Position numbers and translations under genes: made by a program | Notes under the pieces: generated by a model | The model's input: the letters and a program-made list of their open reading frames with translations, nothing else | The model's database searches: none | Told to the model about the DNA's origin: nothing | NCBI RefSeq assembly: GCF_008016455.1 | Contig: NZ_SAXU01000001.1 | Coordinates: 1-64,000, forward strand | DNA from: Brachyspira aalborgi | Lineage (GTDB): Bacteria; Spirochaetota; Brachyspiria; Brachyspirales; Brachyspiraceae | DNA length: 64,000 nt | Reading direction: 5' to 3' | Shown: one piece after another, positions 1 through 64,000 of the stretch | Position numbering within the stretch: position 1 is the stretch's first letter | How the letters are laid out: each line of letters starts with the position of its first letter

Positions 1-128
1 AAGAAAAAGACGATATAAATTCTATAAAATTAATTATAGATAAATATTTATCTAAAAATTTTAATAAAAATGAAATTATATTTGATAACAAAATGAGGGA
101 AATTATAAAAAATTTTATTAAAGTTTAG
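1..128 (+). CDS. C-terminal end of an unidentified gene (partial)
   Basis: An open frame (codons starting at base 3) enters from outside the window and stops with TAG at 126-128. It gives 41 residues, Lys/Asn/Ile-rich and with no recognisable motif. The composition matches the neighbouring genes. The protein family cannot be assigned from this fragment. Confidence 0.5.
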   Translation, partial: EKDDINSIKLIIDKYLSKNFNKNEIIFDNKMREIIKNFIKV

Positions 129-141
129 GAGTAATTTAATA

Positions 142-169
142 TTGACTTATAAATCTAAAAGTATATACT
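142..169 (+). promoter_or_regulatory. Sigma70-type promoter of vapBC
   Basis: TTGACT (142-147) and TATACT (164-169) are separated by 16 bases and lie about 30 bases before the antitoxin start. An AAGGA ribosome binding site follows at 189-193. VapB/VapBC complexes usually autoregulate such promoters, but no clear operator palindrome was recognised. Confidence 0.55.
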
Positions 170-199
170 AACTAATATATATTTAATTAAGGAATTAAC

Positions 200-448
200 A
201 TGTTTCAAAAAGCTAAAATTTTTAATAACGGACATTCTCAAGCCGTTCGTTTGCCAAAAGAATTTCGTTTTGAAAGCAAAGAGGTTATTATTCGCAAAGT
301 TGAAAATGGAGTTTTGCTTATGTCGCAAGATAAAAATATATGGAAAAATTGGTTTGATAATTTGGAGGAATTTTCAGAAGATTTTGCGAAAGTTTTAGAT
401 AGCAGAGAAATTAATCAAAATAATCAAAAACGAGAGGATTTATTTTGA
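200..448 (+). CDS. vapB: VapB-type antitoxin (AbrB/SpoVT fold)
   Basis: An 82-residue protein. The N-terminal half has the swapped-hairpin signature of VapB/MazE-like DNA-binding antitoxins (GHSQAVRLPKEFRF at residues 11-24). The acidic C-terminal half would wrap the toxin. It overlaps the PIN-domain toxin gene by three bases (TTGA), the usual translational coupling of type II modules. In this family the antitoxin neutralises VapC and represses its own promoter. The start is fixed by AAGGA six bases upstream. The module marks the edge of the polysaccharide island and may stabilise it, which is inference. Confidence 0.85.
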   Translation: MFQKAKIFNNGHSQAVRLPKEFRFESKEVIIRKVENGVLLMSQDKNIWKNWFDNLEEFSEDFAKVLDSREINQNNQKREDLF

Positions 449-846
449 AAAAATTAATGCTTGACACTAATATTTGTATTTACATTATTAAAAATAAACC
501 GTTAAATGTTAGAAAAAAATTAGAAAGTTATAATTTTGGCGAAATTGCAATATCGAGTATTACAGTTTCCGAGCTTTATTACGGAGCTTATAAAAGTTCT
601 AAACAAGAGCAAAATTTATTAAGTTTGAATAATTTTTTATCTCCGTTTAATATTATAGAATTTGATATAGAATGCGCTTTAGCTTATGGAAAAATAAGAG
701 CGGAACTTGAAAATAAAGGACAAATAATAGGTTATATGGATATGCTTATCGCTTCTTGTTCGCTTGCAAAAGATTTCACGCTTATTACAAACAATATAAA
801 AGAATTTAAGCGTATAAAAGGTTTAAGAGTAGAAAATTGGATTTAA
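445..846 (+). CDS. vapC: VapC-type PIN-domain ribonuclease toxin
   Basis: A 133-residue PIN domain. Acidic metal-binding residues are D7 (MLDTNICIY), E43 (VSELYYG) and D99 (GYMDMLIA), and the C-terminal TNN at 115-117 is also typical. VapC toxins are Mg-dependent endoribonucleases, many cutting tRNA or rRNA. Translation starts at TTG (445), inside the vapB stop region, with AGAGG eight bases upstream; an internal ATG at 457 would remove only four residues. All catalytic positions seem present, so the toxin is probably active. The target RNA cannot be deduced. Confidence 0.87.
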   Translation: MKKLMLDTNICIYIIKNKPLNVRKKLESYNFGEIAISSITVSELYYGAYKSSKQEQNLLSLNNFLSPFNIIEFDIECALAYGKIRAELENKGQIIGYMDMLIASCSLAKDFTLITNNIKEFKRIKGLRVENWI

Positions 847-870
847 TATTTTAAATTAAGGAAATTATAA

Positions 871-2628
871 ATGAATAAAATAATAAATTTTAGTATAGAC
901 GATTGCATAGAAATATTTAGAGATATAACGATTAATAATTATAATTCTTTATTTGAAAGCGATTATTTTTCTTTTTTCAAAGAATTGCATGATAAATATA
1001 ACGCGAAAATAAGTTTATATTCGTTTGTAGAATATAAAGGATTTAATATAAAAAACGCAACCGATAAATTTAAAAAAGAATTTATAAATAATTGCAATTG
1101 GTTAAAAATTGGATTTCATGGTTTTAATGAAAACAGCAGATATAACGACAAAGAAAATATTAAAAAAGATTATAAGCTATTTCTTAAATATGTTAAAAGA
1201 TTTGCAGGCAATTTAAATATTATTGATAATTTTGTTAGGCTTCATTATTTTTCTGGCAATTTGGAAAATATGATTAAAATAAAAAAATTTGGAATAAAAG
1301 GGCTTCTCACAGCGGATGACGATAGAGATAATTATTATCTAAAAAAGAATGAAAATATTTTTCTTAATAAACATAATATTTACAAAGATATTAAAAATGA
1401 AATATTTTTTATTAAAACTAATTTAAGAATCGAGAAAATTGAAAATATAAATGAAACCTTAAAAACAATCGACATAAATAATAATATAATAATGTTTACG
1501 CATGAGCAATATTTGAATGATAAAAATATAAGAGATAAAATAATCGATATATACGAATATTCTAAAGAAACTCATAAACCCGATTTTATTAATTTTGTAG
1601 AGGATGAATTTAAAGATATAAAACTTGATAAAATAAAAAAGTTTATAGATTGTTATATACCGATTACAACATGCAATTTTAGATGTCCTTATTGTTATAT
1701 AACTCAAAATAATAGATGGAATGACGCTTTGCCAGAATTTAAATATTCGGCTAAAGATGTGAGAAAAGCTTTATCTAAAGAGCGTTTGGGAGGAACTTGT
1801 TTATTGAATATGTGCGGCGGTGGAGAGACTTTGCTTCCTCCGTATATTATAGAGCTTTTGAAAGAATTGCTTGAAGAAGGACATTATATTTGGGTTATAA
1901 CAAACGGTTCTTTAAACAAAAGATTTGAAGAGATTTCTCAATTTCCAAAGAATTTGCTTTATCGTTTGGCTTTTAAATTTTCATTTCATTATCTTGAATT
2001 AAAAAGATTAAACAAATTGGAAGATTATGTAAAAAATATAAAATTGATGCAAGATTCGGGAGCGTCATTCAGCATAGAAATAACTCCTTATGACGAATTG
2101 ATAGAATATATTGACGAGATTAAAGAATTTAGTTTAAAAAATTTTGGAGCTTTGCCTCATATAACCGTTGCAAGAGAAGATAATACCGATAATAAAAAAA
2201 TATTAACTAAATTATCAAAACAAGAATATAATAAGGTTTGGTCTCAATTTAATTCAAAAATGTTTAGCTTTAAATTAAGCACTTTTTTAGTGAAGAGAAA
2301 AGAATATTGTTATGCGGGAAAATGGTCTTATATTTTAGATATTGGGAAAGGAGTTTTAAGACAATGTTATAGCAATAATCTGCAACAAAATATATTTGAA
2401 AATATGAAACCTATAAAAATAAAATCGGTTGGTAGAAAATGTTTAGAGCCTCATTGTTATAATTCTCATGCATTTTTAACTTGGGGCGATATACCTCGAT
2501 TAAAAGCTCCATACTATTATGAAATGCGAAACAGAATTCAATCTGACGAAAAAGAATGGTTAAATCCGTATATGAAAGAATTTTGTAGTCATAAATTGAA
2601 AGAAAATAATAATAAATTTAATTTTTAA
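871..2628 (+). CDS. Polysaccharide deacetylase-like / radical SAM fusion protein
   Basis: A 585-residue two-domain protein. Residues 1-250 resemble an NodB/CE4 deacetylase fold: FSIDD near residue 7-11 (metal Asp pair), a HGF histidine around 113-117, and a late MFTHEQY strand. Residues about 255-570 are a radical SAM domain with the [4Fe-4S] motif C268-x3-C272-x2-C275. The SAM-binding GGGE is near residue 316, and further cysteines in the last 110 residues suggest a SPASM-like auxiliary cluster. The ribosome site AAGGA precedes the ATG. It is followed 10 bases later by the FkbM methyltransferase, so they are probably one operon. By context it is likely to modify a surface sugar or peptide; the substrate is unknown. 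Fusion of these two domains is uncommon as far as I know. Confidence 0.75.
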   Translation: MNKIINFSIDDCIEIFRDITINNYNSLFESDYFSFFKELHDKYNAKISLYSFVEYKGFNIKNATDKFKKEFINNCNWLKIGFHGFNENSRYNDKENIKKDYKLFLKYVKRFAGNLNIIDNFVRLHYFSGNLENMIKIKKFGIKGLLTADDDRDNYYLKKNENIFLNKHNIYKDIKNEIFFIKTNLRIEKIENINETLKTIDINNNIIMFTHEQYLNDKNIRDKIIDIYEYSKETHKPDFINFVEDEFKDIKLDKIKKFIDCYIPITTCNFRCPYCYITQNNRWNDALPEFKYSAKDVRKALSKERLGGTCLLNMCGGGETLLPPYIIELLKELLEEGHYIWVITNGSLNKRFEEISQFPKNLLYRLAFKFSFHYLELKRLNKLEDYVKNIKLMQDSGASFSIEITPYDELIEYIDEIKEFSLKNFGALPHITVAREDNTDNKKILTKLSKQEYNKVWSQFNSKMFSFKLSTFLVKRKEYCYAGKWSYILDIGKGVLRQCYSNNLQQNIFENMKPIKIKSVGRKCLEPHCYNSHAFLTWGDIPRLKAPYYYEMRNRIQSDEKEWLNPYMKEFCSHKLKENNNKFNF

Positions 2629-2638
2629 GGAGAAAAAG

Positions 2639-3780
2639 ATGGATAAAAAAACAATAGACAATATAGTTTGGTGGATACCTTTTAAAAAATTGAGAAATTC
2701 AATAAGAAATCGTTTATATAATAGTCAAAATAAAAATTTATTTTTTAAGAGAATAAATAATATATTTAATCTATGTAAACTATATAATTTAAATATTGAA
2801 AATTTTAACGATGTAAATTTAAAGCCGATATTAAATAACGACATATTTGATAATAAAAATTTTAATAATATGACGATAAACGATTTAATACAATATATAA
2901 AAGACGCGTTTGATATTGAAAAATTAGAGGAATCATATTATTTATTGGAAGACGAATATAGTAAAAATATGTTTGTATCTCAAATTATAGTAAGAGCCTC
3001 TAAATATGACGGACTATCTTTAATTTTATATTATAGCAATTCTTGGAAATATTATGACGATTTATGTTTAGCTAAAACCGATAAAACAATTGAAATTAAT
3101 AATTCAAAATTATATTTATATGATTTATCTAAATTATCTTTTTCTAAAGATATAAAATTATATTATACTCAAAGACAATTATTTGAAACTTACTTTTTAG
3201 AACAATATAGATATAAAAATAAGGTTATGGTTGAAAAAGACGACTATATTATAGACGGGGGGGGTGCTATGGCGATACGGCGTTATATTTTTCTTATCTT
3301 TCTGGCGAAAAAGGAAGAGTATTTTCATTTGAGTTTGTAGAAAATAATATTGAAATATTTAATACAAATCTAAAATTAAATACTCAATTAAAAGATAGAA
3401 TAAAGTTAATAGAAAATCCGCTTTATAACATTTCAAATGCCGATTTATTCATTAGCGATGAAGGACCTTCTTCAAGAATAAACAAAGACGGAGATAATAT
3501 TTATAAATCTATAAGTATAGACGATTTTGTAATATCAAATAACATTGAAAAGATAGATTTCATTAAATTGGATATAGAAGGAGCTGAATTAGAGGCTTTA
3601 AAAGGCGCTAAAGAAACTATTGTAAAATATAAACCTAAACTCGCTATATGTTTATATCATCAAAATAGCGATTTTTATAATATTCCCATATATTTAAAGA
3701 GTATAGTTCCAGAATATAAATTTTATTTTGACCATTTCACTTTAAATACTTGGAGCAGCATTTTATTTTGTAAAATATAA
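2639..3780 (+). pseudogene. FkbM-family methyltransferase, phase-variable, currently OFF (frameshift in G8)
   Basis: The first frame runs 2639-3340 and breaks at a run of eight G (3257-3264). The C-terminal part continues in another frame to 3780. Adding one G (nine) restores one open frame of about 380 residues. Across the junction it then reads DGGGCYGDTALYF, the SAM-binding motif I of FkbM methyltransferases, and later KLDIEGAELEALKGAK, the family's second hallmark. FkbM enzymes O-methylate sugars or polyketides. The N-terminus carries IDNIVWWIPFKKLRNSIRN, a module repeated near the end of the next gene. As sequenced, only a truncated 233-residue product would be made. A sequencing error in the homopolymer is the main alternative to true slipped-strand switching. 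Confidence 0.85.
3257..3264 (+). repeat. Poly-G tract G8 inside the FkbM gene
   Basis: Eight consecutive G in a region that is otherwise over 70 percent A/T. The tract encodes the glycines of the SAM-binding loop, so length changes shift the frame exactly at the catalytic motif. Lengths of 9 or 6 are in frame; 8 is out of frame. Confidence 0.9.
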
Positions 3781-3800
3781 AAAATTAAGGAGAAATTATT

Positions 3801-5111
<1,311 letters not shown>

Positions 5112-5222
5112 TTATTATCGGAATAATTATAAAATATATTAATATCTTAAATACTATCAGGTTTACAAATCTTACAAGCTTCATATCTTTTATAAAAATT
5201 TTAAAACATAAATAATAAATAC

Positions 5223-5250
5223 TTGTAAGTTTTATAAAATATATTATTAT
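5223..5250 (+). promoter_or_regulatory. Possible promoter of the GT4 gene
   Basis: TTGTAA (5223-5228), 16 bases, TATTAT (5245-5250). The -10 lies only seven bases before the ATG at 5258, so a transcript from here would be almost leaderless. There is no Shine-Dalgarno sequence before this gene. The -35 is weak. Confidence 0.3.
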
Positions 5251-5257
5251 AAAATTT

Positions 5258-6376
5258 ATGAATATAAAAAAAATTGCCATATTGCATCCAACTTTCGGTT
5301 ATAACGGAGGAGCTGAAAATGTTATTCTTTCAACCGCTCAAAGTTTACATAATCTTAATATTGAAACAGATATTTATACTTACAAATTAAGAGATAACGC
5401 TCCTGATTTTATAAAACAATTCAAAACGGATATATATTTAAATCCGATTATTTTTAATAAAACTGCAAAATATTTGGCAAATAATTTAATAAATTACGAT
5501 GCGATTCTTATTCATAATTTTCCCGCGACTATTTTTTACGGACTTGCCTATAATGAAGCTAAAAAAAATAATAAAAAATTGCCTAAAAGTTTTTGGTATT
5601 GCCATGAGCCGAGCGTTCGACTTTACGGAAGCGATGATAAAAGTTATAATAAACTTCAAAAGACTTGGGATATTATCGCAAGATGGACGATGCGGTTGGA
5701 TAAACTCGGCGTTGAAAAAATAGATTATATAATGGCAAATAGCGAAAGAACAAAAAATGCAATTAAAAGAGTTTATAATAGAGAGGCAAAAGTTATCTAT
5801 CCTTGTATTACTCAAAATAATATAATGCCTATAAATTTGTCCGAATATTTTATTTATATTGGAAGAATAGAGAAACCTAAAAATTTGGAAAATGCAATAA
5901 TATCTTTCAAAAAATTAATTGAAAAAATAGACGATAAAGATTTAAAATTTATCATCGCAGGCAAAGGCAGACATGAAAAAAAATTAAGAAATCTCTCAAA
6001 AAAAATTGGAATAGAAAAAAATATAATATTTAAAGGCTATGTTTCGGACGAAGAAAAAAAAGATTTATTAAATAAAAGTTACGCTCTAATTATGCCAGCT
6101 ATAAACGAACCTTTTGGATTAACCGTAATAGAAGCGCTTTATTCTTCTTGCATTTCAATAATATCGAATCTTTCGGGCGTCTATGAAGTCGCAAAAGATT
6201 ATGCAATTTCCTGCGATATGAAAGATATTGATTCTCTTACAAATGCAATGCTTGAAGTTTATAAAAATAAGAATATAAAAAAAGAATTAATAGAATCCTC
6301 AAAAAAAATACTTAATAACTTTACGCAATCTAAATATACGGAAAATTTATTAGAATACATAAAAAACCGCTTGTAA
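5258..6376 (+). CDS. Glycosyltransferase family 4 (GT-B fold)
   Basis: 372 residues. The N-terminal Rossmann half starts [17 protein letters not shown], with the glycine-rich acceptor loop typical of GT4. The C-terminal nucleotide-sugar half contains [21 protein letters not shown] and the [11 protein letters not shown] motif (E-x7-E, donor ribose/phosphate binding). The length is normal for the family, with no membrane segment, so it is a cytosolic enzyme acting on membrane-linked acceptors. It closes the polysaccharide region that starts at 871. The 155-base gap upstream holds no ORF, and no ribosome binding site is seen. Sugar specificity cannot be read from the sequence. Confidence 0.88.
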
Positions 6377-6444
6377 TATTTACAATTTATAGTTATAATT
6401 AACTATATTAATTATGACTATTTATTATTTAAGGATATGTATTT

Positions 6445-8322
6445 ATGTTAGAATATACTTCAATACCAAGCGCTTATTTTGAAACGGCAATGAAAATGCC
6501 TCAAAGTCCAGCTTATAGATATAGAGATAATAACGGAGATAAAATTACAATTACATATAAAGAATTGTATGATAAAATAAACGCTATTGCTAAAGCTTTT
6601 GAAATTAAAGGATTTGCTTCAAAAAATGTGGCAATATTTTCTGAAAATAGAATAGAATGGTTTATATGCGATATGGCGCTTTTATCTTTAGGTTCTGTCG
6701 ATGTTCCGAGAGGAGACGATTCTACTTCGGAAGAATTAAATTATATTATAGAACATAGCGAATCAAAAGCGGTATTGGTTGAAAATAAATATGTTTTCGA
6801 GAAAATAAAAAAACATCATAATGATTTGTCTTTAATAGTTTTTTTAGATAACTCAATGCATAATCCCGATAAAAATATATATTCTTTCGATAAATTTTTA
6901 GAATTAGGAAAAGAAGGTTTAAATGGAAAAGAAGATTTTGCAATAAATAAGTCTAAAAAATTAAATAACGAAAATATTGCAACGATTATATATACTTCGG
7001 GAACTACGGGAAAGCCAAAAGGAGTTGTTTTAACGCATGGAAATATATTGCATAATGTTAGAGTTTTGCCCGATATAATAAGATTAAAAAGCGGAGATAA
7101 ATTTTTAAGCATACTTCCAATTTGGCATATATACGAAAGAACAATATCTTATGTAACGGCGATAACGGGATGTTTTACTGCGATAACAAATAAAAGAGAT
7201 TTAAAAATAGATTTTACGGAAGAAAAACCCGATATATTTATTTCCGTTCCTGCGATTTGGATTAATATATATAATACCGTGATGAAAAATATTGACAGAA
7301 AAGGTTTTATCTCAAGAGTATTCGCTAAAACTTTAATAAAAGGTTCTATTCGATATACGAGAAATTTAAGATATCAAAATAATTTAATTTATATAATAGG
7401 AGATGAAACAAAAGAAGAGAAAATAAAATATTATCAAATAGGAATATTCGATTATATTTTTCATAAATTGGCTCAAAAAATAATTTATAAAAAAATTATA
7501 GAATTAACGGGAGGAAGATTAAGGTTAACTATATCGGGAGGCGGCGCTTTGCCAATGTATATTGAAGATTTTGTAGAAGCTGCGGGAATTAATTTAGTCG
7601 TAGGTTGGGGAATAACCGAAACTGCGCCCGTTGTCACTTTAAGGTCGCCTTATAAAAATTATAGAGGAACTTGCGGAACTCCGATACCTGAAGTAACAAT
7701 AGAGATAAGAGATAAAAGAGGCGAAGTTTGTAAGGACGGAGTTATGGGAGTTTGTTATATAAAAGGTCCTAATGTATTTAAAGAATATTATAAAGATAAA
7801 GAATTAACCGAAACCGCAAAGAAAGACGATTTTTTTGATTCGGGAGATTTAGGAACTTATACTAAAGAAGGCGAAATTGTTTTAACGGGAAGAGCGAAAG
7901 AGACGATTGTTCTTTTAACGGGAGAGAATGTAGAGCCGCAACCAATAGAAAATAAAGCGATGGAATCAAAATATATCTCTCAAATAATGCTTATAGGACA
8001 AGATAAATCTTCAACGGGAGCTATAATAGTAATTAATTCGGAAAACATAAAAGAATATTTTGAAAAACATAAAATTAATTATGATAATTCTAATGATTTA
8101 TGCAATTCTACTGAAGTAAATAAATTAATAAAATCGGATTTAAAAAGATTGATTAATTCTAAAAACGGATTTAGACCTTATGAAATAATTTCAAAAATTA
8201 TTATAACCGATAAAGAGTTTAGTATTGAAAACGGGCTTTTAACTCAATCATTAAAAATGAAAAGATTTAATATTATGAAAAAATATGAAGAAGAAATAGA
8301 AAAACTATATCAAAAAAATTAA
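6445..8322 (+). CDS. Long-chain acyl-CoA synthetase (AMP-forming, FadD15-like)
   Basis: 625 residues of the ANL adenylating superfamily. The P-loop IIYTSGTTGKPKGV is at residues 181-194. GWGITETAP is motif A5, and SGDLG and LTGRAKETIVL are the A7/A8 motifs around the hinge. A long N-terminal region and a central insert match bacterial long-chain acyl-CoA ligases of the FAA1/FadD15 group. It would activate fatty acids to acyl-CoA using ATP, for lipid recycling or uptake, at the inner membrane face. AAGGA lies upstream of the ATG. It stands alone, 69 bases after the GT4 gene. Substrate chain length is inferred only from subfamily resemblance. Confidence 0.88.
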   Translation: MLEYTSIPSAYFETAMKMPQSPAYRYRDNNGDKITITYKELYDKINAIAKAFEIKGFASKNVAIFSENRIEWFICDMALLSLGSVDVPRGDDSTSEELNYIIEHSESKAVLVENKYVFEKIKKHHNDLSLIVFLDNSMHNPDKNIYSFDKFLELGKEGLNGKEDFAINKSKKLNNENIATIIYTSGTTGKPKGVVLTHGNILHNVRVLPDIIRLKSGDKFLSILPIWHIYERTISYVTAITGCFTAITNKRDLKIDFTEEKPDIFISVPAIWINIYNTVMKNIDRKGFISRVFAKTLIKGSIRYTRNLRYQNNLIYIIGDETKEEKIKYYQIGIFDYIFHKLAQKIIYKKIIELTGGRLRLTISGGGALPMYIEDFVEAAGINLVVGWGITETAPVVTLRSPYKNYRGTCGTPIPEVTIEIRDKRGEVCKDGVMGVCYIKGPNVFKEYYKDKELTETAKKDDFFDSGDLGTYTKEGEIVLTGRAKETIVLLTGENVEPQPIENKAMESKYISQIMLIGQDKSSTGAIIVINSENIKEYFEKHKINYDNSNDLCNSTEVNKLIKSDLKRLINSKNGFRPYEIISKIIITDKEFSIENGLLTQSLKMKRFNIMKKYEEEIEKLYQKN

Positions 8323-8370
8323 TTCTTGTTATAATTTATCATAATCTTATTTTTAATAAAAAGAGAAAAT

Positions 8371-9084
8371 ATGTTTATAACTTCAAAAAACGCAATAACC
8401 GAAGCGATTACAAAAGATTTGGTAAAAATTTTATATGTTAAATTTCCTTTATCTAAAAGAGAAAAAGAAATAATAAAAATAGCGGAAAGAAAAAAAATTA
8501 AAATAAAAATTGTAGATAAAAAAGAAATGGAATCTATAATTGGAAAAGTTTATTCTATCGCAGCAGATATTGAAGAAAATGCAGAAATCGGAATAGATTA
8601 TTTTTTATACAACGCTTTGAATAAAAAAAATAATCCGTTAATATTTATATTAGATTCTATAACCGATGTTCATAATTTAGGCGCTATAATAAGAAACGCT
8701 TATTTTTTCGATTTAGCTGGAATAATAATTCCTAAAGACAATTCGGCTAAAATAAACGAAAAAGTTTATGAAGTATCTCAAGGAGCAGCTTATCATTTGC
8801 CTATTTGTATAGAAACAAATTTAAATAGAATTTTGGATAAAATGAAAGATAAAGGTTTTTGGATATATTATGCAAGCGAAAAAGGAGATATACATTTAGA
8901 AAATTTTAAATTCGACTTGCCAACCGCAATTATATTAGGAAACGAACATAAAGGAGTTAGAGAAACAATAAAAAATAATTCTGACGGAAGTATTGTTATA
9001 AATTCTTTAAGCGATTTTGATTCTTTAAATGTGTCCGCAGCTTCCGCTATAATTGGCTACGCTTATTCAATATTTCAAAATTAA
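8371..9084 (+). CDS. TrmH/SpoU-family RNA 2'-O-methyltransferase (RlmB-like)
   Basis: 237 residues. An N-terminal substrate-binding segment is followed by the SPOUT domain. The three SpoU motifs are clear: DSITDVHNLGAIIRNA (motif 1, catalytic Asn and Arg), ILGNEHKGV (motif 2) and SLNVSAASAII (motif 3, SAM knot). The best match is RlmB, which methylates a guanosine ribose in the 23S rRNA peptidyl-transferase region; a tRNA-type TrmH paralogue is possible. Its stop overlaps the stop of the convergent dnaE gene by four bases (TTAA). Confidence 0.85.
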   Translation: MFITSKNAITEAITKDLVKILYVKFPLSKREKEIIKIAERKKIKIKIVDKKEMESIIGKVYSIAADIEENAEIGIDYFLYNALNKKNNPLIFILDSITDVHNLGAIIRNAYFFDLAGIIIPKDNSAKINEKVYEVSQGAAYHLPICIETNLNRILDKMKDKGFWIYYASEKGDIHLENFKFDLPTAIILGNEHKGVRETIKNNSDGSIVINSLSDFDSLNVSAASAIIGYAYSIFQN

Positions 9085-12000
9085 GCGTATTCTATTTCTA
9101 TTAAAGACCTTAAAGAACTTTTAGCTTCGTTAAAAAATCTCGCGTTTGGCTCGACTTTATAATTTTCGCCTATTTTAAATATTTCCATTCCGCTTTCGGA
9201 TTTTAATTTTAAGAAAATCGTATAATCTCCAGGATTGCTTGAAATTGCATTTTGAAGACATAATAAATCCATATCGTCAAAAATATTTTTATTCATATAA
9301 AGAGATAATTGTTTTTTATCAGAATTGGAATTTTTAATAAAATTATTATTTGCTTCTTTCGTTTTTATCTCTTTATTCTTAAAATGACTTTCAGAATCTT
9401 TATTTTCAACTTTAATTGATTTTGTTTTAGCTATATTTTCAAAATCGTTTGTTTTTACGGTTCTTTTAACTTCTTTTAGATTTTTATTTTCTAAATAAGA
9501 ATCAAGTTCTTTTATTTCGATTATATTATTATATATTCTATCGTTGAATCTACTTTTTTCTCTTCTGCCTTTAATTAATACTGCCATCTCTTCATTTAAA
9601 ATATCTCTATATTTGTCTGTTTGATTTTTATCTGTAATATAGAAAACAGATTCCGTAAATAAATCTATTACATTTAAAGTAAGCATAGGCGTATTTTTTT
9701 TAGTCATATATTCTCCCACTTTTATTATAACGGCGGGAATTGAAAATTCGTATCTATCTTTTAATTTGTCTAATTCCAAAAGATTATTAAAATATTTATA
9801 ATCTATTCTATTTATATATCTTGTAAAAGGATGATATCTTAAAGAAAATCCTAAAACCTCTTTTTCATTTTCCATAAGTATGCTATTTGAATATTCAAGC
9901 ATATTTTCAATCGTAAGAGAAGCGATTCCCGTATCTTCCGAAGAAACAGAATCAAAAAGCATAGTTTGTCCCGCTAAAGTATCTCTTTGATAATTTGAAG
10001 CGTATCCCATTATAGAGTCTAAAGACGATAATAAAGAATTTTCCGTATGTCCAAACTCTGAAAAAGCTCCGCATTTAATTAATGTTTCATATACTCTTCT
10101 ATTAACTAAACGAACATCTACTCTTTTAGCAAAATCCTCTAATGATTTATATTCTCCGTTTCTCTCTCTCTCTTCTTCTATAGCTAAAGCCGCTTGATAA
10201 CCAACTCCTTTAACCGCATGCAAACCGTAAACTATTTTTCCGTCTTTTTGAGAAAATAAAGCTTTGCTTTCGGATATTGAAGCTGTGATTATTCCTATAC
10301 TTTTTTGTTTAATTTCATTTAAATATGAAGAAATTTTTTCAACATCTTCTATTGTAGTGTTAAGTAGCGCTACATAATATTCCATAGGATAATGCGCTTT
10401 AATATAAGCTTCTTGATATGCGACTAAAGCGTAACATACAGAGTGCGATTTATTAAAACCGTATTCTGCAAAACCTTTCATAGTATCGAATAAATATTTT
10501 AATAATTCTTTATCGTATCCTTTTTTAAGTCCGCCTTCTATAAATTTTGTTTCCATAGAATTCATTTTTTCGACTATTTTTTTACCCATAGCCTTTCTTA
10601 AATCATCCGCTTCCGCAGCCGTAAATCCGCCTATAACTCTGCTTATAGCCATAATCTGCTCTTGATATATAAGAACTCCCTGACTTTCTTGAAGTATAGG
10701 TTTCAAATCGGGATGTTTATAAACTATATTTTTTCTTTTATTTTTTCTGTCGGCATAATCTTTATCCATTCCCGAATTTAAAGGACCAGGACGAAATAAA
10801 GCCACGCTTGAAACCAAATCTGCAAATTCCGTAGGTTTAATATTTAAAAGCATATGCCTCATACCCGAACTTTCAAACTGAAATATTCCCGCTGTGTCGG
10901 CTTTTCTAAATATTTTATAAACCTCCTGGTCGTCAAAAGGAATTTTATCAATATCTATTTCTATTCCGTATCTATTTTTTATATCCGCTACGGCGTCTTT
11001 TATGAGTCTTAAATTTTTAATCCCCAAAAAGTCCATTTTAATGAGTCCCGCATTTTCAACATAATTCATTTCATATTGGCAAGCTCTCGTTTTAGTTTTA
11101 GAATCCTGATAAATCGGAACGCAATCCATAATCGCTTTACTCGAAATAATAACTCCTGCCGCATGAAGTCCGACATTTCTAATTAAACCATCCAATCTAA
11201 CGGCTATATCATACATATTTTTTAATTCTCTATTAGAATCTATCTCTCTTCTAAAATCCGCGCATTCGGGGTCGTCATACACATCGGCAAGCCTAATATT
11301 ATTTGGTATATTTTTTGCAAGTTTGTCGGATAAACTTAATTCAAATCCCATTACTCTGCAAACATCTCTTATAACAGAACGCCCGCCTAAAGTTCCGAAA
11401 GTGGCTATTTGAGCTACATTATCGTTTCCGTATTTTTCTTTAACATATTCTATTACTAAATCCCTTTTATCGTCTTGAAAGTCTACATCTATATCGGGCA
11501 TACTCTTTCTTTCAGGATTTAAAAATCTTTCAAAAAGCAAATCATAATCTAAAGGATTAACTTTCGTAATTCCGATAGAAAAAGCCACTATAGAACCAGC
11601 GGCGCTTCCTCTTCCAGGTCCTACTGCAATATCGTTATTTCTTGCATAATTTATAAAGTCTTGAACTATAAGAAAATAGCCTTCAAAACCCATTTTTGAT
11701 ATTACGGCTAATTCCATCTCGAGTCTTTCTAAAGCTTCTTTTGGAATTTCATTATTATAATATTTATTAAGTCCTTCAAGGCATAACTTTTTTAAAACGG
11801 TAGTTTCCGTCTCGCCTTTTGGAATATCATAAGACGGCATATAATAATTTTTAGTCATTATATTTAAATCTTTGCACTGCTCTGCGATTTTAACCGTATT
11901 CTCAAAAGCTTTGGGAAGTTTAGCGAAAGATTTCATCATCTCTTCTTCGCTTTTTAAATGAAAATCATTGCTTGGGAATTTATATCTTCTTGCATCGCTT

Positions 12001-12731
12001 AATTTTCCGTTTGTCTGTATGGCAAGAAGTATTTCATGAGCCTTTGCATCCTCTTTTAATACATAATGGACATCGTTTGTAATAACCATTTCTATATTGT
12101 GATTTTTTGCCAATTTATATAATTCGCTGTTAAGATGTTTTTCTTCGGGAATTCCATGGTCTTGAAGTTCTAAATAAAAATCTTCTCCAAATATAGATTT
12201 ATAATATTCGGCTAATTGAGAAGCTTGTTTATTATCTCCTTTTCTTATTGCTATAGGAATTTCGCCTCCCATACAGGCGCTTAAACATATTAAACCTTTA
12301 TGATATTTTTCAATTAATTGATGGTCTACTCTAGGTCTATAATAAAATCCTTCTGTATATCCATGCGTTACCAATTTACATAAATTATCGTATCCTTCTT
12401 TATCTTTAGCAAGTGCAATTAAATGCATAGCGCTCTTTTCTTCAGAACCTTCAACTTTTTTATCGAATCTAGTTTTTGGTGCTACATATAATTCGCAGCC
12501 TATAATTGGAATTATGCCTTTATCTTTCGCTTCTGAAAAGAATTCCATAACGCCAAACATATTTCCATGGTCGGTTATTGCTATTGCGGGCATATTCAAT
12601 TCTTTAGCTCTGTCTATTAAACCTGGAATAAGCATTTTCTTTTTATCTCTTTTTGAATATAACGATTTTATACGAGACGCTCCGTCAAGTATTGAATATT
12701 GCGTATGAACATGTAAATGAACAAATGACAT
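9081..12731 (-). CDS. dnaE: DNA polymerase III alpha subunit
   Basis: 1216 residues, the replicative polymerase of the PolC/DnaE family (DnaE type). The N-terminal PHP domain starts FVHLHVHTQYSILDG with its metal-binding histidines. The catalytic palm has PDIDVDF near residue 400 and GPGRGSAAGS before it. The QESQGVLIYQEQIM and GFNKSHSVCYA regions are also typical. The C-terminus includes an OB-like region and a short tail. It lacks the 3'-5' exonuclease domain of PolC, so proofreading would come from a separate subunit. AAAGGGG precedes the ATG. A Lys/Asn-rich linker around 1080-1130 is unusual but fits the AT bias. Confidence 0.97.
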   Translation of the reverse strand: MSFVHLHVHTQYSILDGASRIKSLYSKRDKKKMLIPGLIDRAKELNMPAIAITDHGNMFGVMEFFSEAKDKGIIPIIGCELYVAPKTRFDKKVEGSEEKSAMHLIALAKDKEGYDNLCKLVTHGYTEGFYYRPRVDHQLIEKYHKGLICLSACMGGEIPIAIRKGDNKQASQLAEYYKSIFGEDFYLELQDHGIPEEKHLNSELYKLAKNHNIEMVITNDVHYVLKEDAKAHEILLAIQTNGKLSDARRYKFPSNDFHLKSEEEMMKSFAKLPKAFENTVKIAEQCKDLNIMTKNYYMPSYDIPKGETETTVLKKLCLEGLNKYYNNEIPKEALERLEMELAVISKMGFEGYFLIVQDFINYARNNDIAVGPGRGSAAGSIVAFSIGITKVNPLDYDLLFERFLNPERKSMPDIDVDFQDDKRDLVIEYVKEKYGNDNVAQIATFGTLGGRSVIRDVCRVMGFELSLSDKLAKNIPNNIRLADVYDDPECADFRREIDSNRELKNMYDIAVRLDGLIRNVGLHAAGVIISSKAIMDCVPIYQDSKTKTRACQYEMNYVENAGLIKMDFLGIKNLRLIKDAVADIKNRYGIEIDIDKIPFDDQEVYKIFRKADTAGIFQFESSGMRHMLLNIKPTEFADLVSSVALFRPGPLNSGMDKDYADRKNKRKNIVYKHPDLKPILQESQGVLIYQEQIMAISRVIGGFTAAEADDLRKAMGKKIVEKMNSMETKFIEGGLKKGYDKELLKYLFDTMKGFAEYGFNKSHSVCYALVAYQEAYIKAHYPMEYYVALLNTTIEDVEKISSYLNEIKQKSIGIITASISESKALFSQKDGKIVYGLHAVKGVGYQAALAIEEERERNGEYKSLEDFAKRVDVRLVNRRVYETLIKCGAFSEFGHTENSLLSSLDSIMGYASNYQRDTLAGQTMLFDSVSSEDTGIASLTIENMLEYSNSILMENEKEVLGFSLRYHPFTRYINRIDYKYFNNLLELDKLKDRYEFSIPAVIIKVGEYMTKKNTPMLTLNVIDLFTESVFYITDKNQTDKYRDILNEEMAVLIKGRREKSRFNDRIYNNIIEIKELDSYLENKNLKEVKRTVKTNDFENIAKTKSIKVENKDSESHFKNKEIKTKEANNNFIKNSNSDKKQLSLYMNKNIFDDMDLLCLQNAISSNPGDYTIFLKLKSESGMEIFKIGENYKVEPNARFFNEAKSSLRSLIEIEYA

Positions 12732-12911
12732 AAAAACCCCTTTTTAGTTATTTATATTTTATACTGAATTATGTTAAATAGCAAGTTTAAAATATATTAT
12801 TGTTAGTTAATTATCTTAAATACACTATATTCATTTACGGTATTTTTATAGATAAAATTAATATAGTTTATATAAAACAAATTATTAAATTTTTAATTCA
12901 TAATAAAAATA

Positions 12912-12939
12912 TTGAAAAAATAAAAAAAATTGTTATAAT
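12912..12939 (+). promoter_or_regulatory. Sigma70-type promoter of the cheX operon
   Basis: TTGAAA (12912-12917), 16-base spacer, TATAAT (12934-12939), about 60 bases before the cheX ATG in the divergent dnaE-cheX gap. The long AT-rich leader has a good GAGAAGGA ribosome site at its end. Confidence 0.5.
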
Positions 12940-13001
12940 ATAAATAGATATTACGATACTATTAATATTATCATAAAAAGTAAGAGAGAAGGAAATAATA
13001 T

Positions 13002-13502
13002 ATGACTACAAATACCATAAAATTTATGGATGTGAGATTTATAAATCCTTTCATAGTTTCTTTAGTTTCAATATTTAAAGAAATGGCGGGAATAACTATG
13101 GAAAAAGGAACTTTAGTAAAAGGACAGGGAAGAAAACTCTTTTCAGGTTATGGCGTAGCTATAGGAATAGTAGGAGATGTAAACGGACAGGTTTTATACG
13201 AATTCCCAGAAAATTTTTCACAACTTCTAACGGAAAATCTTACCGAAAAAAAGCGTTCAGAATACGATTCTGAAGAAGAATTTGAAGATATGATGAGAAG
13301 CGTTATTAATGAAATAGGAAATACTATAAGCGGACTTGCAATAACAAAATTATCGGAAGAAGGAATAAGTTGCGATATTACTCCTCCTATATTATATTTC
13401 GGAAAAGAGATTCAAATTATACCGAAAAATCTAAAAACTATTATTATTCCTTTTCAATCAAATATAGGATTCGTCAGCGTTAATATAGCGATGGATATTT
13501 AA
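13002..13502 (+). CDS. cheX: CheX-type chemotaxis phosphatase
   Basis: 166 residues. The CheC/CheX/FliY signature E-x2-N is seen in EIGNTISG (around residues 105-112), within the helix that inserts into the CheY active site. Only one such motif is present, as in dimeric CheX. CheX dephosphorylates CheY-P and ends the motor-switching signal in spirochaetes. No signal peptide or membrane segment. It is the first gene of a cluster that continues with an envelope amidase, 23 bases downstream, although that neighbour is not a chemotaxis gene. Confidence 0.8.
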   Translation: MTTNTIKFMDVRFINPFIVSLVSIFKEMAGITMEKGTLVKGQGRKLFSGYGVAIGIVGDVNGQVLYEFPENFSQLLTENLTEKKRSEYDSEEEFEDMMRSVINEIGNTISGLAITKLSEEGISCDITPPILYFGKEIQIIPKNLKTIIIPFQSNIGFVSVNIAMDI

Positions 13503-13525
13503 TTTATAAATAATTTTTTTATTAA

Positions 13526-14248
13526 ATGAAAAACATCGTTCTTTGCTTATTTATATCTATATCTATAGATTTAATCGCTTGTAATAATGATAAAAATGAA
13601 ATAAACGAAAATATTTCAAATTCGGAAAAATCAAAACTTAAAGAATTAGAAATAAATAATAAATACAAAATAGAACCAAACGATTTGAGATTAAATTTAT
13701 TAAGAGAATATACAAAAAAACATTATGGAGAAGCTTGTGTATATTTAAATAATCCTCAAATAATAGTGATTCATTCTACAGAAATAGAAAATCTTGAAAT
13801 AGTTGTTAATATATTTAAAAACGATTTATTGATTGGCAGAACGGATATTGAGCTTGGAGGCGAAGTTAATGTTGGAACACATTTTATAATTGACACAAAT
13901 GGAGAGATATATTCAAATACGCCTTTAGATTATATAGCGAGACATACGATTGGTTTTAATTATACGGCTATAAGCGTAGAAAATATAGGATTTGCAGACA
14001 ATTTAACCGAAGAACAATTTAATTCAAATATTAAACTAATTAAATATTTAAAAAATAAATATAATAGTATAAAATATATTATCGGGCATTATGAATATAA
14101 TAATAATTCTTTACCGCATTTTAATTTATATAAAGAATTGGATATTAATTATATTCATACAATAAAAATTGACCCTGGAACAAATTTTATGAATAGAATT
14201 AGGAATAAATTATATAATTATGGAAATTCTGATAATTTATTTAATTGA
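13526..14248 (+). CDS. N-acetylmuramoyl-L-alanine amidase lipoprotein (Amidase_2 fold)
   Basis: 240 residues with a short signal peptide ending IDLIAC, a lipobox giving a lipidated Cys at about residue 19. The mature part matches T7-lysozyme/AmpD zinc amidases: IVIHST (first zinc His), GTHFIIDTNG (catalytic strand), ARHTIGFN and IGHYEYN with further histidines. It would cut the amide bond between MurNAc and the stem peptide in the periplasm, for recycling or remodelling. Its 3' end overlaps the next gene by 29 bases. No strong Shine-Dalgarno precedes the ATG, so it may be translated at low level. Confidence 0.75.
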   Translation: MKNIVLCLFISISIDLIACNNDKNEINENISNSEKSKLKELEINNKYKIEPNDLRLNLLREYTKKHYGEACVYLNNPQIIVIHSTEIENLEIVVNIFKNDLLIGRTDIELGGEVNVGTHFIIDTNGEIYSNTPLDYIARHTIGFNYTAISVENIGFADNLTEEQFNSNIKLIKYLKNKYNSIKYIIGHYEYNNNSLPHFNLYKELDINYIHTIKIDPGTNFMNRIRNKLYNYGNSDNLFN

Positions 14249-15596
14249 AATATTAATTATAATGATTTTTATAATGCTTTCCGCTCTTTTTTCGGGAAGC
14301 GAAACGGCATACACAACTATAGACGAAGTGACTTTAATGCGTCTTGTAAGAGAGAAAAAAATTAAAGAAGAAGACATGAAATATTGGGCTAAATCAAGCT
14401 CAATGATACCGACATTACTCGTTGGAAACAATATAGTCAATATTACGGCAAGTTCTATCGCTACTGTTTTAGCCATAAGAATAGCTCAAGCTCTGCCAAA
14501 TTTTTCTGAAAATATTATGGTTACAATATCAACCGCTACTATAACCGTTCTTATTATAATATTCGGAGAAATTCTACCAAAAGTATTAATGAGAGTAAAC
14601 GCCGAAAAAACTATTCCTTATCTTTTATATTTTATGAAAATATGCCATTTGATTTTTAAGCCGATAACTTTTTTAATGGATAAAATAACTACTTTTATAA
14701 TGAATTATTTAGTTCCAAAAAAATTGAGAAATCCTGAAAAAAGAAGCGCTCTTGCAAGTATGGACGATATTGCCACAATAATAGATATGGGACATAAAGA
14801 AGGAATTATTAAAGAATCGACTCATGAATTATTAACGGGAGTAATTGATTTTAGAAGTAAAACCGTAGAAGATATAATGACGCCAAGAGTAGATATGGTT
14901 TGCATAGAAGCTGAAACCGATATAAACGATATAATTCAACTTACTGTAGAAACGGGACTTTCAAGATTTCCCGTATATGAAGAGACTATAGACCATATAA
15001 TCGGAATATTTCATACTCGCTCGTTATTTAAAGATTATTTAAAATCGAATAAAAATACAAAAACAAAAAATAAAGCGATTGATTATATAATGCTTCCTTA
15101 TTTTATTCCCGAAACAAAAACTATAAGCAGTTTATTTAACGATATGCAAAAAAAGAAATTGCAAATGGCTATAACGATTGACGAATACGGCGGAACTTCA
15201 GGGCTTGTAACTATGGAAGATATAGTAGAAGAGATTATGGGCGATATAGAAGACGAAAGCGATAAAAAAGAAGAAGATTTAATTAAATTTAAAGGCAAAA
15301 GAATAATAGTAAACGGCACGGCTTCAATAGAAGATATTAACGAAGTTTTAAATTGGAATATTGAAGAACATGAAGAATATCAAACTATAGCGGGTTATGT
15401 TATTGACAAATTAGACCATATTCCCGAAACTAACGAAAGATTAATATTAAACGGTTATAGAATAAGAATAATGAAAATTGAAGACAGAAGAATAATAGAA
15501 ATGGAATTTACGCCTATAAAAAATATAAGAATTATTGAAACAAACGAAGAAGAAATTAAAAACATAGCAAACGAAAACAAAGAGGATAATATATAG
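14220..15596 (+). CDS. CNNM/CorC-type membrane transporter protein (DUF21-CBS-CorC_HlyC)
   Basis: 458 residues in the classic order. The DUF21/CNNM membrane domain (about 1-170, four hydrophobic segments) opens with ALFSGSETAYT. Then come two CBS domains (VEDIMTPRVDMV; MAITIDEYGGTSGLVTMEDI) and a C-terminal CorC_HlyC domain from about 370. The family is linked to Mg2+/Co2+ efflux and is often mislabelled haemolysin. It starts inside the amidase gene and shares its last base with the next gene, so these genes are translationally coupled. A second CorC-like gene without DUF21 is at 57382-58200. Confidence 0.88.
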   Translation: MEILIIYLIEILIIMIFIMLSALFSGSETAYTTIDEVTLMRLVREKKIKEEDMKYWAKSSSMIPTLLVGNNIVNITASSIATVLAIRIAQALPNFSENIMVTISTATITVLIIIFGEILPKVLMRVNAEKTIPYLLYFMKICHLIFKPITFLMDKITTFIMNYLVPKKLRNPEKRSALASMDDIATIIDMGHKEGIIKESTHELLTGVIDFRSKTVEDIMTPRVDMVCIEAETDINDIIQLTVETGLSRFPVYEETIDHIIGIFHTRSLFKDYLKSNKNTKTKNKAIDYIMLPYFIPETKTISSLFNDMQKKKLQMAITIDEYGGTSGLVTMEDIVEEIMGDIEDESDKKEEDLIKFKGKRIIVNGTASIEDINEVLNWNIEEHEEYQTIAGYVIDKLDHIPETNERLILNGYRIRIMKIEDRRIIEMEFTPIKNIRIIETNEEEIKNIANENKEDNI

Positions 15597-16717
15597 TGAA
15601 GTTTAAATATATATTATTAATTTTATTTATAATATCTTTATTTAATTCATGCGATAAAAATAATATTTCTAAAAAAGAAGAAGTTAAATCTGCAAAGCTC
15701 GTTTTTGTAGGCGATATAATGACTCATCCAAATATAGTAAAATCGTTTGAAAATAAAGATATTCTTTTTGATTTGAAAGATTATTTAAAAGGCGATATTG
15801 TATTTGCAAATTTAGAATTTACTGTCGATACAAATAAACCGCCAATGCCTTATCCTGAATTTAACGGTTCAATAGAATATTTAAGATATTTTTTTAATTA
15901 TTTTAATTTATTTTCTGTGGCAAATAATCATGCATACGACCAAGGAGCGCAAGCCGAAGCCGAAACTATAGCTGAAATTGAAAGAAATAATAAATTAATA
16001 ATTGGAGGCTCTACGAATAGTAAAGATATAAAACCTTTGATAACCAATATTAATAATATTCCGATTTTTCTATCCGCTTATACAATGCTTGATAACGGAA
16101 TAAGTTATAGAAGCAATGAAAACGGATATTTTTATTTTATGAATTTTTTTCCTAAAAAAGAAGATTTAATTGAAAAAATAAAAGACGATTTAAAATTAGC
16201 GACTAATAACGAATTAAAAATTATATCTCTTCATTTTGGTTTGGAATATACTACAAAACCCGAAGAAAAAACTATAGAAATTGCAAGAGATTTAATAGAA
16301 AACGGAGTCGATATAATAATAGGACATCATCCTCATGTTCCAAGATGTTCTGAAATATACGAAGGAACAAATCATAAAGGAATAATAATATATTCGCTTG
16401 GAAATTTTATATCGAGCCATAAAGGACGATTCCCATATTTGGACATTGGAACGATTTTATCTTTGGAAATAAAAGAAAATAAAGAAATTAATTTTGAATT
16501 TATGCCGACTTATTACGCTTTCTTTTATAAAAATAAATTAAGTAAAAATGATTTTGATTTTATAATTAAACCGATAAAAGAAAATCCCGATATTGAAATG
16601 CCGAAACTCAAAACAAATTATATTTATAGCAATTACGATACAAACGCGATAAAAAACGGTTATAAATTGATAAATGAATTTTATAGTAATTTGACGAATA
16701 ATAATATTTCATTATGA
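15596..16717 (+). CDS. CapA-family lipoprotein (poly-gamma-glutamate capsule-type metallophosphatase fold)
   Basis: 373 residues. Signal peptide with lipobox FNSC (Cys near residue 19). The body has CapA/PGA_cap motifs: VFVGDIMTHPNI, FANLEFT, NNHAYDQGA and IGHHPHVPR, the metal-binding Asp/His/Asn set of calcineurin-like folds. Classical CapA supports poly-gamma-glutamate synthesis or export, but many bacteria without PGA carry it, so the substrate is open. It starts at GTG overlapping the previous stop by one base (TAGTG). It is the last gene of the cheX-amidase-corC cluster, which suggests an envelope role. Confidence 0.82.
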   Translation: MKFKYILLILFIISLFNSCDKNNISKKEEVKSAKLVFVGDIMTHPNIVKSFENKDILFDLKDYLKGDIVFANLEFTVDTNKPPMPYPEFNGSIEYLRYFFNYFNLFSVANNHAYDQGAQAEAETIAEIERNNKLIIGGSTNSKDIKPLITNINNIPIFLSAYTMLDNGISYRSNENGYFYFMNFFPKKEDLIEKIKDDLKLATNNELKIISLHFGLEYTTKPEEKTIEIARDLIENGVDIIIGHHPHVPRCSEIYEGTNHKGIIIYSLGNFISSHKGRFPYLDIGTILSLEIKENKEINFEFMPTYYAFFYKNKLSKNDFDFIIKPIKENPDIEMPKLKTNYIYSNYDTNAIKNGYKLINEFYSNLTNNNISL

Positions 16718-16872
16718 CGCTTTATTAAAATTATCTATTTTGTAAAATATTAAAATCATCTGTTGAATAATTTTTTATAATATAATTAGTAATGCCTTTA
16801 AAATAAGTTATTCATAAGATATAACTACAATAACATTTTTGAAGTATTCTACTAATTTTATAATTCTATATA

Positions 16873-16899
16873 TTGACTTTTTTATTAAGAAAATATAAA
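16873..16899 (+). promoter_or_regulatory. Candidate promoter for the small membrane protein gene
   Basis: TTGACT (16873-16878) and TATAAA (16894-16899) with a 15-base spacer, 33 bases before the start codon; AAGGA (16918-16922) follows as ribosome site. The spacer is short, so this is tentative. Confidence 0.35.
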
Positions 16900-16931
16900 T
16901 TAAATTATAATTAAAATTAAGGATAGATATA

Positions 16932-17306
16932 ATGGCAAAAGTGACAACTGAAGAAGAGCTTACAAATGCTATAAAAAATAATGAAGATACTATAGAAATA
17001 GAAGGCGACCTTTCTAAAAAAGCAATTAGAATTAAAGCCACAGGAAAAGTTGCATGGGTTGTAGCTATAGCGTCAACTATCGTAGCCGTAATAGGTATTT
17101 TACTTATTACAACTTCTGGCGGCAAAAATTTAATAGCATTAGGCTCTGGAACTGGAGCGGTATCTACTCTTGGAAGCAATACGACTATAGGCGCAATTAT
17201 TATAATCATAGCTATAGCAGGCGCTGGAATTGGAATTCTTAATAAATTGCGTAAATACAGAATAGAAAAAGTTTCAGAAAAACACATTATTTTGCATAAA
17301 AAATAA
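16932..17306 (+). CDS. Small membrane protein of unknown function
   Basis: 124 residues. The cytosolic N-terminal 40 residues are charged (EEELTNAIKNNEDTIEIEGD). Two hydrophobic segments follow, at about 40-62 and 85-105, and are separated by a Gly/Ser/Thr-rich stretch (TTSGGKNLIALGSGTGAVS). The C-terminus is basic. Good codon structure and an AAGGA site support a real gene. An opposite-strand open frame covers the same bases but lacks a ribosome site. I do not recognise the family. It stands alone between the CapA gene and the convergent GT2 gene. Confidence 0.65.
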   Translation: MAKVTTEEELTNAIKNNEDTIEIEGDLSKKAIRIKATGKVAWVVAIASTIVAVIGILLITTSGGKNLIALGSGTGAVSTLGSNTTIGAIIIIIAIAGAGIGILNKLRKYRIEKVSEKHIILHKK

Positions 17307-17461
17307 TTTATTTATAACTTTAATATTGAAAGATTACAATAAATTATTTGATAATCCTCAATATATTTTATCAAAATACTAAAAAATCAAAAGACAACTA
17401 TTAATCTATAACTTTATCGCTGAAACTCTTAACAATTCTCAAATAGCAACTCTCGTCTATA

Positions 17462-18367
17462 TCACTTAATCGAATTATATTTAAATCTTCTATTCTCGCT
17501 TAAAACTTTGCTTATAGCCTTCATTAAAAGCCCGATTGAAAAAGACAAAGCGGATAATATTATCAAACATATAGTTAATATCGCTGTCGGAAATCGCTCA
17601 ACTTTTAAAGTTTCAAAATATTCTATCGTTATTCCTATTCCTAAAAATAATCCAATCCCTAAAAATATTAAACTTATCGTATTAAAAAATAATAAAGGTT
17701 TTTCGGTAATTAATAAATAAATTATAGTGAAAAGTATTATAAATCCGTCCTTAAAAGTATTTAATTTTGAATGCGAACCTTCTGGACGCTTTATATATTT
17801 CGCTGAAACTTCGTCTATAGGCAAACGCATTTGCAAAGCGTATATTGTAAGCTCCGTTTCTATTTCAAAGCCTCTCGAATTTGCGGGAAAACTTTTAACA
17901 AATCTTTTTGAAAATATTCTATAACCGCTTAACATATCGTTAAATTTCTTTCCGAAAAGAAAATTAGCAAATCCCGTAAGCATCATATTTCCAAAAGAAT
18001 GTCCTTTTCTGTGAACGGTTTCATCGACAACTTCTCGAGATATATTAAGCATATCTAATTTATTTTCCGTAAAGTAATTAATAAAATTATTTATTTCGCT
18101 TAAATCGTATTGCATATCTGCATCAACCATAATATAAATATCTGAATCAATATCAGCGAACGCTCTTCTAATAACCTCGCCTTTTCCTTGATAAGAAACT
18201 TTATTTACTATCGCTCCCGTTTCTTTTGCAATATTATAAGAATTGTCAGAACTGTTATTATCGAAAACATATATTTCGCATTTTGGACAATATTTTTGAA
18301 TATCGCAAATAACTTGTTTAATTGTAAGCTCTTCATTATAGCAAGGAATAATAGCGGCTATTTTCAT
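17462..18367 (-). CDS. Family 2 glycosyltransferase (DPM1/GtrB-like) with C-terminal membrane anchor
   Basis: 301 residues. The GT-A domain has AAIIPCYNEELTI at the start, QGKGEVIRRAF, and VDADMQYD carrying the DxD-type metal-binding motif (about residue 80). It is followed by SGYRIFSKRF, typical of polyprenyl-phosphate sugar synthases. Two hydrophobic segments at about 215-240 and 252-280 anchor it. Such enzymes load a sugar onto undecaprenyl phosphate for use by GT-C enzymes outside. It overlaps the preceding large membrane protein by ATGA, so the two are coupled and probably form a donor-synthase/transferase pair. Confidence 0.87.
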   Translation of the reverse strand: MKIAAIIPCYNEELTIKQVICDIQKYCPKCEIYVFDNNSSDNSYNIAKETGAIVNKVSYQGKGEVIRRAFADIDSDIYIMVDADMQYDLSEINNFINYFTENKLDMLNISREVVDETVHRKGHSFGNMMLTGFANFLFGKKFNDMLSGYRIFSKRFVKSFPANSRGFEIETELTIYALQMRLPIDEVSAKYIKRPEGSHSKLNTFKDGFIILFTIIYLLITEKPLLFFNTISLIFLGIGLFLGIGITIEYFETLKVERFPTAILTICLIILSALSFSIGLLMKAISKVLSENRRFKYNSIK

Positions 18368-20394
18368 TTTTTCTCTCCTCGCAATTCTTTAATAAAAGTA
18401 AAAAACGATATTAGAGATATTATTGATATTGGATAAACGGGATAAATATATCTAATATCTACTACGGGAGTAAATGAAACTACAATAAATATTGTAGCAA
18501 TTGAAGAAAAAGAAACAGAGAACGAATAAATTAAAAGATTTGAATCAAATATTCTTTTTATAAAAATTAAAATAAAATTAATTATAAATATTATAAACGA
18601 TATAATAACGGGAAATATTATAGGAATATGAACCATCCTATTAAAAAGAAAATTATATATTTTTTCTCTTAATGGCGTGAAAGCAATTTTTTGCTCGTTG
18701 CTATTAAATCTATTGATTATAGATATATATGCGTTGTTAAATCCAATATCTAATCTTTGTATAGTATCGGAATTCATTAACCACCAACTTTTTTTATTTT
18801 TTATACAAAATTCTATAAAAAATCTATTAATATGTTTAATGTAGTTTATAGGATATTTAAAAATATATTTTATCCATACCTTTTTTAAATCGGACGATTT
18901 TATATTACTATTTTCAAATGGTTTATCTTTTGCCCAACCTGTAGAAAAATTATCAGCATTTAATGGATTGTCGTTATATGTTTTCTTTACATCTTCAAAA
19001 GTTTTACCATCTTCATACCATTCGTTTGGTATTAAAGAATCGTCATTCGCTGGAACAGAACAACCCGCTATTTGAAGTAAGAATAAATGGTTTGAGGCAT
19101 AATTACTATAAATTCCCCATATATGTGGGAATACTTTTACAATTCCGATTAAAATAATTGCCCATAACAACATTAGTATAACAAATGATTTTACATACTC
19201 TTTTATATTTTTTATTTGATTTGTTTTAAGGCATAAATAAGTAATTAAAATAAAAATAGGATAAATAGTAACGATAAAATTATGTCGCCATAAAAGCCCA
19301 AATAATAATATAATAGCGGTAAATATTTTCATGAATAATCTTATATATCTATTATTTATTGGTATTGATAATTGAAAAAATATTAAAGAATATAATAACC
19401 AAATAAACATTGAAGCTGTTGAATCTTTTACTTGAGAAAAATTTATAAAATATATATCTTTAATAAAAATTAATAAATAAATCAGAAGAACTTTTTTAGT
19501 TTTAAATCTATGATATAAAGAAATTATAATAAGAGCTAATCCTAAATAGAATAGAAATAAATTAATAAAAAATAAATAATAAGAATGAACTCCAAATATT
19601 TTATATAAAAAACGTAAAGTCAACGATATAATAACAGGATGCCAATTACTATAAGTATTTGCTATAGCTTTTACGATAATAGCATAGTTGTCCGAGAATT
19701 GAAAATATCCAGGAAATCCGAGCCAAAATTGAAATATAAATAATATTAATACAATAATACAATTTATAATAATAAATATTTTTTCATTTACGCTTAAAGG
19801 ATTAAAATATTCTTTTTTACCTATAATCTCTTTATAAAAATTTAAAAAATTTCCAAATGCATAATATATAAAAAATTTAATAATTAATATAAATATTAAT
19901 ATTACGCATATAATACTAATTAAATTATTTTTTACTTTCAAAATATAATTAATATTATCAATTTTTTCTTCACTAATCTCTTTTTTATCAGATATAAAAT
20001 TACCATAAGGACTTCCTTTATATTCCATTTCCGCATTTTCCATATAATCAGGCAAATTAGATAAATCAGGATAAACTCCATAAACATCACTATTTCTAAA
20101 AACTTTATCATAATAACGAATTCTAAAATGATGGACATAATTTGTAATATTTTCATTTGTAAGCAAATAATTTTTTATATTTTCTTCATCCAATTTTCCA
20201 TCAACGGTAAAATCTTCTATAATATTTTCTAAATCATATAAATTTAACATTCTTTCAATATTCAAATTAAAATCGGTTAAATAACCAACTCTATTTTTTG
20301 AGCCTAAAATTTGTAAAACTATTAAAGCGATAGAAATAATAATCACAAACGGAATATAAATTTTTAGAAATAAATTCTTATTTTTAGATATCAT
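18364..20394 (-). CDS. Large multi-pass membrane protein, probable GT-C-like glycosyltransferase
   Basis: 676 residues with about 11-13 hydrophobic segments. A periplasmic-type loop lies between the first and second segments (about 25-150), and another long loop near 430-540 contains GCSVPANDDSLIP and GWAKDKP. SNWHPVIISLTLR at around residue 240 and a following KD pair (FSQVKDSTASMF) recall DUF6020/GT-C membrane proteins, so a lipid-linked sugar transferase role is likely but not proven. AAGGAG is eight bases before the ATG. It is the first structural gene behind the repeat-containing leader ORF (20510-20623) and is coupled to the GT2 gene downstream. Confidence 0.65.
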   Translation of the reverse strand: MISKNKNLFLKIYIPFVIIISIALIVLQILGSKNRVGYLTDFNLNIERMLNLYDLENIIEDFTVDGKLDEENIKNYLLTNENITNYVHHFRIRYYDKVFRNSDVYGVYPDLSNLPDYMENAEMEYKGSPYGNFISDKKEISEEKIDNINYILKVKNNLISIICVILIFILIIKFFIYYAFGNFLNFYKEIIGKKEYFNPLSVNEKIFIIINCIIVLILFIFQFWLGFPGYFQFSDNYAIIVKAIANTYSNWHPVIISLTLRFLYKIFGVHSYYLFFINLFLFYLGLALIIISLYHRFKTKKVLLIYLLIFIKDIYFINFSQVKDSTASMFIWLLYSLIFFQLSIPINNRYIRLFMKIFTAIILLFGLLWRHNFIVTIYPIFILITYLCLKTNQIKNIKEYVKSFVILMLLWAIILIGIVKVFPHIWGIYSNYASNHLFLLQIAGCSVPANDDSLIPNEWYEDGKTFEDVKKTYNDNPLNADNFSTGWAKDKPFENSNIKSSDLKKVWIKYIFKYPINYIKHINRFFIEFCIKNKKSWWLMNSDTIQRLDIGFNNAYISIINRFNSNEQKIAFTPLREKIYNFLFNRMVHIPIIFPVIISFIIFIINFILIFIKRIFDSNLLIYSFSVSFSSIATIFIVVSFTPVVDIRYIYPVYPISIISLISFFTFIKELRGEKK

Positions 20395-20509
20395 AGAGTT
20401 ATCTCCTTAAAAGTTAATTTTTGTGAACGCAATAGAAAGCGTTTAAATGTTTCAAATAATTCTTTAGTTTTGCAATGAAAAAATCGCCGAAAAAATTTAT
20501 AATACGGCG

Positions 20510-20623
20510 TTAGTGTAGTGTAGTGTAGTGTAGTGTAGTGTAGTGTAGTGTAGTGTAGTGTAGTGTAGTGTAGTGTAGTGTAGTGTAGTGTAGTGTAGTG
20601 TAGTGTAGTGACAAACTAAACAT
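20510..20623 (-). CDS. Repeat-encoded leader ORF upstream of the membrane protein operon
   Basis: ATG at 20623 has TAGGA seven bases upstream and lies about 24 bases after the predicted transcription start. It reads MFSLS then LHYTT pentapeptide repeats through all 20 CACTA units, and stops (TAA) at the repeat edge: 37 residues. The next 120 bases are open in one frame (39 codons without a stop) and end in TGA overlapping the membrane protein ATG as ATGA. That frame joins the leader when the unit count is 19, 22 or 16. The leader could therefore switch translational coupling of the operon. Translation is inferred. Confidence 0.5.
   Translation of the reverse strand: MFSLSLHYTTLHYTTLHYTTLHYTTLHYTTLHYTTLH
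20511..20610 (+). repeat. Pentanucleotide tandem repeat TAGTG x20 (CACTA on the minus strand)
   Basis: Twenty perfect TAGTG units, 100 bp, between the promoter at 20654-20681 and the membrane protein gene starting at 20394. On the minus strand all frames through the repeat are open; on the plus strand TAG recurs. Confidence 0.97.
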
Positions 20624-20653
20624 ATAAAATTCCTACTAATTTTTAATGAATAA

Positions 20654-20681
20654 ATTATAACATATTAATAAAAAATGTCAA
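20654..20681 (-). promoter_or_regulatory. Strong sigma70-type promoter of the leader/membrane protein operon
   Basis: On the minus strand TTGACA (20681-20676), 16-base spacer, TATAAT (20659-20654): both hexamers perfect. It points through the CACTA repeat into the membrane protein and GT2 genes. The 346-base gap 20395-20740 holds this promoter, the leader ORF and the repeat, plus part of the downstream end of the ankyrin gene. Confidence 0.75.
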
Positions 20682-20740
20682 TAGAAAAATTAATTTATTT
20701 ATGATAAAAAATTAAAATTTTGCTTAAATTATTTTATTTA

Positions 20741-21082
20741 TTATTCCAACAATTTAATTATATTTCTATGATTTCTCTGTCTCGCATAAAATAAAGCGTT
20801 ATTTCCATGCTTATTTACTATCGATTTATCGGCATCCGAATTTAATAATAAAGCCACAACTTTTGTATGTCCTTCCATAGCCGCCAAAATTAAAGCGGTA
20901 TTTCCAACATCGTCTTGAATATTAATATCAATATTTTTTTCTAATATTTTTTCAACGATATCGTCATCTCCGAAAATTGAAGCGTCTAAAAGAGTTTCTT
21001 CGTCTTGATTTAACGCGTAAATTGAATTCGTCTTAAAAATAAATAAAGAAAGAATTATAAAAACATATAATAAAAACTTCAT
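20741..21082 (-). CDS. Secreted ankyrin-repeat protein
   Basis: 113 residues. A hydrophobic signal peptide (about 1-23, cleavage possible after IYALN) is followed by ankyrin repeats: DEETLLDASIFGDDDIV, then a textbook unit with GNTALILAAMEGHTKVV, then GNNALFYARQRNHRNII. That is about two and a half repeats, enough for a small protein-binding surface in the periplasm. Short secreted ankyrin proteins are frequent in spirochaetes; partners are unknown. The start has GGGAGAA just upstream. The tRNA terminator lies beyond its 5' end. Confidence 0.82.
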   Translation of the reverse strand: MKFLLYVFIILSLFIFKTNSIYALNQDEETLLDASIFGDDDIVEKILEKNIDINIQDDVGNTALILAAMEGHTKVVALLLNSDADKSIVNKHGNNALFYARQRNHRNIIKLLE

Positions 21083-21131
21083 GAATTTTCTCCCGTATAA
21101 TATTTAATTTATAATAAATATCGTAAAAAAT

Positions 21132-21176
21132 AAAACGATTCTTAAAATATTTTTTAATACTTTAGGAATCGTTTTT
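21132..21176 (-). terminator. Rho-independent terminator of the tRNA operon
   Basis: Reading the minus strand, AAAACGATTC and GAATCGTTTT form a 10-bp stem around a 24-base loop, followed by a T-rich run. It lies just after the tRNA-Ala gene. It could also act for plus-strand transcripts because both flanks are A/T runs. Confidence 0.6.
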
Positions 21177-21180
21177 AATT

Positions 21181-21254
21181 TGGAGGTTATGGGGATCGAA
21201 CCCACGACCTACTGCTTGCAAAACAGCCGCTCTCCCAAACTGAGCTAAACCCCC
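21181..21254 (-). tRNA. tRNA-Ala (TGC)
   Basis: The minus-strand sequence folds as a full cloverleaf: acceptor GGGGGTT with AACCTCC plus discriminator A, D arm GCTC/GAGC, and anticodon loop TTTGCAA with anticodon TGC. The T arm is GTGGG-TTCGATC-CCCAT. It is 74 nt and CCA is not encoded. It lies 21 bases after tRNA-Ile in the same transcript. Confidence 0.97.
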
Positions 21255-21275
21255 GAAGCTATAAAAGAATCTGTG

Positions 21276-21350
21276 TGGGTCTGGGAGGAATTGAACCACC
21301 GACCTTTCGATTATCAGTCGAACGCTCTAAACCATCTGAGCTACAGACCC
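21276..21350 (-). tRNA. tRNA-Ile (GAT)
   Basis: Cloverleaf on the minus strand: acceptor GGGTCTG/CAGACCC plus A, D arm GCTC/GAGC, anticodon stem TTCGA/TCGAA with loop CTGATAA (anticodon GAT), and T arm GGTGG-TTCAATT-CCTCC. It is 75 nt and CCA is not encoded. The Ile-Ala pair usually found in rRNA spacers stands here without rRNA genes in the window. Confidence 0.97.
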
Positions 21351-21375
21351 TTTTATTTAATTTTTTATAAGGTAT

Positions 21376-21404
21376 AATATAACATATTTTAAAAAAAATA
21401 GCAA
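21376..21404 (-). promoter_or_regulatory. Promoter of the tRNA-Ile/tRNA-Ala operon
   Basis: Minus strand TTGCTA (21404-21399), 17-base spacer of mostly T and A, TATATT (21381-21376), about 25 bases before the tRNA-Ile 5' end. Confidence 0.55.
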
Positions 21405-21457
21405 GCGTATTAAAAGTAAAAAATGCCTTAAAATAGGCTTAAAAAACAAGGAAAATA

Positions 21458-22006
21458 ATGTTTTATATAATTCCCGTATTTATACTTATGCCTTTAATAT
21501 TGATGGGTTTAATGATTTTTCTTCCGTTTATTATAGGAAAAAGAATTCCGCCGTCTTTTACAAAAGAAAAAACTAAAATTCTTAATATTTCTAAAGACGA
21601 ATTATACAAACTTTTAACGAATTATGAGAATTATCCTTTATGGATAAAATATTTATATCAAGTAAAAACTGAAAAAACGGACAGCGGAAAATTAAAAATA
21701 ATGCAAACTTATAAAAACAGAAAAGTCTATCAAGAATTAATTGAAGTTCGCCGAATAGAAAATAATAAAATATCCGAATTATCTATAGTAAAAGTGGAAG
21801 TCGAAGGAACTACTTTATGGACTTATATACTTGAAGATATAGGAGATAATAAAACTAAAATGACTATAAAAGAAACGATGTATATTTATCACCCATATTT
21901 AAGATTTATGTTAAAATATATACTTAAAGACGAAAACGCTAAAGGCGAATTTTTTAGAAATATAAAAAGATTTATTAAGAAAAATAATAAAAATAAGAGA
22001 GGATAA
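21458..22006 (+). CDS. Membrane-anchored SRPBCC-like protein
   Basis: 182 residues. One N-terminal hydrophobic helix (about 1-28) is followed by a soluble domain. Its pattern (ILNISKDELYKLLTNYENYPLWIKYL ... MTIKETMYI) resembles START/SRPBCC polyketide-cyclase-like folds, which bind hydrophobic ligands. The C-terminus is highly basic. AAGGAAAA precedes the ATG. The next gene starts four bases after the stop, so the pair is cotranscribed. Ligand and role are unknown; the fold call rests on residue pattern only. Confidence 0.6.
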   Translation: MFYIIPVFILMPLILMGLMIFLPFIIGKRIPPSFTKEKTKILNISKDELYKLLTNYENYPLWIKYLYQVKTEKTDSGKLKIMQTYKNRKVYQELIEVRRIENNKISELSIVKVEVEGTTLWTYILEDIGDNKTKMTIKETMYIYHPYLRFMLKYILKDENAKGEFFRNIKRFIKKNNKNKRG

Positions 22007-22009
22007 TTA

Positions 22010-22975
22010 ATGCTAAAATTTGAACCTATAACATTAGAAAAACAAGAATTATATCATAAATATTTTTCAATTACTCCAACTCAATCTGCAGATTATACAT
22101 TTATAAATTTATTTGGGCTTAAAGATATTTATATGCTCGAATGGGCTTTTACAAAAGAGCTTGTTTGGATAAGACAATGTTCGCCTTACACTCTTTATTG
22201 GGCGCCCGTTGGCGATTGGTTTAATCATGATTTTGGAAAAGAAAAAGATTTATGCGATATGATAGGAGAGAAAGAAAGCATAATAAGAATTCCAAAAGAG
22301 CTTGCGACATATTGGGAAAATAAAATAAATATAAAAATAAAAGAAAATAGAGACGAATGGGAATATTTATACGATTATAACGAATTAATGAATTTGAGCG
22401 GAAGAAAATTCCATAATAAAAAAAATCTTTATAATCAATTTATTAAAAATAATTTTGAATACAAACCGATAGACAGAAGCATGGTTAAAGAAATATTTGA
22501 ATTTGAAAATAAATGGGAAGAGGATGAAATGAAAAAAAGTTTTTTAGAGATTCAATCAAACGAATACAATAAAAGCGAAGACTACGAAGCTTTTGACGGT
22601 TATAAATTATTAATGCATGAGATAAGAGCGGAAGCGGATATTATTATGATAAAAACTCTTTTCGATTATTGGAATGAAATAAATAATATAGTTGGCGGAG
22701 CGATTTATATAGACGGTAAAGTAGTAGCTTATAGCATTGGAGATTTGAGTTTAAGAGATACTTTAGTAGTTCATTCGGAAAGAGGAGATAGAGATTATAA
22801 AGGAAGCTATCAGGCTATAAATAAATTATTTTTAGAAAATAATAAAGACGAAAGATTTAAATTCGTAAATAGAGAGCAGGATGTCGGCGATATTGGACTT
22901 AGAAAAGCTAAATTATCTTATAATCCGATTGGATATATAGAAAAATATAACGGATTTTGTTTAAAAAATAATTAA
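22010..22975 (+). CDS. DUF2156 / LPG-synthase C-terminal-like acyltransferase-fold protein
   Basis: 321 residues with no membrane segment. The pattern FEPITLEKQELYHKYF, then TFINLFGLKD, and late VVHSERGDRDYKGSYQAINKLF and NREQDVGDIGLRKAKLSYNP, matches DUF2156 proteins. These have the double GNAT fold of the lysyl-phosphatidylglycerol synthase catalytic domain. The catalytic domain here lacks the flippase membrane part of MprF. It could transfer an aminoacyl or similar group to a lipid or peptide; the acceptor is unknown. It lies four bases after an SRPBCC-like membrane protein, which may supply a lipid link (inference). Confidence 0.72.
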   Translation: MLKFEPITLEKQELYHKYFSITPTQSADYTFINLFGLKDIYMLEWAFTKELVWIRQCSPYTLYWAPVGDWFNHDFGKEKDLCDMIGEKESIIRIPKELATYWENKINIKIKENRDEWEYLYDYNELMNLSGRKFHNKKNLYNQFIKNNFEYKPIDRSMVKEIFEFENKWEEDEMKKSFLEIQSNEYNKSEDYEAFDGYKLLMHEIRAEADIIMIKTLFDYWNEINNIVGGAIYIDGKVVAYSIGDLSLRDTLVVHSERGDRDYKGSYQAINKLFLENNKDERFKFVNREQDVGDIGLRKAKLSYNPIGYIEKYNGFCLKNN

Positions 22976-23003
22976 ATAAATTATATTAATTTTAAAATAT
23001 ATT

Positions 23004-24164
23004 TTATTTATAAGATTTTTCTAATACTAATAATATATCTTCATCGCTAAAATTATGCGGGTCGTTTTCGTATAATCCGCTTGTAAATTTAGAGTTTTGC
23101 GCTATCTCGGGTAAATCTTCTTTTTTTACTCCATAATCCGAAAGTTTAATATCGTCTACTTTGCAAGCTTTTTGAAGTTCAAGTAAAGCGTCAACAAAAT
23201 CCATAGGTTTTGAAGCGTCTTTTTTACCTAAAGCTTTTGCCATATTTATCATTTTTTCATCGCAATCATGAGATTCTGCAAGTAAAGTATAATAAGCTTT
23301 ACTTATTGCAATTAATCCCGCTCCATGCGCAAGTTTAGGATAATATGCGCTTAAGCTATGCTCTATTGAATGTTCGGCTGTACAATCGGAAATACTTTGC
23401 ACTATTCCCGATAGAGTGCTTGCCATAGCTACATTTTCTCTCGCTTCGTTATCGTTTCCATTTTCAACGGCTTTCGCTAAACTTTTGCCTATAAGTTCCA
23501 TTGATTTTAAAGCTAATAAATCGCTCATTTCATTTGCAGGTTTGCCAATATATCCTTCGGAGCTATGAAATAAAGCGTCAAATCCTTGATAAGCGGTTAA
23601 TTTTGGCGGAATAGTTTTCATAAGTTCGGGGTCGACTATTGATAAATAAGGAAATGTTTTATAATGTCCGAAACCTACTTTTTCCTTTCCGTTTGTTATA
23701 ACAAGCCATGGATTTACTTCTGTTCCTGTTCCCGCCGTAGTCGCTATTGCTATAATTGGAAGCGGTTCGTTTAAGACTGCTTTCTTTTTTCCTGTTCCTC
23801 TCGATACATAATCCCAATAATCGCCTTCGTTTGTAGACATAATAGCGATTGATTTTGCAGAGTCTATACTGCTTCCTCCTCCAATTCCTATAAGAAAATC
23901 GCATTTCTCTTTTTTAACTATATCAGAGGCTTCCATTACATGTTCTTTTATAGGATTTGGAATTATTTTATCAAATAAAACATAAGATATATTTGCTTTA
24001 TTAAGTTGTTCTTCAAGCATTTTTAAATAACCTAATTCTTTTATAATTGCTTCGGTTACTATTAAAGCTTTTTTGCCAGGAAATTTTTGTTTATGCAAAT
24101 TATTTAAACTTCCTCTGCCAAATATAAGTTTGCTTGGCATATAAAAATTAAAATTCATTTTCAT
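23004..24164 (-). CDS. Iron-containing alcohol dehydrogenase
   Basis: 386 residues, type III ADH fold. The NAD-binding GGGSSIDSAKSIA is at about 95-107. Metal ligands are likely D and the histidines in FDALFHSSEGY, LAHGAGLIAI and ENDPHNFSDEDI. Butanol dehydrogenase-like enzymes reduce aldehydes to alcohols during fermentation with NAD(P)H, which suits an anaerobe. The first ATG (24164) lies only two bases from GGAG, while a second in-frame ATG at 24158 has better spacing and may be the real start. Single-gene unit. Confidence 0.9.
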   Translation of the reverse strand: MKMNFNFYMPSKLIFGRGSLNNLHKQKFPGKKALIVTEAIIKELGYLKMLEEQLNKANISYVLFDKIIPNPIKEHVMEASDIVKKEKCDFLIGIGGGSSIDSAKSIAIMSTNEGDYWDYVSRGTGKKKAVLNEPLPIIAIATTAGTGTEVNPWLVITNGKEKVGFGHYKTFPYLSIVDPELMKTIPPKLTAYQGFDALFHSSEGYIGKPANEMSDLLALKSMELIGKSLAKAVENGNDNEARENVAMASTLSGIVQSISDCTAEHSIEHSLSAYYPKLAHGAGLIAISKAYYTLLAESHDCDEKMINMAKALGKKDASKPMDFVDALLELQKACKVDDIKLSDYGVKKEDLPEIAQNSKFTSGLYENDPHNFSDEDILLVLEKSYK

Positions 24165-24342
24165 CTCCCTAAAATTAAATTAAAAAAAAATTAACAATTA
24201 AAATTTGAAAAAATTATAATTTACTTAATGATTTGTTGCAAGCAATTATATTTGTAATTACATGGATTTGAAAAATCATAGATAATACAAAATTAATAAA
24301 ATTCATCTATTAATGAAACCAAATTTTAAAATAGAATTTTCA

Positions 24343-24431
24343 TTAGAGTTTTTTTATTTCGTCTATAGTTAAACCTATTATTTCGCTTATAAGGTTAATA
24401 TCAATTTTTTAGATTTTATTAATTTTACCAT
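24343..24431 (-). pseudogene. Remnant of the C-terminus of an Rpn-family (PD-(D/E)XK) nuclease
   Basis: The 303-base gap 24165-24467 has no gene. On the minus strand 24405-24343 encodes IDINLISEIIGLTIDEIKKL and a stop. This resembles the conserved end of Rpn/PD-(D/E)XK transposase-family proteins (pattern DINxISxxTGLSIEEIEKL). Upstream, a short frame with MVKLIKSKK joins only after a one-base shift. Nothing of the catalytic domain remains. Recognition is by memory of the family and is tentative. Confidence 0.35.
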
Positions 24432-24467
24432 AGAAATTTATTCGTTAATTATACATTTTATGAATTT

Positions 24468-25196
24468 TTACTCTTTATTTATAAGATAATCAAATATAGC
24501 ATTCAAATCTTTTTTGGAAAGTTTAATATTTGAAAACATATCTGCTCTGTTTTTAAAAGTTTTTATCAAGCCCGACATTCTTCTATATTCTTCAATATTT
24601 TTATGATTGCCCGACATTAAAATATTTGGGACTTCCATATTGTCAATTTTTTCAGGTCTAGTATATTGACTATATTCTAAAAGCCCCGCCGAGTTTTCTT
24701 CAAAAGTATCGTTATAAACAGATTCTTTATTATTCAAAGTGTCTTTATATCTTGCGATTGCATCTATAAGTAAAAGCGCGGGAATTTCTCCTCCGCTTAA
24801 AACATAATCTCCAACGCTTATAGTTTCGTCAGCATATTTTTTTTCAACTCTATAATCTATTCCTTCATAATGTCCGAGTATCATCGTTATATGTTTTTTT
24901 TTAGAAAGCTCTTTTATTTTTTTTTGATTCAAAACTTTTCCCGAAGGCGAAAAAATTATAGTATAGCCTTTATTATTATTTTCAAAATATTTTTTAAATA
25001 TATTATAAGTCATAATCATACCAGGTCCGCCGCCATAAGGATAATCATCGCATCTTTTATAATTGCCTTCTCCAAAATCTCGCATATTAACTATATTCAA
25101 ATTTATTTTTTTATTTTTTATAGCGTTATTTATAATTCCAATCGAAATAGGGCTTTTGTAAAAAGTAGGAAATAAAGTAAGAATATCTATAAGCAT
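24468..25196 (-). CDS. trmD: tRNA (guanine-37-N1)-methyltransferase
   Basis: 242 residues, the usual TrmD length. It starts LIDILTLFPTFYKSPIS. It carries the family blocks RCDDYPYGGGPGM, ILGHYEGIDYRVE, ISVGDYVLSGGE (the SPOUT trefoil-knot SAM site, catalytic Asp region) and LLEYSQYTRPE. It methylates G37 next to the anticodon and prevents +1 frameshifting. In many bacteria it sits with rpsP, rimM and rplS; none is adjacent here. It stands alone with the MATE gene divergent. Confidence 0.96.
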   Translation of the reverse strand: MLIDILTLFPTFYKSPISIGIINNAIKNKKINLNIVNMRDFGEGNYKRCDDYPYGGGPGMIMTYNIFKKYFENNNKGYTIIFSPSGKVLNQKKIKELSKKKHITMILGHYEGIDYRVEKKYADETISVGDYVLSGGEIPALLLIDAIARYKDTLNNKESVYNDTFEENSAGLLEYSQYTRPEKIDNMEVPNILMSGNHKNIEEYRRMSGLIKTFKNRADMFSNIKLSKKDLNAIFDYLINKE

Positions 25197-25299
25197 TAAT
25201 TTACCTAAAATATATTTATTTTTTATTATATAGCAATAATAAAGAAAATAAAATATAATAAATTAATCTATAATAATTTTTATTTAAGGAGAAAATCTT

Positions 25300-26673
25300 A
25301 TTAATAATAATGTAACTTCCAATCCTCTATATTACGAGAAAATCCATAAACTTCTTTTTAAATATGCGACTCCAAGCATTATTTCGCTTTTGGTAGCGTC
25401 TCTTTATAATATAGTAGACCAAATTTTTATCGGAAGAGGAATAGGAATTAACGGAAACGCCGCTACAAATGTGGCTTTTCCTCTAACGACTATATGCGTA
25501 TCTATTTCTTTATTTTTAGGTTTGGGCGGAGCTTCAATTTATAGCATTTCTTTAGGACAAGGAAATAAGAAAAAAGCGGCGGATATGATAGGAAACACAA
25601 TAGTTCTTGCAATCGTATTCAGCTTGATATTTTCAATAGTAGTTAGAGTTTTCGTTAAAAAATTTATGATTATGTTCGGGGCGACTCAAGAAGTTTTGCA
25701 ATACGCTATAGATTATACGAGCATAACTTCGATTGGTTTTATTCCTTTCGTATTTTCTACGGTTATGAGCCATATAATAAGAGCGGATGGAAGTCCAAAA
25801 TATTCTATGTTTTCTGTATTAATTGGAGCTGCGGTTAATATAATATTAGACCCGATTTTTATATTTAAATTTAATATGGGAATATCGGGAGCGGCGCTTG
25901 CCACTATAATAGGACAATTTATTTCATTTTTTATAACTTTAAGATATGTTTTTAAATTTAAGAATATCACTTTTAATAGATATAGTTTTAATTTATATTC
26001 GGAAAATGTTTTTAAAATATTTTCGCTTGGAGCTTCGGGCGGAATAAATCAATTTTCTATGATGATTGTTCAAATAACTATGAATAATGTATTAAGTTAT
26101 TATGGAGCGCTTTCAATATACGGAGGCAATATTCCTTTGGCAGTTTCGGGAATAATAGCAAAAATAAATATGCTTATAATGGCTTTTATAATAGGAAGCG
26201 GACAAGGAAGTCAACCGATAATAGGATTTAATTACGGAGCTAAAAATTACGACAGAGTAATAGAAACCTATAAATTGACTGTTAGCATAACTACAATAGT
26301 AGCTTTAATATCTTTTTTAATATTTCAAATATTTCCACGCCAAGTTGTTTCAATATTTGGAGACGGAAGCGAATTATATTTTCAATTTGCAGAAAGATAT
26401 ATGAGAGTTTATATGGCTCTTATGATAGTTAATGGAATTCAGCCCGTATCGGGAACTTTTTTTACTTCGATAGGCAAGGCATTTAAAGGAGCTTTCATAG
26501 CTATGACGAGACAATTATTATTTTTACTTCCGCTTATTATAATACTTCCAAGAATATTTGGAATTGACGGAATAATGTATGCAGGACCGATAGCGGACGG
26601 AATCGCTTTAATCGTCACAATAATTTTTGTAAGTTTAGAAATAAAGAAAATTAAAAAATTAAAATCCGCTTAA
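25300..26673 (+). CDS. MATE-family efflux transporter with a non-standard start
   Basis: About 12 hydrophobic segments; 457 residues if started at 25300. The first helix, KLLFKYATPSIISLLVASLYNIVDQIFIG, includes the MATE motif but extends upstream of the first TTG (25390), which would cut it. AAGGAG (25286-25291) is eight bases before an in-frame ATT at 25300, so ATT is a plausible rare start. Between them an out-of-frame ATG followed at once by TAA (25310-25315) is present. MATE proteins export cationic drugs or metabolites with H+ or Na+. The start is uncertain; the family is clear. Confidence 0.85.
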   Translation: MNNNVTSNPLYYEKIHKLLFKYATPSIISLLVASLYNIVDQIFIGRGIGINGNAATNVAFPLTTICVSISLFLGLGGASIYSISLGQGNKKKAADMIGNTIVLAIVFSLIFSIVVRVFVKKFMIMFGATQEVLQYAIDYTSITSIGFIPFVFSTVMSHIIRADGSPKYSMFSVLIGAAVNIILDPIFIFKFNMGISGAALATIIGQFISFFITLRYVFKFKNITFNRYSFNLYSENVFKIFSLGASGGINQFSMMIVQITMNNVLSYYGALSIYGGNIPLAVSGIIAKINMLIMAFIIGSGQGSQPIIGFNYGAKNYDRVIETYKLTVSITTIVALISFLIFQIFPRQVVSIFGDGSELYFQFAERYMRVYMALMIVNGIQPVSGTFFTSIGKAFKGAFIAMTRQLLFLLPLIIILPRIFGIDGIMYAGPIADGIALIVTIIFVSLEIKKIKKLKSA

Positions 26674-26780
26674 AAATTTATTATAACTATTTTCAAATAA
26701 TTAAAAATATAAAATTTGATGAAAGAAAGAATTATTATAATTATTTTTTATTTTATATTATTAAATTTTATATTATCAAA

Positions 26781-27614
26781 TTACATAGTAAAAGATTCGC
26801 CCAAATAAACCTTACGAGCAAGCGGGTTGTTTACAATATCTTCGGGAGTTCCTTGAACTAATATTTTTCCGTTTCCCATTATATAAGCTCTGTCGGTTAT
26901 TCTTAAAGTTTCTCTAACATTATGGTCGGTTATCAAAATTCCCAAACCTTTAGCTTTCAATGACGCTATAATATTTTGTATATCGATAACGGCTATAGGG
27001 TCGACTCCCGCAAAAGGTTCGTCAAGCAAAATAAATTTAGGATTTACTGTTAATGCTCTTGCTATCTCGCATCTTCGTCTTTCTCCTCCCGAGAGAGTAT
27101 AGCCTTTTTGTTTTCTAACATGATTTATATTAAATTCCGATAAAAGTTGGTCGGCAATATACATTCTGTCTTTTGGAGTTAATGTTTTATTATATTCCAA
27201 AATTGCAAGTAAATTATCTTCAACCGAAAGTTTTCTAAAAATAGACGCTTCTTGAGGCAAATATCCTATTCCAAGTTGCGCTCTTTTATACATATGCAAA
27301 CCTGTTAATTCAATATCGTTCAAAAAAACTTGTCCTTTAGTCGCCGTAACAAAACCTACCGTAATATAAAAGCTTGTCGTCTTTCCCGCTCCGTTCGGTC
27401 CCAAAAGTCCGACAACCTCGCCTTGTTTAACGCCGTAAGAAATATCTTCTATAATTTTTCTCTTTCCATAAAATTTAGTAAGACTAACGGCTCGTATTTC
27501 TGAAGGATGTTCTTTATCGTTATTAAAAAAGTTTTTAGCCCTTTCAGAAACTTCATTACGATTAGATTTATTATTATCATTATTATTATTTTTATCTTTT
27601 TTTTTGAAAAACAT
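26781..27614 (-). CDS. lptB: Lipopolysaccharide export ABC transporter ATPase
   Basis: 277 residues. Walker A GPNGAGKTTS, Q-loop LPQEASIFRKLSV, signature LSGGERRR, Walker B FILLDEPFAG and switch LITDHNVRETL are all intact. The PQEASIFR and DHNVRET blocks are the LptB hallmark. LptB powers extraction of LPS or lipooligosaccharide from the inner membrane with LptFG. There is an unusual N-terminal extension of about 40 residues, rich in Lys and Asn. No lptF/G/A/C genes lie beside it. It converges with the MATE gene. Confidence 0.92.
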   Translation of the reverse strand: MFFKKKDKNNNNDNNKSNRNEVSERAKNFFNNDKEHPSEIRAVSLTKFYGKRKIIEDISYGVKQGEVVGLLGPNGAGKTTSFYITVGFVTATKGQVFLNDIELTGLHMYKRAQLGIGYLPQEASIFRKLSVEDNLLAILEYNKTLTPKDRMYIADQLLSEFNINHVRKQKGYTLSGGERRRCEIARALTVNPKFILLDEPFAGVDPIAVIDIQNIIASLKAKGLGILITDHNVRETLRITDRAYIMGNGKILVQGTPEDIVNNPLARKVYLGESFTM

Positions 27615-27786
27615 AAACTATATTCCGATTTCAAATCTATGAAATAAATTAATTAAAAATATTATAACTTAAAATAAAAAAAATGATAGTTTAAATAAAT
27701 AAAATACTTGTTTTTATCGCTACAAAATATAATTTAAATAACGATATAATTATAAAATTTATTTAATAATAATTCAAATTAATATC

Positions 27787-27814
27787 TTGACAAATAGAAT
27801 ATTATAATTATAAT
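27787..27814 (+). promoter_or_regulatory. Sigma70-type promoter of the flavodoxin gene
   Basis: TTGACA (27787-27792), 16 bases, TATAAT (27809-27814), 32 bases before the flavodoxin ATG. A second overlapping TATAAT at 27803-27808 is too close to the -35. Confidence 0.65.
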
Positions 27815-27846
27815 TTTAGAAATATTTAATAAACGGATTAAAAAAT

Positions 27847-28281
27847 ATGCCTAAAAAAATAGCTATTGTAGTTTGGAGTAAAACGGGAAATACCAAACTT
27901 ATGGCTGATAGCGTAAAAAAAGGCGTTGAAGAAGCGGGATTTGATGCGGATATTTTCAAAGCGTATAGTTTTAATTTTGAAATAGTTAAAAATTATGATA
28001 AAATAGCTCTCGGATGTCCAGCTATGGGTTCGGAAACTTTAGAGGATACGGAATTTTTGCCTATGTATGAAAATATTAAACCTTATTTGAAAGATAAAAA
28101 AGTATTTTTCTTCGGTTCTTACGGTTGGGGAGATGGAAAATGGATGCAAGATTGGGAAGAAGACGCTATTAAAAATGGAATAAAATTATTTAGAAAATCT
28201 ATAATAGCCAAAGAAAAACCAAATAAAGAAATACTTGATGCATGTTTTCAAGCGGGTATAGATTTAGCTAACGCTTTATAA
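27847..28281 (+). CDS. Flavodoxin
   Basis: 144 residues, a complete short-chain flavodoxin. The FMN phosphate loop is VVWSKTGNTKLMAD (residues 8-21). The isoalloxazine loops are seen at LGCPAMGSETLED and FFGSYGWGDGKWM. It carries low-potential electrons in anaerobic metabolism and may substitute for ferredoxin. It has a strong promoter of its own, and a cytidylate kinase-like gene follows 21 bases later, perhaps cotranscribed. Confidence 0.93.
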   Translation: MPKKIAIVVWSKTGNTKLMADSVKKGVEEAGFDADIFKAYSFNFEIVKNYDKIALGCPAMGSETLEDTEFLPMYENIKPYLKDKKVFFFGSYGWGDGKWMQDWEEDAIKNGIKLFRKSIIAKEKPNKEILDACFQAGIDLANAL

Positions 28282-28302
28282 ATTTAAATATTGGAGATTT
28301 TT

Positions 28303-28917
28303 ATGGATAGAAAAATTATTATAACTATAAGCAGAGAATTTGGAAGCGGCGGAAGATATATTGGCGAAACCGTTGCAAATAAATTAAATATACCTTTTTA
28401 CGATAAAGCTATAATTGAAATGGCTTCGGAAAAAACGGGATTTTCGCCCGATTATATAAAAGAAAACGAACAGAAATTAACGGGAACGCCATTATTTAAT
28501 TTTGCAGTTTCGGGTTCTTATGCGGGAAATATGGTATTTGGAAATGGAGAATCTTTACAAGATACTATGTTTTTTGCTCAAAGTAATGTTATTAAAGAAG
28601 TGGCTTCAAAACATTCATGCGTTATAGTCGGAAGATGCGCAAATCATGTTTTGGAAAAATTTGACGATTGCATAAATATTTTTATATATTCAAATATTGA
28701 AAGCAAAATAAAAAGAGCGGTTGAAGAATATAAATTAGATAGCAATAATATTGAAAAAATACTTAAAGAAAGAGATAAATTGAGAGAAAAACATTACAAT
28801 TATTATACGGGAAAAGTTTGGGGAGATGCAAGAAATTATCATGCATGTTTTAATAGCGATTTTATAGGCATAAATAATGTAGTCGATATAATAGAAAAAA
28901 TGGCGATTAATAGATAA
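28303..28917 (+). CDS. Cytidylate kinase-like protein (AAA_26 family)
   Basis: About 204 residues from ATG 28303, which has GGAG six bases upstream; an upstream TTG (28291) is less likely. It begins ITISREFGSGGRYIGETVANKLNIPF: the P-loop is the GSGGRYIG variant of cytidylate kinase-like proteins. IVGRCANHVL and the LID region KLREKHYNYYTGKVWG follow. The family phosphorylates nucleoside monophosphates or remains uncharacterised. It is not the essential Cmk, which is shorter in its P-loop motif, so the substrate is uncertain. Confidence 0.82.
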   Translation: MDRKIIITISREFGSGGRYIGETVANKLNIPFYDKAIIEMASEKTGFSPDYIKENEQKLTGTPLFNFAVSGSYAGNMVFGNGESLQDTMFFAQSNVIKEVASKHSCVIVGRCANHVLEKFDDCINIFIYSNIESKIKRAVEEYKLDSNNIEKILKERDKLREKHYNYYTGKVWGDARNYHACFNSDFIGINNVVDIIEKMAINR

Positions 28918-28944
28918 TATATAAAATTAATATAAGATAAATTA

Positions 28945-30177
28945 ATGAAAAAAAATATTCCATTTTCACCTCCAGATATAACCGAAAGCGAAATAAACGC
29001 GGTAGTTAAAGTATTAAAATCGGGTTGGATTACAAGCGGAGAGGTTAATAAAGAATTTGAAGAAGAATTATCAAAATATATTGAAGTAAAAAAAGTAAAA
29101 TTACTTTCAAGCGCGACTTCTTCAATGGAGCTTGCATTAAAAATATTCGGCATTGGCAAAGGAGACGAGGTTATAGTTCCCGCTTATACTTACGCGTCAA
29201 CTTCAAATGTGGCGATTCATCTTGGAGCTAAAGTCGTTTTTATAGACGCTAATAAAAATAACGATTTCAATATAGATTTAAAAAAATTAGAAAATGCAAT
29301 AACCGAAAAAACAAAAGCTATTATATCGGTAGACATAGGCGGAATTCCTTGCGATTACGATAATATTAAAAATATTTTAGAAAATAAAAAGCATTTATTT
29401 AAACCTTCTCAAAATAAATATCAAAAAGAATTGAAAAGAATTTTATTTTTATCTGACGCCGCTCATTCTATAGGCGCGATTTATAAAGATAAAAGAGTCG
29501 GAAGTCAAGCGGATTTTACTTCGTTTTCTTTTCATGCGGTAAAAAATATAACGACTGCGGAAGGCGGAGCTTTAGCATTTAACGATATTGGAAATATAAA
29601 AGCGGATAAAATATATAAAGAAATTTCTATTTGGGCATTAAACGGACAAAATAAAAGCGCTTTAGATAAAGAAAAAGGCGGCAAAAATTCTTGGAAATAT
29701 AATATAGAATGCATAGGCTATAAATGTAATTTGAGCGATTTGCATGCGGCTGTTGGTTTATCGCAATTAAGAAGATATAATAAAATGCTTGAAAACAGAA
29801 AAAAAATCGCATGCATTTATAACGATATATTAAGCAAAAACGAAAAAATAATTCTGCCAAAATTAAAAAACGAAAGCATAGAATCTTCTTATCATTTATA
29901 TATGATTAGAATAAAAGATTTTGAAGAAAAAAACAGAGATTTATTTATTGAAAAAATGTTTGAGCTTGGAATAATATTAAATGTTCATTATTTGCCTTTG
30001 CCGTTTCAAAAAGCTTATATTGATTTAGGTTATAATATTAAAAATTACGATAACGCTTATAATCTTTATAAGAATGAGATTACATTGCCTTTATATAGTT
30101 CTTTAAGTGAAGAGGATGCGAGATATATTGCAAATAATATAATCGAATATTTGAATAAAGCGAATATTGAAAAATAA
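28945..30177 (+). CDS. DegT/DnrJ/EryC1-family sugar aminotransferase
   Basis: 410 residues, PLP-dependent. K200 in FSFHAVKNITTAEGGAL forms the Schiff base. SSATSSMELALKI and PAYTYASTSNVA are the cofactor-phosphate and ring-binding strands, and LSDAAHSIGA holds the PLP Asp. WKYNIECIGYKCNLSDLHAAVG is the substrate-binding segment. Enzymes such as ArnB, PseC or DesV add an amino group to a keto-sugar nucleotide for surface glycans. No other sugar-nucleotide genes are adjacent, so its pathway partners lie elsewhere. It starts 27 bases after the kinase-like gene. Confidence 0.9.
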   Translation: MKKNIPFSPPDITESEINAVVKVLKSGWITSGEVNKEFEEELSKYIEVKKVKLLSSATSSMELALKIFGIGKGDEVIVPAYTYASTSNVAIHLGAKVVFIDANKNNDFNIDLKKLENAITEKTKAIISVDIGGIPCDYDNIKNILENKKHLFKPSQNKYQKELKRILFLSDAAHSIGAIYKDKRVGSQADFTSFSFHAVKNITTAEGGALAFNDIGNIKADKIYKEISIWALNGQNKSALDKEKGGKNSWKYNIECIGYKCNLSDLHAAVGLSQLRRYNKMLENRKKIACIYNDILSKNEKIILPKLKNESIESSYHLYMIRIKDFEEKNRDLFIEKMFELGIILNVHYLPLPFQKAYIDLGYNIKNYDNAYNLYKNEITLPLYSSLSEEDARYIANNIIEYLNKANIEK

Positions 30178-30227
30178 TTAAAATATAATAAAATGTAATA
30201 ATTAATTTATATTATTAAGAGGTAATT

Positions 30228-31196
30228 ATGTATAAAAAAATATTTATTTTAATTTTGTTTTTATTAATAACTTCATGTAAAAATAAAAATGAAGCGTCTA
30301 AAAATAGCGATATAGAATTAGCTAAAAATATAGATAAAATTCAAGTGTATGTAGAGCCTAATTGGGTAAAAAGCGTAATAGACGGAAACCAACCGCAATC
30401 TTCTAATTATGTAATATTGGAAGCTTCATGGGGAGAGCCGAGTTCGGATTATAAAAAATCTCATATTCAGGGAGCATTGCATATAAATACCGATTTAATA
30501 GAAGAGCCTAAATATTGGAATATTAGAACTCCTGAAGAAATAGAACAAGTTATGAAAGATTTTGGCATATCGAAAAATACAACTGTTATAATATACGGGG
30601 AGCCTTCTCCCGCCGCTAGGGTAGCGATAACTTTACTTTGGGCTGGAGTAGACGAAGTTCATATATTAGACGGAGGATTAAAATCATGGATTAATGCTGG
30701 TTATAAAACTTCAAATAATACAGAAAAAGCTTTTCCTATAGAAGATACTGGCGTTATAGTTCCAGCTCATCCCGAATATATTATATCTTTTCCTGAAGAG
30801 ATAATTGAAAAACAAAAAGACGCTAATTTTAAATTGGTAAGCATAAGAAGTTGGGACGAGTTTATAGGAAAGATAAGCGGATATAGTTATATAGAAAGAA
30901 AAGGCGAGCCTAAAGGAGCGGTATGGGGAAGAGACGAATTTGACTATATTGACACAAATGGCAAAGTTATAAGTATAGAAGAAGCTCAAAAAATATGGAG
31001 TGAATGGAGCGTTTCAAAAGAAAATGAAATTTCATTTTATTGCGGAACAGGTTGGAGAGCGTCTATACCTTTTTTAATAGCTTATCAGAACGGCTGGACT
31101 AATATTAGTTTGTATGACGGCGGTTGGTATGTATGGCAAATGAATTCTAAATTACCGATACAATTAGGAAATCCGAAAGAAATTACAAACAAATAA
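30228..31196 (+). CDS. Two-domain thiosulfate sulfurtransferase-type lipoprotein
   Basis: 322 residues. A signal peptide with lipobox ITSC (Cys17) anchors it. Two rhodanese domains follow (about 45-160 and 195-310). In the first, the active-site loop reads YGEPSPAAR with Glu125 where Cys would be, so it is inactive. The second has C272 in YCGTGWRAS, an active cysteine loop. This is the usual TST layout of an inactive N-domain plus an active C-domain. It would move sulfane sulfur in the periplasm, perhaps in cyanide, thiosulfate or sulfide handling. Confidence 0.88.
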   Translation: MYKKIFILILFLLITSCKNKNEASKNSDIELAKNIDKIQVYVEPNWVKSVIDGNQPQSSNYVILEASWGEPSSDYKKSHIQGALHINTDLIEEPKYWNIRTPEEIEQVMKDFGISKNTTVIIYGEPSPAARVAITLLWAGVDEVHILDGGLKSWINAGYKTSNNTEKAFPIEDTGVIVPAHPEYIISFPEEIIEKQKDANFKLVSIRSWDEFIGKISGYSYIERKGEPKGAVWGRDEFDYIDTNGKVISIEEAQKIWSEWSVSKENEISFYCGTGWRASIPFLIAYQNGWTNISLYDGGWYVWQMNSKLPIQLGNPKEITNK

Positions 31197-31198
31197 TT

Positions 31199-31636
31199 TT
31201 ATAAAGCTTTTTTAATTGAGTAAATTATCGCTTTTATAAATTCTATTATATATACAATAAGAAAAATTAAACTTATATAATAGTAAGTTAATATTTTATC
31301 GATTGAAAAATATTTTAAAAATATAATAAAAATCAAACCTAAAAGTATTAATGAAATATTTATTATATAAAAATATTTTTTATGCGGATAAATTAATTTT
31401 TTATTTTTTCTAAAAATAACGATGTTGATTATTGCAAATATTAAGATTAAAAATATTATAAGGCATAATATATTTATTATATTTTCCATGTTATATATGT
31501 CGTTTAGTTTATTATTTTTATAAATGAAATGTCGCATAACTCCCATTTTCTTACGAGATAAAAAATTTAGAATATATGCAAATATTAAAAGAATTATTTG
31601 AAATATACTTAAGGCTATAAAAAATAATTTTTTCAT
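31199..31636 (-). CDS. Small membrane protein with four predicted segments, unknown family
   Basis: 145 residues with hydrophobic stretches at about 4-24, 50-72, 88-110 and 113-137, separated by short Lys/Asn-rich loops. No motif recognised. It lies between the two rhodanese genes, converging with the first (gap two bases). Codon use resembles neighbours. Function unknown. Confidence 0.6.
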   Translation of the reverse strand: MKKLFFIALSIFQIILLIFAYILNFLSRKKMGVMRHFIYKNNKLNDIYNMENIINILCLIIFLILIFAIINIVIFRKNKKLIYPHKKYFYIINISLILLGLIFIIFLKYFSIDKILTYYYISLIFLIVYIIEFIKAIIYSIKKAL

Positions 31637-31720
31637 AAAAATAAAACTAACACAAATTTAAGGAACGAATTATTTAATATAACCGTTCCCTAATACAAAA
31701 AACAAATTAAAATTTATGGA

Positions 31721-32131
31721 CTATTTAGACAGAGCTTTAGAAAACTCTTCGTATCCAGCATTATTTAAATTATTTATATTGCTAAATCCCATCTCCGCCA
31801 TTATTTTAGAAGCCTGCCCAGAACGATTGCCAGACTTACAGAAAAGTATATATTCTTTATCTTTGTCTAAAGCGGATATTTTTTCTTTAAAATCAGAAGC
31901 TTTAAAATCTATATTAATAGAATTTTCTATAGCTCCCGTTTGCGCTATTTCGTCTGGAGTTCTAACATCTATAACTATAATATCGGGATTTGCTTCCAAT
32001 AAAATTATAACCTCTTCTACGGTTAGATTTTTAAAACTCTCTTCGTTTTGATTGCTTTCTTGCTTACTTTTACAACTTGTAAAAAATAAAATTGATAAAA
32101 ATAAACATATAATAGTTTTAATATTTTTCAT
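31721..32131 (-). CDS. Single-domain rhodanese lipoprotein
   Basis: 136 residues. The signal peptide ends FFTSC (Cys20). The rhodanese domain includes IIVIDVRTPDEIAQTGAI, the catalytic loop LFCKSGNRSG with an active Cys at about residue 97, and GFSNINNLNNAGY. This is the PspE/GlpE-type single-domain form. Its location in the envelope and proximity to the two-domain lipoprotein (30228) suggest a shared sulfur-related role outside the cytoplasm, though they are transcribed toward each other. Confidence 0.88.
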   Translation of the reverse strand: MKNIKTIICLFLSILFFTSCKSKQESNQNEESFKNLTVEEVIILLEANPDIIVIDVRTPDEIAQTGAIENSINIDFKASDFKEKISALDKDKEYILFCKSGNRSGQASKIMAEMGFSNINNLNNAGYEEFSKALSK

Positions 32132-32240
32132 AATATTAACTCCTTTTTATAAAATCGATAATTATAATAGCATATAAAATAAATATTTCAATAAAAAAAC
32201 TAAATATTATTTTTTAATTTAATTATTAAAATAATTTTAT

Positions 32241-33122
32241 TTATTGAATAATTTTAAAAGAACTTCCAAATGTTATTCCAAAATCTAATTTTGAAAAATT
32301 ATATTTATTATAAATATCGCCGTTTCCATACACTCCAACAACTCCGTATCCTTTATCGTTTCGAGGAAGTTGAGAGTTTAAAAAATCTGTGTCGTATTTC
32401 ATTCCAAAATTATAATTTATATAAGCGCCCAATACTACTCCAACTTCTATATTTTTTTCTTTCATAGAAAAAACCTCATATTCTACGGTTAATTTTATAT
32501 ATGGCGCGAAAGGAACTCTAAAAAGTTTACGCAAATCTTCATAACTAAATTTTTCTTTTGAAGGCATTACCAAAGCGTATTTGCCGCCTTTACCGTCAAA
32601 AAATTTTATATCGGCATTAGAAGAGCCTTTTCCAGATATTGGGATTAAAACTCCCGCTCCCCATCCTATTTTAAATTTTTTATAATTATATTTTTCGGCT
32701 ATTCCTAATAAAAGACAATTAAGTATTAGACTATCAGAATATATTTTATACGAGCGATTTAAATCGTCTTTTCTGCTTTCATATTTTGTGTCTATAGAAT
32801 AAAAAGAATATCCTATTTCAAGAAGCGAACTTATGCTAAAATTATCATTTATTTTTGCGTTAAACCCCATTTGAGCGTTTAATTTTGCATCAAAACCTAT
32901 TTTATCAGGCTTAATAGAATCAAAATATATGTGATATACGCTATACATGCCTGGCTGGTAAAATTCATGGTCTCCTTTTAATTTCACATCCGTTTGAGTA
33001 AAAGTTTTTGAAGCTCCCAAAAAACCGAATACATTAAATTCTAGCGAAATCGGAGGAATAGCTATACAAAATAAATTTGAAGTTAATATTAATGATATTA
33101 GAATTATTAAATATTTTTTCAT
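32241..33122 (-). CDS. Outer-membrane-type protein, paralogue of the neighbouring phase-variable gene
   Basis: 293 residues. A signal peptide (about 1-18) is followed by alternating hydrophobic/polar strands and a C-terminal FGSSFKIIQ-type strand, as in small beta-barrels. It matches the upstream gene (33143-34014) along its length: shared TFTQTDVK near the start, APYIKLTVEYE and YNFGMKY. AGAGG precedes the ATG. It lies 20 bases after the paralogue, so both are probably one operon from the promoter at 34047-34074. This copy is intact and has no poly-G run. Function unknown. Confidence 0.7.
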   Translation of the reverse strand: MKKYLIILISLILTSNLFCIAIPPISLEFNVFGFLGASKTFTQTDVKLKGDHEFYQPGMYSVYHIYFDSIKPDKIGFDAKLNAQMGFNAKINDNFSISSLLEIGYSFYSIDTKYESRKDDLNRSYKIYSDSLILNCLLLGIAEKYNYKKFKIGWGAGVLIPISGKGSSNADIKFFDGKGGKYALVMPSKEKFSYEDLRKLFRVPFAPYIKLTVEYEVFSMKEKNIEVGVVLGAYINYNFGMKYDTDFLNSQLPRNDKGYGVVGVYGNGDIYNKYNFSKLDFGITFGSSFKIIQ

Positions 33123-33142
33123 GAAAACCTCTTTATAAAATA

Positions 33143-34014
33143 TTAATTTTTATAGGACTTAAAAGCAAATCCGCCCGTTATTCCAAAATCTATACTTGAA
33201 AAACTATATTTATAATATATATCGTCTGCGGCTAAAGGATTTAAATAAGTTGTTCCGTTTTCTTTATAACTAACTTTTTTAGGCAAATATTTATTTAATT
33301 CGGAAACATTGTATTTCATTCCAAAATTATAACTTACATAAGCGCCTAAAATAAACCCAATTTCTACATTTTTAGATTTGAAAGGTAAGAATTCATATTC
33401 CATAGTCAATTTTATATATGGAGCTATAGGAGTTTTGAACATTCTTTTTATATCGTTATGATTGAATTCGTTTTTAGTCGGCATAACCAAAGGATAATTT
33501 TCTACATATTCCGTTCCGCTATAAAATATTTTCTCTGGATTTGAAGAAATTCCATACCCTGATATTGGGATAATTATGCCCCCCCCAAACCTATGCTAAA
33601 ATTTTTGAAATAAACTTTTTCAATTATTCCTAAAATTATACTATGAAAAAGCATTTTATCCGTATTCCTATAATCATATAAACGAGGAAAAGGTTTACCG
33701 TCATATTTCGTATTTATAGTTAATGGATAATATCCAAATTCAAGGAATTCTCCCAATGTTATTTTATCTTTTATTTCAACTCTAAAACCTAATTGAGAGT
33801 ATATTGAAGCGTTAAATTTTATATCGCCTTTTATAGTGTCAAAAAATACGGAATAACCTTGCATATAATAACTATCCAAAGGTTTAACATCCGTTTGAGT
33901 AAATGTTTTCAAACCTCCTATATTTGCAATAAGGTTAAATTGCGGAGTTATCGATATGCAAAATAAATTTGAAGTTAATGTTAAAAATATTAGAATTATT
34001 AAATATTTCTTCAT
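33143..34014 (-). pseudogene. Outer-membrane-type protein, phase-variable, currently OFF (frameshift in G8)
   Basis: Signal peptide and N-terminal half are encoded from 34014 down to a run of eight G (plus-strand C 33579-33586). There the frame reads GLGGA and stops at 33574. The C-terminal half (33490-33143) is in another frame. With nine G the sequence reads GLGGGIIIPISGYG and continues to 33143, giving about 291 residues, near the 293 of the intact paralogue. The paralogue has GWGAGVLIPISGKG at the same place, which confirms the corrected frame. This looks like slipped-strand switching of a surface protein. A homopolymer sequencing error is the alternative. Confidence 0.82.
33579..33586 (-). 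repeat. Poly-G tract G8 (C8 on plus strand) inside the outer-membrane protein gene
   Basis: Eight G on the coding strand in very AT-rich DNA. The tract encodes the Gly-rich turn; eight is out of frame, nine or six in frame. Confidence 0.9.
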
Positions 34015-34046
34015 TTTAGTTAAACCTCATTTTTATTTTTTAGATA

Positions 34047-34074
34047 ATTATATATAATTTTTTTATATTGTCAA
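34047..34074 (-). promoter_or_regulatory. Sigma70-type promoter of the paired outer-membrane protein genes
   Basis: Minus strand TTGACA (34074-34069), 16-base spacer, TATAAT (34052-34047), 33 bases before the ATG at 34014. The rest of the gap 34015-34447 is A/T-rich with no ORF. A weak TTGACG at 34335-34340 could serve the plus-strand U32 gene, but no good -10 follows it. Confidence 0.7.
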
Positions 34075-34447
34075 TACATTTTATGATAAAAAAACAATAA
34101 TATGTTATAATAATATATAATTTCAATTAATATATATGATTATAAAAAATAAGTCAAGTAAAATTTTATATAAATTTTTTATAGATTTAATAATTTATAA
34201 ACTTTATTTTTAGAATTAACTTTATTAAATATTGATTGTTTAGATTAAAGTTTTGCAATGACAATATTATTATAAAATAAAAAAAGAATAAAAATTTAAA
34301 TACAATGAAAATAATTTTAAATATTACAAATTAATTGACGCTATATTTATTTGCTAAATTATTAATATTTTTATATATACTTTTTATATATTCTAATATA
34401 AAATAATAATTGTTTTATTAATAAATAATTTTAAATAGGATAAATTA

Positions 34448-35683
34448 ATGGAATTACTCGCTCCTGCGGGAAATAAAGAAAAATTAGAAGTCGCTTATCA
34501 TTATGGAGCTGATGCCGTTTATATAGGCGGAGCTTTATTCAATTTGAGACATCAAAGTAAGAATACGACTCTTGAAGAGCTTTCGGATTGCGTAAAACTT
34601 TCAAGAAGTTTAAATAAAAAAATATATTTAACTTTAAACGCTTTTTTGCATGAATACGATAAAGGAAAATTGAAAGATTATTTAAAGGCAATATCGAATA
34701 TAGGAATAGACGCTTTTATAGTTTCCGATTTGGGAATATTAGAACTTATTAAAGAGATTATTCCAAGCGCAAATATACATATAAGCACGCAGGCTTCGGT
34801 TACAAATAGTTATTCCTGCAGAGCTTATGAGAGTTTAGGAGCTTCAAGAATAATACTTGCAAGAGAATTATCTTTAGACGAAATAAAAGAGATAAGAGAT
34901 AATACGGATTTAGAGCTTGAAACTTTTGTTCATGGAGCGGTTTGCATGGCTTATTCGGGAAGATGCTTATTATCAAATTATATGAACGGAAGAGACGCTA
35001 ACGGCGGAGATTGTTCTCAAGTTTGCAGATGGAATTTTAAAACTTATATCGAAGAAAAAACTAGACCTGGCGAATTTATGGAATTGGAAGAAGGCGAAAA
35101 TCATAGCGCAATATTAAGTTCAAAAGATTTGCAAATGGCTGAATATTTAAATCTACTTTCAAAAGCGGGAATCGATTCTATAAAAATTGAAGGCAGAATG
35201 AAAAGCGTTTATTATGTTGCAAATGTAGTTAGAGTTTATAGAGTTTTATTAGATTTGCTTAATAGAGTAGGTTATGAAGAATATCCCGAAGCGATAAAAA
35301 AAGAGCCTATAGCAAGTTATATAAAAGAACTTTCTACTATAAGCAGAAGAGAAAGCGATACGGGATTTTATTTTAGCAGAGAAGATATAAAACCCGCTTT
35401 AAAAGGATACTTAAAAGGCAGAAGATTAATGGGTATGATTGTAGGACAAGAAAAAGAATATTCTAAAATAAATGTTTATAATACTATAAATAAAGGAGAT
35501 AATCTTATTTATATTGGTAGAGATTTTTTGAATTATAAAGACGATAGATTTTCTTTATATATAAAAAACGAGGAAGGAGATTTTTTTGAAGTCGATATTA
35601 TAAAAAATATTGATAATGCATATATAAAATCGAGCGTCCATAATTTTAGCAAATACGATATTATAACGGCTGAAGAAGAATAA
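34448..35683 (+). CDS. U32-family peptidase-like protein (RlhA/TrhP type)
   Basis: 411 residues. It starts ELLAPAGNKEKLEVAYHYGADAVYIGG. The U32 signature lies in the block from AVCMAYSGRCLLSNYMNGR, with cysteines in SGRCLLS and DCSQVCRW that hold an Fe-S cluster. C-terminal sequences follow (IEGRMKSVYYVANVVRVYR). E. coli relatives hydroxylate 23S rRNA (RlhA) or tRNA uridine-34 (TrhP); family members were earlier named collagenases. The cysteine pattern fits RNA hydroxylation. It heads an operon with a RuvX-like gene and Dus, which also suggests an RNA role. Confidence 0.87.
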   Translation: MELLAPAGNKEKLEVAYHYGADAVYIGGALFNLRHQSKNTTLEELSDCVKLSRSLNKKIYLTLNAFLHEYDKGKLKDYLKAISNIGIDAFIVSDLGILELIKEIIPSANIHISTQASVTNSYSCRAYESLGASRIILARELSLDEIKEIRDNTDLELETFVHGAVCMAYSGRCLLSNYMNGRDANGGDCSQVCRWNFKTYIEEKTRPGEFMELEEGENHSAILSSKDLQMAEYLNLLSKAGIDSIKIEGRMKSVYYVANVVRVYRVLLDLLNRVGYEEYPEAIKKEPIASYIKELSTISRRESDTGFYFSREDIKPALKGYLKGRRLMGMIVGQEKEYSKINVYNTINKGDNLIYIGRDFLNYKDDRFSLYIKNEEGDFFEVDIIKNIDNAYIKSSVHNFSKYDIITAEEE

Positions 35684-35697
35684 AGGAAAAATAATAA

Positions 35698-36105
35698 ATG
35701 GTATTGGGAGTTGATTTCGGAAAAAAGCGAACGGGAACGGCTTATATGGATATGGAAATAAAAATTCCTTTTCCATGCAAACTTATCGAAGAGAGCAACG
35801 CTAGAAAAGTAAAAATGGCTTTAATAAATATAATTGAAGAGAAAAAAATTGACACTGTTATTTTTGGGCTTCCTTTATCGGATGATGGTAAAGAAAACGA
35901 ATGGTGTTTTGAAATAAGAAGGTTTGCCGATTTTTTGCTTAAAAGCGTTAAAGTTGAAATTGTATTTATAGACGAATACGGAACTTCAAAAGACGCCGAA
36001 TATATTTTAAGAGGAAAGAAAAAAAGCGTTAAGAAAAAAAGCAACGATTTAATAGCGGCTACATTGATACTTGAAAATTATTTGAATTATTTAAATATAA
36101 AATGA
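35698..36105 (+). CDS. Holliday-junction-resolvase-like protein (YqgF/RuvX family)
   Basis: 135 residues, the usual RuvX/YqgF length. The RNase H-like fold begins VLGVDFGKKRTGTAYMD (first catalytic Asp). It continues with VIFGLPLSDDGKEN and VEIVFIDEYGTSKDAEY, and ends with KKKSNDLIAATLIL, carrying the last acidic residue. The family acts in pre-16S rRNA 5'-end maturation and resolves nucleic-acid junctions. It sits 14 bases after the U32 gene and 4 bases before dus, in one operon. Confidence 0.88.
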   Translation: MVLGVDFGKKRTGTAYMDMEIKIPFPCKLIEESNARKVKMALINIIEEKKIDTVIFGLPLSDDGKENEWCFEIRRFADFLLKSVKVEIVFIDEYGTSKDAEYILRGKKKSVKKKSNDLIAATLILENYLNYLNIK

Positions 36106-36109
36106 TAAA

Positions 36110-37066
36110 ATGACTAAAAATATTATAATAGAAAATGTAAATATTCCATCAAGATTTTTTTTAGCTCCAATGGCTGGATATACGGATTATGTTTTTAGAA
36201 GATTATGCAGAAGATTTGGAGCGGGACTTCTTACTACCGAACTTGTAAGCGCCGCCGCATTGGCAAGAAAAGTAAAAAAAACTTATAAATATATGGAACA
36301 TAAAGAGGATGAGCATCCAATTTCTTTGCAAATATTTGGAAACAACGAAGACGATTTTAAAAAAGCGATTGAATTAACCGATTTTAAATATTTTTCTTTT
36401 ATTGATATTAATATGGGTTGTCCTACAAAAAAAGTGATAAAAAATAATTGCGGAGCGGGATTATTGACTGATATTAATAAAATGATTTCTATTTTGAAGG
36501 CGGTAAAAAATGTTTCGCCTTTGCCTGTGAGCGTAAAAATAAGATTAGGATTTAAAAGAGGAGAAGGAGGAGAGATTGAAAGAGCTTTAGCGCTTAAAGA
36601 AAATGGCGCATGCTTTTTAACTTTGCATGGAAGATATGCAAGCGATTTATATAGAGGATATGCCGATTGGGAAAAAATAGCGCAAGTAAAAAAAGCTTTA
36701 GGAGAAGATTATATATTGATTGGAAATGGAGATATAAAAACAAAAGAAGATGCCAAAAAAGTTTTTGAAAATTATAAAGTTGATGGAATAATGATTGGAA
36801 GAGCGGCTATTGGCAATCCTTGGATATTTAGCGAATTAAATAAAATATTTGATAAAGAAGAAAATATTGATAAAAATCTTAAAAGCGTTATTAAAGAACA
36901 TATAAACGGATGCTGCGAATTTTACGGAGAGATTAGCGGAGTCCATTTTATGCGTAAATTTATAATGAAATATCTTAACGGTTTTAAGATGGAAAATAAA
37001 ATAAAACTTATGAAATGCGAAAGCAAAGACAAATTATTTGAATTATTAGACGAATTGATTATTTAA
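36110..37066 (+). CDS. dusB: tRNA-dihydrouridine synthase
   Basis: 318 residues, FMN-dependent TIM barrel. Motifs are FFLAPMAGYTDYVFRRLCRRFGAG, INMGCPTKKVIKNNCG (catalytic Cys region), LTLHGR, LIGNGDI and MIGRAAIGNPWIFSE. It reduces specific uridines in the tRNA D-loop. The DusB name is chosen from overall pattern; single-Dus bacteria usually carry this type. It closes the U32-RuvX-Dus operon and is followed by a strong terminator. Confidence 0.92.
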   Translation: MTKNIIIENVNIPSRFFLAPMAGYTDYVFRRLCRRFGAGLLTTELVSAAALARKVKKTYKYMEHKEDEHPISLQIFGNNEDDFKKAIELTDFKYFSFIDINMGCPTKKVIKNNCGAGLLTDINKMISILKAVKNVSPLPVSVKIRLGFKRGEGGEIERALALKENGACFLTLHGRYASDLYRGYADWEKIAQVKKALGEDYILIGNGDIKTKEDAKKVFENYKVDGIMIGRAAIGNPWIFSELNKIFDKEENIDKNLKSVIKEHINGCCEFYGEISGVHFMRKFIMKYLNGFKMENKIKLMKCESKDKLFELLDELII

Positions 37067-37106
37067 TTTTTTATTTATTATAAGATAATTTAAAATATTA
37101 TAAAAT

Positions 37107-37140
37107 AAAAAAACCTATCTATTAAAGATAGGCTTTTTTA
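37107..37140. terminator. Bidirectional rho-independent terminator
   Basis: CCTATCT (37114-37120) and AGATAGG (37126-37132) form a 7-bp stem with a 5-base loop. It is flanked by seven A on the left and a T run on the right, so it works for dusB from the left and for the HEAT-repeat gene from the right. Confidence 0.88.
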
Positions 37141-37159
37141 TCTTTATTGTGAGAAAAAT

Positions 37160-37828
37160 TTATTCTTGCGAATTTTCAGAAGGAGGATTTATATTCCTAA
37201 TAGCGTCAATAGCAGCTTGTCTAACGGCTAAAAAATATCTGTCATCTTGAGCCAAATAAACCAAATCCGACAAAGATGAAGCGTCTCCTATTTTTCCTAA
37301 CGCTACGGCGGCTTCGTAAACTATTCCTTGAGTTCTTCCAAGTCTTAATTGAAATAATAAAGAAGGAACGGCTTTAGCGTCTCCTATCTCGCCAAGCGCT
37401 TGAATTGCGGCTATTATATTGAAAGTTTCTCTTTCGCTATATAACATGCTTGATATTGCCTTAACGGACGATTCTGATAAAGCGGTTTTTGCGGCTTTTA
37501 AAGCTTGATAACGAACTTCAGAATCGGAATTACCGCCATAAGAAGTAGTTAAACCATAGTCTACATATCTGTTAATAGCTTGAATTAATAAATCGCTACT
37601 CGCTCCGCTTTCGCTTAAAGCTTGAAAACATAACGCTTTAACTTCGGGACTTCCCATTTCAATGGCGCTTAATAGTAAACTTTCATCCTGACTTGCCAAA
37701 GCGTCTACAAAATCTTTTAATAAAGCTTCTCTTGGCTTATTTGCAGAATCTTCGCTTTCTTCTTGAGCGAAAATCGATACGGTAGAAAATACTAATATAA
37801 AGATTAAAGTAAATATTTTTTTGAGCAT
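37160..37828 (-). CDS. Secreted HEAT-repeat protein
   Basis: 222 residues. Signal peptide (1-21, cleavage near FAQEE). The mature part is helical and repetitive, with four to five HEAT/PBS-lyase-like units: SPEVKALCFQALSESGA, DSEVRYQALKAAKTAL, IIAAIQALGEIGD, VYEAAVALGKIGD and LAVRQAAIDAIRNI. Such alpha-solenoids bind other proteins in the periplasm. It lies 84 bases after the OMP gene of the long nadE operon and may be its last member. Partner unknown. Confidence 0.82.
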   Translation of the reverse strand: MLKKIFTLIFILVFSTVSIFAQEESEDSANKPREALLKDFVDALASQDESLLLSAIEMGSPEVKALCFQALSESGASSDLLIQAINRYVDYGLTTSYGGNSDSEVRYQALKAAKTALSESSVKAISSMLYSERETFNIIAAIQALGEIGDAKAVPSLLFQLRLGRTQGIVYEAAVALGKIGDASSLSDLVYLAQDDRYFLAVRQAAIDAIRNINPPSENSQE

Positions 37829-37912
37829 TGCTAACCCCTTAATGTATTAAATTATTTATCAATTATATATTATTATTTAATAATTTGCAATAGATTATTT
37901 ATAAAAATCTTA

Positions 37913-38803
37913 TTAAAATAATAGGCTTATTTCCGCTCCAATTTTGCTTTCATATCCGAAATAACTTGAAGCTCCTCTCGGTTTTCCATATCCAAATTTT
38001 AAAGCTATAGCAAATCTATAAAATTCTATTCCCGCTGCAAGATTTATAGCCGCATGCAAATTTTCTCTTATTCTTATTAAACCTAAATTGTCTTTTTTAT
38101 CTAAAATTACCGCTAAATTTATTCCCGTTATAAAATTAATTTCTTTGTATAAAGGCAATCTATAATCAAATCCCGTATGAAGTCTGAATATTTGCGGACT
38201 ATTTCCAACCGTATTATAAGAAAATTCCCATCCTCCGTATATTGTGAAATTATTTATATAATAATAAACCGAAATTGCCGCAAACTCATAACTGCTTCCG
38301 CTTCTTATATGAACATCTCCTTTAAAACCGTCAACCAAATGTGTTGATTGATGATACATTGGAATAAATCTTATTTTCAAATTAATTCCCGTAAGATTTT
38401 GAAGCCATAAATCTAAAAATAAATCGAATTGTCCTGAAAAATCATAAACATCGAATAATCCGTTTTTTCTTCCAAGTATCGATATTTCCATTCCCGCGCC
38501 CATTCCTACTGAAAAATATTTATTTCTATAAAACATTATCTCGCTTGCCACTTTTCCTTCGACATATAAAGAAACCGATTTAAAATCCCAATTAGCTTCG
38601 GGAGATATTTTAGTTAAATTCTTTTCCACATTAAAATTTTTTGCAAATAATAATCTTCCTATAAAAGCCCTCGGGTCCTGCCAACCCATATAATATTTAT
38701 CCGTTTCGTAAACTCTAAAAGGATTTTTAAACTCGTAATCTAAATTGGTTTGAGAATAAAGATTTAAACCAAATATCATAAATAGAAATATAATTTTTTT
38801 CAT
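37913..38803 (-). CDS. Putative outer-membrane beta-barrel protein
   Basis: 296 residues. Signal peptide (about 1-18, ending NLYSQ). Strand-like segments alternate throughout, such as YFSVGMGAGMEISIL and YEFAAISVYYYIN. The C-terminus YESKIGAEISLLF ends in an aromatic residue as in barrel proteins. No homologous family recognised. Starts 10 bases after nadE, so it is cotranscribed with it. Confidence 0.65.
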   Translation of the reverse strand: MKKIIFLFMIFGLNLYSQTNLDYEFKNPFRVYETDKYYMGWQDPRAFIGRLLFAKNFNVEKNLTKISPEANWDFKSVSLYVEGKVASEIMFYRNKYFSVGMGAGMEISILGRKNGLFDVYDFSGQFDLFLDLWLQNLTGINLKIRFIPMYHQSTHLVDGFKGDVHIRSGSSYEFAAISVYYYINNFTIYGGWEFSYNTVGNSPQIFRLHTGFDYRLPLYKEINFITGINLAVILDKKDNLGLIRIRENLHAAINLAAGIEFYRFAIALKFGYGKPRGASSYFGYESKIGAEISLLF

Positions 38804-38813
38804 AATGAAACCT

Positions 38814-40718
38814 TTAATTAAGCAATTTATTTTTTAAATACAAATATTTTGAAGTATAATAAACTCTGTTTTGAGATTCTCTATTTCCAAAACCGAAAGC
38901 TCTTCTGCTAATCGCAAGTATCGGAGGCGCTTGTATTCTTTTTGATATTGCCATTCCCATATATTGCCTCCACCATTTTTCCAAATCTTCTATAAATTCC
39001 AAATCGTTTTTAAAATATTTTTTTATTATTCCTTTTTCGCATCCTATTTTTTCTTCCAGAGTTTCGTCAATATACATTTGCAAAATATCTTCGGGCAATA
39101 TTCTATTCCAAGATTCCATCAAAGTTTTAAATAAATAATCATGATAATCGTATTTAATAGGGTCGCCTTTTCCTTCGTCAACCGCTTGAGCGTTTGATAA
39201 TTCCGCAGATGGAACAATATTTATGCTGCCTTCGGGAATTATTTCTTTTTTGAAAATATTTTTATTTATATATTTTGAAAGTCTGTATATTTGGTATTTC
39301 CACAAATCCGCTAAAGCCGCGAAAAATCCCGCTCCGTCTCCGTATAAAGTGGAATAGCCAACCATAGTCTCCGCTTTATTTGCATTGCAAGTAAATACTC
39401 CGCCGAAAGAAGCGGCTAATCCCGATAATATTCTTGATGACCTGTCTCTTGCCTGAATATTTTCGGCTATAAAAGAAGATACTTTTAAAAAACTCTCTTC
39501 TCCGTCTTTTATAATCTTGCATGTTTCAATTTGTTTTATTGTAAAATCAACCGATTCTTGAATGGGAACTACCATATAAGCGCAACCCAAATTTTCGGCT
39601 AAAGTTTTCGCCAAATTTTTTGTAGTGTTAGAATTAAATCTACTCGGCATATTTACAAGCAAAACATTATCTTTGCCGATTGCATTAACATAAACAGCAG
39701 AAGATAAAGCGGAATCTATTCCTCCAGAAACTCCTATAACTACTTTATTAATTCCAATCGACTTCATAAATTTTCTTATTCCGTAAATAATCGTATCGTA
39801 AATTAATTTGTATTCGTTTTCTTCGTTTATCTTTATAGCTTTTGGAAATTCTTTTTTTGTTAAATTCATTTCTATATAATATAATCTCTCTTCGTATCGG
39901 GCAGAGTTTAAAATTATATTTCCGTTATCGTCATATACCGAACTTCCGCCGTCAAAAGTATAAATCGTTTTTCCGTTATTTTGAATGCCGACATTATTAA
40001 CATATATCAAAGGCTTATTATATTTTTTCGCGATATCAGAATACATTTTATGTCTCTTATCGTCTTTTATTAAAGTATAAGGCGAACTCGAAATATTGAT
40101 AAAAACATCAACATTTCCGCTTTCGTTTAGGATATCCATAGGAGATAAATTATAATTAGAACTCCAAGCGTCCTCGCAAATAGTCAAACCTAAATTAATT
40201 TTCTCTCCGTTAATTTCTATTTCAATGGGCTTAAAATATTCTTTTAAATCAAAATTATCTTCTAAAGCGTTTTCAAAAATCAAATCTTTTAAGCTAAAAA
40301 AATGTCTTGTATCTTCAAATTCTTTGTAATTTGGAAGTAATGTTTTTATAATAAAAGGATATGGAATTTTTGAATATGGATTTTTTATAAGTTTTCCGTC
40401 TTTCGCTAAAAATAAAGCGTTATATTTTCTAACTCTGCCGTCAAAATTATTTTTATTTCTATCTACCGCTACATTTCCAAATATAACAAAAATATCTTTA
40501 GAGGCTTTTATTATCTCATCTCCCAATTCTTCGCATTCTCTTATAAAAGATTCGCTCTCCCACATATCGCCGATTAAATATCCCGATATTGCAAGCTCGG
40601 GAAATATTATCATATCGGCTTTATTATTTTTCGCCTCTTCGATATAATTTATAATTCTCGCCGCATTATTCGTTGGCATTGAAGGAATTATTTCAAATTG
40701 AGATAGCGCTATTTTCAT
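38814..40718 (-). CDS. nadE: Glutamine-dependent NAD+ synthetase
   Basis: 634 residues with two domains. The N-terminal nitrilase-type glutaminase (1-290) has catalytic Glu in MIIFPELAISGYL, Lys in the central region and Cys in LGLTICEDAWS. The C-terminal NAD synthase (from about 320) has the ATP pyrophosphatase motif GVSGGIDSALSSAV. The enzyme amidates nicotinic acid adenine dinucleotide to NAD+ using glutamine nitrogen. The long two-domain form means ammonia is channelled internally. Member of the ribF-rpsO-pnp operon, 27 bases after pnp. Confidence 0.96.
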   Translation of the reverse strand: MKIALSQFEIIPSMPTNNAARIINYIEEAKNNKADMIIFPELAISGYLIGDMWESESFIRECEELGDEIIKASKDIFVIFGNVAVDRNKNNFDGRVRKYNALFLAKDGKLIKNPYSKIPYPFIIKTLLPNYKEFEDTRHFFSLKDLIFENALEDNFDLKEYFKPIEIEINGEKINLGLTICEDAWSSNYNLSPMDILNESGNVDVFINISSSPYTLIKDDKRHKMYSDIAKKYNKPLIYVNNVGIQNNGKTIYTFDGGSSVYDDNGNIILNSARYEERLYYIEMNLTKKEFPKAIKINEENEYKLIYDTIIYGIRKFMKSIGINKVVIGVSGGIDSALSSAVYVNAIGKDNVLLVNMPSRFNSNTTKNLAKTLAENLGCAYMVVPIQESVDFTIKQIETCKIIKDGEESFLKVSSFIAENIQARDRSSRILSGLAASFGGVFTCNANKAETMVGYSTLYGDGAGFFAALADLWKYQIYRLSKYINKNIFKKEIIPEGSINIVPSAELSNAQAVDEGKGDPIKYDYHDYLFKTLMESWNRILPEDILQMYIDETLEEKIGCEKGIIKKYFKNDLEFIEDLEKWWRQYMGMAISKRIQAPPILAISRRAFGFGNRESQNRVYYTSKYLYLKNKLLN

Positions 40719-40745
40719 TTAAATAATCTGATAAATAATTTTAAA

Positions 40746-42908
40746 TTAATATCTTCTTCTGTTATTGTTATGATTATTATTTCGGTTTTTTCTTTCTCTT
40801 CTGTTATTGCCTTCTTCTTCCGCATAATCGTCTGGTTTTTCAAGTAAAGCCTTTCTACTCAAAGAATATTTTCCGCCTCTATTGTCTATAATCTTAACTT
40901 TAACCGTATCGCCTATTTTAAGAATCTCTTCAACATTCATAACTCTTTTATAAGCTAATTCCGATATATGACAAAGTCCTTCAACTCCTGGCAATATTTC
41001 AACAAAAGCTCCAAACTCTTTAATATCTTTAACGACTCCGTCATATACTTCTCCGACTTCAGGGTCTTTAACATAAGAATTTATAAGCTCTATAGTTTTT
41101 TCTAAAGTAGGACCGTCTGGAGCGAATATATTTACTATTCCGCTGTCTTGTATTTCTACATCGCTTCCCGTTTCGTCTATTATAGCTTTAATATTTTTTC
41201 CTCCAGGACCGATTAATACTCTAATTTTTTCGGGATTAACTTCCATCATTTTAAATTTAGGAGCAAAATCCGATATTTCCGCTGGATTTGATATTGTAGC
41301 GTCAATTTTATCCAAAATAAAGAATCTCGCTTTTTTAGCCTGTTCCAAAGCTTCTTTTAATATTTGGGCGGATATTCCCGTGAGTTTTATATCTAATTGA
41401 AAAGCCGTTATTCCTTTTCTAGTTCCCGCAACTTTAAAATCCATATCTCCCAAATGGTCTTCAACTCCTTGAATATCGGTTAATATTTTATAGCCGTCTT
41501 TATAAGTGGCAAGTCCCATAGCGATTCCAGCAACGCTTGAATTGAGAGGAACTCCCGCCGATAATAAAGACATTGTCGATGCGCAAATTGTAGCCATAGA
41601 AGAAGAACCGTTACTTTCTAATATTTCAGCTACAACTCTTATAGTATATGGGAATTTATCTTTTGAAGGCAAAACGGCATTAAATGAGCGTTCGGCTAAA
41701 TTTCCATGCCCGATTTCTCTTCTGCCTGGCGCTCCGTATCTTCCAACTTCGCCAACTGAAAAAGGCGGAAAATTATAATGAAGCATAAAAGTTTTATTAT
41801 CTTTTCCGTAAATATCGTCCATTAATTGAGCGTCTTTCTCGCTTCCCAAAGTTATTATTGATAAACATTGAGTTTGTCCTCTTGTAAATAAGCCCGAACC
41901 ATGAACTCTCGGAATTAAATTTATCATAGTATCGATTTTTCTAATTTCGTCTAAAGCTCTTCCGTCAGGGCGCATACCTTTTTCAACTATCGCTTCTCTG
42001 ACAATTTCTTCTTCTATAGAATGACAAATTCCTTTAACTTGAGCTATTAATTTTTCATCTTCCGTTTTTGTTTTAATATATTCTTCTATCTCGTTAAAAG
42101 CGTTATCCATGCTTTCGTTTCTTTTTTCTTTATCTGGATTATAATTAGCGGCGTTTATTTTTTCTCTTCCGTATTCATTAACCATATTTAATAAATCTTT
42201 ATCGAATTCAAATAATTCCTGCTCAATCTTTTGAGTTCCGCAAAGATTAGCCATTTCGTTTTGAATATCAATATATTTTTGCATTTCTTTATGAGCAAGT
42301 TCTATAGCGCCTATAAAAACTTCTTCTGAAACTTCTTTAGCTTCTCCTTCAATCATCAATATTGCGTCTTTGCTTCCTGCAACTATAATATCCAAATCGC
42401 TTTTTAAAAGTTCGCTATTTTTTGGATTTACAATATATTCTCCGTTAATATATCCTATTCTAACCGCCGCAACTGGTCCGCCGAAAGGAATCCATGAAAT
42501 CGTAAGCGCAGCGCTTGAAGCTATTAAAGCCAAAGCGTCCGTTGGCATATCGGAATCTACCGAAAGAACGGTTGGAATTACTTGAACTTCATTTCTAAAA
42601 CCTTCTGGAAATAAAGGTCTTAAAGGTCTGTCTATTATTCTAGATATTAATATTTCTTTATCTCTAGGTTTGCCTTCTCTTTTCAAAAATCCGCCTGGAA
42701 TTTTTCCGCCCGCGTAATATTTTTCATTATAATTTACCGTTAGAGGAAAAAAATCCGATTCTAAATTTGGCTCTTTAGCTGCTACAACCGTAGCCAATAT
42801 AGTAGTGTTTCCGAGTCTTAAAGTTACCGCGCCATGAGCTTGTTTTGCCAAAAGCCCAGTTTCTAATACCAATTCCTCTCCGCAAAATGAACTTTTTACT
42901 GTTACCAT
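40746..42908 (-). CDS. pnp: Polyribonucleotide nucleotidyltransferase
   Basis: 720 residues: two RNase PH domains (GAVTLRLGNTTILATVV start; second with LTRGQTQCLSIITLGS), a KH domain (IRVLIGPGGKNIKAIIDE) and an S1 domain (GEVYDGVVKDIKEFGAFVE). It ends in a basic Arg/Asn-rich tail that may add RNA affinity. PNPase degrades RNA 3' to 5' with phosphate and can add tails. It lies 69 bases after rpsO, the conserved rpsO-pnp order, where autoregulation of pnp through its leader is known in other bacteria. Confidence 0.97.
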   Translation of the reverse strand: MVTVKSSFCGEELVLETGLLAKQAHGAVTLRLGNTTILATVVAAKEPNLESDFFPLTVNYNEKYYAGGKIPGGFLKREGKPRDKEILISRIIDRPLRPLFPEGFRNEVQVIPTVLSVDSDMPTDALALIASSAALTISWIPFGGPVAAVRIGYINGEYIVNPKNSELLKSDLDIIVAGSKDAILMIEGEAKEVSEEVFIGAIELAHKEMQKYIDIQNEMANLCGTQKIEQELFEFDKDLLNMVNEYGREKINAANYNPDKEKRNESMDNAFNEIEEYIKTKTEDEKLIAQVKGICHSIEEEIVREAIVEKGMRPDGRALDEIRKIDTMINLIPRVHGSGLFTRGQTQCLSIITLGSEKDAQLMDDIYGKDNKTFMLHYNFPPFSVGEVGRYGAPGRREIGHGNLAERSFNAVLPSKDKFPYTIRVVAEILESNGSSSMATICASTMSLLSAGVPLNSSVAGIAMGLATYKDGYKILTDIQGVEDHLGDMDFKVAGTRKGITAFQLDIKLTGISAQILKEALEQAKKARFFILDKIDATISNPAEISDFAPKFKMMEVNPEKIRVLIGPGGKNIKAIIDETGSDVEIQDSGIVNIFAPDGPTLEKTIELINSYVKDPEVGEVYDGVVKDIKEFGAFVEILPGVEGLCHISELAYKRVMNVEEILKIGDTVKVKIIDNRGGKYSLSRKALLEKPDDYAEEEGNNRRERKNRNNNHNNNRRRY

Positions 42909-42977
42909 TATAATCTACTCCTTTTGATATAAATTAAAACAAAACGGTTTAATAAAATTTAAATTCATGAAAATAAA

Positions 42978-43247
42978 TTATTTTCTTAATTTTAATTTTT
43001 GTATAAGATTTTTATAAGCTTCTATGTCGACTTTTCTTAAATAGTTAAGAAGTTTTCTTCTTTTAGCAACCATTTTTAGAAGTCCCATCCTAGAATGATT
43101 ATCTTTGGTATGAGTCTGAAAATGACCTTTTAAGTAGCTTATTCTATTCGTCAAAAGCGCTATTTGAACTCCTGCCGAACCCGTATCCTTTTCGTTTTTT
43201 CCAAATTCTTTAATTATTTTTAGTTTTTCGTCCGCTGTAATAGACAT
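42978..43247 (-). CDS. rpsO: 30S ribosomal protein S15
   Basis: 89 residues, the standard S15 length. Conserved helices include [41 protein letters not shown] and [12 protein letters not shown]. It binds the central domain of 16S rRNA early in 30S assembly. AAAAGGAG lies before the ATG, inside the end of ribF, so the two genes overlap by 28 bases. This gives tight coupling. Confidence 0.98.
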
Positions 43248-44146
43248 TTTTTCTCCTTTTTAAAAAATTCTCTAACTTTGTATTCGTCTTTTTTAAGCAA
43301 TAATTTTACTTCTTCTATAGAATTAACTTTTATATTATCTCTTATATATTTAAGAGGAATAATAGTTAATTTCTTGCCATATATCATTCTTGAAAAGTCT
43401 AATATATGGCTTTCAACTCTAAGTTCTTTATTAATATTGCTAATGCCAATAAAGGTGAGCGCTTTATAATATTTGCTTCCATTTCCTATTCTAACTATAG
43501 AACTATAAACGCCCATTTTAGGAATAAAAATATTATTTGGAATTTCCAAATTTGCGGTTGGATAGCCAATCTTTCTGCCAAGCGCGTTTCCATGAACTAT
43601 TTCTCCGCTTATAGTATATTCTCTTCCAAGCATTTTATTAGCGTCTTTTATCTTACCGTTTGAAAGGCAATCTCTTATGGATGAACTTGATATTCTATTT
43701 CCGTTATTGTTAAGAAATTTAATCACGCTTACTCCAATGCCGCATTCTTTTGAATATTTATACAAAAATTCTATGTCGCCTTCTCTGTCTCTGCCAAATG
43801 CAAAATCAAAACCTACGGCTATATGCTTCATACGATAATACTCTATCAATTTATTAAAGAACTCTTTAGCTTCCATTGTATAAAATTCTGGCAAAAAGTC
43901 AATAACTATTATATAGTTTATTCCCAATTCTTTTATAAAATTTGTATTTTCTTCTATATTGTAAATTGATAAATTTCTTTTTTTTATAAGAATCGCTATC
44001 GAAACGAGATTATTTTTTTTAGCAAAATTAACCGTATATTTTAAAAGTTTTTGATGTCCTTTATGAACGGCGTCAAATTTGCCTATCGTGACAACGCTTT
44101 CTTTTTTCAAATCTATATTACAAAATTCATTAACAATTTGGCTCAT
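43220..44146 (-). CDS. ribF: Bifunctional riboflavin kinase/FMN adenylyltransferase
   Basis: 308 residues. The N-terminal FAD synthetase nucleotidyltransferase has [16 protein letters not shown] and the later [15 protein letters not shown]. The C-terminal riboflavin kinase has [17 protein letters not shown]. It makes FMN and FAD from riboflavin and ATP. The 3' end runs into rpsO. The ribF-rpsO neighbourhood is conserved in many bacteria. No FMN riboswitch is visible upstream. Confidence 0.96.
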
Positions 44147-44169
44147 TTTATTTTTTTAACTCTATTAAC

Positions 44170-45117
44170 CTACTGACTTTTAAACCTTTTTATAATAAAC
44201 GAAATCATAATTACAAATATCGCTATAAAATATATAAAAGCCGTTATATTCCAAAAATTTAAATTATGCATTAATACATTTGCAATCGTAAAAATAATTT
44301 GCATTATTCCGTATATTAAAAATCCCGTAAGCATATTATGGTAAATATATTTTTTTGAATTAAACGATAAACCTAACATATAAAGAGCAAGAAATATAAG
44401 AAAAAATTGACTAAATAAAATTAATACTACATGAATTTGACGACTCTCAACCGTAAGATATCTTAAAGATAAATTTAAAAATGGGACTAAACTAAAACCA
44501 AAAACCACATCTTTTGAAATGCTCGACAAATAATAAAACATTGACTTTCTTTCGATTTCAACCGAATTTCTTATTTCTAAATTTATTCCGTTAATCTCTT
44601 TTACATTGAACATAGATATAGTTTTATTTGAAACATATATATAATCTGCAAAATATATTTTATTATTTAAAAAAGCGTCTATAAGAATTCCGTCTTTATA
44701 TCCGTTATTAAATAATTTATTGTTAGCCTTCACTATATACTTGTCTACTTTAGTAAAAGTTTTTTCGTTTATATCTAAAAAAGTATTTTCATTTTCTAAA
44801 AATTCAATGTTATGATTTCCGATTAAAACATAAAGAGGATAAGATATTACGATTAAAGACAATAATACAATCGTTATAATAGTAGCCGCATAGCCTCTGA
44901 ATTTATTTAAAGTTCCGATAAATATTATAGATATTACGGATGCGACTACAAATATATAAAATGTATAATTAATAACAAATCTTTTTATTATGTTCATATC
45001 AAACTCTTTTAATAAATTATTTATATCTATTACTCTAAAAAAATAGATAAAAAATAATATCGCAAAAGATATAATAAAAAATTTAAGTAGGTATAATAAA
45101 TTTCTAAATAGCTTCAT
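44170..45117 (-). CDS. Membrane protein of unknown family
   Basis: 315 residues. Hydrophobic segments at about 8-28, 45-65, 72-98, 205-220, 230-245, 258-280 and 285-312 surround one long polar region (about 105-195) that probably faces the periplasm. No catalytic motif seen. It is the first gene of the ribF-rpsO-pnp-nadE transcript, 23 bases before ribF. Function unknown. Confidence 0.6.
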   Translation of the reverse strand: MKLFRNLLYLLKFFIISFAILFFIYFFRVIDINNLLKEFDMNIIKRFVINYTFYIFVVASVISIIFIGTLNKFRGYAATIITIVLLSLIVISYPLYVLIGNHNIEFLENENTFLDINEKTFTKVDKYIVKANNKLFNNGYKDGILIDAFLNNKIYFADYIYVSNKTISMFNVKEINGINLEIRNSVEIERKSMFYYLSSISKDVVFGFSLVPFLNLSLRYLTVESRQIHVVLILFSQFFLIFLALYMLGLSFNSKKYIYHNMLTGFLIYGIMQIIFTIANVLMHNLNFWNITAFIYFIAIFVIMISFIIKRFKSQ

Positions 45118-45244
45118 AGATATATATTATATTATAAAAATAAAAATTCAAGCGTATTTTTTTAATTTTTAATATAAATGTTAACGATTTTTTATAATAA
45201 AAAAGAATAGAAAATTTTGATTTACTAAAAAAAATAAAATAAAA

Positions 45245-46195
45245 TTAATGCTTATGAGAATGCTTTATATTTTCCCTATAAACAGGTTGAAAAATCTCTC
45301 TCAAAAGTTTTCGATTTAAATTTTTTCCTATAAAAACAATTTCAAGTTCGTCCGTTTCTTTAGCTCCCGTAATCGCGTATCTTTCTCCCGCTACATCAAA
45401 TCTTAAAAATGATTTCCCGCATTTAATAAACCCTTTAGCTCTTGCAATATCTCCGAATCTCCCTCTTATAATATCTTCTAAAAGAATTAGAAATTGATTT
45501 TCGTTTTCAAGTTCGCAACCTTTCATACTTATAGAATCGGGCATTTCTTCGTTTTCTTCGGATTTTACTTTTACAGAATATTTTTCGTCTAAAAAAGATT
45601 TTAATATATTTTCCCACCAATCTTTATTTTTCTTGCTATAATGTTCTTTTAATATTTCCACGCTATTAAGCGAAACATTATTTTTTATTAAAAGATTTTC
45701 TATTTTTTTTATTAATTCCTCGTTTTCTTCTTTATCTTTCGACTCCATTTTAGAAATTATTATTTTTGAAGCATTAACTAATTGGTCGATATAAATATTA
45801 TCATAGGAAGAAATAAAAGAATCAAAACTATTTCCGTCTATTACTGTTATTGGTTTAAGAAGAATAATTCTTTCGTATTCTATTTGCCTTATATTGTTTA
45901 TTATATTTCCTAATTTTGCCACTCCCGTAGGTTCGACTATTAAAAATTCTGGGTCTAATGAATTGGCTATAGTTAGAATAGAAGTTGCAAAATCTTGTTT
46001 CATAGAACAGCAAACGCAACCTTCGGTAAGTTCCCAAATATTCATTCCTTCGTCTTTAAGCATATTTGAATCTATATCTACATCGCCGTATTCGTTTTCC
46101 ATTATAACAAAATCTCTTTTTGTTTTATTTGCCATTTCTTTAATTAAAGTGGTTTTTCCCGCTCCCAAAAATCCCGAAACTATAAGTATTTTCAT
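45245..46195 (-). CDS. CobW/COG0523-family GTPase (metallochaperone-like)
   Basis: 316 residues. Walker A is GFLGAGKTTLIKEMA, followed by the family metal site EGCVCCSMKQD (CxCC). Walker B-like LIVEPTGVA and a C-terminal CobW_C domain follow, and the end is His-rich (ENIKHSHKH). COG0523 GTPases deliver zinc, cobalt or other metals to client enzymes. The His tail supports metal binding, but the client is not shown by neighbours (META lipoproteins upstream). Confidence 0.87.
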   Translation of the reverse strand: MKILIVSGFLGAGKTTLIKEMANKTKRDFVIMENEYGDVDIDSNMLKDEGMNIWELTEGCVCCSMKQDFATSILTIANSLDPEFLIVEPTGVAKLGNIINNIRQIEYERIILLKPITVIDGNSFDSFISSYDNIYIDQLVNASKIIISKMESKDKEENEELIKKIENLLIKNNVSLNSVEILKEHYSKKNKDWWENILKSFLDEKYSVKVKSEENEEMPDSISMKGCELENENQFLILLEDIIRGRFGDIARAKGFIKCGKSFLRFDVAGERYAITGAKETDELEIVFIGKNLNRKLLREIFQPVYRENIKHSHKH

Positions 46196-46210
46196 TAATT
46201 TATCCTATTT

Positions 46211-46612
46211 TTAACGAAGCCTCTTAAATACTAACTCCGTATTGTCTAAAGTTTTTATTTTAATTCCATCGCTTGTAAACTCTATAGAATAAGACTTTGT
46301 TATATGTTCTATATATTCTTTTTCTATTTCCGCAGATTCCGATTCTTCGCTCATTTTTGTAGTCGATATATTTTTAAATAAAATATTATTTCCTCTTCTT
46401 ACTTCATATTCTCCAAAATAAGTATTGAATCCGCTATAGCCGTAAAATTCTTTATCGTAAAATGAAATAGTTATTCCCGTATCGACAAACATATTAATTA
46501 ACTGATATGTTTTGCCGCTTAAAGTGCTTATTGACATATTTAAATTTTCTTTATAACTTGCACAGGAGTTTATAAAAATAATAATACATAATAAAAAAAT
46601 TTTTCTTATCAT
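46211..46612 (-). CDS. META-domain lipoprotein (HslJ-like)
   Basis: 133 residues. Lipobox FINSC (Cys17). The mature part has the META fold pattern: LSGKTYQLINMF, ITISFYDKEFYGYSGFNTYFGEY, and ISTTKMSEESE before a C-terminal LELVFKR-type strand. E. coli HslJ is a heat-inducible META protein linked to novobiocin resistance; spirochaete copies are uncharacterised. Paralogue directly upstream (46618-47037), five bases apart. Confidence 0.75.
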   Translation of the reverse strand: MIRKIFLLCIIIFINSCASYKENLNMSISTLSGKTYQLINMFVDTGITISFYDKEFYGYSGFNTYFGEYEVRRGNNILFKNISTTKMSEESESAEIEKEYIEHITKSYSIEFTSDGIKIKTLDNTELVFKRLR

Positions 46613-46617
46613 ATAAA

Positions 46618-47037
46618 TTAAAATTCCTCAAATATTAAACTCTCGTTAGATAGTAAAGTATAAATAATTAATCTCTTTCCTTTAAGTTTATAAGAAGTCG
46701 CATCTCGCAACATATTTAAATATTTGCTTTCGGCGTCTCTATATTCTTTGCTTGCAGTTTTTTTTGTAGTCGAAATACTTTTAACGCTAAATATATCTCC
46801 GTCCGTTAAATAAGCGGAAGAATAATTATTTATAGCGGAAAATCCAAAAATATTCTCTTCGTCAAATTCTATAGTTATATTCATTTCGGGATATATGCTC
46901 ACAAGTTTAAATTTTTTTCCTATAAGTTCGTTTGCTGGTTCTGTAATTTCAACTTGATTATTTTCTGTCTCTTTAATATCCGCGGTAGTAGAGCAGGAAT
47001 AAATTATTAATAAAATTATTATAAATATATATTTCAT
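46618..47037 (-). CDS. META-domain lipoprotein, second copy
   Basis: 139 residues. Lipobox IYSC (Cys15). It shows the same layout as the next gene: LIGKKFKLVSIYP, ITIEFDEENIFGFSAINNY, SVKSISTTKKTASKE and a final ESLIFEEF strand. A spacer of about 25 residues, rich in Glu and Asn, follows the lipidated Cys. The two genes are a tandem duplication that has diverged strongly. Confidence 0.72.
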   Translation of the reverse strand: MKYIFIIILLIIYSCSTTADIKETENNQVEITEPANELIGKKFKLVSIYPEMNITIEFDEENIFGFSAINNYSSAYLTDGDIFSVKSISTTKKTASKEYRDAESKYLNMLRDATSYKLKGKRLIIYTLLSNESLIFEEF

Positions 47038-47116
47038 AGTTAATATAAATCCTCTTTTTTATATTTTTCGGTATAAAAATTCTTTTTATTAGAAACTCAT
47101 TAAAAATATATAAAAA

Positions 47117-47145
47117 TACTATATCCAAAAAATTGAATATAGCAT
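47117..47145 (-). terminator. Probable terminator after the OppA-like gene
   Basis: On the minus strand CTATATTC (47142-47135) and GGATATAG (47126-47119) form an 8-bp stem with an 8-base loop, followed by a T-rich tail. It lies 12 bases after the stop of the binding-protein gene. Confidence 0.55.
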
Positions 47146-47157
47146 TTTAAAAAATCA

Positions 47158-48762
47158 TTATTCTAAATAAGCATAATGAAATTGTAATTCTTGCATAGGA
47201 GTTACAACATAATCTTTTAATCTCTTGCTAACCAATAAAGGATATGAAGGATTATATATTGGAATAAGAATATTATCTTCCGCTATCAAAACTCTCTCCG
47301 CATTATGCATAGCTTCCATTCTAACGCTTTGCTCTGAAGAATTTCTTGCAATTTCCAAATATCTGTCGTATATGCCGTTACTATAAGCCGCATAATTTTG
47401 AGGACGATAGCTTAAATAATTCTCTAAAAAAGTCATAGGGTCGCTATAATCTCCTATCCATAAAGTTCTTATAAGCTGATAATCTTTATCCTTTCTCATT
47501 TGCTGATAAGCCGCCCATTCCATAGAAGCAATTTGCAAATCGACTCCCAAATTCTCTTTCCACATTTGCTGAATGGCTTCCGCTACTTGAATATAAATCA
47601 AATCGGAAGTGGTTTTATATTCCAAAACGGGAAAACCTTCTCCGTTAGTATAGCCTGCATCCTCCATAAGTTGTTTAGCCATAGCCACATTATTTGAATA
47701 ACCTTCTTTAGAAATATCCAAATACTCGCCGCCGTTTTCCCTAAAATCACCTTCGACATCGTAAGCGCCAACTGGAACCCAAGCGCTTGTAGGAGATTTC
47801 GCCGTTAAAGCTACTTTTTCAACTATATAATTTCTATCAATCGCCAAAGATAAAGCTTTTCTTACTCTTATATCTTTAAGAATTTTATCGTTATTATTTA
47901 TTCCAAAAGCTAAAGTAGAATAATAAGGCGATATATTTAATATTTCTTGTTTTTTCAAATTTTCTATATCTTGCGACAATACATGAACGGAAAAATCTAA
48001 AGAACCATCTTTAATTCCAGCTAAAGCTAAAGTTGGGTCTTGCATCATAACGAAAGTAATTTTTTCGGGAATTATTTCGTCCTTATTCCAATAATTTGTA
48101 TTTTTTATCATAACTATTTTTGAATCGGGACTTTTTTCAATCATTACAAAAGCGCCGTTTCCTATATAGGTTTCAGGTTTCAAAGTCCATTTCTCGCCAT
48201 ACTTTTCTATAATATCTTTTCTAACGGGGGCGAATATAGGATAAGTCAATATATCTAAAAAATATCCCGTAGGAGTTTCTAATTCTATTTCTAAAGTATA
48301 ATCGTCTATAGCTCGAACGCCCAATTTTTCTTTAGGCAAATCGCCCGACAATATTGAAGCTGCATTTTTTACATATTCTATAAAAGAAGTATATTCGGCT
48401 GCGCTTAAAGGGTCAACCGCTCTTCTTAAAGCGTAAACAAAATCGTTTGCTGTTACGAATTTTCCATCGCTCCATTTTGCATTTGTCTTTAAATTAAAAG
48501 TATATTTTAGTCCGTCTGCGGATATTGTTAAATTTTCGGCTACTCCGTTTTTTAATCCTCCGTCCTTTCCTTTAATAATTAAAGTTTCAAAAGCATGTCT
48601 CGGATATACGAAATCGTTTCCCGATAAAGTCGGGTCTATAGTTTTTGGTTCTTCTCCCGCATTTATAAATAATTCCTTTGAAGAACGATTTTTTGCCTTA
48701 TTATTTGAACAAGAAATAATCGCCATAATGCATATTAACGCTATAAAATATTTTCTAATCAT
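47158..48762 (-). CDS. Oligopeptide ABC transporter substrate-binding lipoprotein (OppA-like)
   Basis: 534 residues. Lipobox IISC (Cys18). SBP family 5 features are EPKTIDPTLSGNDF, TWNLKTN-type FNLKTNAKWSDGKFVTANDFVYALRRAVDP (the family signature region) and a C-terminal HYAYLE. It binds peptides in the periplasm and passes them to an OppBCDF permease. The permease genes are not adjacent, so this is an orphan binding protein, as is common in spirochaetes. Confidence 0.93.
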   Translation of the reverse strand: MIRKYFIALICIMAIISCSNNKAKNRSSKELFINAGEEPKTIDPTLSGNDFVYPRHAFETLIIKGKDGGLKNGVAENLTISADGLKYTFNLKTNAKWSDGKFVTANDFVYALRRAVDPLSAAEYTSFIEYVKNAASILSGDLPKEKLGVRAIDDYTLEIELETPTGYFLDILTYPIFAPVRKDIIEKYGEKWTLKPETYIGNGAFVMIEKSPDSKIVMIKNTNYWNKDEIIPEKITFVMMQDPTLALAGIKDGSLDFSVHVLSQDIENLKKQEILNISPYYSTLAFGINNNDKILKDIRVRKALSLAIDRNYIVEKVALTAKSPTSAWVPVGAYDVEGDFRENGGEYLDISKEGYSNNVAMAKQLMEDAGYTNGEGFPVLEYKTTSDLIYIQVAEAIQQMWKENLGVDLQIASMEWAAYQQMRKDKDYQLIRTLWIGDYSDPMTFLENYLSYRPQNYAAYSNGIYDRYLEIARNSSEQSVRMEAMHNAERVLIAEDNILIPIYNPSYPLLVSKRLKDYVVTPMQELQFHYAYLE

Positions 48763-48932
48763 AAAATCTCCATTTGATGTAAATTATTAGATTATAATAC
48801 TATATAAATAAATATAATTCAATAAAGATATTATGATAACTTTATAAATATTTATAAAATAAGTAAATTTCTAATAGCTTTTTATTTTTTATCGATAATA
48901 TAAAAGGTATCTAATTAATCGGAGTTCAAAAA

Positions 48933-50633
48933 GTGCCAAGATACGAACCTTATAAATCTAGATATAAAGGCAATTATACAAGACAAATAAAAAACGAAAG
49001 CAAGGAAATAAATTTAAAAAAACCTTTAATAATATCGGTAGCTTTTATAATATTTGCATCGGTTATATTTTCTATTATAAAAAATTATTCTCCCGTAGTA
49101 GATATTGCAATAAAAGATTTTTTTAGCATTAATCATAGAGAAGCTTTGGCTTTGGAAAGCGATGGAATTGAAGAAGATTCCGATAAATTGAGTTTTTTAA
49201 GCAATATTCCTTTATTTAGTTTTTTTATTAAATCCGATACAAATCAAACTTTATCCGTTATGGCTTATGAAACAAATTCAAAATTGGAAACTACTTTAAG
49301 CGAAAATGAAAGCGATAATAATTTTACTAATTCTAATTTAATAAGTAGAGAATCTTTGCTTCCTTTTTTTAATGAAAATTTTAATACAAATTATAATTCG
49401 AGCATATATAGAGAAAATCAAAATAATAATATTAATAATGCCAAAGAAAATAAACCTTATAATTATATTGAGCAGATGATAATAGATAGCAGAAAAAACG
49501 ATAATTCTATTAGCGAAATAAATAATAAATCTGCAAATAATAATTCAACAAAAAATAATTCTAATAATATTTTTTATAATTCTTCAACTTCTCCAAATTC
49601 AAGTATTTTTGAAGAAATATTAAAACCAAAAGAAAATTCTGAAAAAGTCGTAAAAACTATGAAGCCCGCATCGACAAGTTTTAGTTCGCAAATTCCAAAT
49701 TATATGCAAAATAATAAAAGGGAAAATGCAAATAATAATTTATATAATAAGGCAAGCAATAATTATAATAATTATTTTAAAGATATTGAATATAAAAGTG
49801 AGACTAAAAAAAATAATAACGATAGAGAAAGAATAATTAACGCTGCGACAAATAGAAACGATATAAAAGATAAAAAAGATAATAATGCCGTTAAATCAGT
49901 AAGCAGAAAAAATATAATAGAAGAGACAATTTTTAATAATCAAAATTTTCAAAAAACTTCGGATTATGACAGAGTAATTAACGATATGGTTAATCCAAAT
50001 TTAAATAATAATATTGTTAGAGATAATAATAAAAATAATAATAATTTAAACGATACGAAAAATAATATAAATAATATAAATAGAGAAGAGCCTGTAAAAA
50101 GAAATGATAAAATAGATAAAAAAGAGATAATGAAAAAAGCTAATAACGATGTGGCAAAATATAAAAGACAAAAAGCGAATAATAAAATAAACAGAGATTT
50201 TAATAATATAAAAACGAAATCGAAAGACGAAGGAATTTATTTAGTAGAATATAACGAAAACTCGGGAGCTATAACTTTAATATTTAGAAATAGAAATTTT
50301 AAAAATGAAGCGTCTATTGAAAATGCGATAAAAACTCTTCTTAACGGAGCGACTGACGATGAAAATAATAAAAATATAATAAGCTGCATTCCGAAAAATA
50401 CTCAATTACTCGACATATTTGTTGAAGACGACACGGTTTATTTGAACTTTAACGAAGATTTTGAATTTAATCCTTTAGGAAACGAAGGAACTATGATTCA
50501 AATATATCAATTAGTTTATACGGCGACTCAATTTGAAGGAATAGACAAAGTTATATTTTTAATAGACGGCAATTTAAACGAGACAATCGGAGCGGAAGGT
50601 TCTATAGAAAATACAGCTTTTACAAGATTTTAA
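48933..50633 (+). CDS. Membrane-anchored GerMN-domain protein with Asn-rich linker
   Basis: 566 residues. A short basic N-terminus and one membrane helix (about 31-50) are followed by roughly 350 residues of low-complexity, Asn/Lys/Ser-rich sequence with no fold. A C-terminal GerMN domain (about 430-566) follows: ITLIFRNRNF, AIKTLLNG, DDTVYLNFNEDF, ALYTAT-like VYTATQFEGIDKVIFLIDG. GerMN occurs in spore-germination GerM and in envelope proteins of non-spore-formers. It starts at GTG with CGGAG nine bases upstream. Probably periplasmic; role unknown. Confidence 0.72.
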   Translation: MPRYEPYKSRYKGNYTRQIKNESKEINLKKPLIISVAFIIFASVIFSIIKNYSPVVDIAIKDFFSINHREALALESDGIEEDSDKLSFLSNIPLFSFFIKSDTNQTLSVMAYETNSKLETTLSENESDNNFTNSNLISRESLLPFFNENFNTNYNSSIYRENQNNNINNAKENKPYNYIEQMIIDSRKNDNSISEINNKSANNNSTKNNSNNIFYNSSTSPNSSIFEEILKPKENSEKVVKTMKPASTSFSSQIPNYMQNNKRENANNNLYNKASNNYNNYFKDIEYKSETKKNNNDRERIINAATNRNDIKDKKDNNAVKSVSRKNIIEETIFNNQNFQKTSDYDRVINDMVNPNLNNNIVRDNNKNNNNLNDTKNNINNINREEPVKRNDKIDKKEIMKKANNDVAKYKRQKANNKINRDFNNIKTKSKDEGIYLVEYNENSGAITLIFRNRNFKNEASIENAIKTLLNGATDDENNKNIISCIPKNTQLLDIFVEDDTVYLNFNEDFEFNPLGNEGTMIQIYQLVYTATQFEGIDKVIFLIDGNLNETIGAEGSIENTAFTRF

Positions 50634-50836
50634 TTTTTAAAAGTCATTACAAAATTTGAAAAATCCTAATTATTACAATTAAAATAGAATTTGATTTTAA
50701 AATTTATATTATAGTTTCAATTTTTGATATTTTTAGTATAAATTTTATCTTAATTTTATAGTTAAATAATTATTATAAATTTGATATTATTTCCTAATAG
50801 CGATATAATACAATAAAAATTATGATTTAAGAGTTA

Positions 50837-51316
50837 ATGAAAATGAAAGAATATATTTTAAAAAATAGCATAAGCGATGTAGCTGGTTTAGTAAAAGATA
50901 TATCTTCTGAAATATCGGATTATTTAGACGAAGCAAATTTAAACTTATTCGCAGCGGCTTTATACGAAGTGGCAATAAACGCTATTGAACATGGAAATTT
51001 AGGAATATCTTACGAAGCAAAAAAAGAATGGATTGAAAAAAATATATATCATGAAAAACTATCCGAACTTTTAAAAACCGAAAAGGCAAAAAATACTTTT
51101 GTGGAAATAAAATTAAATATTGAAAACGATTGTATAACTTTAATCGTTGAAGATAAAGGACAAGGTTTTAAACCCAATATGGAAATGGAAAAAATAAAAA
51201 AAGAAAGTTGTATAAGAAATAGCGGAAGAGGTATGATGATGATGAAAAGCTATTTTGACGAGATAAAATATAATAAAACGGGAAACGCTATAACTTTAAT
51301 AAAAAACATAAAATAG
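50837..51316 (+). CDS. RsbW-like serine kinase/anti-sigma ATPase domain protein
   Basis: 159 residues, a stand-alone GHKL ATPase (HATPase_c_2). The N box is ALYEVAINAIEHGN, G1 VEDKGQGFKP and G2 SGRGMMMMKSYF. Single-domain proteins of this type are usually anti-sigma or anti-anti-sigma kinases (RsbW/RsbT/SpoIIAB). The next gene, a Nudix-histidine kinase fusion, starts five bases after its stop, so they are likely partners in one signalling unit. No RsbV-like antagonist is adjacent. The first ATG or an ATG two codons on could be the start. Confidence 0.8.
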   Translation: MKMKEYILKNSISDVAGLVKDISSEISDYLDEANLNLFAAALYEVAINAIEHGNLGISYEAKKEWIEKNIYHEKLSELLKTEKAKNTFVEIKLNIENDCITLIVEDKGQGFKPNMEMEKIKKESCIRNSGRGMMMMKSYFDEIKYNKTGNAITLIKNIK

Positions 51317-51320
51317 ATTA

Positions 51321-52874
51321 ATGAGCAGAAAAAATATAAAGAAAGTAAAAGATACAAAATTTTTCCATAAATCTCCGCCTATAGAATTAAACACGGGATT
51401 TGTAAGTTTAGAGAGATTTATCGCCATAAACGAATACGATGATGAAACTTTTTCAAAAGAATATAATTGCGATATTATAAACAGAAAAGGCAGAGACGCG
51501 GTTATAATAGTTCCTTATTCTTATATAGAAAATCAATTAAATGTTTTAATGATAACTAACTTTCGTCCCGTAGTTTATTATAGAGAAAAAGTAATGACGA
51601 ATAAGAAGCCCGAAGATATAGACGAAAATATAATTAACTTTTTAGAATTTCCCGCGGGAATGCTTGAAGAAGACGAAATGAACGCTAAAGACGAACAGTT
51701 GGGAATAAAAAAATGCGCTCAAAGAGAATTGGAAGAAGAAACGGGTTATAGCGTTCCTTTAAAAAATATTAATGTGCTTGGACATAATTATTATAGTTCT
51801 TCGGGAATAATAACGGAAAGAATAAATATTGCCACTTGCGATATAACGGGAATAGAGCCTAAAAAAAAGCCAAAAACTGACGGTTCGGTTATGGAAGAGA
51901 ATATAGAACATTTTTTTGTGCAGTTTAACGAGGCTATGAAATGGTGCAAAGAAGGAATAATAAAAAATGCGGGAACAGAGATTGGACTTAATAGATTATA
52001 TTTTTCTATTCAATACGAACATCAAAGAAAGCATAATTTAATTTTGCAAAGAAGATTAAAATCTCTTTTGCATGAAATTAATTCGTTAAAGAAAAACGCC
52101 GATTATTATAATAAACTTATAAGAGAGTTTAAGGCTACGGTTACGCATGAACTTCGTCATCCTTTTACCGAGATAATGGGATTTATTAATTTGCTTAAAA
52201 AGAAAAATTTAAACGAAGATAAAAAAGAAGAAGCTATTAATGTAATTTCAAGAAGCTTAAAAAAACTTTATGAAACAAATAATAATTTAATACAAATTAC
52301 GATTAAAGACGATGAAGATTCTAAATATTTGTCGGAATTTAATATTGAAGAAGAATTAAATATTATGATTGAAGGATATAAATCCGTTTATCCTAAAGAT
52401 ATCGAGACAAAAATCGAAGTTGAAAAAAATTGCAATATTTTAATAGGCTATAAAGAAAGATTTAAACTCATAATGGAAGGAATAATATCAAACGCGTTCA
52501 AATTTACAAAATCGGGAAGCATTAATATAAATGTTAGAATCCCCGATATTATAGAAAAAAAGAATTTAGATTTTTCGCCCGATTTATTTAATTATCATTC
52601 TATGAAAAATATTATGCCAAACGAAATAGAAATAATCGTTAAAGATACGGGAAAAGGAATTAAACAAAGACAACTTAAAAAAATATTTATTCCTTTTTAT
52701 CAAGGCGATTCGAGATTTGAAAGAGAATACGGCGGAATAGGAATCGGGCTTTCGGTAGTTAAAGATTTGCTTGATACGATGCAAGGCTCTATATATATTG
52801 ACAGTTCTGAAGGAGCGGGAACTATAGTAAAATTAAGAATACCTTTCGGAATTCCAAGTAAAAGTAAAATTTAA
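51321..52874 (+). CDS. Nudix domain-histidine kinase fusion
   Basis: 517 residues. Residues about 55-225 are a Nudix hydrolase domain: EFPAGMLEEDE followed by R135-ELEEETGY. The Nudix box is intact at both ends but carries 15 residues instead of seven between E119 and R135. A linker/coil (about 230-265) leads to a HisKA dimerisation domain with H276 in ATVTHELRHPF. The ATPase domain has N391 (IISNAFKF), DTGKGI and YGGIGIGLSV. The kinase parts look active. The Nudix domain probably senses or hydrolyses a nucleotide such as ADP-ribose. No membrane segment and no adjacent response regulator. It converges with the anti-sigma gene. Confidence 0.83.
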   Translation: MSRKNIKKVKDTKFFHKSPPIELNTGFVSLERFIAINEYDDETFSKEYNCDIINRKGRDAVIIVPYSYIENQLNVLMITNFRPVVYYREKVMTNKKPEDIDENIINFLEFPAGMLEEDEMNAKDEQLGIKKCAQRELEEETGYSVPLKNINVLGHNYYSSSGIITERINIATCDITGIEPKKKPKTDGSVMEENIEHFFVQFNEAMKWCKEGIIKNAGTEIGLNRLYFSIQYEHQRKHNLILQRRLKSLLHEINSLKKNADYYNKLIREFKATVTHELRHPFTEIMGFINLLKKKNLNEDKKEEAINVISRSLKKLYETNNNLIQITIKDDEDSKYLSEFNIEEELNIMIEGYKSVYPKDIETKIEVEKNCNILIGYKERFKLIMEGIISNAFKFTKSGSININVRIPDIIEKKNLDFSPDLFNYHSMKNIMPNEIEIIVKDTGKGIKQRQLKKIFIPFYQGDSRFEREYGGIGIGLSVVKDLLDTMQGSIYIDSSEGAGTIVKLRIPFGIPSKSKI

Positions 52875-52887
52875 TATTTTAATATTT

Positions 52888-53346
52888 TTAATCTCTTCCT
52901 ACATAATACATATAAGACGATAATATTGTTATCTCATCGTTATCTGTATTTTCTTCTTCGCTATAATCGTTAAAGTATGCGGACAAAGGAACATAATCGC
53001 CATATCCGTCTCCGTCAATATCTTGAACTATAGGTTCGTTTGAAGCTATAATTTCCTCTCTTACATTATTATTAAAATTTTTATTTAATATAATAATAGA
53101 CGCTACAAATATTAAAAGTATAGCCGCTATTGAAATAATATAAGGATAAAAATTATTTTTAACTTTATTAATCGTTATCGATTTATTTCCAGATAATATT
53201 GAAGATATAGAATCGATATCGGATTTAAATTTTCTGCATGACGGACAATTTAATAAATGTTTTTCCATTTCAAGTATTTCTTCGGCGTTTAAATCTTTAT
53301 CTTTGTGTCTGCTTATAAGCATTTCATAATATTCATGTTGTCTCAT
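52888..53346 (-). CDS. Zinc-finger anti-sigma factor (membrane)
   Basis: 152 residues. The ZAS motif H-x3-C-x2-C is seen in EKHLLNCPSCRKF (about 28-40), one membrane helix lies at about 68-88, and an acidic extracytoplasmic C-terminus of about 60 residues follows. It would hold the ECF sigma factor at the membrane and release it after regulated proteolysis. Its start overlaps the sigma gene stop by four bases. The RseP-type site-2 protease gene is 1.2 kb away on the other strand. Confidence 0.87.
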   Translation of the reverse strand: MRQHEYYEMLISRHKDKDLNAEEILEMEKHLLNCPSCRKFKSDIDSISSILSGNKSITINKVKNNFYPYIISIAAILLIFVASIIILNKNFNNNVREEIIASNEPIVQDIDGDGYGDYVPLSAYFNDYSEEENTDNDEITILSSYMYYVGRD

Positions 53347-53891
53347 AAACTTACTCCCATTTTTTTAATTATAGATAAAAGTTTTTTTCTCGCTCTAAAA
53401 ATTCTCGTTCTAATCGTATTAACGGGCAAATCAAGTTTTTTAGAAATTTCTTCATAAGAATAATTTTCATATTCCGACATAAGAAAAGGAATTCTAAAAG
53501 TCTCGTTTAATTTCGATAAAGCGTCCGCTAATATAATTTTATTTATGCTATTATCGTTTCCCGATTCTTGCATTTCAAAATTTCTATATTCTTTAAGCCT
53601 ATATTTTTTTTCTCTCTCTTTTTTTCTTATATAATCAATAGCTCTATTAAAAGAAACTCTATAAAGCCAAGTATAGATTTTCGACCTGCCTTCAAAACTC
53701 TCTCTCTTTATATAAAAACTCACAAAAGTATCTTGCACTATCTCTTCTGCTTCTTCATAATCTGAAATAATAGAATAAACCAAATTAACCAAAGGCTTTT
53801 TATAGTTTTCCATAAGTTCTTTATAAGCTTCTTCGTTAGAGGATTTAAAAGCTTCTATATTGTCTTCATAAGTCATTTCAACACCGTTCAT
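53343..53891 (-). CDS. ECF RNA polymerase sigma factor
   Basis: 182 residues. Region 2 has YSIISDYEEAEEIVQDTFVSFYIKR and a TWLYRVSFNRAIDYIRKK helix. Region 4 has LPFLMSE-like RIPFLMSEYENYSYEEISKKLDLPVNTIRTRIFRARKKL, a full helix-turn-helix. Regions 1.1 and 3 are absent, as in ECF factors. AAGGA is eight bases before the ATG. It is the middle gene of Spy-like/sigma/anti-sigma and is probably transcribed from the ECF-type promoter at 54406-54431, so it activates itself. Confidence 0.93.
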   Translation of the reverse strand: MNGVEMTYEDNIEAFKSSNEEAYKELMENYKKPLVNLVYSIISDYEEAEEIVQDTFVSFYIKRESFEGRSKIYTWLYRVSFNRAIDYIRKKEREKKYRLKEYRNFEMQESGNDNSINKIILADALSKLNETFRIPFLMSEYENYSYEEISKKLDLPVNTIRTRIFRARKKLLSIIKKMGVSL

Positions 53892-53923
53892 AATTATATC
53901 CTTAAAATAAAAAGATATATGCC

Positions 53924-54352
53924 TTATTTTTTATATTTATTTAATTGAACTCTCTGTTCGGGAGTCAAAATTCCTATTATATCCAAATCTCTAAATATAA
54001 TCAAACAATCTCTTTCCGCTTCTATTTCTTTCTTTCTTTTTATTAAATCTCTTAATATATTTCTATCGGGATTATCTTTAATAAGCTCGTTTTTTATATT
54101 ATAATCAATCTCTTCTATTTTTATTCTAATCGATTTCTCATCGTTTACAAATTTGATGGCTATATCGTATATTCTATTTGTTTGAGCGGATGTTAGAGTT
54201 ATTCCCGCTTTTCTAAAAAAATGCATCGGGTCTGGTCCTAATTTATCCTTATGAGGTTTCTTTCCATGTTGATGCGGAGGAGGCGGAGGCTGCCCATAAA
54301 CCGATAAAAATAACATTGTAAATATTGCTAAAATATAAAATATCTTTTTCAT
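53924..54352 (-). CDS. Spy/CpxP-like periplasmic protein
   Basis: 142 residues. Signal peptide (1-20, ending VYGQ), a Pro-rich then His/Lys-rich stretch (PPPPPHQHGKKPHKDK), and two LTxxQ motifs: TLTSAQTNRI and ILTPEQRVQL. Helices between them match the Spy/CpxP/heavy-metal-sensing fold, a periplasmic chaperone or sensor. First gene of the ECF operon, so it may report envelope stress or feed back on it. Confidence 0.8.
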   Translation of the reverse strand: MKKIFYILAIFTMLFLSVYGQPPPPPHQHGKKPHKDKLGPDPMHFFRKAGITLTSAQTNRIYDIAIKFVNDEKSIRIKIEEIDYNIKNELIKDNPDRNILRDLIKRKKEIEAERDCLIIFRDLDIIGILTPEQRVQLNKYKK

Positions 54353-54405
54353 AATTATAACCTATTCAATTACCTTAAAATTATTTATTTATTTATAATT
54401 ATTTA

Positions 54406-54431
54406 GACGAATTAACCTTAAAAAAGTTCCC
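54406..54431 (-). promoter_or_regulatory. ECF-type promoter of the Spy-like/sigma/anti-sigma operon
   Basis: On the minus strand GGGAAC (54431-54426), a 16-base spacer (54425-54410), then CGTC (54409-54406) followed by TAAA. The spacing GAAC-N16-CGTC equals the classic ECF consensus (SigW-like). It lies 54 bases before the Spy-like ATG. The match predicts that the encoded sigma factor activates its own operon. Confidence 0.75.
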
Positions 54432-54579
54432 ACAATTTATAATTTTTTATAATGAAAGTTTAATATATGCTGTATAATAAGTCAACTATTGAAATAAATT
54501 TATTTTAAATATATCTTTATTAATAATAATTATTGATAATAATTTATTTAAATATATTTTAAATTTAAGGAGATTAAAA

Positions 54580-55944
54580 TTGAGTTGGATTGTAGGAATT
54601 ATACTTCTTGGAATATTGGTATTTGTTCATGAAATGGGGCATTTGCTTGCGGGACTTGCCGTTGGAATTAAAGCCGAAGCTTTTTCAATAGGTTTCGGTC
54701 CGATAATATTTAGAAAAGATATAAAGGGAATAGATTTTAGATTGTCAATAATTCCTTTCGGAGGATATTGCAAATTTAAAGGCGAAATTTCAGAAGACGG
54801 AAAAGTGGAAGAAGACGATTTTTTGAATATGTCGCCTTTAAAACGAATAATAGTTTATTTTGCAGGACCTTTTTTTAATTATATTTTTGCGGTTATATTA
54901 TTAATCGTATTGGTTTCTATTCCTTCGACTATAGAATTATATTCGCCAAAAGTTTCGGTTTTTAGAGATGGAAAATATATGCATACAAAATCTGGAATGA
55001 CTTTAGCTTACGAATACGGAATAGAAAGCGGAGATATTATTACTGCAATAAACGGAAATAAAACAGAATCGGATAACGATGTCTTAAAAGCTATAAACGA
55101 AGAGGCGATTCAAAAAGGCTCAAACGAAATAATATTTACTTTAAACAGAAAAGGCGAAACTATAAATATAAGCATTCCTTTAGTTGAAATGTTAAAAGCT
55201 TTAAGCGGAGAGAGAGCTTTAGGTTTATATTTCGGAGAGGACCTTATTATAAAAAATATAATTTCGGGTTCGGCTGCTGCGGAGGCGGAGCTAAAAATTG
55301 GAGATAAAATTATCGCTATAAACGGAATTTCGGCAAATAATATAGCGGATTTCCGTCCTATAGTTATGGATAATCCTTCGCAAAAAATAAATATTACGAT
55401 AATGAGAAACGGAGAGGAGATAATAAGAGAGGCGATACCAAAACCCGTTAATTCAAAAACTATTGGAACTTATGGAAGTTTAGGAATAGAATTTGAAAGC
55501 TCGCCCGTAAAAATTGAAAAAGTTGAAGGAATTTCTTTTCCAAAATCGATTCCCGAAGCATTTAAAGAAAGCGGAAATTATATTTCGTCTTATATAAACG
55601 GATTAAAATTACTATTTACGGGAAAATTATCTTTAAGAGAAAATTTGGGCGGTCCCGTTAGAATAGTTCAAATTTCTTCGCAGGTTTTATCGGTTAGCGC
55701 GGAATACAGATTAAAAACTATACTTTCTTTTACTGCTACAATAAGCCTTATATTATTTTTAATGAATCTTCTTCCTCTTCCAGTTGTCGATGGAGGAATG
55801 ATAGTTTTCTCTTTTATAGAGCTTATTTTAAGAAAGCCTCTCGATAGAAAAGTATTGACTAAAATACAGGCGATTGGCGCGGCGTTTTTAATAACTCTTG
55901 CAATATTTATAACGATAAACGATATAGCTCAATTATTTAAATAG
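54580..55944 (+). CDS. rseP: RseP-type site-2 zinc metalloprotease
   Basis: 454 residues, M50 family. The active site HEMGH sits in VFVHEMGHLLAGLAVG (first membrane helix), two PDZ domains lie in the middle (about 125-300), and LLPLPVVDGGMIVFSFIE is the second metal motif (NxxPxPxLDG type). It cleaves anti-sigma factors within the membrane. It starts at TTG with AAGGAG eight bases upstream. The divergent neighbour is an ECF sigma/anti-sigma operon, the expected substrate source. Confidence 0.93.
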   Translation: MSWIVGIILLGILVFVHEMGHLLAGLAVGIKAEAFSIGFGPIIFRKDIKGIDFRLSIIPFGGYCKFKGEISEDGKVEEDDFLNMSPLKRIIVYFAGPFFNYIFAVILLIVLVSIPSTIELYSPKVSVFRDGKYMHTKSGMTLAYEYGIESGDIITAINGNKTESDNDVLKAINEEAIQKGSNEIIFTLNRKGETINISIPLVEMLKALSGERALGLYFGEDLIIKNIISGSAAAEAELKIGDKIIAINGISANNIADFRPIVMDNPSQKINITIMRNGEEIIREAIPKPVNSKTIGTYGSLGIEFESSPVKIEKVEGISFPKSIPEAFKESGNYISSYINGLKLLFTGKLSLRENLGGPVRIVQISSQVLSVSAEYRLKTILSFTATISLILFLMNLLPLPVVDGGMIVFSFIELILRKPLDRKVLTKIQAIGAAFLITLAIFITINDIAQLFK

Positions 55945-55995
55945 ATTATAATTTTTGTAATATTGTAAATTATTTTAATCTTAATTAATAATTTT

Positions 55996-57090
55996 TTATA
56001 TATTTTCAAATTCGTTAAAAATAATTTTAAATTTATCTATATTCAAATAAAAATCGAAATCGTTATTTTTATTACGGTTATTATGATATTTAAAATTTGT
56101 TTCATCGCATTCTATATATTCGTAATATTTTCCGCCTAATTTTTCTAATATGGCTTTATAAGTATCTTCCAATCTATTATTAGGAACTATGCCAAGAACG
56201 GCTATGGTTTCTTTTGAACATACTAAATTAGTAAGTCCGCTTCCTAAAACGGATATTATTTTATCGGCATTGTAAAAAAGACAAAATTGTTCTTCTAAAG
56301 AATAATCTTCAGGATATATAATTTCGTATTCAAAAGGTTTTATCATTTTTATTAATTTATCTTCGTTTAATATTCTTCTCGTTTTTACATTTTTTCTGCT
56401 TAAATATATTTTTTTTAGGGAATTTATTTTTTTCGTATTTCTTCATTAATTCTTTTGTTAATTCTCGGTATTTATCGCAAATCCATTTTGAAGGATAATG
56501 AGTCGTTTCGCTTGGGAATGAAGATAAATATAAATTCTTGCATATAATCTCCGTTTGGTCTGAAATATATATTATCTTTTTATTTTCTAAATTGAATATT
56601 TTAAACTGTCTTTATGGAATTTAGTTTTGCATCCGTCTCCCAATATAAAGGCGTCTATTTTATCCAAAAATCCAGCGTCTTTTAAAATAAATAATTTAGG
56701 CAAAGTTTCATGTATCCAATGTCCAAAACAAACATTCCATATTGATTGCAAACTAAAAACATTTAAATCGGTTTTCTTTTTAAATCTAAAATTATAAAAT
56801 GCAAATCTTCCTCCAAGTTCTTCGGATAATCGCAATATTCTATCGTAAGGTAAAACTTCTTTTATTATTTTGTTGTCGCTTGTAAAATAAAATCCCCAAC
56901 TTGAATAAACTTTTGCATTATTTATTTTGCATAAAAACATTTCTAAATCTGAATTATCGTATTTTACGGGAATATATAATTCTTTATCTATATCTTTTAT
57001 TGAAACGGAATTAATTTTTAATTTATCTATAATTTTTAATCCAATTTTATGTCTTATTTTGCCGTTTAATAATTTATTACCGAAGCCCAT
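55996..57090 (-). pseudogene. Glycosyltransferase family 61 gene broken by two frameshifts
   Basis: The first frame (57090-56587) has GHWIHETLPKLFILKDAG, typical of GT61 (DUF563) proteins. It stops early near TTTT at 56599-56602; one more A on the coding strand would restore it. The middle continues in another frame to a run of eight T (56409-56416), where one base fewer restores the original frame. The last part reads VLGSGLTNLVCSKETIAVLG, the GT61 motif. The two shifts compensate, so 56416-56599 is the only wrong-frame part. The best start is ATG 57090 with GGAGG five bases upstream. The cause could be decay or sequencing error. Confidence 0.8.
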
Positions 57091-57325
57091 TTGAGCCTCC
57101 AAAAACGGCGGATATATTGCGATAATTTAGATTTATAAATATTGCTATAAATGCAAAATCAAAAAATCTTGCAATGCAAAAAAATATTTTTAAGTCATAA
57201 TAATATGTTGACGGTTGACGGTTGACGGTTGACGGTTGACGGTTGACGGTTGACGGTTGACGGTTGACGGTTGACGGTTGACGGTTGACAGTCACCAAAG
57301 TATTAAATAAGAATTTTAATATCAT
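57077..57325 (-). CDS. Possible repeat-encoded leader ORF overlapping the GT61 start
   Basis: An open frame from ATG 57325 reads through all 11.9 repeat units as a TVNRQPS pattern and stops at 57077, 14 bases inside the GT61 gene. It would couple translation at the present repeat number; in the frame entered by one unit fewer a TAA occurs about 50 bases before the GT61 ATG. The ATG lies almost at the predicted transcript start and has no ribosome site, so translation is doubtful. Confidence 0.3.
   Translation of the reverse strand: MILKFLFNTLVTVNRQPSTVNRQPSTVNRQPSTVNRQPSTYYYDLKIFFCIARFFDFAFIAIFINLNYRNISAVFGGSNGLR
57207..57289 (+). repeat. Heptanucleotide tandem repeat GTTGACG x11.9
   Basis: Eleven perfect GTTGACG units (57207-57283) plus six bases of a twelfth. 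It lies between the promoter (57335-57362) and the start (57090) of the GT61 gene, in its leader. Seven is not a multiple of three, so unit changes shift any leader frame. Confidence 0.97.
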
Positions 57326-57334
57326 TATAACTGA

Positions 57335-57362
57335 ATTATAATATATTTATAATTTTTGTCAA
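57335..57362 (-). promoter_or_regulatory. Sigma70-type promoter of the GT61 gene
   Basis: Minus strand TTGACA (57362-57357), 16-base spacer, TATAAT (57340-57335): perfect hexamers. The start site would be near 57328, so the heptanucleotide repeat is transcribed in a leader of about 240 bases. Confidence 0.75.
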
Positions 57363-57381
57363 GTTTATTTTAAAAAATTAT

Positions 57382-58200
57382 TTATTCTTTAGATTCTTCA
57401 ACTTTTTTATAATTCTGATTATCTTCGCTTAATTTTTCAATTTTTATTTTCGTTACAATATTTCCGCTCTTTCCGACTACGGTGAAAGAATAATTATTAT
57501 AATATATAGCTTCGTTTCGTTTTGGCAATCTTCCAATATAAGAAAATAGAAATCCGCCTATAGTGTCGGCATCATCGTCTGGTATAACAGGCAATATTCC
57601 AAGTTTATTAAAATCTTCAATTCTCACTCTCGCATCAACCAAATAACTTCCATCTTCGTTTGTTTTTACTTCTTCGTCTTCATCGTCATATTCGTCTATT
57701 ATATCTCCGACTATTTGCTCCAATACATCTTCCATTGAAACAATGCCTGAAAATCCGCCGTATTCGTCCACAACCATCGCTATATGAACTTGCCTTTCTC
57801 TGAAATTTCTTAAAAGCTCCATAAGAGATATTGATATAGGAACAAAAAAAGGTTTATGAAGTAATTTTTTCAAATTAAAAGTTTTCTCGTCCGTTTCTAT
57901 CATATCTTTAACATACAAAACGCCGACTATATCGTCTATTCCGTCTTTATAAACGGGAATTCTCGAATTTCCTTTATTGAAAGCTTTAATAACCTTATCG
58001 TAAGGAGTATCGATTGCAACCATTATAACATCGACTCTCGGAACCATTATCTCTTTTACATTTTTTGTTCTCAATGCTATCGTGTTTGTTATTATCTCTC
58101 TTTCGGCTTCGGTTAATGAACTTAAATTTATATAATCGCTATTCTCCGATTCGCCTTCGCTATCGTTTTTTATTTTTTTTAATAAATTTTTTATAGGCAT
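57382..58200 (-). CDS. corC: CorC-type CBS-domain protein without a membrane domain
   Basis: 272 residues. Two CBS domains (KEIMVPRVDVIMV; VDEYGGFSGIVSMEDVLEQIVGDI) and a C-terminal CorC_HlyC domain; no DUF21 segment. Like E. coli CorC it is soluble, and it shares the ybeY neighbourhood seen in proteobacteria (ybeZ-ybeY-corC). Role in Mg/Co efflux or envelope homeostasis is inferred. It starts eight bases after the ybeY stop. Confidence 0.88.
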   Translation of the reverse strand: MPIKNLLKKIKNDSEGESENSDYINLSSLTEAEREIITNTIALRTKNVKEIMVPRVDVIMVAIDTPYDKVIKAFNKGNSRIPVYKDGIDDIVGVLYVKDMIETDEKTFNLKKLLHKPFFVPISISLMELLRNFRERQVHIAMVVDEYGGFSGIVSMEDVLEQIVGDIIDEYDDEDEEVKTNEDGSYLVDARVRIEDFNKLGILPVIPDDDADTIGGFLFSYIGRLPKRNEAIYYNNYSFTVVGKSGNIVTKIKIEKLSEDNQNYKKVEESKE

Positions 58201-58208
58201 AAAATTTC

Positions 58209-58664
58209 CTAAATATTTATATTTTCTTTTTTATTTCTTTTATTTTTAATATGCAAAATAATTTTTAAATATAATTCTTTCATTTTCTTATAATTTTCTT
58301 TTAAAGATTTTTCGCTATAATTATGATGAACTCCTCTCAAATGCAAAATAGAATGAATTATTAATTTAATAATAGTTTTTTTTATTTTTTTCTCTTCGTA
58401 TCTATTTTTTACCCACTCGTAAGAAATAATAATATCTCCGCCTTCTTCTCTATCGAATTTATCTCCCGCGGAAAAAGTTAAAACATCCGTAGCCTTATCT
58501 TTATTTCTAAATTTTTTATTTAATTCTCTTATATAATTATCGTTAGAAAAAAGCAGATTAACCTCTCCATTAATGCCTGCAACTTTTAAAGCGTTTGATA
58601 AAAAATATTTATAATATTTTAAATCTATATCATAATCGGTTTGATTAAAAACATTTGCTTTCAT
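58209..58664 (-). CDS. ybeY: Endoribonuclease YbeY (16S rRNA maturation)
   Basis: 151 residues. The metal site is HSILHLRGVHHNYS, a variant of H-x3-H-x5-H, and RNKDKATDVLTFS is the other family block. YbeY acts in 16S rRNA 3'-end maturation and ribosome quality control. The GVHH variant replaces the usual GYDH. It lies two bases after the 7TM-HD gene, in the same operon. Confidence 0.95.
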   Translation of the reverse strand: MKANVFNQTDYDIDLKYYKYFLSNALKVAGINGEVNLLFSNDNYIRELNKKFRNKDKATDVLTFSAGDKFDREEGGDIIISYEWVKNRYEEKKIKKTIIKLIIHSILHLRGVHHNYSEKSLKENYKKMKELYLKIILHIKNKRNKKENINI

Positions 58665-58666
58665 AA

Positions 58667-61093
58667 TTATTTTTTTACAACTTCTTTAATTTCTTTTTCT
58701 TTTTTTGAATTATCTTTATATTTTATAGAATTTTTTTCATTATTATATTTCATTGGCAATTTTTTTATATCTTTTTTATCATTAACCTTATATTTTTCTT
58801 TTTTATCCGAATCGGTTTTTCCATTATTATTTTTTTCGTTATTTGGTTTTGCATTTTTAGAATCTTTTTCGTTTTCTTCAGGAAGCTCGGGATATTTAAT
58901 TCTTTCATGCAATGAAACTATTATTTTTTGGAAAGAAATTCTTTTAATTATCTCTATATCTTTTAAGGTTAATCCGCTATCGTTTAGTTCGCCTTGAGCC
59001 ATTTTATCGTTTACTATATTTTCTATAAGTCTTTCTAAATTTTCTCTTGTAGGAATTTCTATAGTTCTGCTTGCCGCTTCTATAGAATCTAATATCATAA
59101 GTATAGCCGTAATTTTCGATTGAGGACGCGGTCCTGGATAAGTAAATAAACTAATATCTACATTTGGATTTTCTTTATAAGCTTCGACATAAAAATATTT
59201 TATTAAACTTGTTCCATGATGCTCTTTAATTGCGGCTATTACTTCTTTTGGAAGTTTATATTTTTTCGCTATCTCTACTCCGAATCTGACATGCGATTTA
59301 ACTATTGACGCCGATAGAGTAGGTTTTAATTTTAAGTGTATATTCTCTTCTCTATTTGTATTTTCAATAAAATATAAAGGATTTTCTGTTTTTCCTATAT
59401 CATGATAATAAGCGGATACGCAAGCCAATCTTCCATCTTCTCCTATCTCTTCGGCTATAATTTCAACCAAATTTGCCATATTTATAGAATGGTGATAGGT
59501 GCCTGGAGCGTTCATTTGCAATTGTCTTAATAAAGGATTATTCAAATCGGCAAGTTCCTGCAATTTAAAAATGCTCGCCGTTTCAAGCAAATATTCGCAT
59601 ACGGGCAATATTATCATAACCAAAATAGCCTGAATTAATCCGCTTGCAAAAGATAATACAAAAAGCATATAATCAAATCGTATATCGTTTATTAAAAACA
59701 TATTTATAAGAGAGATTACGCTTAAATATACTCCAAAATAAAAACCTAATAATAATACTCCGTTTCTATTGTTTATTCTTTTAGATATTATAGAAACTAC
59801 TATCGAACCTATAAATAAAGAAAAAGTTTCAAATATTCCAGCCTGCGTCATATTCGCGGCTAAAACCGTTATACATATAGTTACTATAGAAGATATTCCT
59901 CTTTTCGCTCCTAATAAAGAATTTAAAATTGCAAACATAGGAATAAAAGTATATATATAAAACGGCAAATATTCTTCTATGAGTTTATTTGAAATATAAT
60001 TTGAACATATATAAGCGGTTGTCATAATAAATATATATTCAAAACAAAATAATAAATAATTTTTAAAATTTGTATAGAAAGAAATTTTAAATCTAAAAAT
60101 AATATAACCTAAAGAAATAAATAATAAAAGAATAAAAAACATTTGTCCTATTAAAGCGCTAAAATTAAAACTCGAAAAATTATTATCGTTTAATATATAT
60201 CTTAATAAATTTACTTTCTCTTCGGTAATTCTCTCGCCTTTTTCTAATATCGGATATCCCGCTTTTATTGTAGTATAAACAGGTTCTATATTTTCCGAAA
60301 CTTTATCTATTTCAGCTTGAGTTTTGTCGGAATTATAAATTAAATTGTCTACTAAAAATGCATTTATTAAAGACGATAGAGTATTCATATTAAATATATT
60401 AAGTTCTCTATATTTTGCGCCGATTATAGAACCTAACTCCATTCTTAAATCTTCTAAAAAATGAACTCTGTTTTTTGGAACTATTTTCTCTTCGACTATA
60501 GATTTATGAAATTTATAAACGAATATTCCATTATTTTGTATTAAACCTATCGTTTCAGGACTTAAATTTCTTCTCGATATTATTCCTCTTTCTAAAAAAT
60601 CGCTTATAGTATCTTTTACTTTATTCTCGTATTCTAAATCTATATCGCCAATTATAGCGTTTGAAAAGACGGATTTATTTATAGACAAATTATAATTGCT
60701 TGAAAATTCATTATAAATATCGTCAATTAAAATATCGTTTGAAAGGCTATTTTCGTAAGAATTTCTCATAAATGAAAATACTTCGCCTATTTTAGATATA
60801 GTATTTTCTTTTATTTCCGCTGGCATATCAAATATTGGTCTTATATTTGCTTTGGAATAATTTATAAGTTTGTCGGTTTCTTCTCTATTTTTATATTTTA
60901 TAGTTCGCTTTAATATAAGAGATTCTTCAACCGTTTCGCCGATTGGCGGAATCGTTATTTTTTGCATATAGCTTGGAAAAACCAACACTAAAGTAAAAGC
61001 GTATAAAATAACGGCTATTAATAATTGAGATATCCTTTCTATATTCGGAGTTTTATTTATAACCGATTTCATTATTTTTTTATTTGTATTCAT
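58667..61093 (-). CDS. pgpH: 7TM-HD cyclic-di-AMP phosphodiesterase (PgpH-like)
   Basis: 808 residues. An extracytoplasmic 7TMR-HDED domain (about 55-300) follows the first helix, then about seven membrane helices (about 305-510), then a cytosolic HD domain with H-D in AYYHDIGKTENPLYF and YHHSINMANL. The C-terminal 70 residues are Lys/Asn-rich and disordered. PgpH in Listeria degrades c-di-AMP. It heads the pgpH-ybeY-corC operon, an arrangement common in Firmicutes and spirochaetes. Confidence 0.92.
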   Translation of the reverse strand: MNTNKKIMKSVINKTPNIERISQLLIAVILYAFTLVLVFPSYMQKITIPPIGETVEESLILKRTIKYKNREETDKLINYSKANIRPIFDMPAEIKENTISKIGEVFSFMRNSYENSLSNDILIDDIYNEFSSNYNLSINKSVFSNAIIGDIDLEYENKVKDTISDFLERGIISRRNLSPETIGLIQNNGIFVYKFHKSIVEEKIVPKNRVHFLEDLRMELGSIIGAKYRELNIFNMNTLSSLINAFLVDNLIYNSDKTQAEIDKVSENIEPVYTTIKAGYPILEKGERITEEKVNLLRYILNDNNFSSFNFSALIGQMFFILLLFISLGYIIFRFKISFYTNFKNYLLFCFEYIFIMTTAYICSNYISNKLIEEYLPFYIYTFIPMFAILNSLLGAKRGISSIVTICITVLAANMTQAGIFETFSLFIGSIVVSIISKRINNRNGVLLLGFYFGVYLSVISLINMFLINDIRFDYMLFVLSFASGLIQAILVMIILPVCEYLLETASIFKLQELADLNNPLLRQLQMNAPGTYHHSINMANLVEIIAEEIGEDGRLACVSAYYHDIGKTENPLYFIENTNREENIHLKLKPTLSASIVKSHVRFGVEIAKKYKLPKEVIAAIKEHHGTSLIKYFYVEAYKENPNVDISLFTYPGPRPQSKITAILMILDSIEAASRTIEIPTRENLERLIENIVNDKMAQGELNDSGLTLKDIEIIKRISFQKIIVSLHERIKYPELPEENEKDSKNAKPNNEKNNNGKTDSDKKEKYKVNDKKDIKKLPMKYNNEKNSIKYKDNSKKEKEIKEVVKK

Positions 61094-61205
61094 TATGCGT
61101 CCTAATTAAATTATTAAATTTTAAGTTATTATAAAATTCATATATTATATAGTAAATGAAATAATCTTATTGTCAATATTATTTTTTAGATATTTTGATG
61201 CAAAA

Positions 61206-61892
61206 TTAAATATTAAAAAAATTATCTAATATAAGTTTTTCTTTTTTCCATTCGGGCATATATAAAGAAATTGTATTATAAAAATCTTTGCTATGATTTG
61301 GATATAATAAATGAGTTAGCTCATGTAAAATTATATATTCTATCGTATGAATAGGATATTTCATTAATTCCAAATTTAATAATATATGTTTTTTTGCTAT
61401 GTCGCATGAACCCCATTTTGATTTTAATTTTTTTACCGTGAAAGTTATATTTGTATTTAAATTCATTAAAGAAGAATATTTTTTAATTAACTCTTCAAAA
61501 AGTTTTATAGCTTCTTTCTTATACCATATATCTAGCGTTAATTGTTTTTTTCTTTTGTTATTTAGATTATTTGAAATATTTACATACATATACATAATTC
61601 TTCCCGCAATTATAATATTTTCTCTTCTACTTTTTACAACTTTAAGCATATAGCTTTTTCCGAGATAAAATATTTCGTTTCCGTCTTCAAGTTCTTTAAG
61701 TGTAAAGTCGCTTATATTTCTTTTTTGCATTGCTTCTATTCTCTCTTCAATCCAATCTTTCCGTTTTTCTATAATCTCTTTTATATATTTTTTAGTTACT
61801 CTTTTAGGAGCGTTTACATGAATATTTAAATCGGGTTTTACTCTAATGTATATATTTTTTATTTTTTTGTAATGTATTATTATTTCTTTCAT
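61206..61892 (-). CDS. YgjP-like zinc metallopeptidase (DUF45)
   Basis: 228 residues. The zinc site is YIILHELTHLLYPNHSKDF: HExxH plus a third His. KWGSCD before it is the family WGSC motif. The basic N-terminal half has beta strands. Members are M48-like gluzincins; the substrate is unknown. Single gene, with the next gene divergent 288 bases away. That gap is AT-rich with no ORF. Confidence 0.88.
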   Translation of the reverse strand: MKEIIIHYKKIKNIYIRVKPDLNIHVNAPKRVTKKYIKEIIEKRKDWIEERIEAMQKRNISDFTLKELEDGNEIFYLGKSYMLKVVKSRRENIIIAGRIMYMYVNISNNLNNKRKKQLTLDIWYKKEAIKLFEELIKKYSSLMNLNTNITFTVKKLKSKWGSCDIAKKHILLNLELMKYPIHTIEYIILHELTHLLYPNHSKDFYNTISLYMPEWKKEKLILDNFFNI

Positions 61893-62180
61893 ATATTGAT
61901 TTTATAGAGTATATATGTAATATTATAATTTTCAACCGATTTTATAAAGGCATGCAAATTTAAATTCATAAGTAAAAATAAATTTTTTAAAATCCGCATT
62001 TATAATTATTTATTAATTTTATAAAACATTTATTATTTATAATTCTTTCTAAATGTTAATATTCTCTAAACTGTAAATATATTTTATTGACATTTGCAAA
62101 TAAAATAATATTCTTAAATAAAAGTTTTTAAATAAATTAATTAAAAGTTAAATTTAAATTAAAAATGAAGGTTAGAAAAA

Positions 62181-63047
62181 ATGAATAAAAACGAAATTAA
62201 ATCAAAATATATGATAATTGAAGGAATAGTTTCGGTTATAGTAAATATATTATTATTCGCTTTCAAATATGCAGCTGGAATTTTTTCGGGTTCGCTTTCA
62301 ATTATTGCGGACGCTTGGCATTCTTTAAGCGATTCGATAAGCAGTATAATAGTCATAATCGGCGGAATATTTTCAAAAAAACCCGCAGACAAAGAACATC
62401 CTTTTGGACATGGAAGAATCGAACTTATAACGAGTTTTATTGTAGGAATTATGCTTATTTTTATAGGTTATACTTTTTTCGCCGAAGCTATAAAAAATCT
62501 TTTAAATAAACAAACGGCAACTTTTAATAAAATTTCTATTATTGCAATGATAGTGTCGATTATTATAAAAGAAATTTTAGCTCAATATTCTTTTTGGGCT
62601 TATAGAAAATCGGGAGCAAAATCATTATATGCGGACGCTTGGCATCATAGAAGCGACAGCATTACATCGATAATAATTTTAGTAGGAATTTTAATCGGCA
62701 AAAATTTTTGGCAATTAGACGGCATATTAAGTATAATCGTTTCAATCGTTATATTTATAGCAGCTTTCGATGTTATAAAATCAAGCATAAAACCTTTAAT
62801 TGGAGAATATCCTTCCGAAGAAATTATAAATAAAATAAAAAATATTGCGAAAGAACTTAATTTAAATGTGGAGAGTTTGCATCATTTCCATATACATATT
62901 TATGGCGCTCATACGGAAATTACTTTTCATATTCGCTTTCCAAAAGATATGACAGTTTTTGAAGCTCATAATATGGCGACTTTGCTTGAAAATGAAATAA
63001 GAGAAAAATTGTTTATAGAGGCTACTATTCATATTGAGGCTTATTAA
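62181..63047 (+). CDS. Cation diffusion facilitator (Zn/Fe/Mn efflux)
   Basis: 288 residues. Six membrane helices (residues about 12-200). Transport site residues are in DAWHSLSDSIS (helix 2) and DAWHHRSDSIT (helix 5), the HD-HD type pattern. A cytosolic C-terminal domain has HHFHIHIYGAHTEITFHI, rich in His. It exports a divalent metal against protons. The HHxHD-like order fits zinc or iron, but selectivity cannot be fixed. GAAGG precedes the ATG. Confidence 0.9.
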   Translation: MNKNEIKSKYMIIEGIVSVIVNILLFAFKYAAGIFSGSLSIIADAWHSLSDSISSIIVIIGGIFSKKPADKEHPFGHGRIELITSFIVGIMLIFIGYTFFAEAIKNLLNKQTATFNKISIIAMIVSIIIKEILAQYSFWAYRKSGAKSLYADAWHHRSDSITSIIILVGILIGKNFWQLDGILSIIVSIVIFIAAFDVIKSSIKPLIGEYPSEEIINKIKNIAKELNLNVESLHHFHIHIYGAHTEITFHIRFPKDMTVFEAHNMATLLENEIREKLFIEATIHIEAY

Positions 63048-63121
63048 ATAATTATAAAAATAAAAACTTGAAATTATTTTATTTATAGAATAATATAGAT
63101 TAAAATTATAAGGATTTAATT

Positions 63122-64000
63122 TTGAGAACTATAAGACTCGATATAGAAGATAGAGAAAAAAGTTTTTTATCGCCCGCGGCTTCTTTTTCGGCGGAGAGTA
63201 GAGGAGCGGAGTTTAAAAGAGAAAAAGACGATATAAGAACTCTATATATGCAAGACAGAGACAGAATAATTCACAGCGAATATTTTAGAAGATTAAAAGA
63301 TAAAGCTCAAGTTATAATGCTTTCGGTTGGAGATTTTAGAACAAGACTTACTCATACTTTAGAGGTTATGCAAATTGCGCGAAGCATAGCGAGAGCTTTA
63401 AGATTAAATGAAGATTTAACCGAAGCAATAGCGCTTGGGCATGATTTAGGACATTCGCCTTTTGGACATGCGGGAGAAAAAGCGATAGCGAAATATTATA
63501 AAGGTTTTCATCATTCTACTCATTCTTTAAGAGTAGTCGAGCATTTAGAAAAAGGAAAAGGGCTCAATCTTACTTTTGAAGTTAGAGATGGAATAGTAAA
63601 ACATACTAAAGGCAAGAGCGGAAAATTAATCGCCGATTCTTTGGGACCTGCGACAAACGAAGGAATGTTGGTTAGAATATCCGACACAATAGCGTATTCA
63701 AATCATGACGTAGACGATGCGATAAGATATGGACTTTTAAAATTTGAAGATATTCCAAAAAGCATAACCAAAATTTTAGGGCATAGTTATGGCGATAGAG
63801 TTGACGCTATGGTTATGGGCGTTATAAAATCGAGTATGGAAAAAATGGAAATTGATATTGACGAAAAAGTTTTAAAAGCTATAAACGATTTAAGAGCTTT
63901 TATGTTTAAGAAAGTTTACGAAAGCAAAATTATATTGGAAGATTCTGAAAGAGTTTATAAAATAGTTTCTACGATTTTTGAATATTTATTAAAACATAAA
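63122..64000 (+). CDS. dgt: dGTP triphosphohydrolase (dGTPase), partial at window end
   Basis: 293 residues visible, C-terminus outside the window. HD-domain metal residues are H in RLTHTLEVMQIARSIARAL and HD in LGHDLGHSPFGHAGE; SDTIAYSNHDVDDAI follows. It hydrolyses dGTP to deoxyguanosine and triphosphate. It starts at TTG (63122) with AAGGA seven bases upstream. It starts 74 bases after the CDF gene. Confidence 0.93.
   Translation, partial: MRTIRLDIEDREKSFLSPAASFSAESRGAEFKREKDDIRTLYMQDRDRIIHSEYFRRLKDKAQVIMLSVGDFRTRLTHTLEVMQIARSIARALRLNEDLTEAIALGHDLGHSPFGHAGEKAIAKYYKGFHHSTHSLRVVEHLEKGKGLNLTFEVRDGIVKHTKGKSGKLIADSLGPATNEGMLVRISDTIAYSNHDVDDAIRYGLLKFEDIPKSITKILGHSYGDRVDAMVMGVIKSSMEKMEIDIDEKVLKAINDLRAFMFKKVYESKIILEDSERVYKIVSTIFEYLLKHK

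Follow-up and report, generated by a model that had tools for sequence, protein, structure and literature searches.

The window analysed here, the whole stretch of 64,000 bases in question, covers positions 1-64,000 of contig NZ_SAXU01000001.1 (assembly GCF_008016455.1) of Brachyspira aalborgi; the genome examined has 2,504,147 bases in 8 contigs. The locus lies on the minus strand and begins with a promoter (20654..20681), TTGACA-16-TATAAT, whose hexamers are at 20681-20676 and 20659-20654, separated by a 16-base spacer with a TG before the second hexamer. This is the sole 12/12 promoter match within 17200-21500 and it is kept in the cassette copies described below. Direct reading of the sequence then gives a ribosome site, AGTAGGA (20631..20637), and downstream of it the leader ATG at 20623. 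The leader frame enters (CACTA)20 (20511..20610), a perfect repeat of period 5, without stop codon in any frame on the minus strand. In its present form the leader ORF (20510..20623) has 37 codons and is in the OFF phase. The leader tail behind the array (20391..20510; TPYYKFFRRFFHCKTKELFETFKRFLLRSQKLTFKEITL) has 39 codons, is reached only when the unit number n is 1 mod 3, and ends with the TGA of an ATGA. It holds a terminator-like hairpin (20478..20509), CGCCG-15-CGGCG followed by A and TTTTTT, of -7.3 kcal/mol, which is a candidate attenuator.

The gene starting in this ATGA (18364..20394, minus strand) encodes a 676-aa multi-spanning membrane protein of a Brachyspira gene family, without Pfam, NCBIfam or PDB match; the model of its fold had a pLDDT of 65 and likewise matched nothing in the PDB. 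It has its own ribosome site, AAGGAG (20403..20408), the GGAG of which pairs weakly with CUCU at 20398-20395, the site being unpaired at about 0.36. Its stop is overlapped, in a second ATGA, by the start of a GT2 glycosyltransferase gene (17462..18367, minus strand; Pfam PF00535, 7.3e-17), the product of which resembles polyprenyl/dolichyl-phosphate sugar transferases but stays below the curated cut-offs. Nearly all named relatives found in the searches were from Brachyspira. In the window protein and its paralogues L022-L027 about 190 N-terminal residues are conserved, and the membrane part has been exchanged between the paralogues; in L027 only 54 residues of the family remain, ahead of a sugar-nucleotide gene. 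A further family member, L149, is on a contig labelled as a Candidatus Gastranaerophilales MAG, by misbinning or transfer.

In its sequence the locus has features of an SSR-driven phase-variable locus: the perfect short repeat has a unit that is not a multiple of 3, it lies inside an open leader frame, and the outcome of reading depends on the unit number, here as well as in the sister copies. When n was set in simulation to 10, 13, 16, 19, 22 or 25, the leader ended with the TGA at 20393-20391, over the ATG at 20394. With the present n = 20 it stops at the TAA at 20512-20510 and with a simulated n = 21 four codons later (end 20497). The stop-start overlap expected of a translationally coupled pair is present in one phase of three, which is not the current one. 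An earlier note on this stretch, made from the sequence alone, had claimed a perfect promoter at 20654-20681 and a leader ATG at 20623 with a ribosome site and 20 CACTA units; both held, the former with a 12/12 match, the latter to the base. Its claims that 39 codons are open in one frame only, ending TGA over the membrane-protein ATG, and that 16, 19 or 22 units reach the ATGA, 20 stop at once and 21 stop after four codons, were confirmed as well. Since an open frame in the window tail is only mildly unlikely by chance (0.08 in dinucleotide shuffles), the window locus alone proves little, and it is the replicated pattern that carries weight. Among the ATGA-start genes of the window with intergenic DNA upstream, 1 of 18 shows such a frame, and this is the window locus. 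Overlapping matches to five CACTA units number 96 in the genome, while the reversed pattern has none.

The promoter-leader-(CACTA)n cassette is present in 12 copies in the genome, with n from 6 to 23. The copies were found by searching with both flanks of the array, the 3' and the 5' flank giving the same 12 places; the motif of the leader ribosome site plus ATGTTTAG also occurs 12 times. All have a TTGACA-like and a TATAAT-like promoter in common. Ten copies are complete, that is, readable into the next gene, and in eight of these (window, L022, L048, L049, L050, L052, L053 and L055) the leader ends in the ATGA of that gene; the exceptions are L021, with the leader end at -15, and L051, at -37. 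The targets encode 676-aa paralogues and PMT_2, SPASM radical SAM, pyruvyl transferase and methyltransferase proteins; in L055 the downstream ORF is very short and maybe degenerate. Several products of L050, L051, L052 and L053 have a stretch W-(I/V)-P-(I/V)-R-x-x-R in common, mostly C-terminal, a module found in otherwise unrelated enzymes.

Many genes begin with ATGA, so what is informative is that the frame running up to it has remained open. The leader tail running to the ATGA is kept in sister copies with diverged tails: among the diverged distal tails the frame is open in 6 of 7 groups, the seventh, L051, failing. Shuffling gave chances of 0.06 to 0.28 for each tail and a product of 5.6e-6 for the six open ones (L051 excluded). 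None of the ten complete CACTA copies is at present in the ON phase (p = 0.017 at one third per phase), for which culture selection, a cost of expression, or a wrong assignment of the ON phase are possible reasons. Taking all leaders, the start is currently reached by 2 of 17 in the B. aalborgi genome and by 12 of 24 in congeners. The small contigs C2-C8 were considered as evidence of population variation and were rejected as such: two of them end in the cassette (n = 6 and 23) with a 127-base end in common, and heterogeneity is not shown by this. The exact cassette core had no match in the genome contigs searched, from which the records of this or a very near genome may have been excluded. 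In 25 congeners neither the core, with up to 3 mismatches allowed, nor the 3' flank had a match, and the 5' flank had one with 3 mismatches. Thus the CACTA cassette itself was seen only in this genome, and it is the plan that is common.

The plan recurs with other leaders. A second cassette of B. aalborgi, with TACAA units and an MSGCKF leader, stands before L024, L025, L027 and L165, and the leaders of L023 (CACTT), L024 and L025 (TACAA) and L054 are different ones with the same type of end. Further arrays lie upstream of an MBOAT gene (L026), of an esterase (L054) and of L164, a 530-aa gene that is sugar-transporter-like by eye. The leaders of L054 and L164 are at present in a phase that reaches the start.

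In the congeners the plan is present with AAAC, heptanucleotide, GCACC, ATCGC and other units. Among the congener members of the 676-aa family that we looked at, the majority carry an array of AAAC, AACA, CAAA or heptanucleotide units some 80-125 bases ahead of the gene; it starts directly behind a leader ATG, which is itself preceded by a promoter-like site. Of the three frames, one as a rule ends at +1, a second often at +5 or +8, and the third stops early. In 32 of 40 tails the ATGA-ending frame was open, compared with a few to about 10 per cent in shuffles; the tails are related within families, so these are not 40 independent tests. One such family gene, L109, has an intact leader frame, a strong start hairpin and an array that has nearly vanished, and is perhaps locked ON. 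At orthologous lipoprotein loci of four species (L029, L030, L032 and L033) the leaders carry CACTA units with n = 8, 18, 10 and 12; their frames are all short now, and an inverted repeat lies between array and gene.

No single piece of evidence speaks more strongly for array, frame and start being maintained together as a functional unit than the orthologous MBOAT (acyltransferase) locus of six species. The pentanucleotide arrays there are GCACC x13, AGCAC x11, GCACC x13, ATCGC x12, ACCGC x12 and CAATA x9. In two of the six species the 91-base tail is identical and the units differ by one base in all copies. The leader ends with a TGA at +16 in five species and at -2 (TAATG) in the sixth, and a start-codon hairpin is found in all six; two of the leaders reach the start now and four do not.

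Start regions behind such arrays are unusually structured as a group. The fold of positions -25 to +45 had a mean of -10.6 kcal/mol in 43 SSR-led genes and -4.9 kcal/mol in 45 genes of the window (p = 2.7e-7, an optimistic value, since there are related genes among the 43). Compared with synonymous shuffles, SSR-led genes favour structure (mean z -1.09) and ordinary genes avoid it (+0.54), and the lowest 5% of the shuffles was attained by 16 of the 43 as opposed to 2 of 45 ordinary window genes. The predicted hiding of the ribosome site is strong in L048, L050, L052, L053 and many congeners; the start hairpin is GGAGTTT-TCAAAATGATT-AAACTCC in L052 and CGGAGGTTT-CATTATGATT-AAACTTCCG in L053, and in L093 the stem has 20 pairs. 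At 21 family loci of the congeners pairing in the same register was 0.72, compared with about 0.5 when the register was slid; double-sided covariation in this hairpin was not above that of slid registers at these loci. Start-codon hairpins are shown for many sister loci, as are the layout, the replication of the cassette and the conservation of the frame end. In case of the window gene, hiding is weak: its start region (z +0.87) is not unusually structured, and the only lock in it and its closest paralogues, GGAG-AUAA-CUCU, is no stronger than in ordinary genes.

Another structure lies directly after the array, where a hairpin plus U6 was found in 9 of the 10 complete CACTA copies (one with a 4-pair stem); the TACAA cassette has a corresponding hairpin, AGCCA/TGGCT, of other sequence in the same place. 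It is weakened in L021 and absent from two copies at contig ends, and none of the congener tails scanned had a terminator-like hairpin, despite the leader design in common. In view of L021 and the contig ends it was rejected as a fully conserved terminator, and it remains as a rival reading.

The explanation we consider likely (probability about 0.7) is a slippage-driven, frame-dependent leader switch acting through translational coupling, possibly helped by attenuation; the switching is unproven. It is the best supported reading because the layout recurs, with a unit number that varies, before many genes that are unrelated and mostly concern surface glycans, because other species have other units, and because orthologous loci keep the leader end and the start-codon hairpin despite changes of unit and number. 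According to this model, transcription would begin at the strong promoter and ribosomes at the leader ATG, while slipped-strand mispairing would change the length of the CACTA array and so fix the phase of the ribosomes that emerge from it. One phase of three would take them through 39 further codons to a stop in the ATGA that covers the membrane-protein start, where they would unfold the start region or reinitiate at the ATG, the GT2 gene following through the second ATGA. In either of the remaining phases they would terminate close to the end of the array, about 105-118 bases short, leaving the downstream start poorly used. The phase switch would lie outside the controlled gene, and the sequence of the target protein would never be altered. 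Slippage in cells, translation of the leader and loss of expression in the OFF phases are all inferred, and against this reading it must be said that no population or expression data support it. Also counting against it are the OFF state of all ten complete copies, the leaders of L021 and L051 that end short of an ATGA, the arrays outside the plan and the covariation result for the congener hairpin. Since the window start is not unusually structured and its AAGGAG is strong, expression in the OFF phases need not be low there; the terminator-like hairpin may possibly matter at this locus as a second candidate lock.

The earlier note had also proposed a slippage-driven translational switch, in a layout not known as described. 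The comparison supports the switch, its actual operation being still an inference, and the layout has a partial precedent in lex2A/lex2B of Haemophilus influenzae. The note's reading also needed correction: instead of standing alone, the locus belongs to a dispersed cassette and to a design found across the genus; an alternative long frame (+5, +8) arrives at the start as well in some loci; and the ribosome-site lock of the window gene is weak, the terminator-like hairpin offering an attenuation variant.

A serious alternative, or a partner of coupling at the window locus, would be leader-controlled attenuation, which remains possible. Here the phase would act on transcription and the ATGA coupling would be secondary: a ribosome in the OFF phase would leave near the array end, CGCCG/CGGCG with U6 would form and RNA polymerase would stop, while in the ON phase it would read through. 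The hairpin and U6 behind both the CACTA arrays and the TACAA cassette favour it, as does the lack of a strong start-site lock at the window gene. However, the stem is short and the loop long (about -6 to -7 kcal/mol), the failures in L021, at the contig ends and in the congener tails scanned count against it, and the conservation of the frame to the ATGA is left unexplained. It is very unlikely that the leader phase has little effect, the gene being translated from its own AAGGAG and the repeats, devoid of function, persisting by gene conversion and slippage. The strength of that ribosome site, the modest structure at the window start and the out-of-phase state of all ten complete copies speak for it, but in diverged tails, in many species and at orthologous loci whose units have changed, the frame to the start has been retained, and start hairpins are favoured at many sister loci. 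Ordinary in-gene phase variation, with leader and gene forming one protein in some phase, can draw on the L165 leader, which runs in frame into a longer ORF, and on some G019 genes with the array inside the N-terminus, but is all but excluded, since all three frames at the window locus stop at or before the ATGA; fusion of leader and gene was rejected there because no phase joins the membrane-protein frame.

For the leader switch acting through coupling, the nearest layout we found is lex2A/lex2B. The GCAA repeats of lex2A gave ON with 12 units and OFF with 10 and 11 in one assay, and lex2B, a separately named LPS glycosyltransferase gene, belongs with it (PMC6479036, PMC3116884). The two genes presumably adjoin and are coupled. 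The likeness, a repeat gene paired with a separate glycan gene, is one of layout only, and no homology is claimed; in the open-access literature searched, nothing on lex2 coupling was found beyond the SSR role of lex2A. Whereas lex2A/lex2B is a single locus, the Brachyspira leader is short and stands in 12 copies before unrelated genes, with turnover of the unit across species and with start-codon or terminator-like hairpins; portability and spread make this form unusual. The usual effect of SSR phase variation is to disrupt the gene itself or to shift a promoter. The in-gene SSR loci (lic1A, lic2A, lgtC, mod and others) are alike in having surface-glycan genes, a single ON phase out of three and an array whose unit length is not divisible by 3, but in Brachyspira the array is in a separate leader and the target protein sequence is unchanged. 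With known translational coupling (PMC12548453) it has in common the stop-start overlap and upstream translation that opens structure at the downstream ribosome site; the difference is that the upstream ORF is a hypermutable frame selector. In attenuators of the trp type a leader-peptide ORF is followed by a hairpin and a U tract; in Brachyspira the outcome would follow a heritable repeat number and not the supply of amino acids, attenuation being untested. In the text of the 2025 coupling review (PMC12548453) neither repeats nor slippage nor phase variation are mentioned, a search for coupling, leaders or Brachyspira in a 2025 phase-variation review had no match, and no paper on Brachyspira phase variation by repeats was found in the literature searched, which is weak evidence, as only open-access texts were covered. 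Thus the parts, repeat frame switching and translational coupling, are known, and the portable combined form was not found described in the open-access literature.

In this human gut spirochaete, then, the repeat length of a leader probably decides, as far as can be inferred, whether ribosomes reach and start the next surface-sugar gene; near-copies of the leader layout stand before many other genes of the genome and of its relatives. Breaking the frame in a leader that is itself dispensable, with the effect transmitted by coupling, would let a single cassette govern any gene, and no controlled protein would have to accommodate a repeat. Brachyspira would then possess numerous contingency loci for surface sugars, and the natural series of frames, stops and hairpins could be used to test reinitiation against RNA unfolding, an open question of the field (PMC12548453). 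A bolder reading, for which we see as much against as in favour, is that promoter, leader ATG, hypermutable repeat, coupling tail and hairpin lock make up a portable frame-selector cassette, dispersed in many copies, that would render any joined gene phase-variable with its protein unchanged and would be a main means of varying surface glycans across Brachyspira, perhaps by coupling and attenuation together.

Some arrays do not fit the plan, namely those at L166, L103 and window position 4974, and the AGACC arrays. The window array (4974-5067, plus strand) consists of GCAGA x18.8 at the 3' end of a coding frame, where it would alter the C-terminus and not a leader; the next gene is 194 bases on. 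Another array of the window, GTTGACG x11.9 (57207-57289), lies upstream of a 167-aa ORF that starts at 57090 on the minus strand. One of its frames passes the ATG at 57090 and stops at +11, and this may be a heptanucleotide version of the plan.

Follow-up and report, generated by a model that had tools for sequence, protein, structure and literature searches.

A Nudix-histidine kinase fusion conserved across the Brachyspirales, with a proposed place in a partner-switching pathway

The stretch of Brachyspira aalborgi DNA analysed here (the window; 64,000 nucleotides of a 2.5 Mb genome) encodes a soluble orphan histidine kinase in which a Nudix domain takes the place of a sensor domain, and which is preceded by a gene for a stand-alone GHKL ATPase. 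The fusion is real, ancient, and conserved. Its full architecture is present once per genome in all 31 Brachyspirales sampled (26 genomes of the genus, three of the family and two of the order) and in none of 361 other Spirochaetota, and the Nudix part alone, used as a query against the 392 spirochaete genomes at E 1e-8, returns the same 31 genomes and no other. With all 31 genomes of the order in agreement, chance, artefact and pseudogene, against which an earlier note on this DNA had to be weighed, are ruled out. The reading we favour is that the Nudix domain provides the input of the kinase, which would signal through a REC-PP2C phosphatase and STAS proteins to the ATPase; we give this whole model a probability of roughly 40%.

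Both genes lie on the forward strand. The ATPase gene (50837–51316; 159 aa) matches HATPase_c_2 above the cut-off (PF13581, 1.4e-12), and its TAG stop is followed after a gap of four bases by the ATG of the kinase gene (51321–52874; 517 aa). Reading from the N-terminus, the kinase consists of an AdpP-type Nudix domain, a helical linker, HisKA and HATPase, with Pfam matches to NUDIX (2.5e-6), HisKA (1.4e-7) and HATPase_c (5.5e-19) that are all above their gathering scores. No transmembrane segment is apparent in its sequence, Pfam recognises no sensor domain in it besides the Nudix domain, and no response regulator adjoins the pair at this locus. Pfam and alignment thus bear out the earlier note in its description of a soluble, Nudix-bearing kinase with intact H276, N391 and G boxes and no adjacent regulator.

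The earlier note also took the ATPase gene to begin the unit, and this holds in 28 of the 31 genomes, where it lies directly upstream of the kinase on the same strand. The genes flanking the pair vary between genomes while the pair itself is kept, which argues that the pairing is selected and is not simply an inherited neighbourhood; we propose that the two products form one signalling unit. In three genomes (G010, G029 and G030) the ATPase gene is not upstream of the kinase, so the kinase can presumably work without it as a neighbour. Among 72,556 plasmids we found no relative covering 80% of the kinase, and a single scan of genome contigs, made with peptides close to those of Brachyspira, gave matches only to Brachyspira or other spirochaetes.

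The Nudix domain is a clear homologue of AdpP. In the whole protein, TIGR00052 (YffH/AdpP) matches residues 25–225 (51393–51995), N-terminal sheet domain included, at 1.1e-17, with a score of 64–67 bits (66.8 bits, E 1.8e-18) that falls below the curated naming cut-off of 79.55, and we therefore assign family membership by homology and not by curated score. When an eleven-member family profile was compared with solved structures, it matched ADP-ribose pyrophosphatases (ADPRases) and the GDP-mannose hydrolase NudK with E-values between 1e-11 and 1e-9; the alignment with the E. coli ADPRase spans the whole Nudix domain. The N-terminal sheet domain makes ADPRases domain-swapped dimers. AlphaFold2 models built from 12 sequences were poor (pLDDT 53 and 48); in these low-confidence models residues 217–258 form a helix and the linker leads without interruption from the Nudix domain into HisKA, and predicted structure together with conserved alignment places a long linking helix at residues ~217–266 (51969–52118). 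Foldseek searches with the same low-confidence models ranked ADP-ribose pyrophosphatases first, weakly (E ~0.02, TM ~0.2).

The Nudix box (51657–51749) reads G113-x5-E119-x15-R135-ELEEETGY, as against the consensus G-x5-E-x7-REUXEEXGU. Both halves are intact and the metal glutamates are invariant, and the 15 residues between E119 and R135, where seven are standard, confirm the eight-residue expansion that had been noticed at the outset. The expansion is of eight residues in every Brachyspira, eight or nine in other Brachyspiraceae, and about five in a further member of the order (L033). Beyond the box, M191-E192-E193 (51891–51899), which is invariant in the order, aligns with ENED of the E. 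coli ADPRase and EDED of NudK, such that the catalytic glutamate of loop 9 is present. Within the box R135, E136, E139, E140 and G142 are invariant across the order in the alignment, and the YYSS-x-G turn, D187-G-S-x-M-E-E193, G212-x-I-x-N216 and T219-E220 are likewise invariant or nearly so; this pattern argues for purifying selection on an enzyme-like site and not for decay. The worry that the expansion might break the domain is weakened by the invariance of the metal-ligand glutamates and of the loop-9 residues.

The kinase half has the features of a HisKA-type histidine kinase. The phospho-acceptor H276 lies in the sequence T-HELRHP of the HisKA domain (52122–52301), and the HATPase_c domain (52455–52847) carries N391 and the G1 and G2 boxes (DTGKGI and GGIGIGL), all of which are intact here and unchanged in the relatives. 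Where histidine kinases also act as phosphatases, the fourth position after the histidine is usually T or N (HExxT/N). The H-box here (52146–52163) is HELRHP, the form HELxHP is kept across the order, and the histidine that replaces T/N at H+4 is invariant; because of this substitution phosphatase activity is possibly weak, and the kinase may lack it altogether. Between the N and G1 boxes there is also an insert, SPDLFNYH (~52575–52598), which is invariant throughout the order and for which we found no explanation; it could be a partner-binding surface. To our knowledge neither the HELxHP H-box nor this insert fits a described rule. The protein plausibly functions in the manner of a sensor histidine kinase, its predicted sensor being of an unusual kind.

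The ATPase is the only HATPase_c_2 protein of the genome, and the earlier description of it as RsbW-like is right as to the domain but not as to the sub-family. Curated RsbW and SpoIIAB models score it at 26 bits against cut-offs of 135–155, and in the alignment an insert of about 30 residues follows its N box (EHGN-LGISYEAKK...; 50999–51094), which is common to TciR/PAS-type ATPases and absent from short RsbW-type proteins; the low score and the insert together rule out a plain RsbW. One solved relative was found, a chain of 304 aa named SenB (9qih_A), whose matched part has the same insert. Elsewhere among the spirochaetes, the sequences most similar to it over its full length make up the C-terminal half of REC-ATPase or PAS-ATPase proteins, and the Brachyspira protein begins directly at the ATPase domain with no receiver in front of it. 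By its sequence, then, it is a stand-alone form of the output domain of REC-ATPase (TciR-like) or PAS-ATPase proteins and not a classical RsbW, and because its sub-type differs from that of RsbW a STAS partner is not assured. In other spirochaetes a CheX-like gene was found once beside REC-ATPase and PAS-ATPase genes, whose remaining neighbours encode unrelated enzymes. At two other Brachyspira loci a second, short RsbW-type ATPase gene lies convergent with the Nudix kinase (L092:10718-11164 and L093:7080-7511); there is none in this genome.

An inventory of the genome gave five HisKA kinases, five STAS genes, three PP2C genes and seven sigma factors. The PhoR-like and NtrB-like HisKA kinases adjoin response regulators, whereas the Nudix kinase is an orphan. 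One of the PP2C proteins carries a receiver domain (REC-PP2C; C1:1147398-1148555) and is itself an orphan by position. All 30 Brachyspirales sampled for it have it, with matches at E 1e-90 or better; those beyond the order are much weaker. Its gene adjoins mrdA/rodA-like cell-shape genes (L112), which raises the possibility that partner switching is connected with growth of the cell wall. Chains that run from a histidine kinase through a REC-PP2C and a STAS protein to RsbW are known, as in RsbK-RsbY and RsfS-RsfR (PMC10950880), and on the strength of this precedent and of the inventory we take the REC-PP2C to be the most likely receiver.

Under the model we favour, the N-terminal domain, descended from an AdpP/YffH ADP-ribose pyrophosphatase, would act as the input of a histidine kinase that is cytoplasmic and dimeric. 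It would bind, and probably hydrolyse, ADP-ribose or a related NDP-X, thereby changing the linker helix and with it the autophosphorylation of H276, from which the phosphate would most likely pass to the orphan REC-PP2C. The REC-PP2C would determine how far STAS proteins are phosphorylated; these would in turn bind the single HATPase_c_2 ATPase, whose gene is presumably co-transcribed with that of the kinase, and the ATPase would then sequester or release a target that is possibly a sigma factor with a region 3. In favour of the model are the intact HisKA and HATPase domains, the AdpP-type Nudix domain with its invariant glutamates, and the retention of the pair amid differing flanks. Several observations count against it. 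No gene connects the pair with the REC-PP2C or with any STAS gene, the genome has further orphan receivers (single-domain, REC-GGDEF and MerR-like REC proteins), in three genomes the kinase has no ATPase gene beside it, and a proline associated with ADPRases has been lost from the Nudix domain in Brachyspira (see below).

The main rival, which we nevertheless think unlikely, does without the PP2C step. The ATPase would be the output half of a TciR-like regulator that has no receiver of its own, and either a phosphorylated single-domain receiver would dock on it or the kinase would contact it directly, as a split version of the TciK-TciR arrangement. REC-RsbW regulators under a histidine kinase have been described (TciK-TciR; PMC12826045), the nearest full-length homologues of the ATPase in spirochaetes are REC-ATPase proteins that share its sub-family insert, and several orphan single-domain receivers are available in the genome. 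The tree, however, places the ATPase weakly and does not nest the Brachyspiraceae proteins firmly among the REC-ATPases (support 74/89), and there is no receiver gene near the pair.

A second alternative concerns the ligand and leaves the Nudix domain as the sensor. It could respond to an NDP-sugar, a dinucleoside polyphosphate, an alarmone or an NAD derivative, or could bind its ligand without hydrolysis in the manner of NrtR and BtAraR. Published rules assign D-x-K on the last helix to NDP-sugar hydrolases, and a proline about 15 residues past the Nudix box, in SPG, to ADPRases (PMC4629899). The kinase has N-A-G at the D-x-K position, like N-A-A of the E. coli ADPRase, and the missing D-x-K speaks against an NDP-sugar hydrolase. 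The proline is also missing in the genus Brachyspira, where the sequence is SSSG, although most outer relatives keep it as SSPG or TAPG (L030-L033). This loss and the expanded box could have shifted specificity, the substrates of Nudix enzymes are wide-ranging, the profile E-values are similar for the NudK and ADPRase structures, and members of the NrtR family sense ADP-ribose or arabinose (PMC6800001, PMC4666351). Against a pure binding domain stand the invariant metal and loop-9 glutamates, which such a domain would not need. We consider a different ligand or a non-hydrolysing sensor rather improbable. The origin of the Nudix domain from an ADPRase is well supported by alignment and profile comparison, and the TIGR00052 match and the likeness to ADPRases make ADP-ribose, which the earlier note had named, a sensible guess.

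The distribution of the AdpP family in these bacteria also speaks for the favoured model. In a survey of 120 relatives with TIGR00052 only, all 29 Brachyspiraceae and G029 have a single match each, which is the fused copy, so that no AdpP-family Nudix domain besides the fused one was detected in any of the Brachyspiraceae; in G030 a free-standing copy accompanies the fused one. Outside the order 48 spirochaetes gave matches, and every one of these lies in a short open frame, consistent with free-standing enzymes. The fullest version of the favoured model would make the sensor a working ADP-ribose pyrophosphatase in a two-component system for ADP-ribose and NAD turnover, which by consuming its ligand would reset itself; the fusion would have replaced the free enzyme throughout the Brachyspiraceae and would feed the single partner-switching ATPase of the cell. 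Taken together these claims are doubtful, if less so than the rivals considered here.

The same distribution could be read the other way, with the Nudix domain as a housekeeping ADP-ribose hydrolase to which a kinase has been attached for regulation or co-localisation of the enzyme, the true signal coming from elsewhere. Its status as the only AdpP-family domain left in the Brachyspiraceae genomes, with its catalytic residues intact, would fit such a role. A signal from elsewhere sits poorly with a kinase that has no other recognisable sensor domain and whose linker, in the predicted structure, leads straight from the Nudix domain into HisKA, and we judge this reading quite unlikely.

RsbW-class proteins classically bind sigma factors that have a region 3. 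The earlier note suggested testing the ATPase against the ECF sigma factor encoded at 53343–53891; that this is its target has very little chance of being correct: the gene is close by in this genome and in G006, G007, G015 and G026, but it is convergent and in an operon with its own zf-HC2 anti-sigma gene, many Brachyspira lack it next to the pair (loci L090, L092, L093 and L096), and G010 has the ECF module and the kinase without the ATPase, so that we reject this target on the zf-HC2 partner and on synteny. An envelope-stress-like module of three genes (52888–54352), kept in several Brachyspiraceae, consists of the ECF sigma factor, the zf-HC2 anti-sigma factor and a small secreted Metal_resist/LTXXQ-like (CpxP-like) protein. 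Elsewhere in the window, a 566-aa protein (48933–50633) of this bacterium, which does not sporulate, carries at its C-terminus a Germane (GerMN) domain, preceded by a long low-complexity stretch rich in Asn and Lys, and a short tandem repeat coding for STVNRQP several times (57077–57325) lies between two open reading frames and is probably an intergenic minisatellite.

In the open-access literature we found no description of a Nudix-HisKA fusion, nor of any histidine kinase with an intact Nudix enzyme as its input. Our analysis suggests that these cells read ADP-ribose-like nucleotides, a product of NAD breakdown, by a two-component route. If ADP-ribose is turned over, the protein would connect NAD breakdown (by sirtuins, ADP-ribosylation or phage-defence NADases) directly with a phosphorelay, and the sensor would remove the signal to which it responds; it is also the first candidate input for partner switching in the Brachyspirales. 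Every sampled genome of this order of gut spirochaetes, which includes intestinal species of pigs and humans, has exactly one copy of the fusion, and loss-of-function and purified-protein tests are therefore simple to frame.

Among known systems, the closest in overall composition are RsbK-RsbY of Bacillus cereus and RsfS-RsfR of Mycobacterium smegmatis (PMC10950880), since a histidine kinase, a REC-PP2C, STAS proteins and an RsbW-class ATPase are all present in the Brachyspira genome. They differ in that the input in Brachyspira is Nudix and not CHASE3 or GAF, and that the kinase gene sits with the ATPase and not with the REC-PP2C, the links between the components being candidates only. The REC-RsbW regulator TciR and its kinase TciK have been studied genetically in Vogesella indigofera, and such proteins have been noted in spirochaetes (PMC12826045). 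This system also combines a histidine kinase with an RsbW-like ATPase, and spirochaete REC-ATPases carry the nearest homologues of the Brachyspira ATPase; the latter, however, lacks a receiver and is encoded by a separate gene, and the kinase has a Nudix input. NrtR and BtAraR (PMC6800001, PMC4666351), in which a Nudix domain is joined to a winged-helix DNA-binding domain, are likewise regulators that sense a nucleotide or sugar through Nudix, as predicted here, whereas in Brachyspira the output is a histidine kinase and the catalytic residues are intact. The parent family itself, AdpP/NudF (TIGR00052; PDB 1g0s, 9b1z), has the same N-terminal sheet domain, box and loop-9 glutamates and N-A-x-[ST] C-terminal helix, from which the Brachyspira domain departs by its 5–9 extra box residues, the loss of the SPG proline in the genus, a score below the cut-off, and its fusion to HisKA-HATPase.
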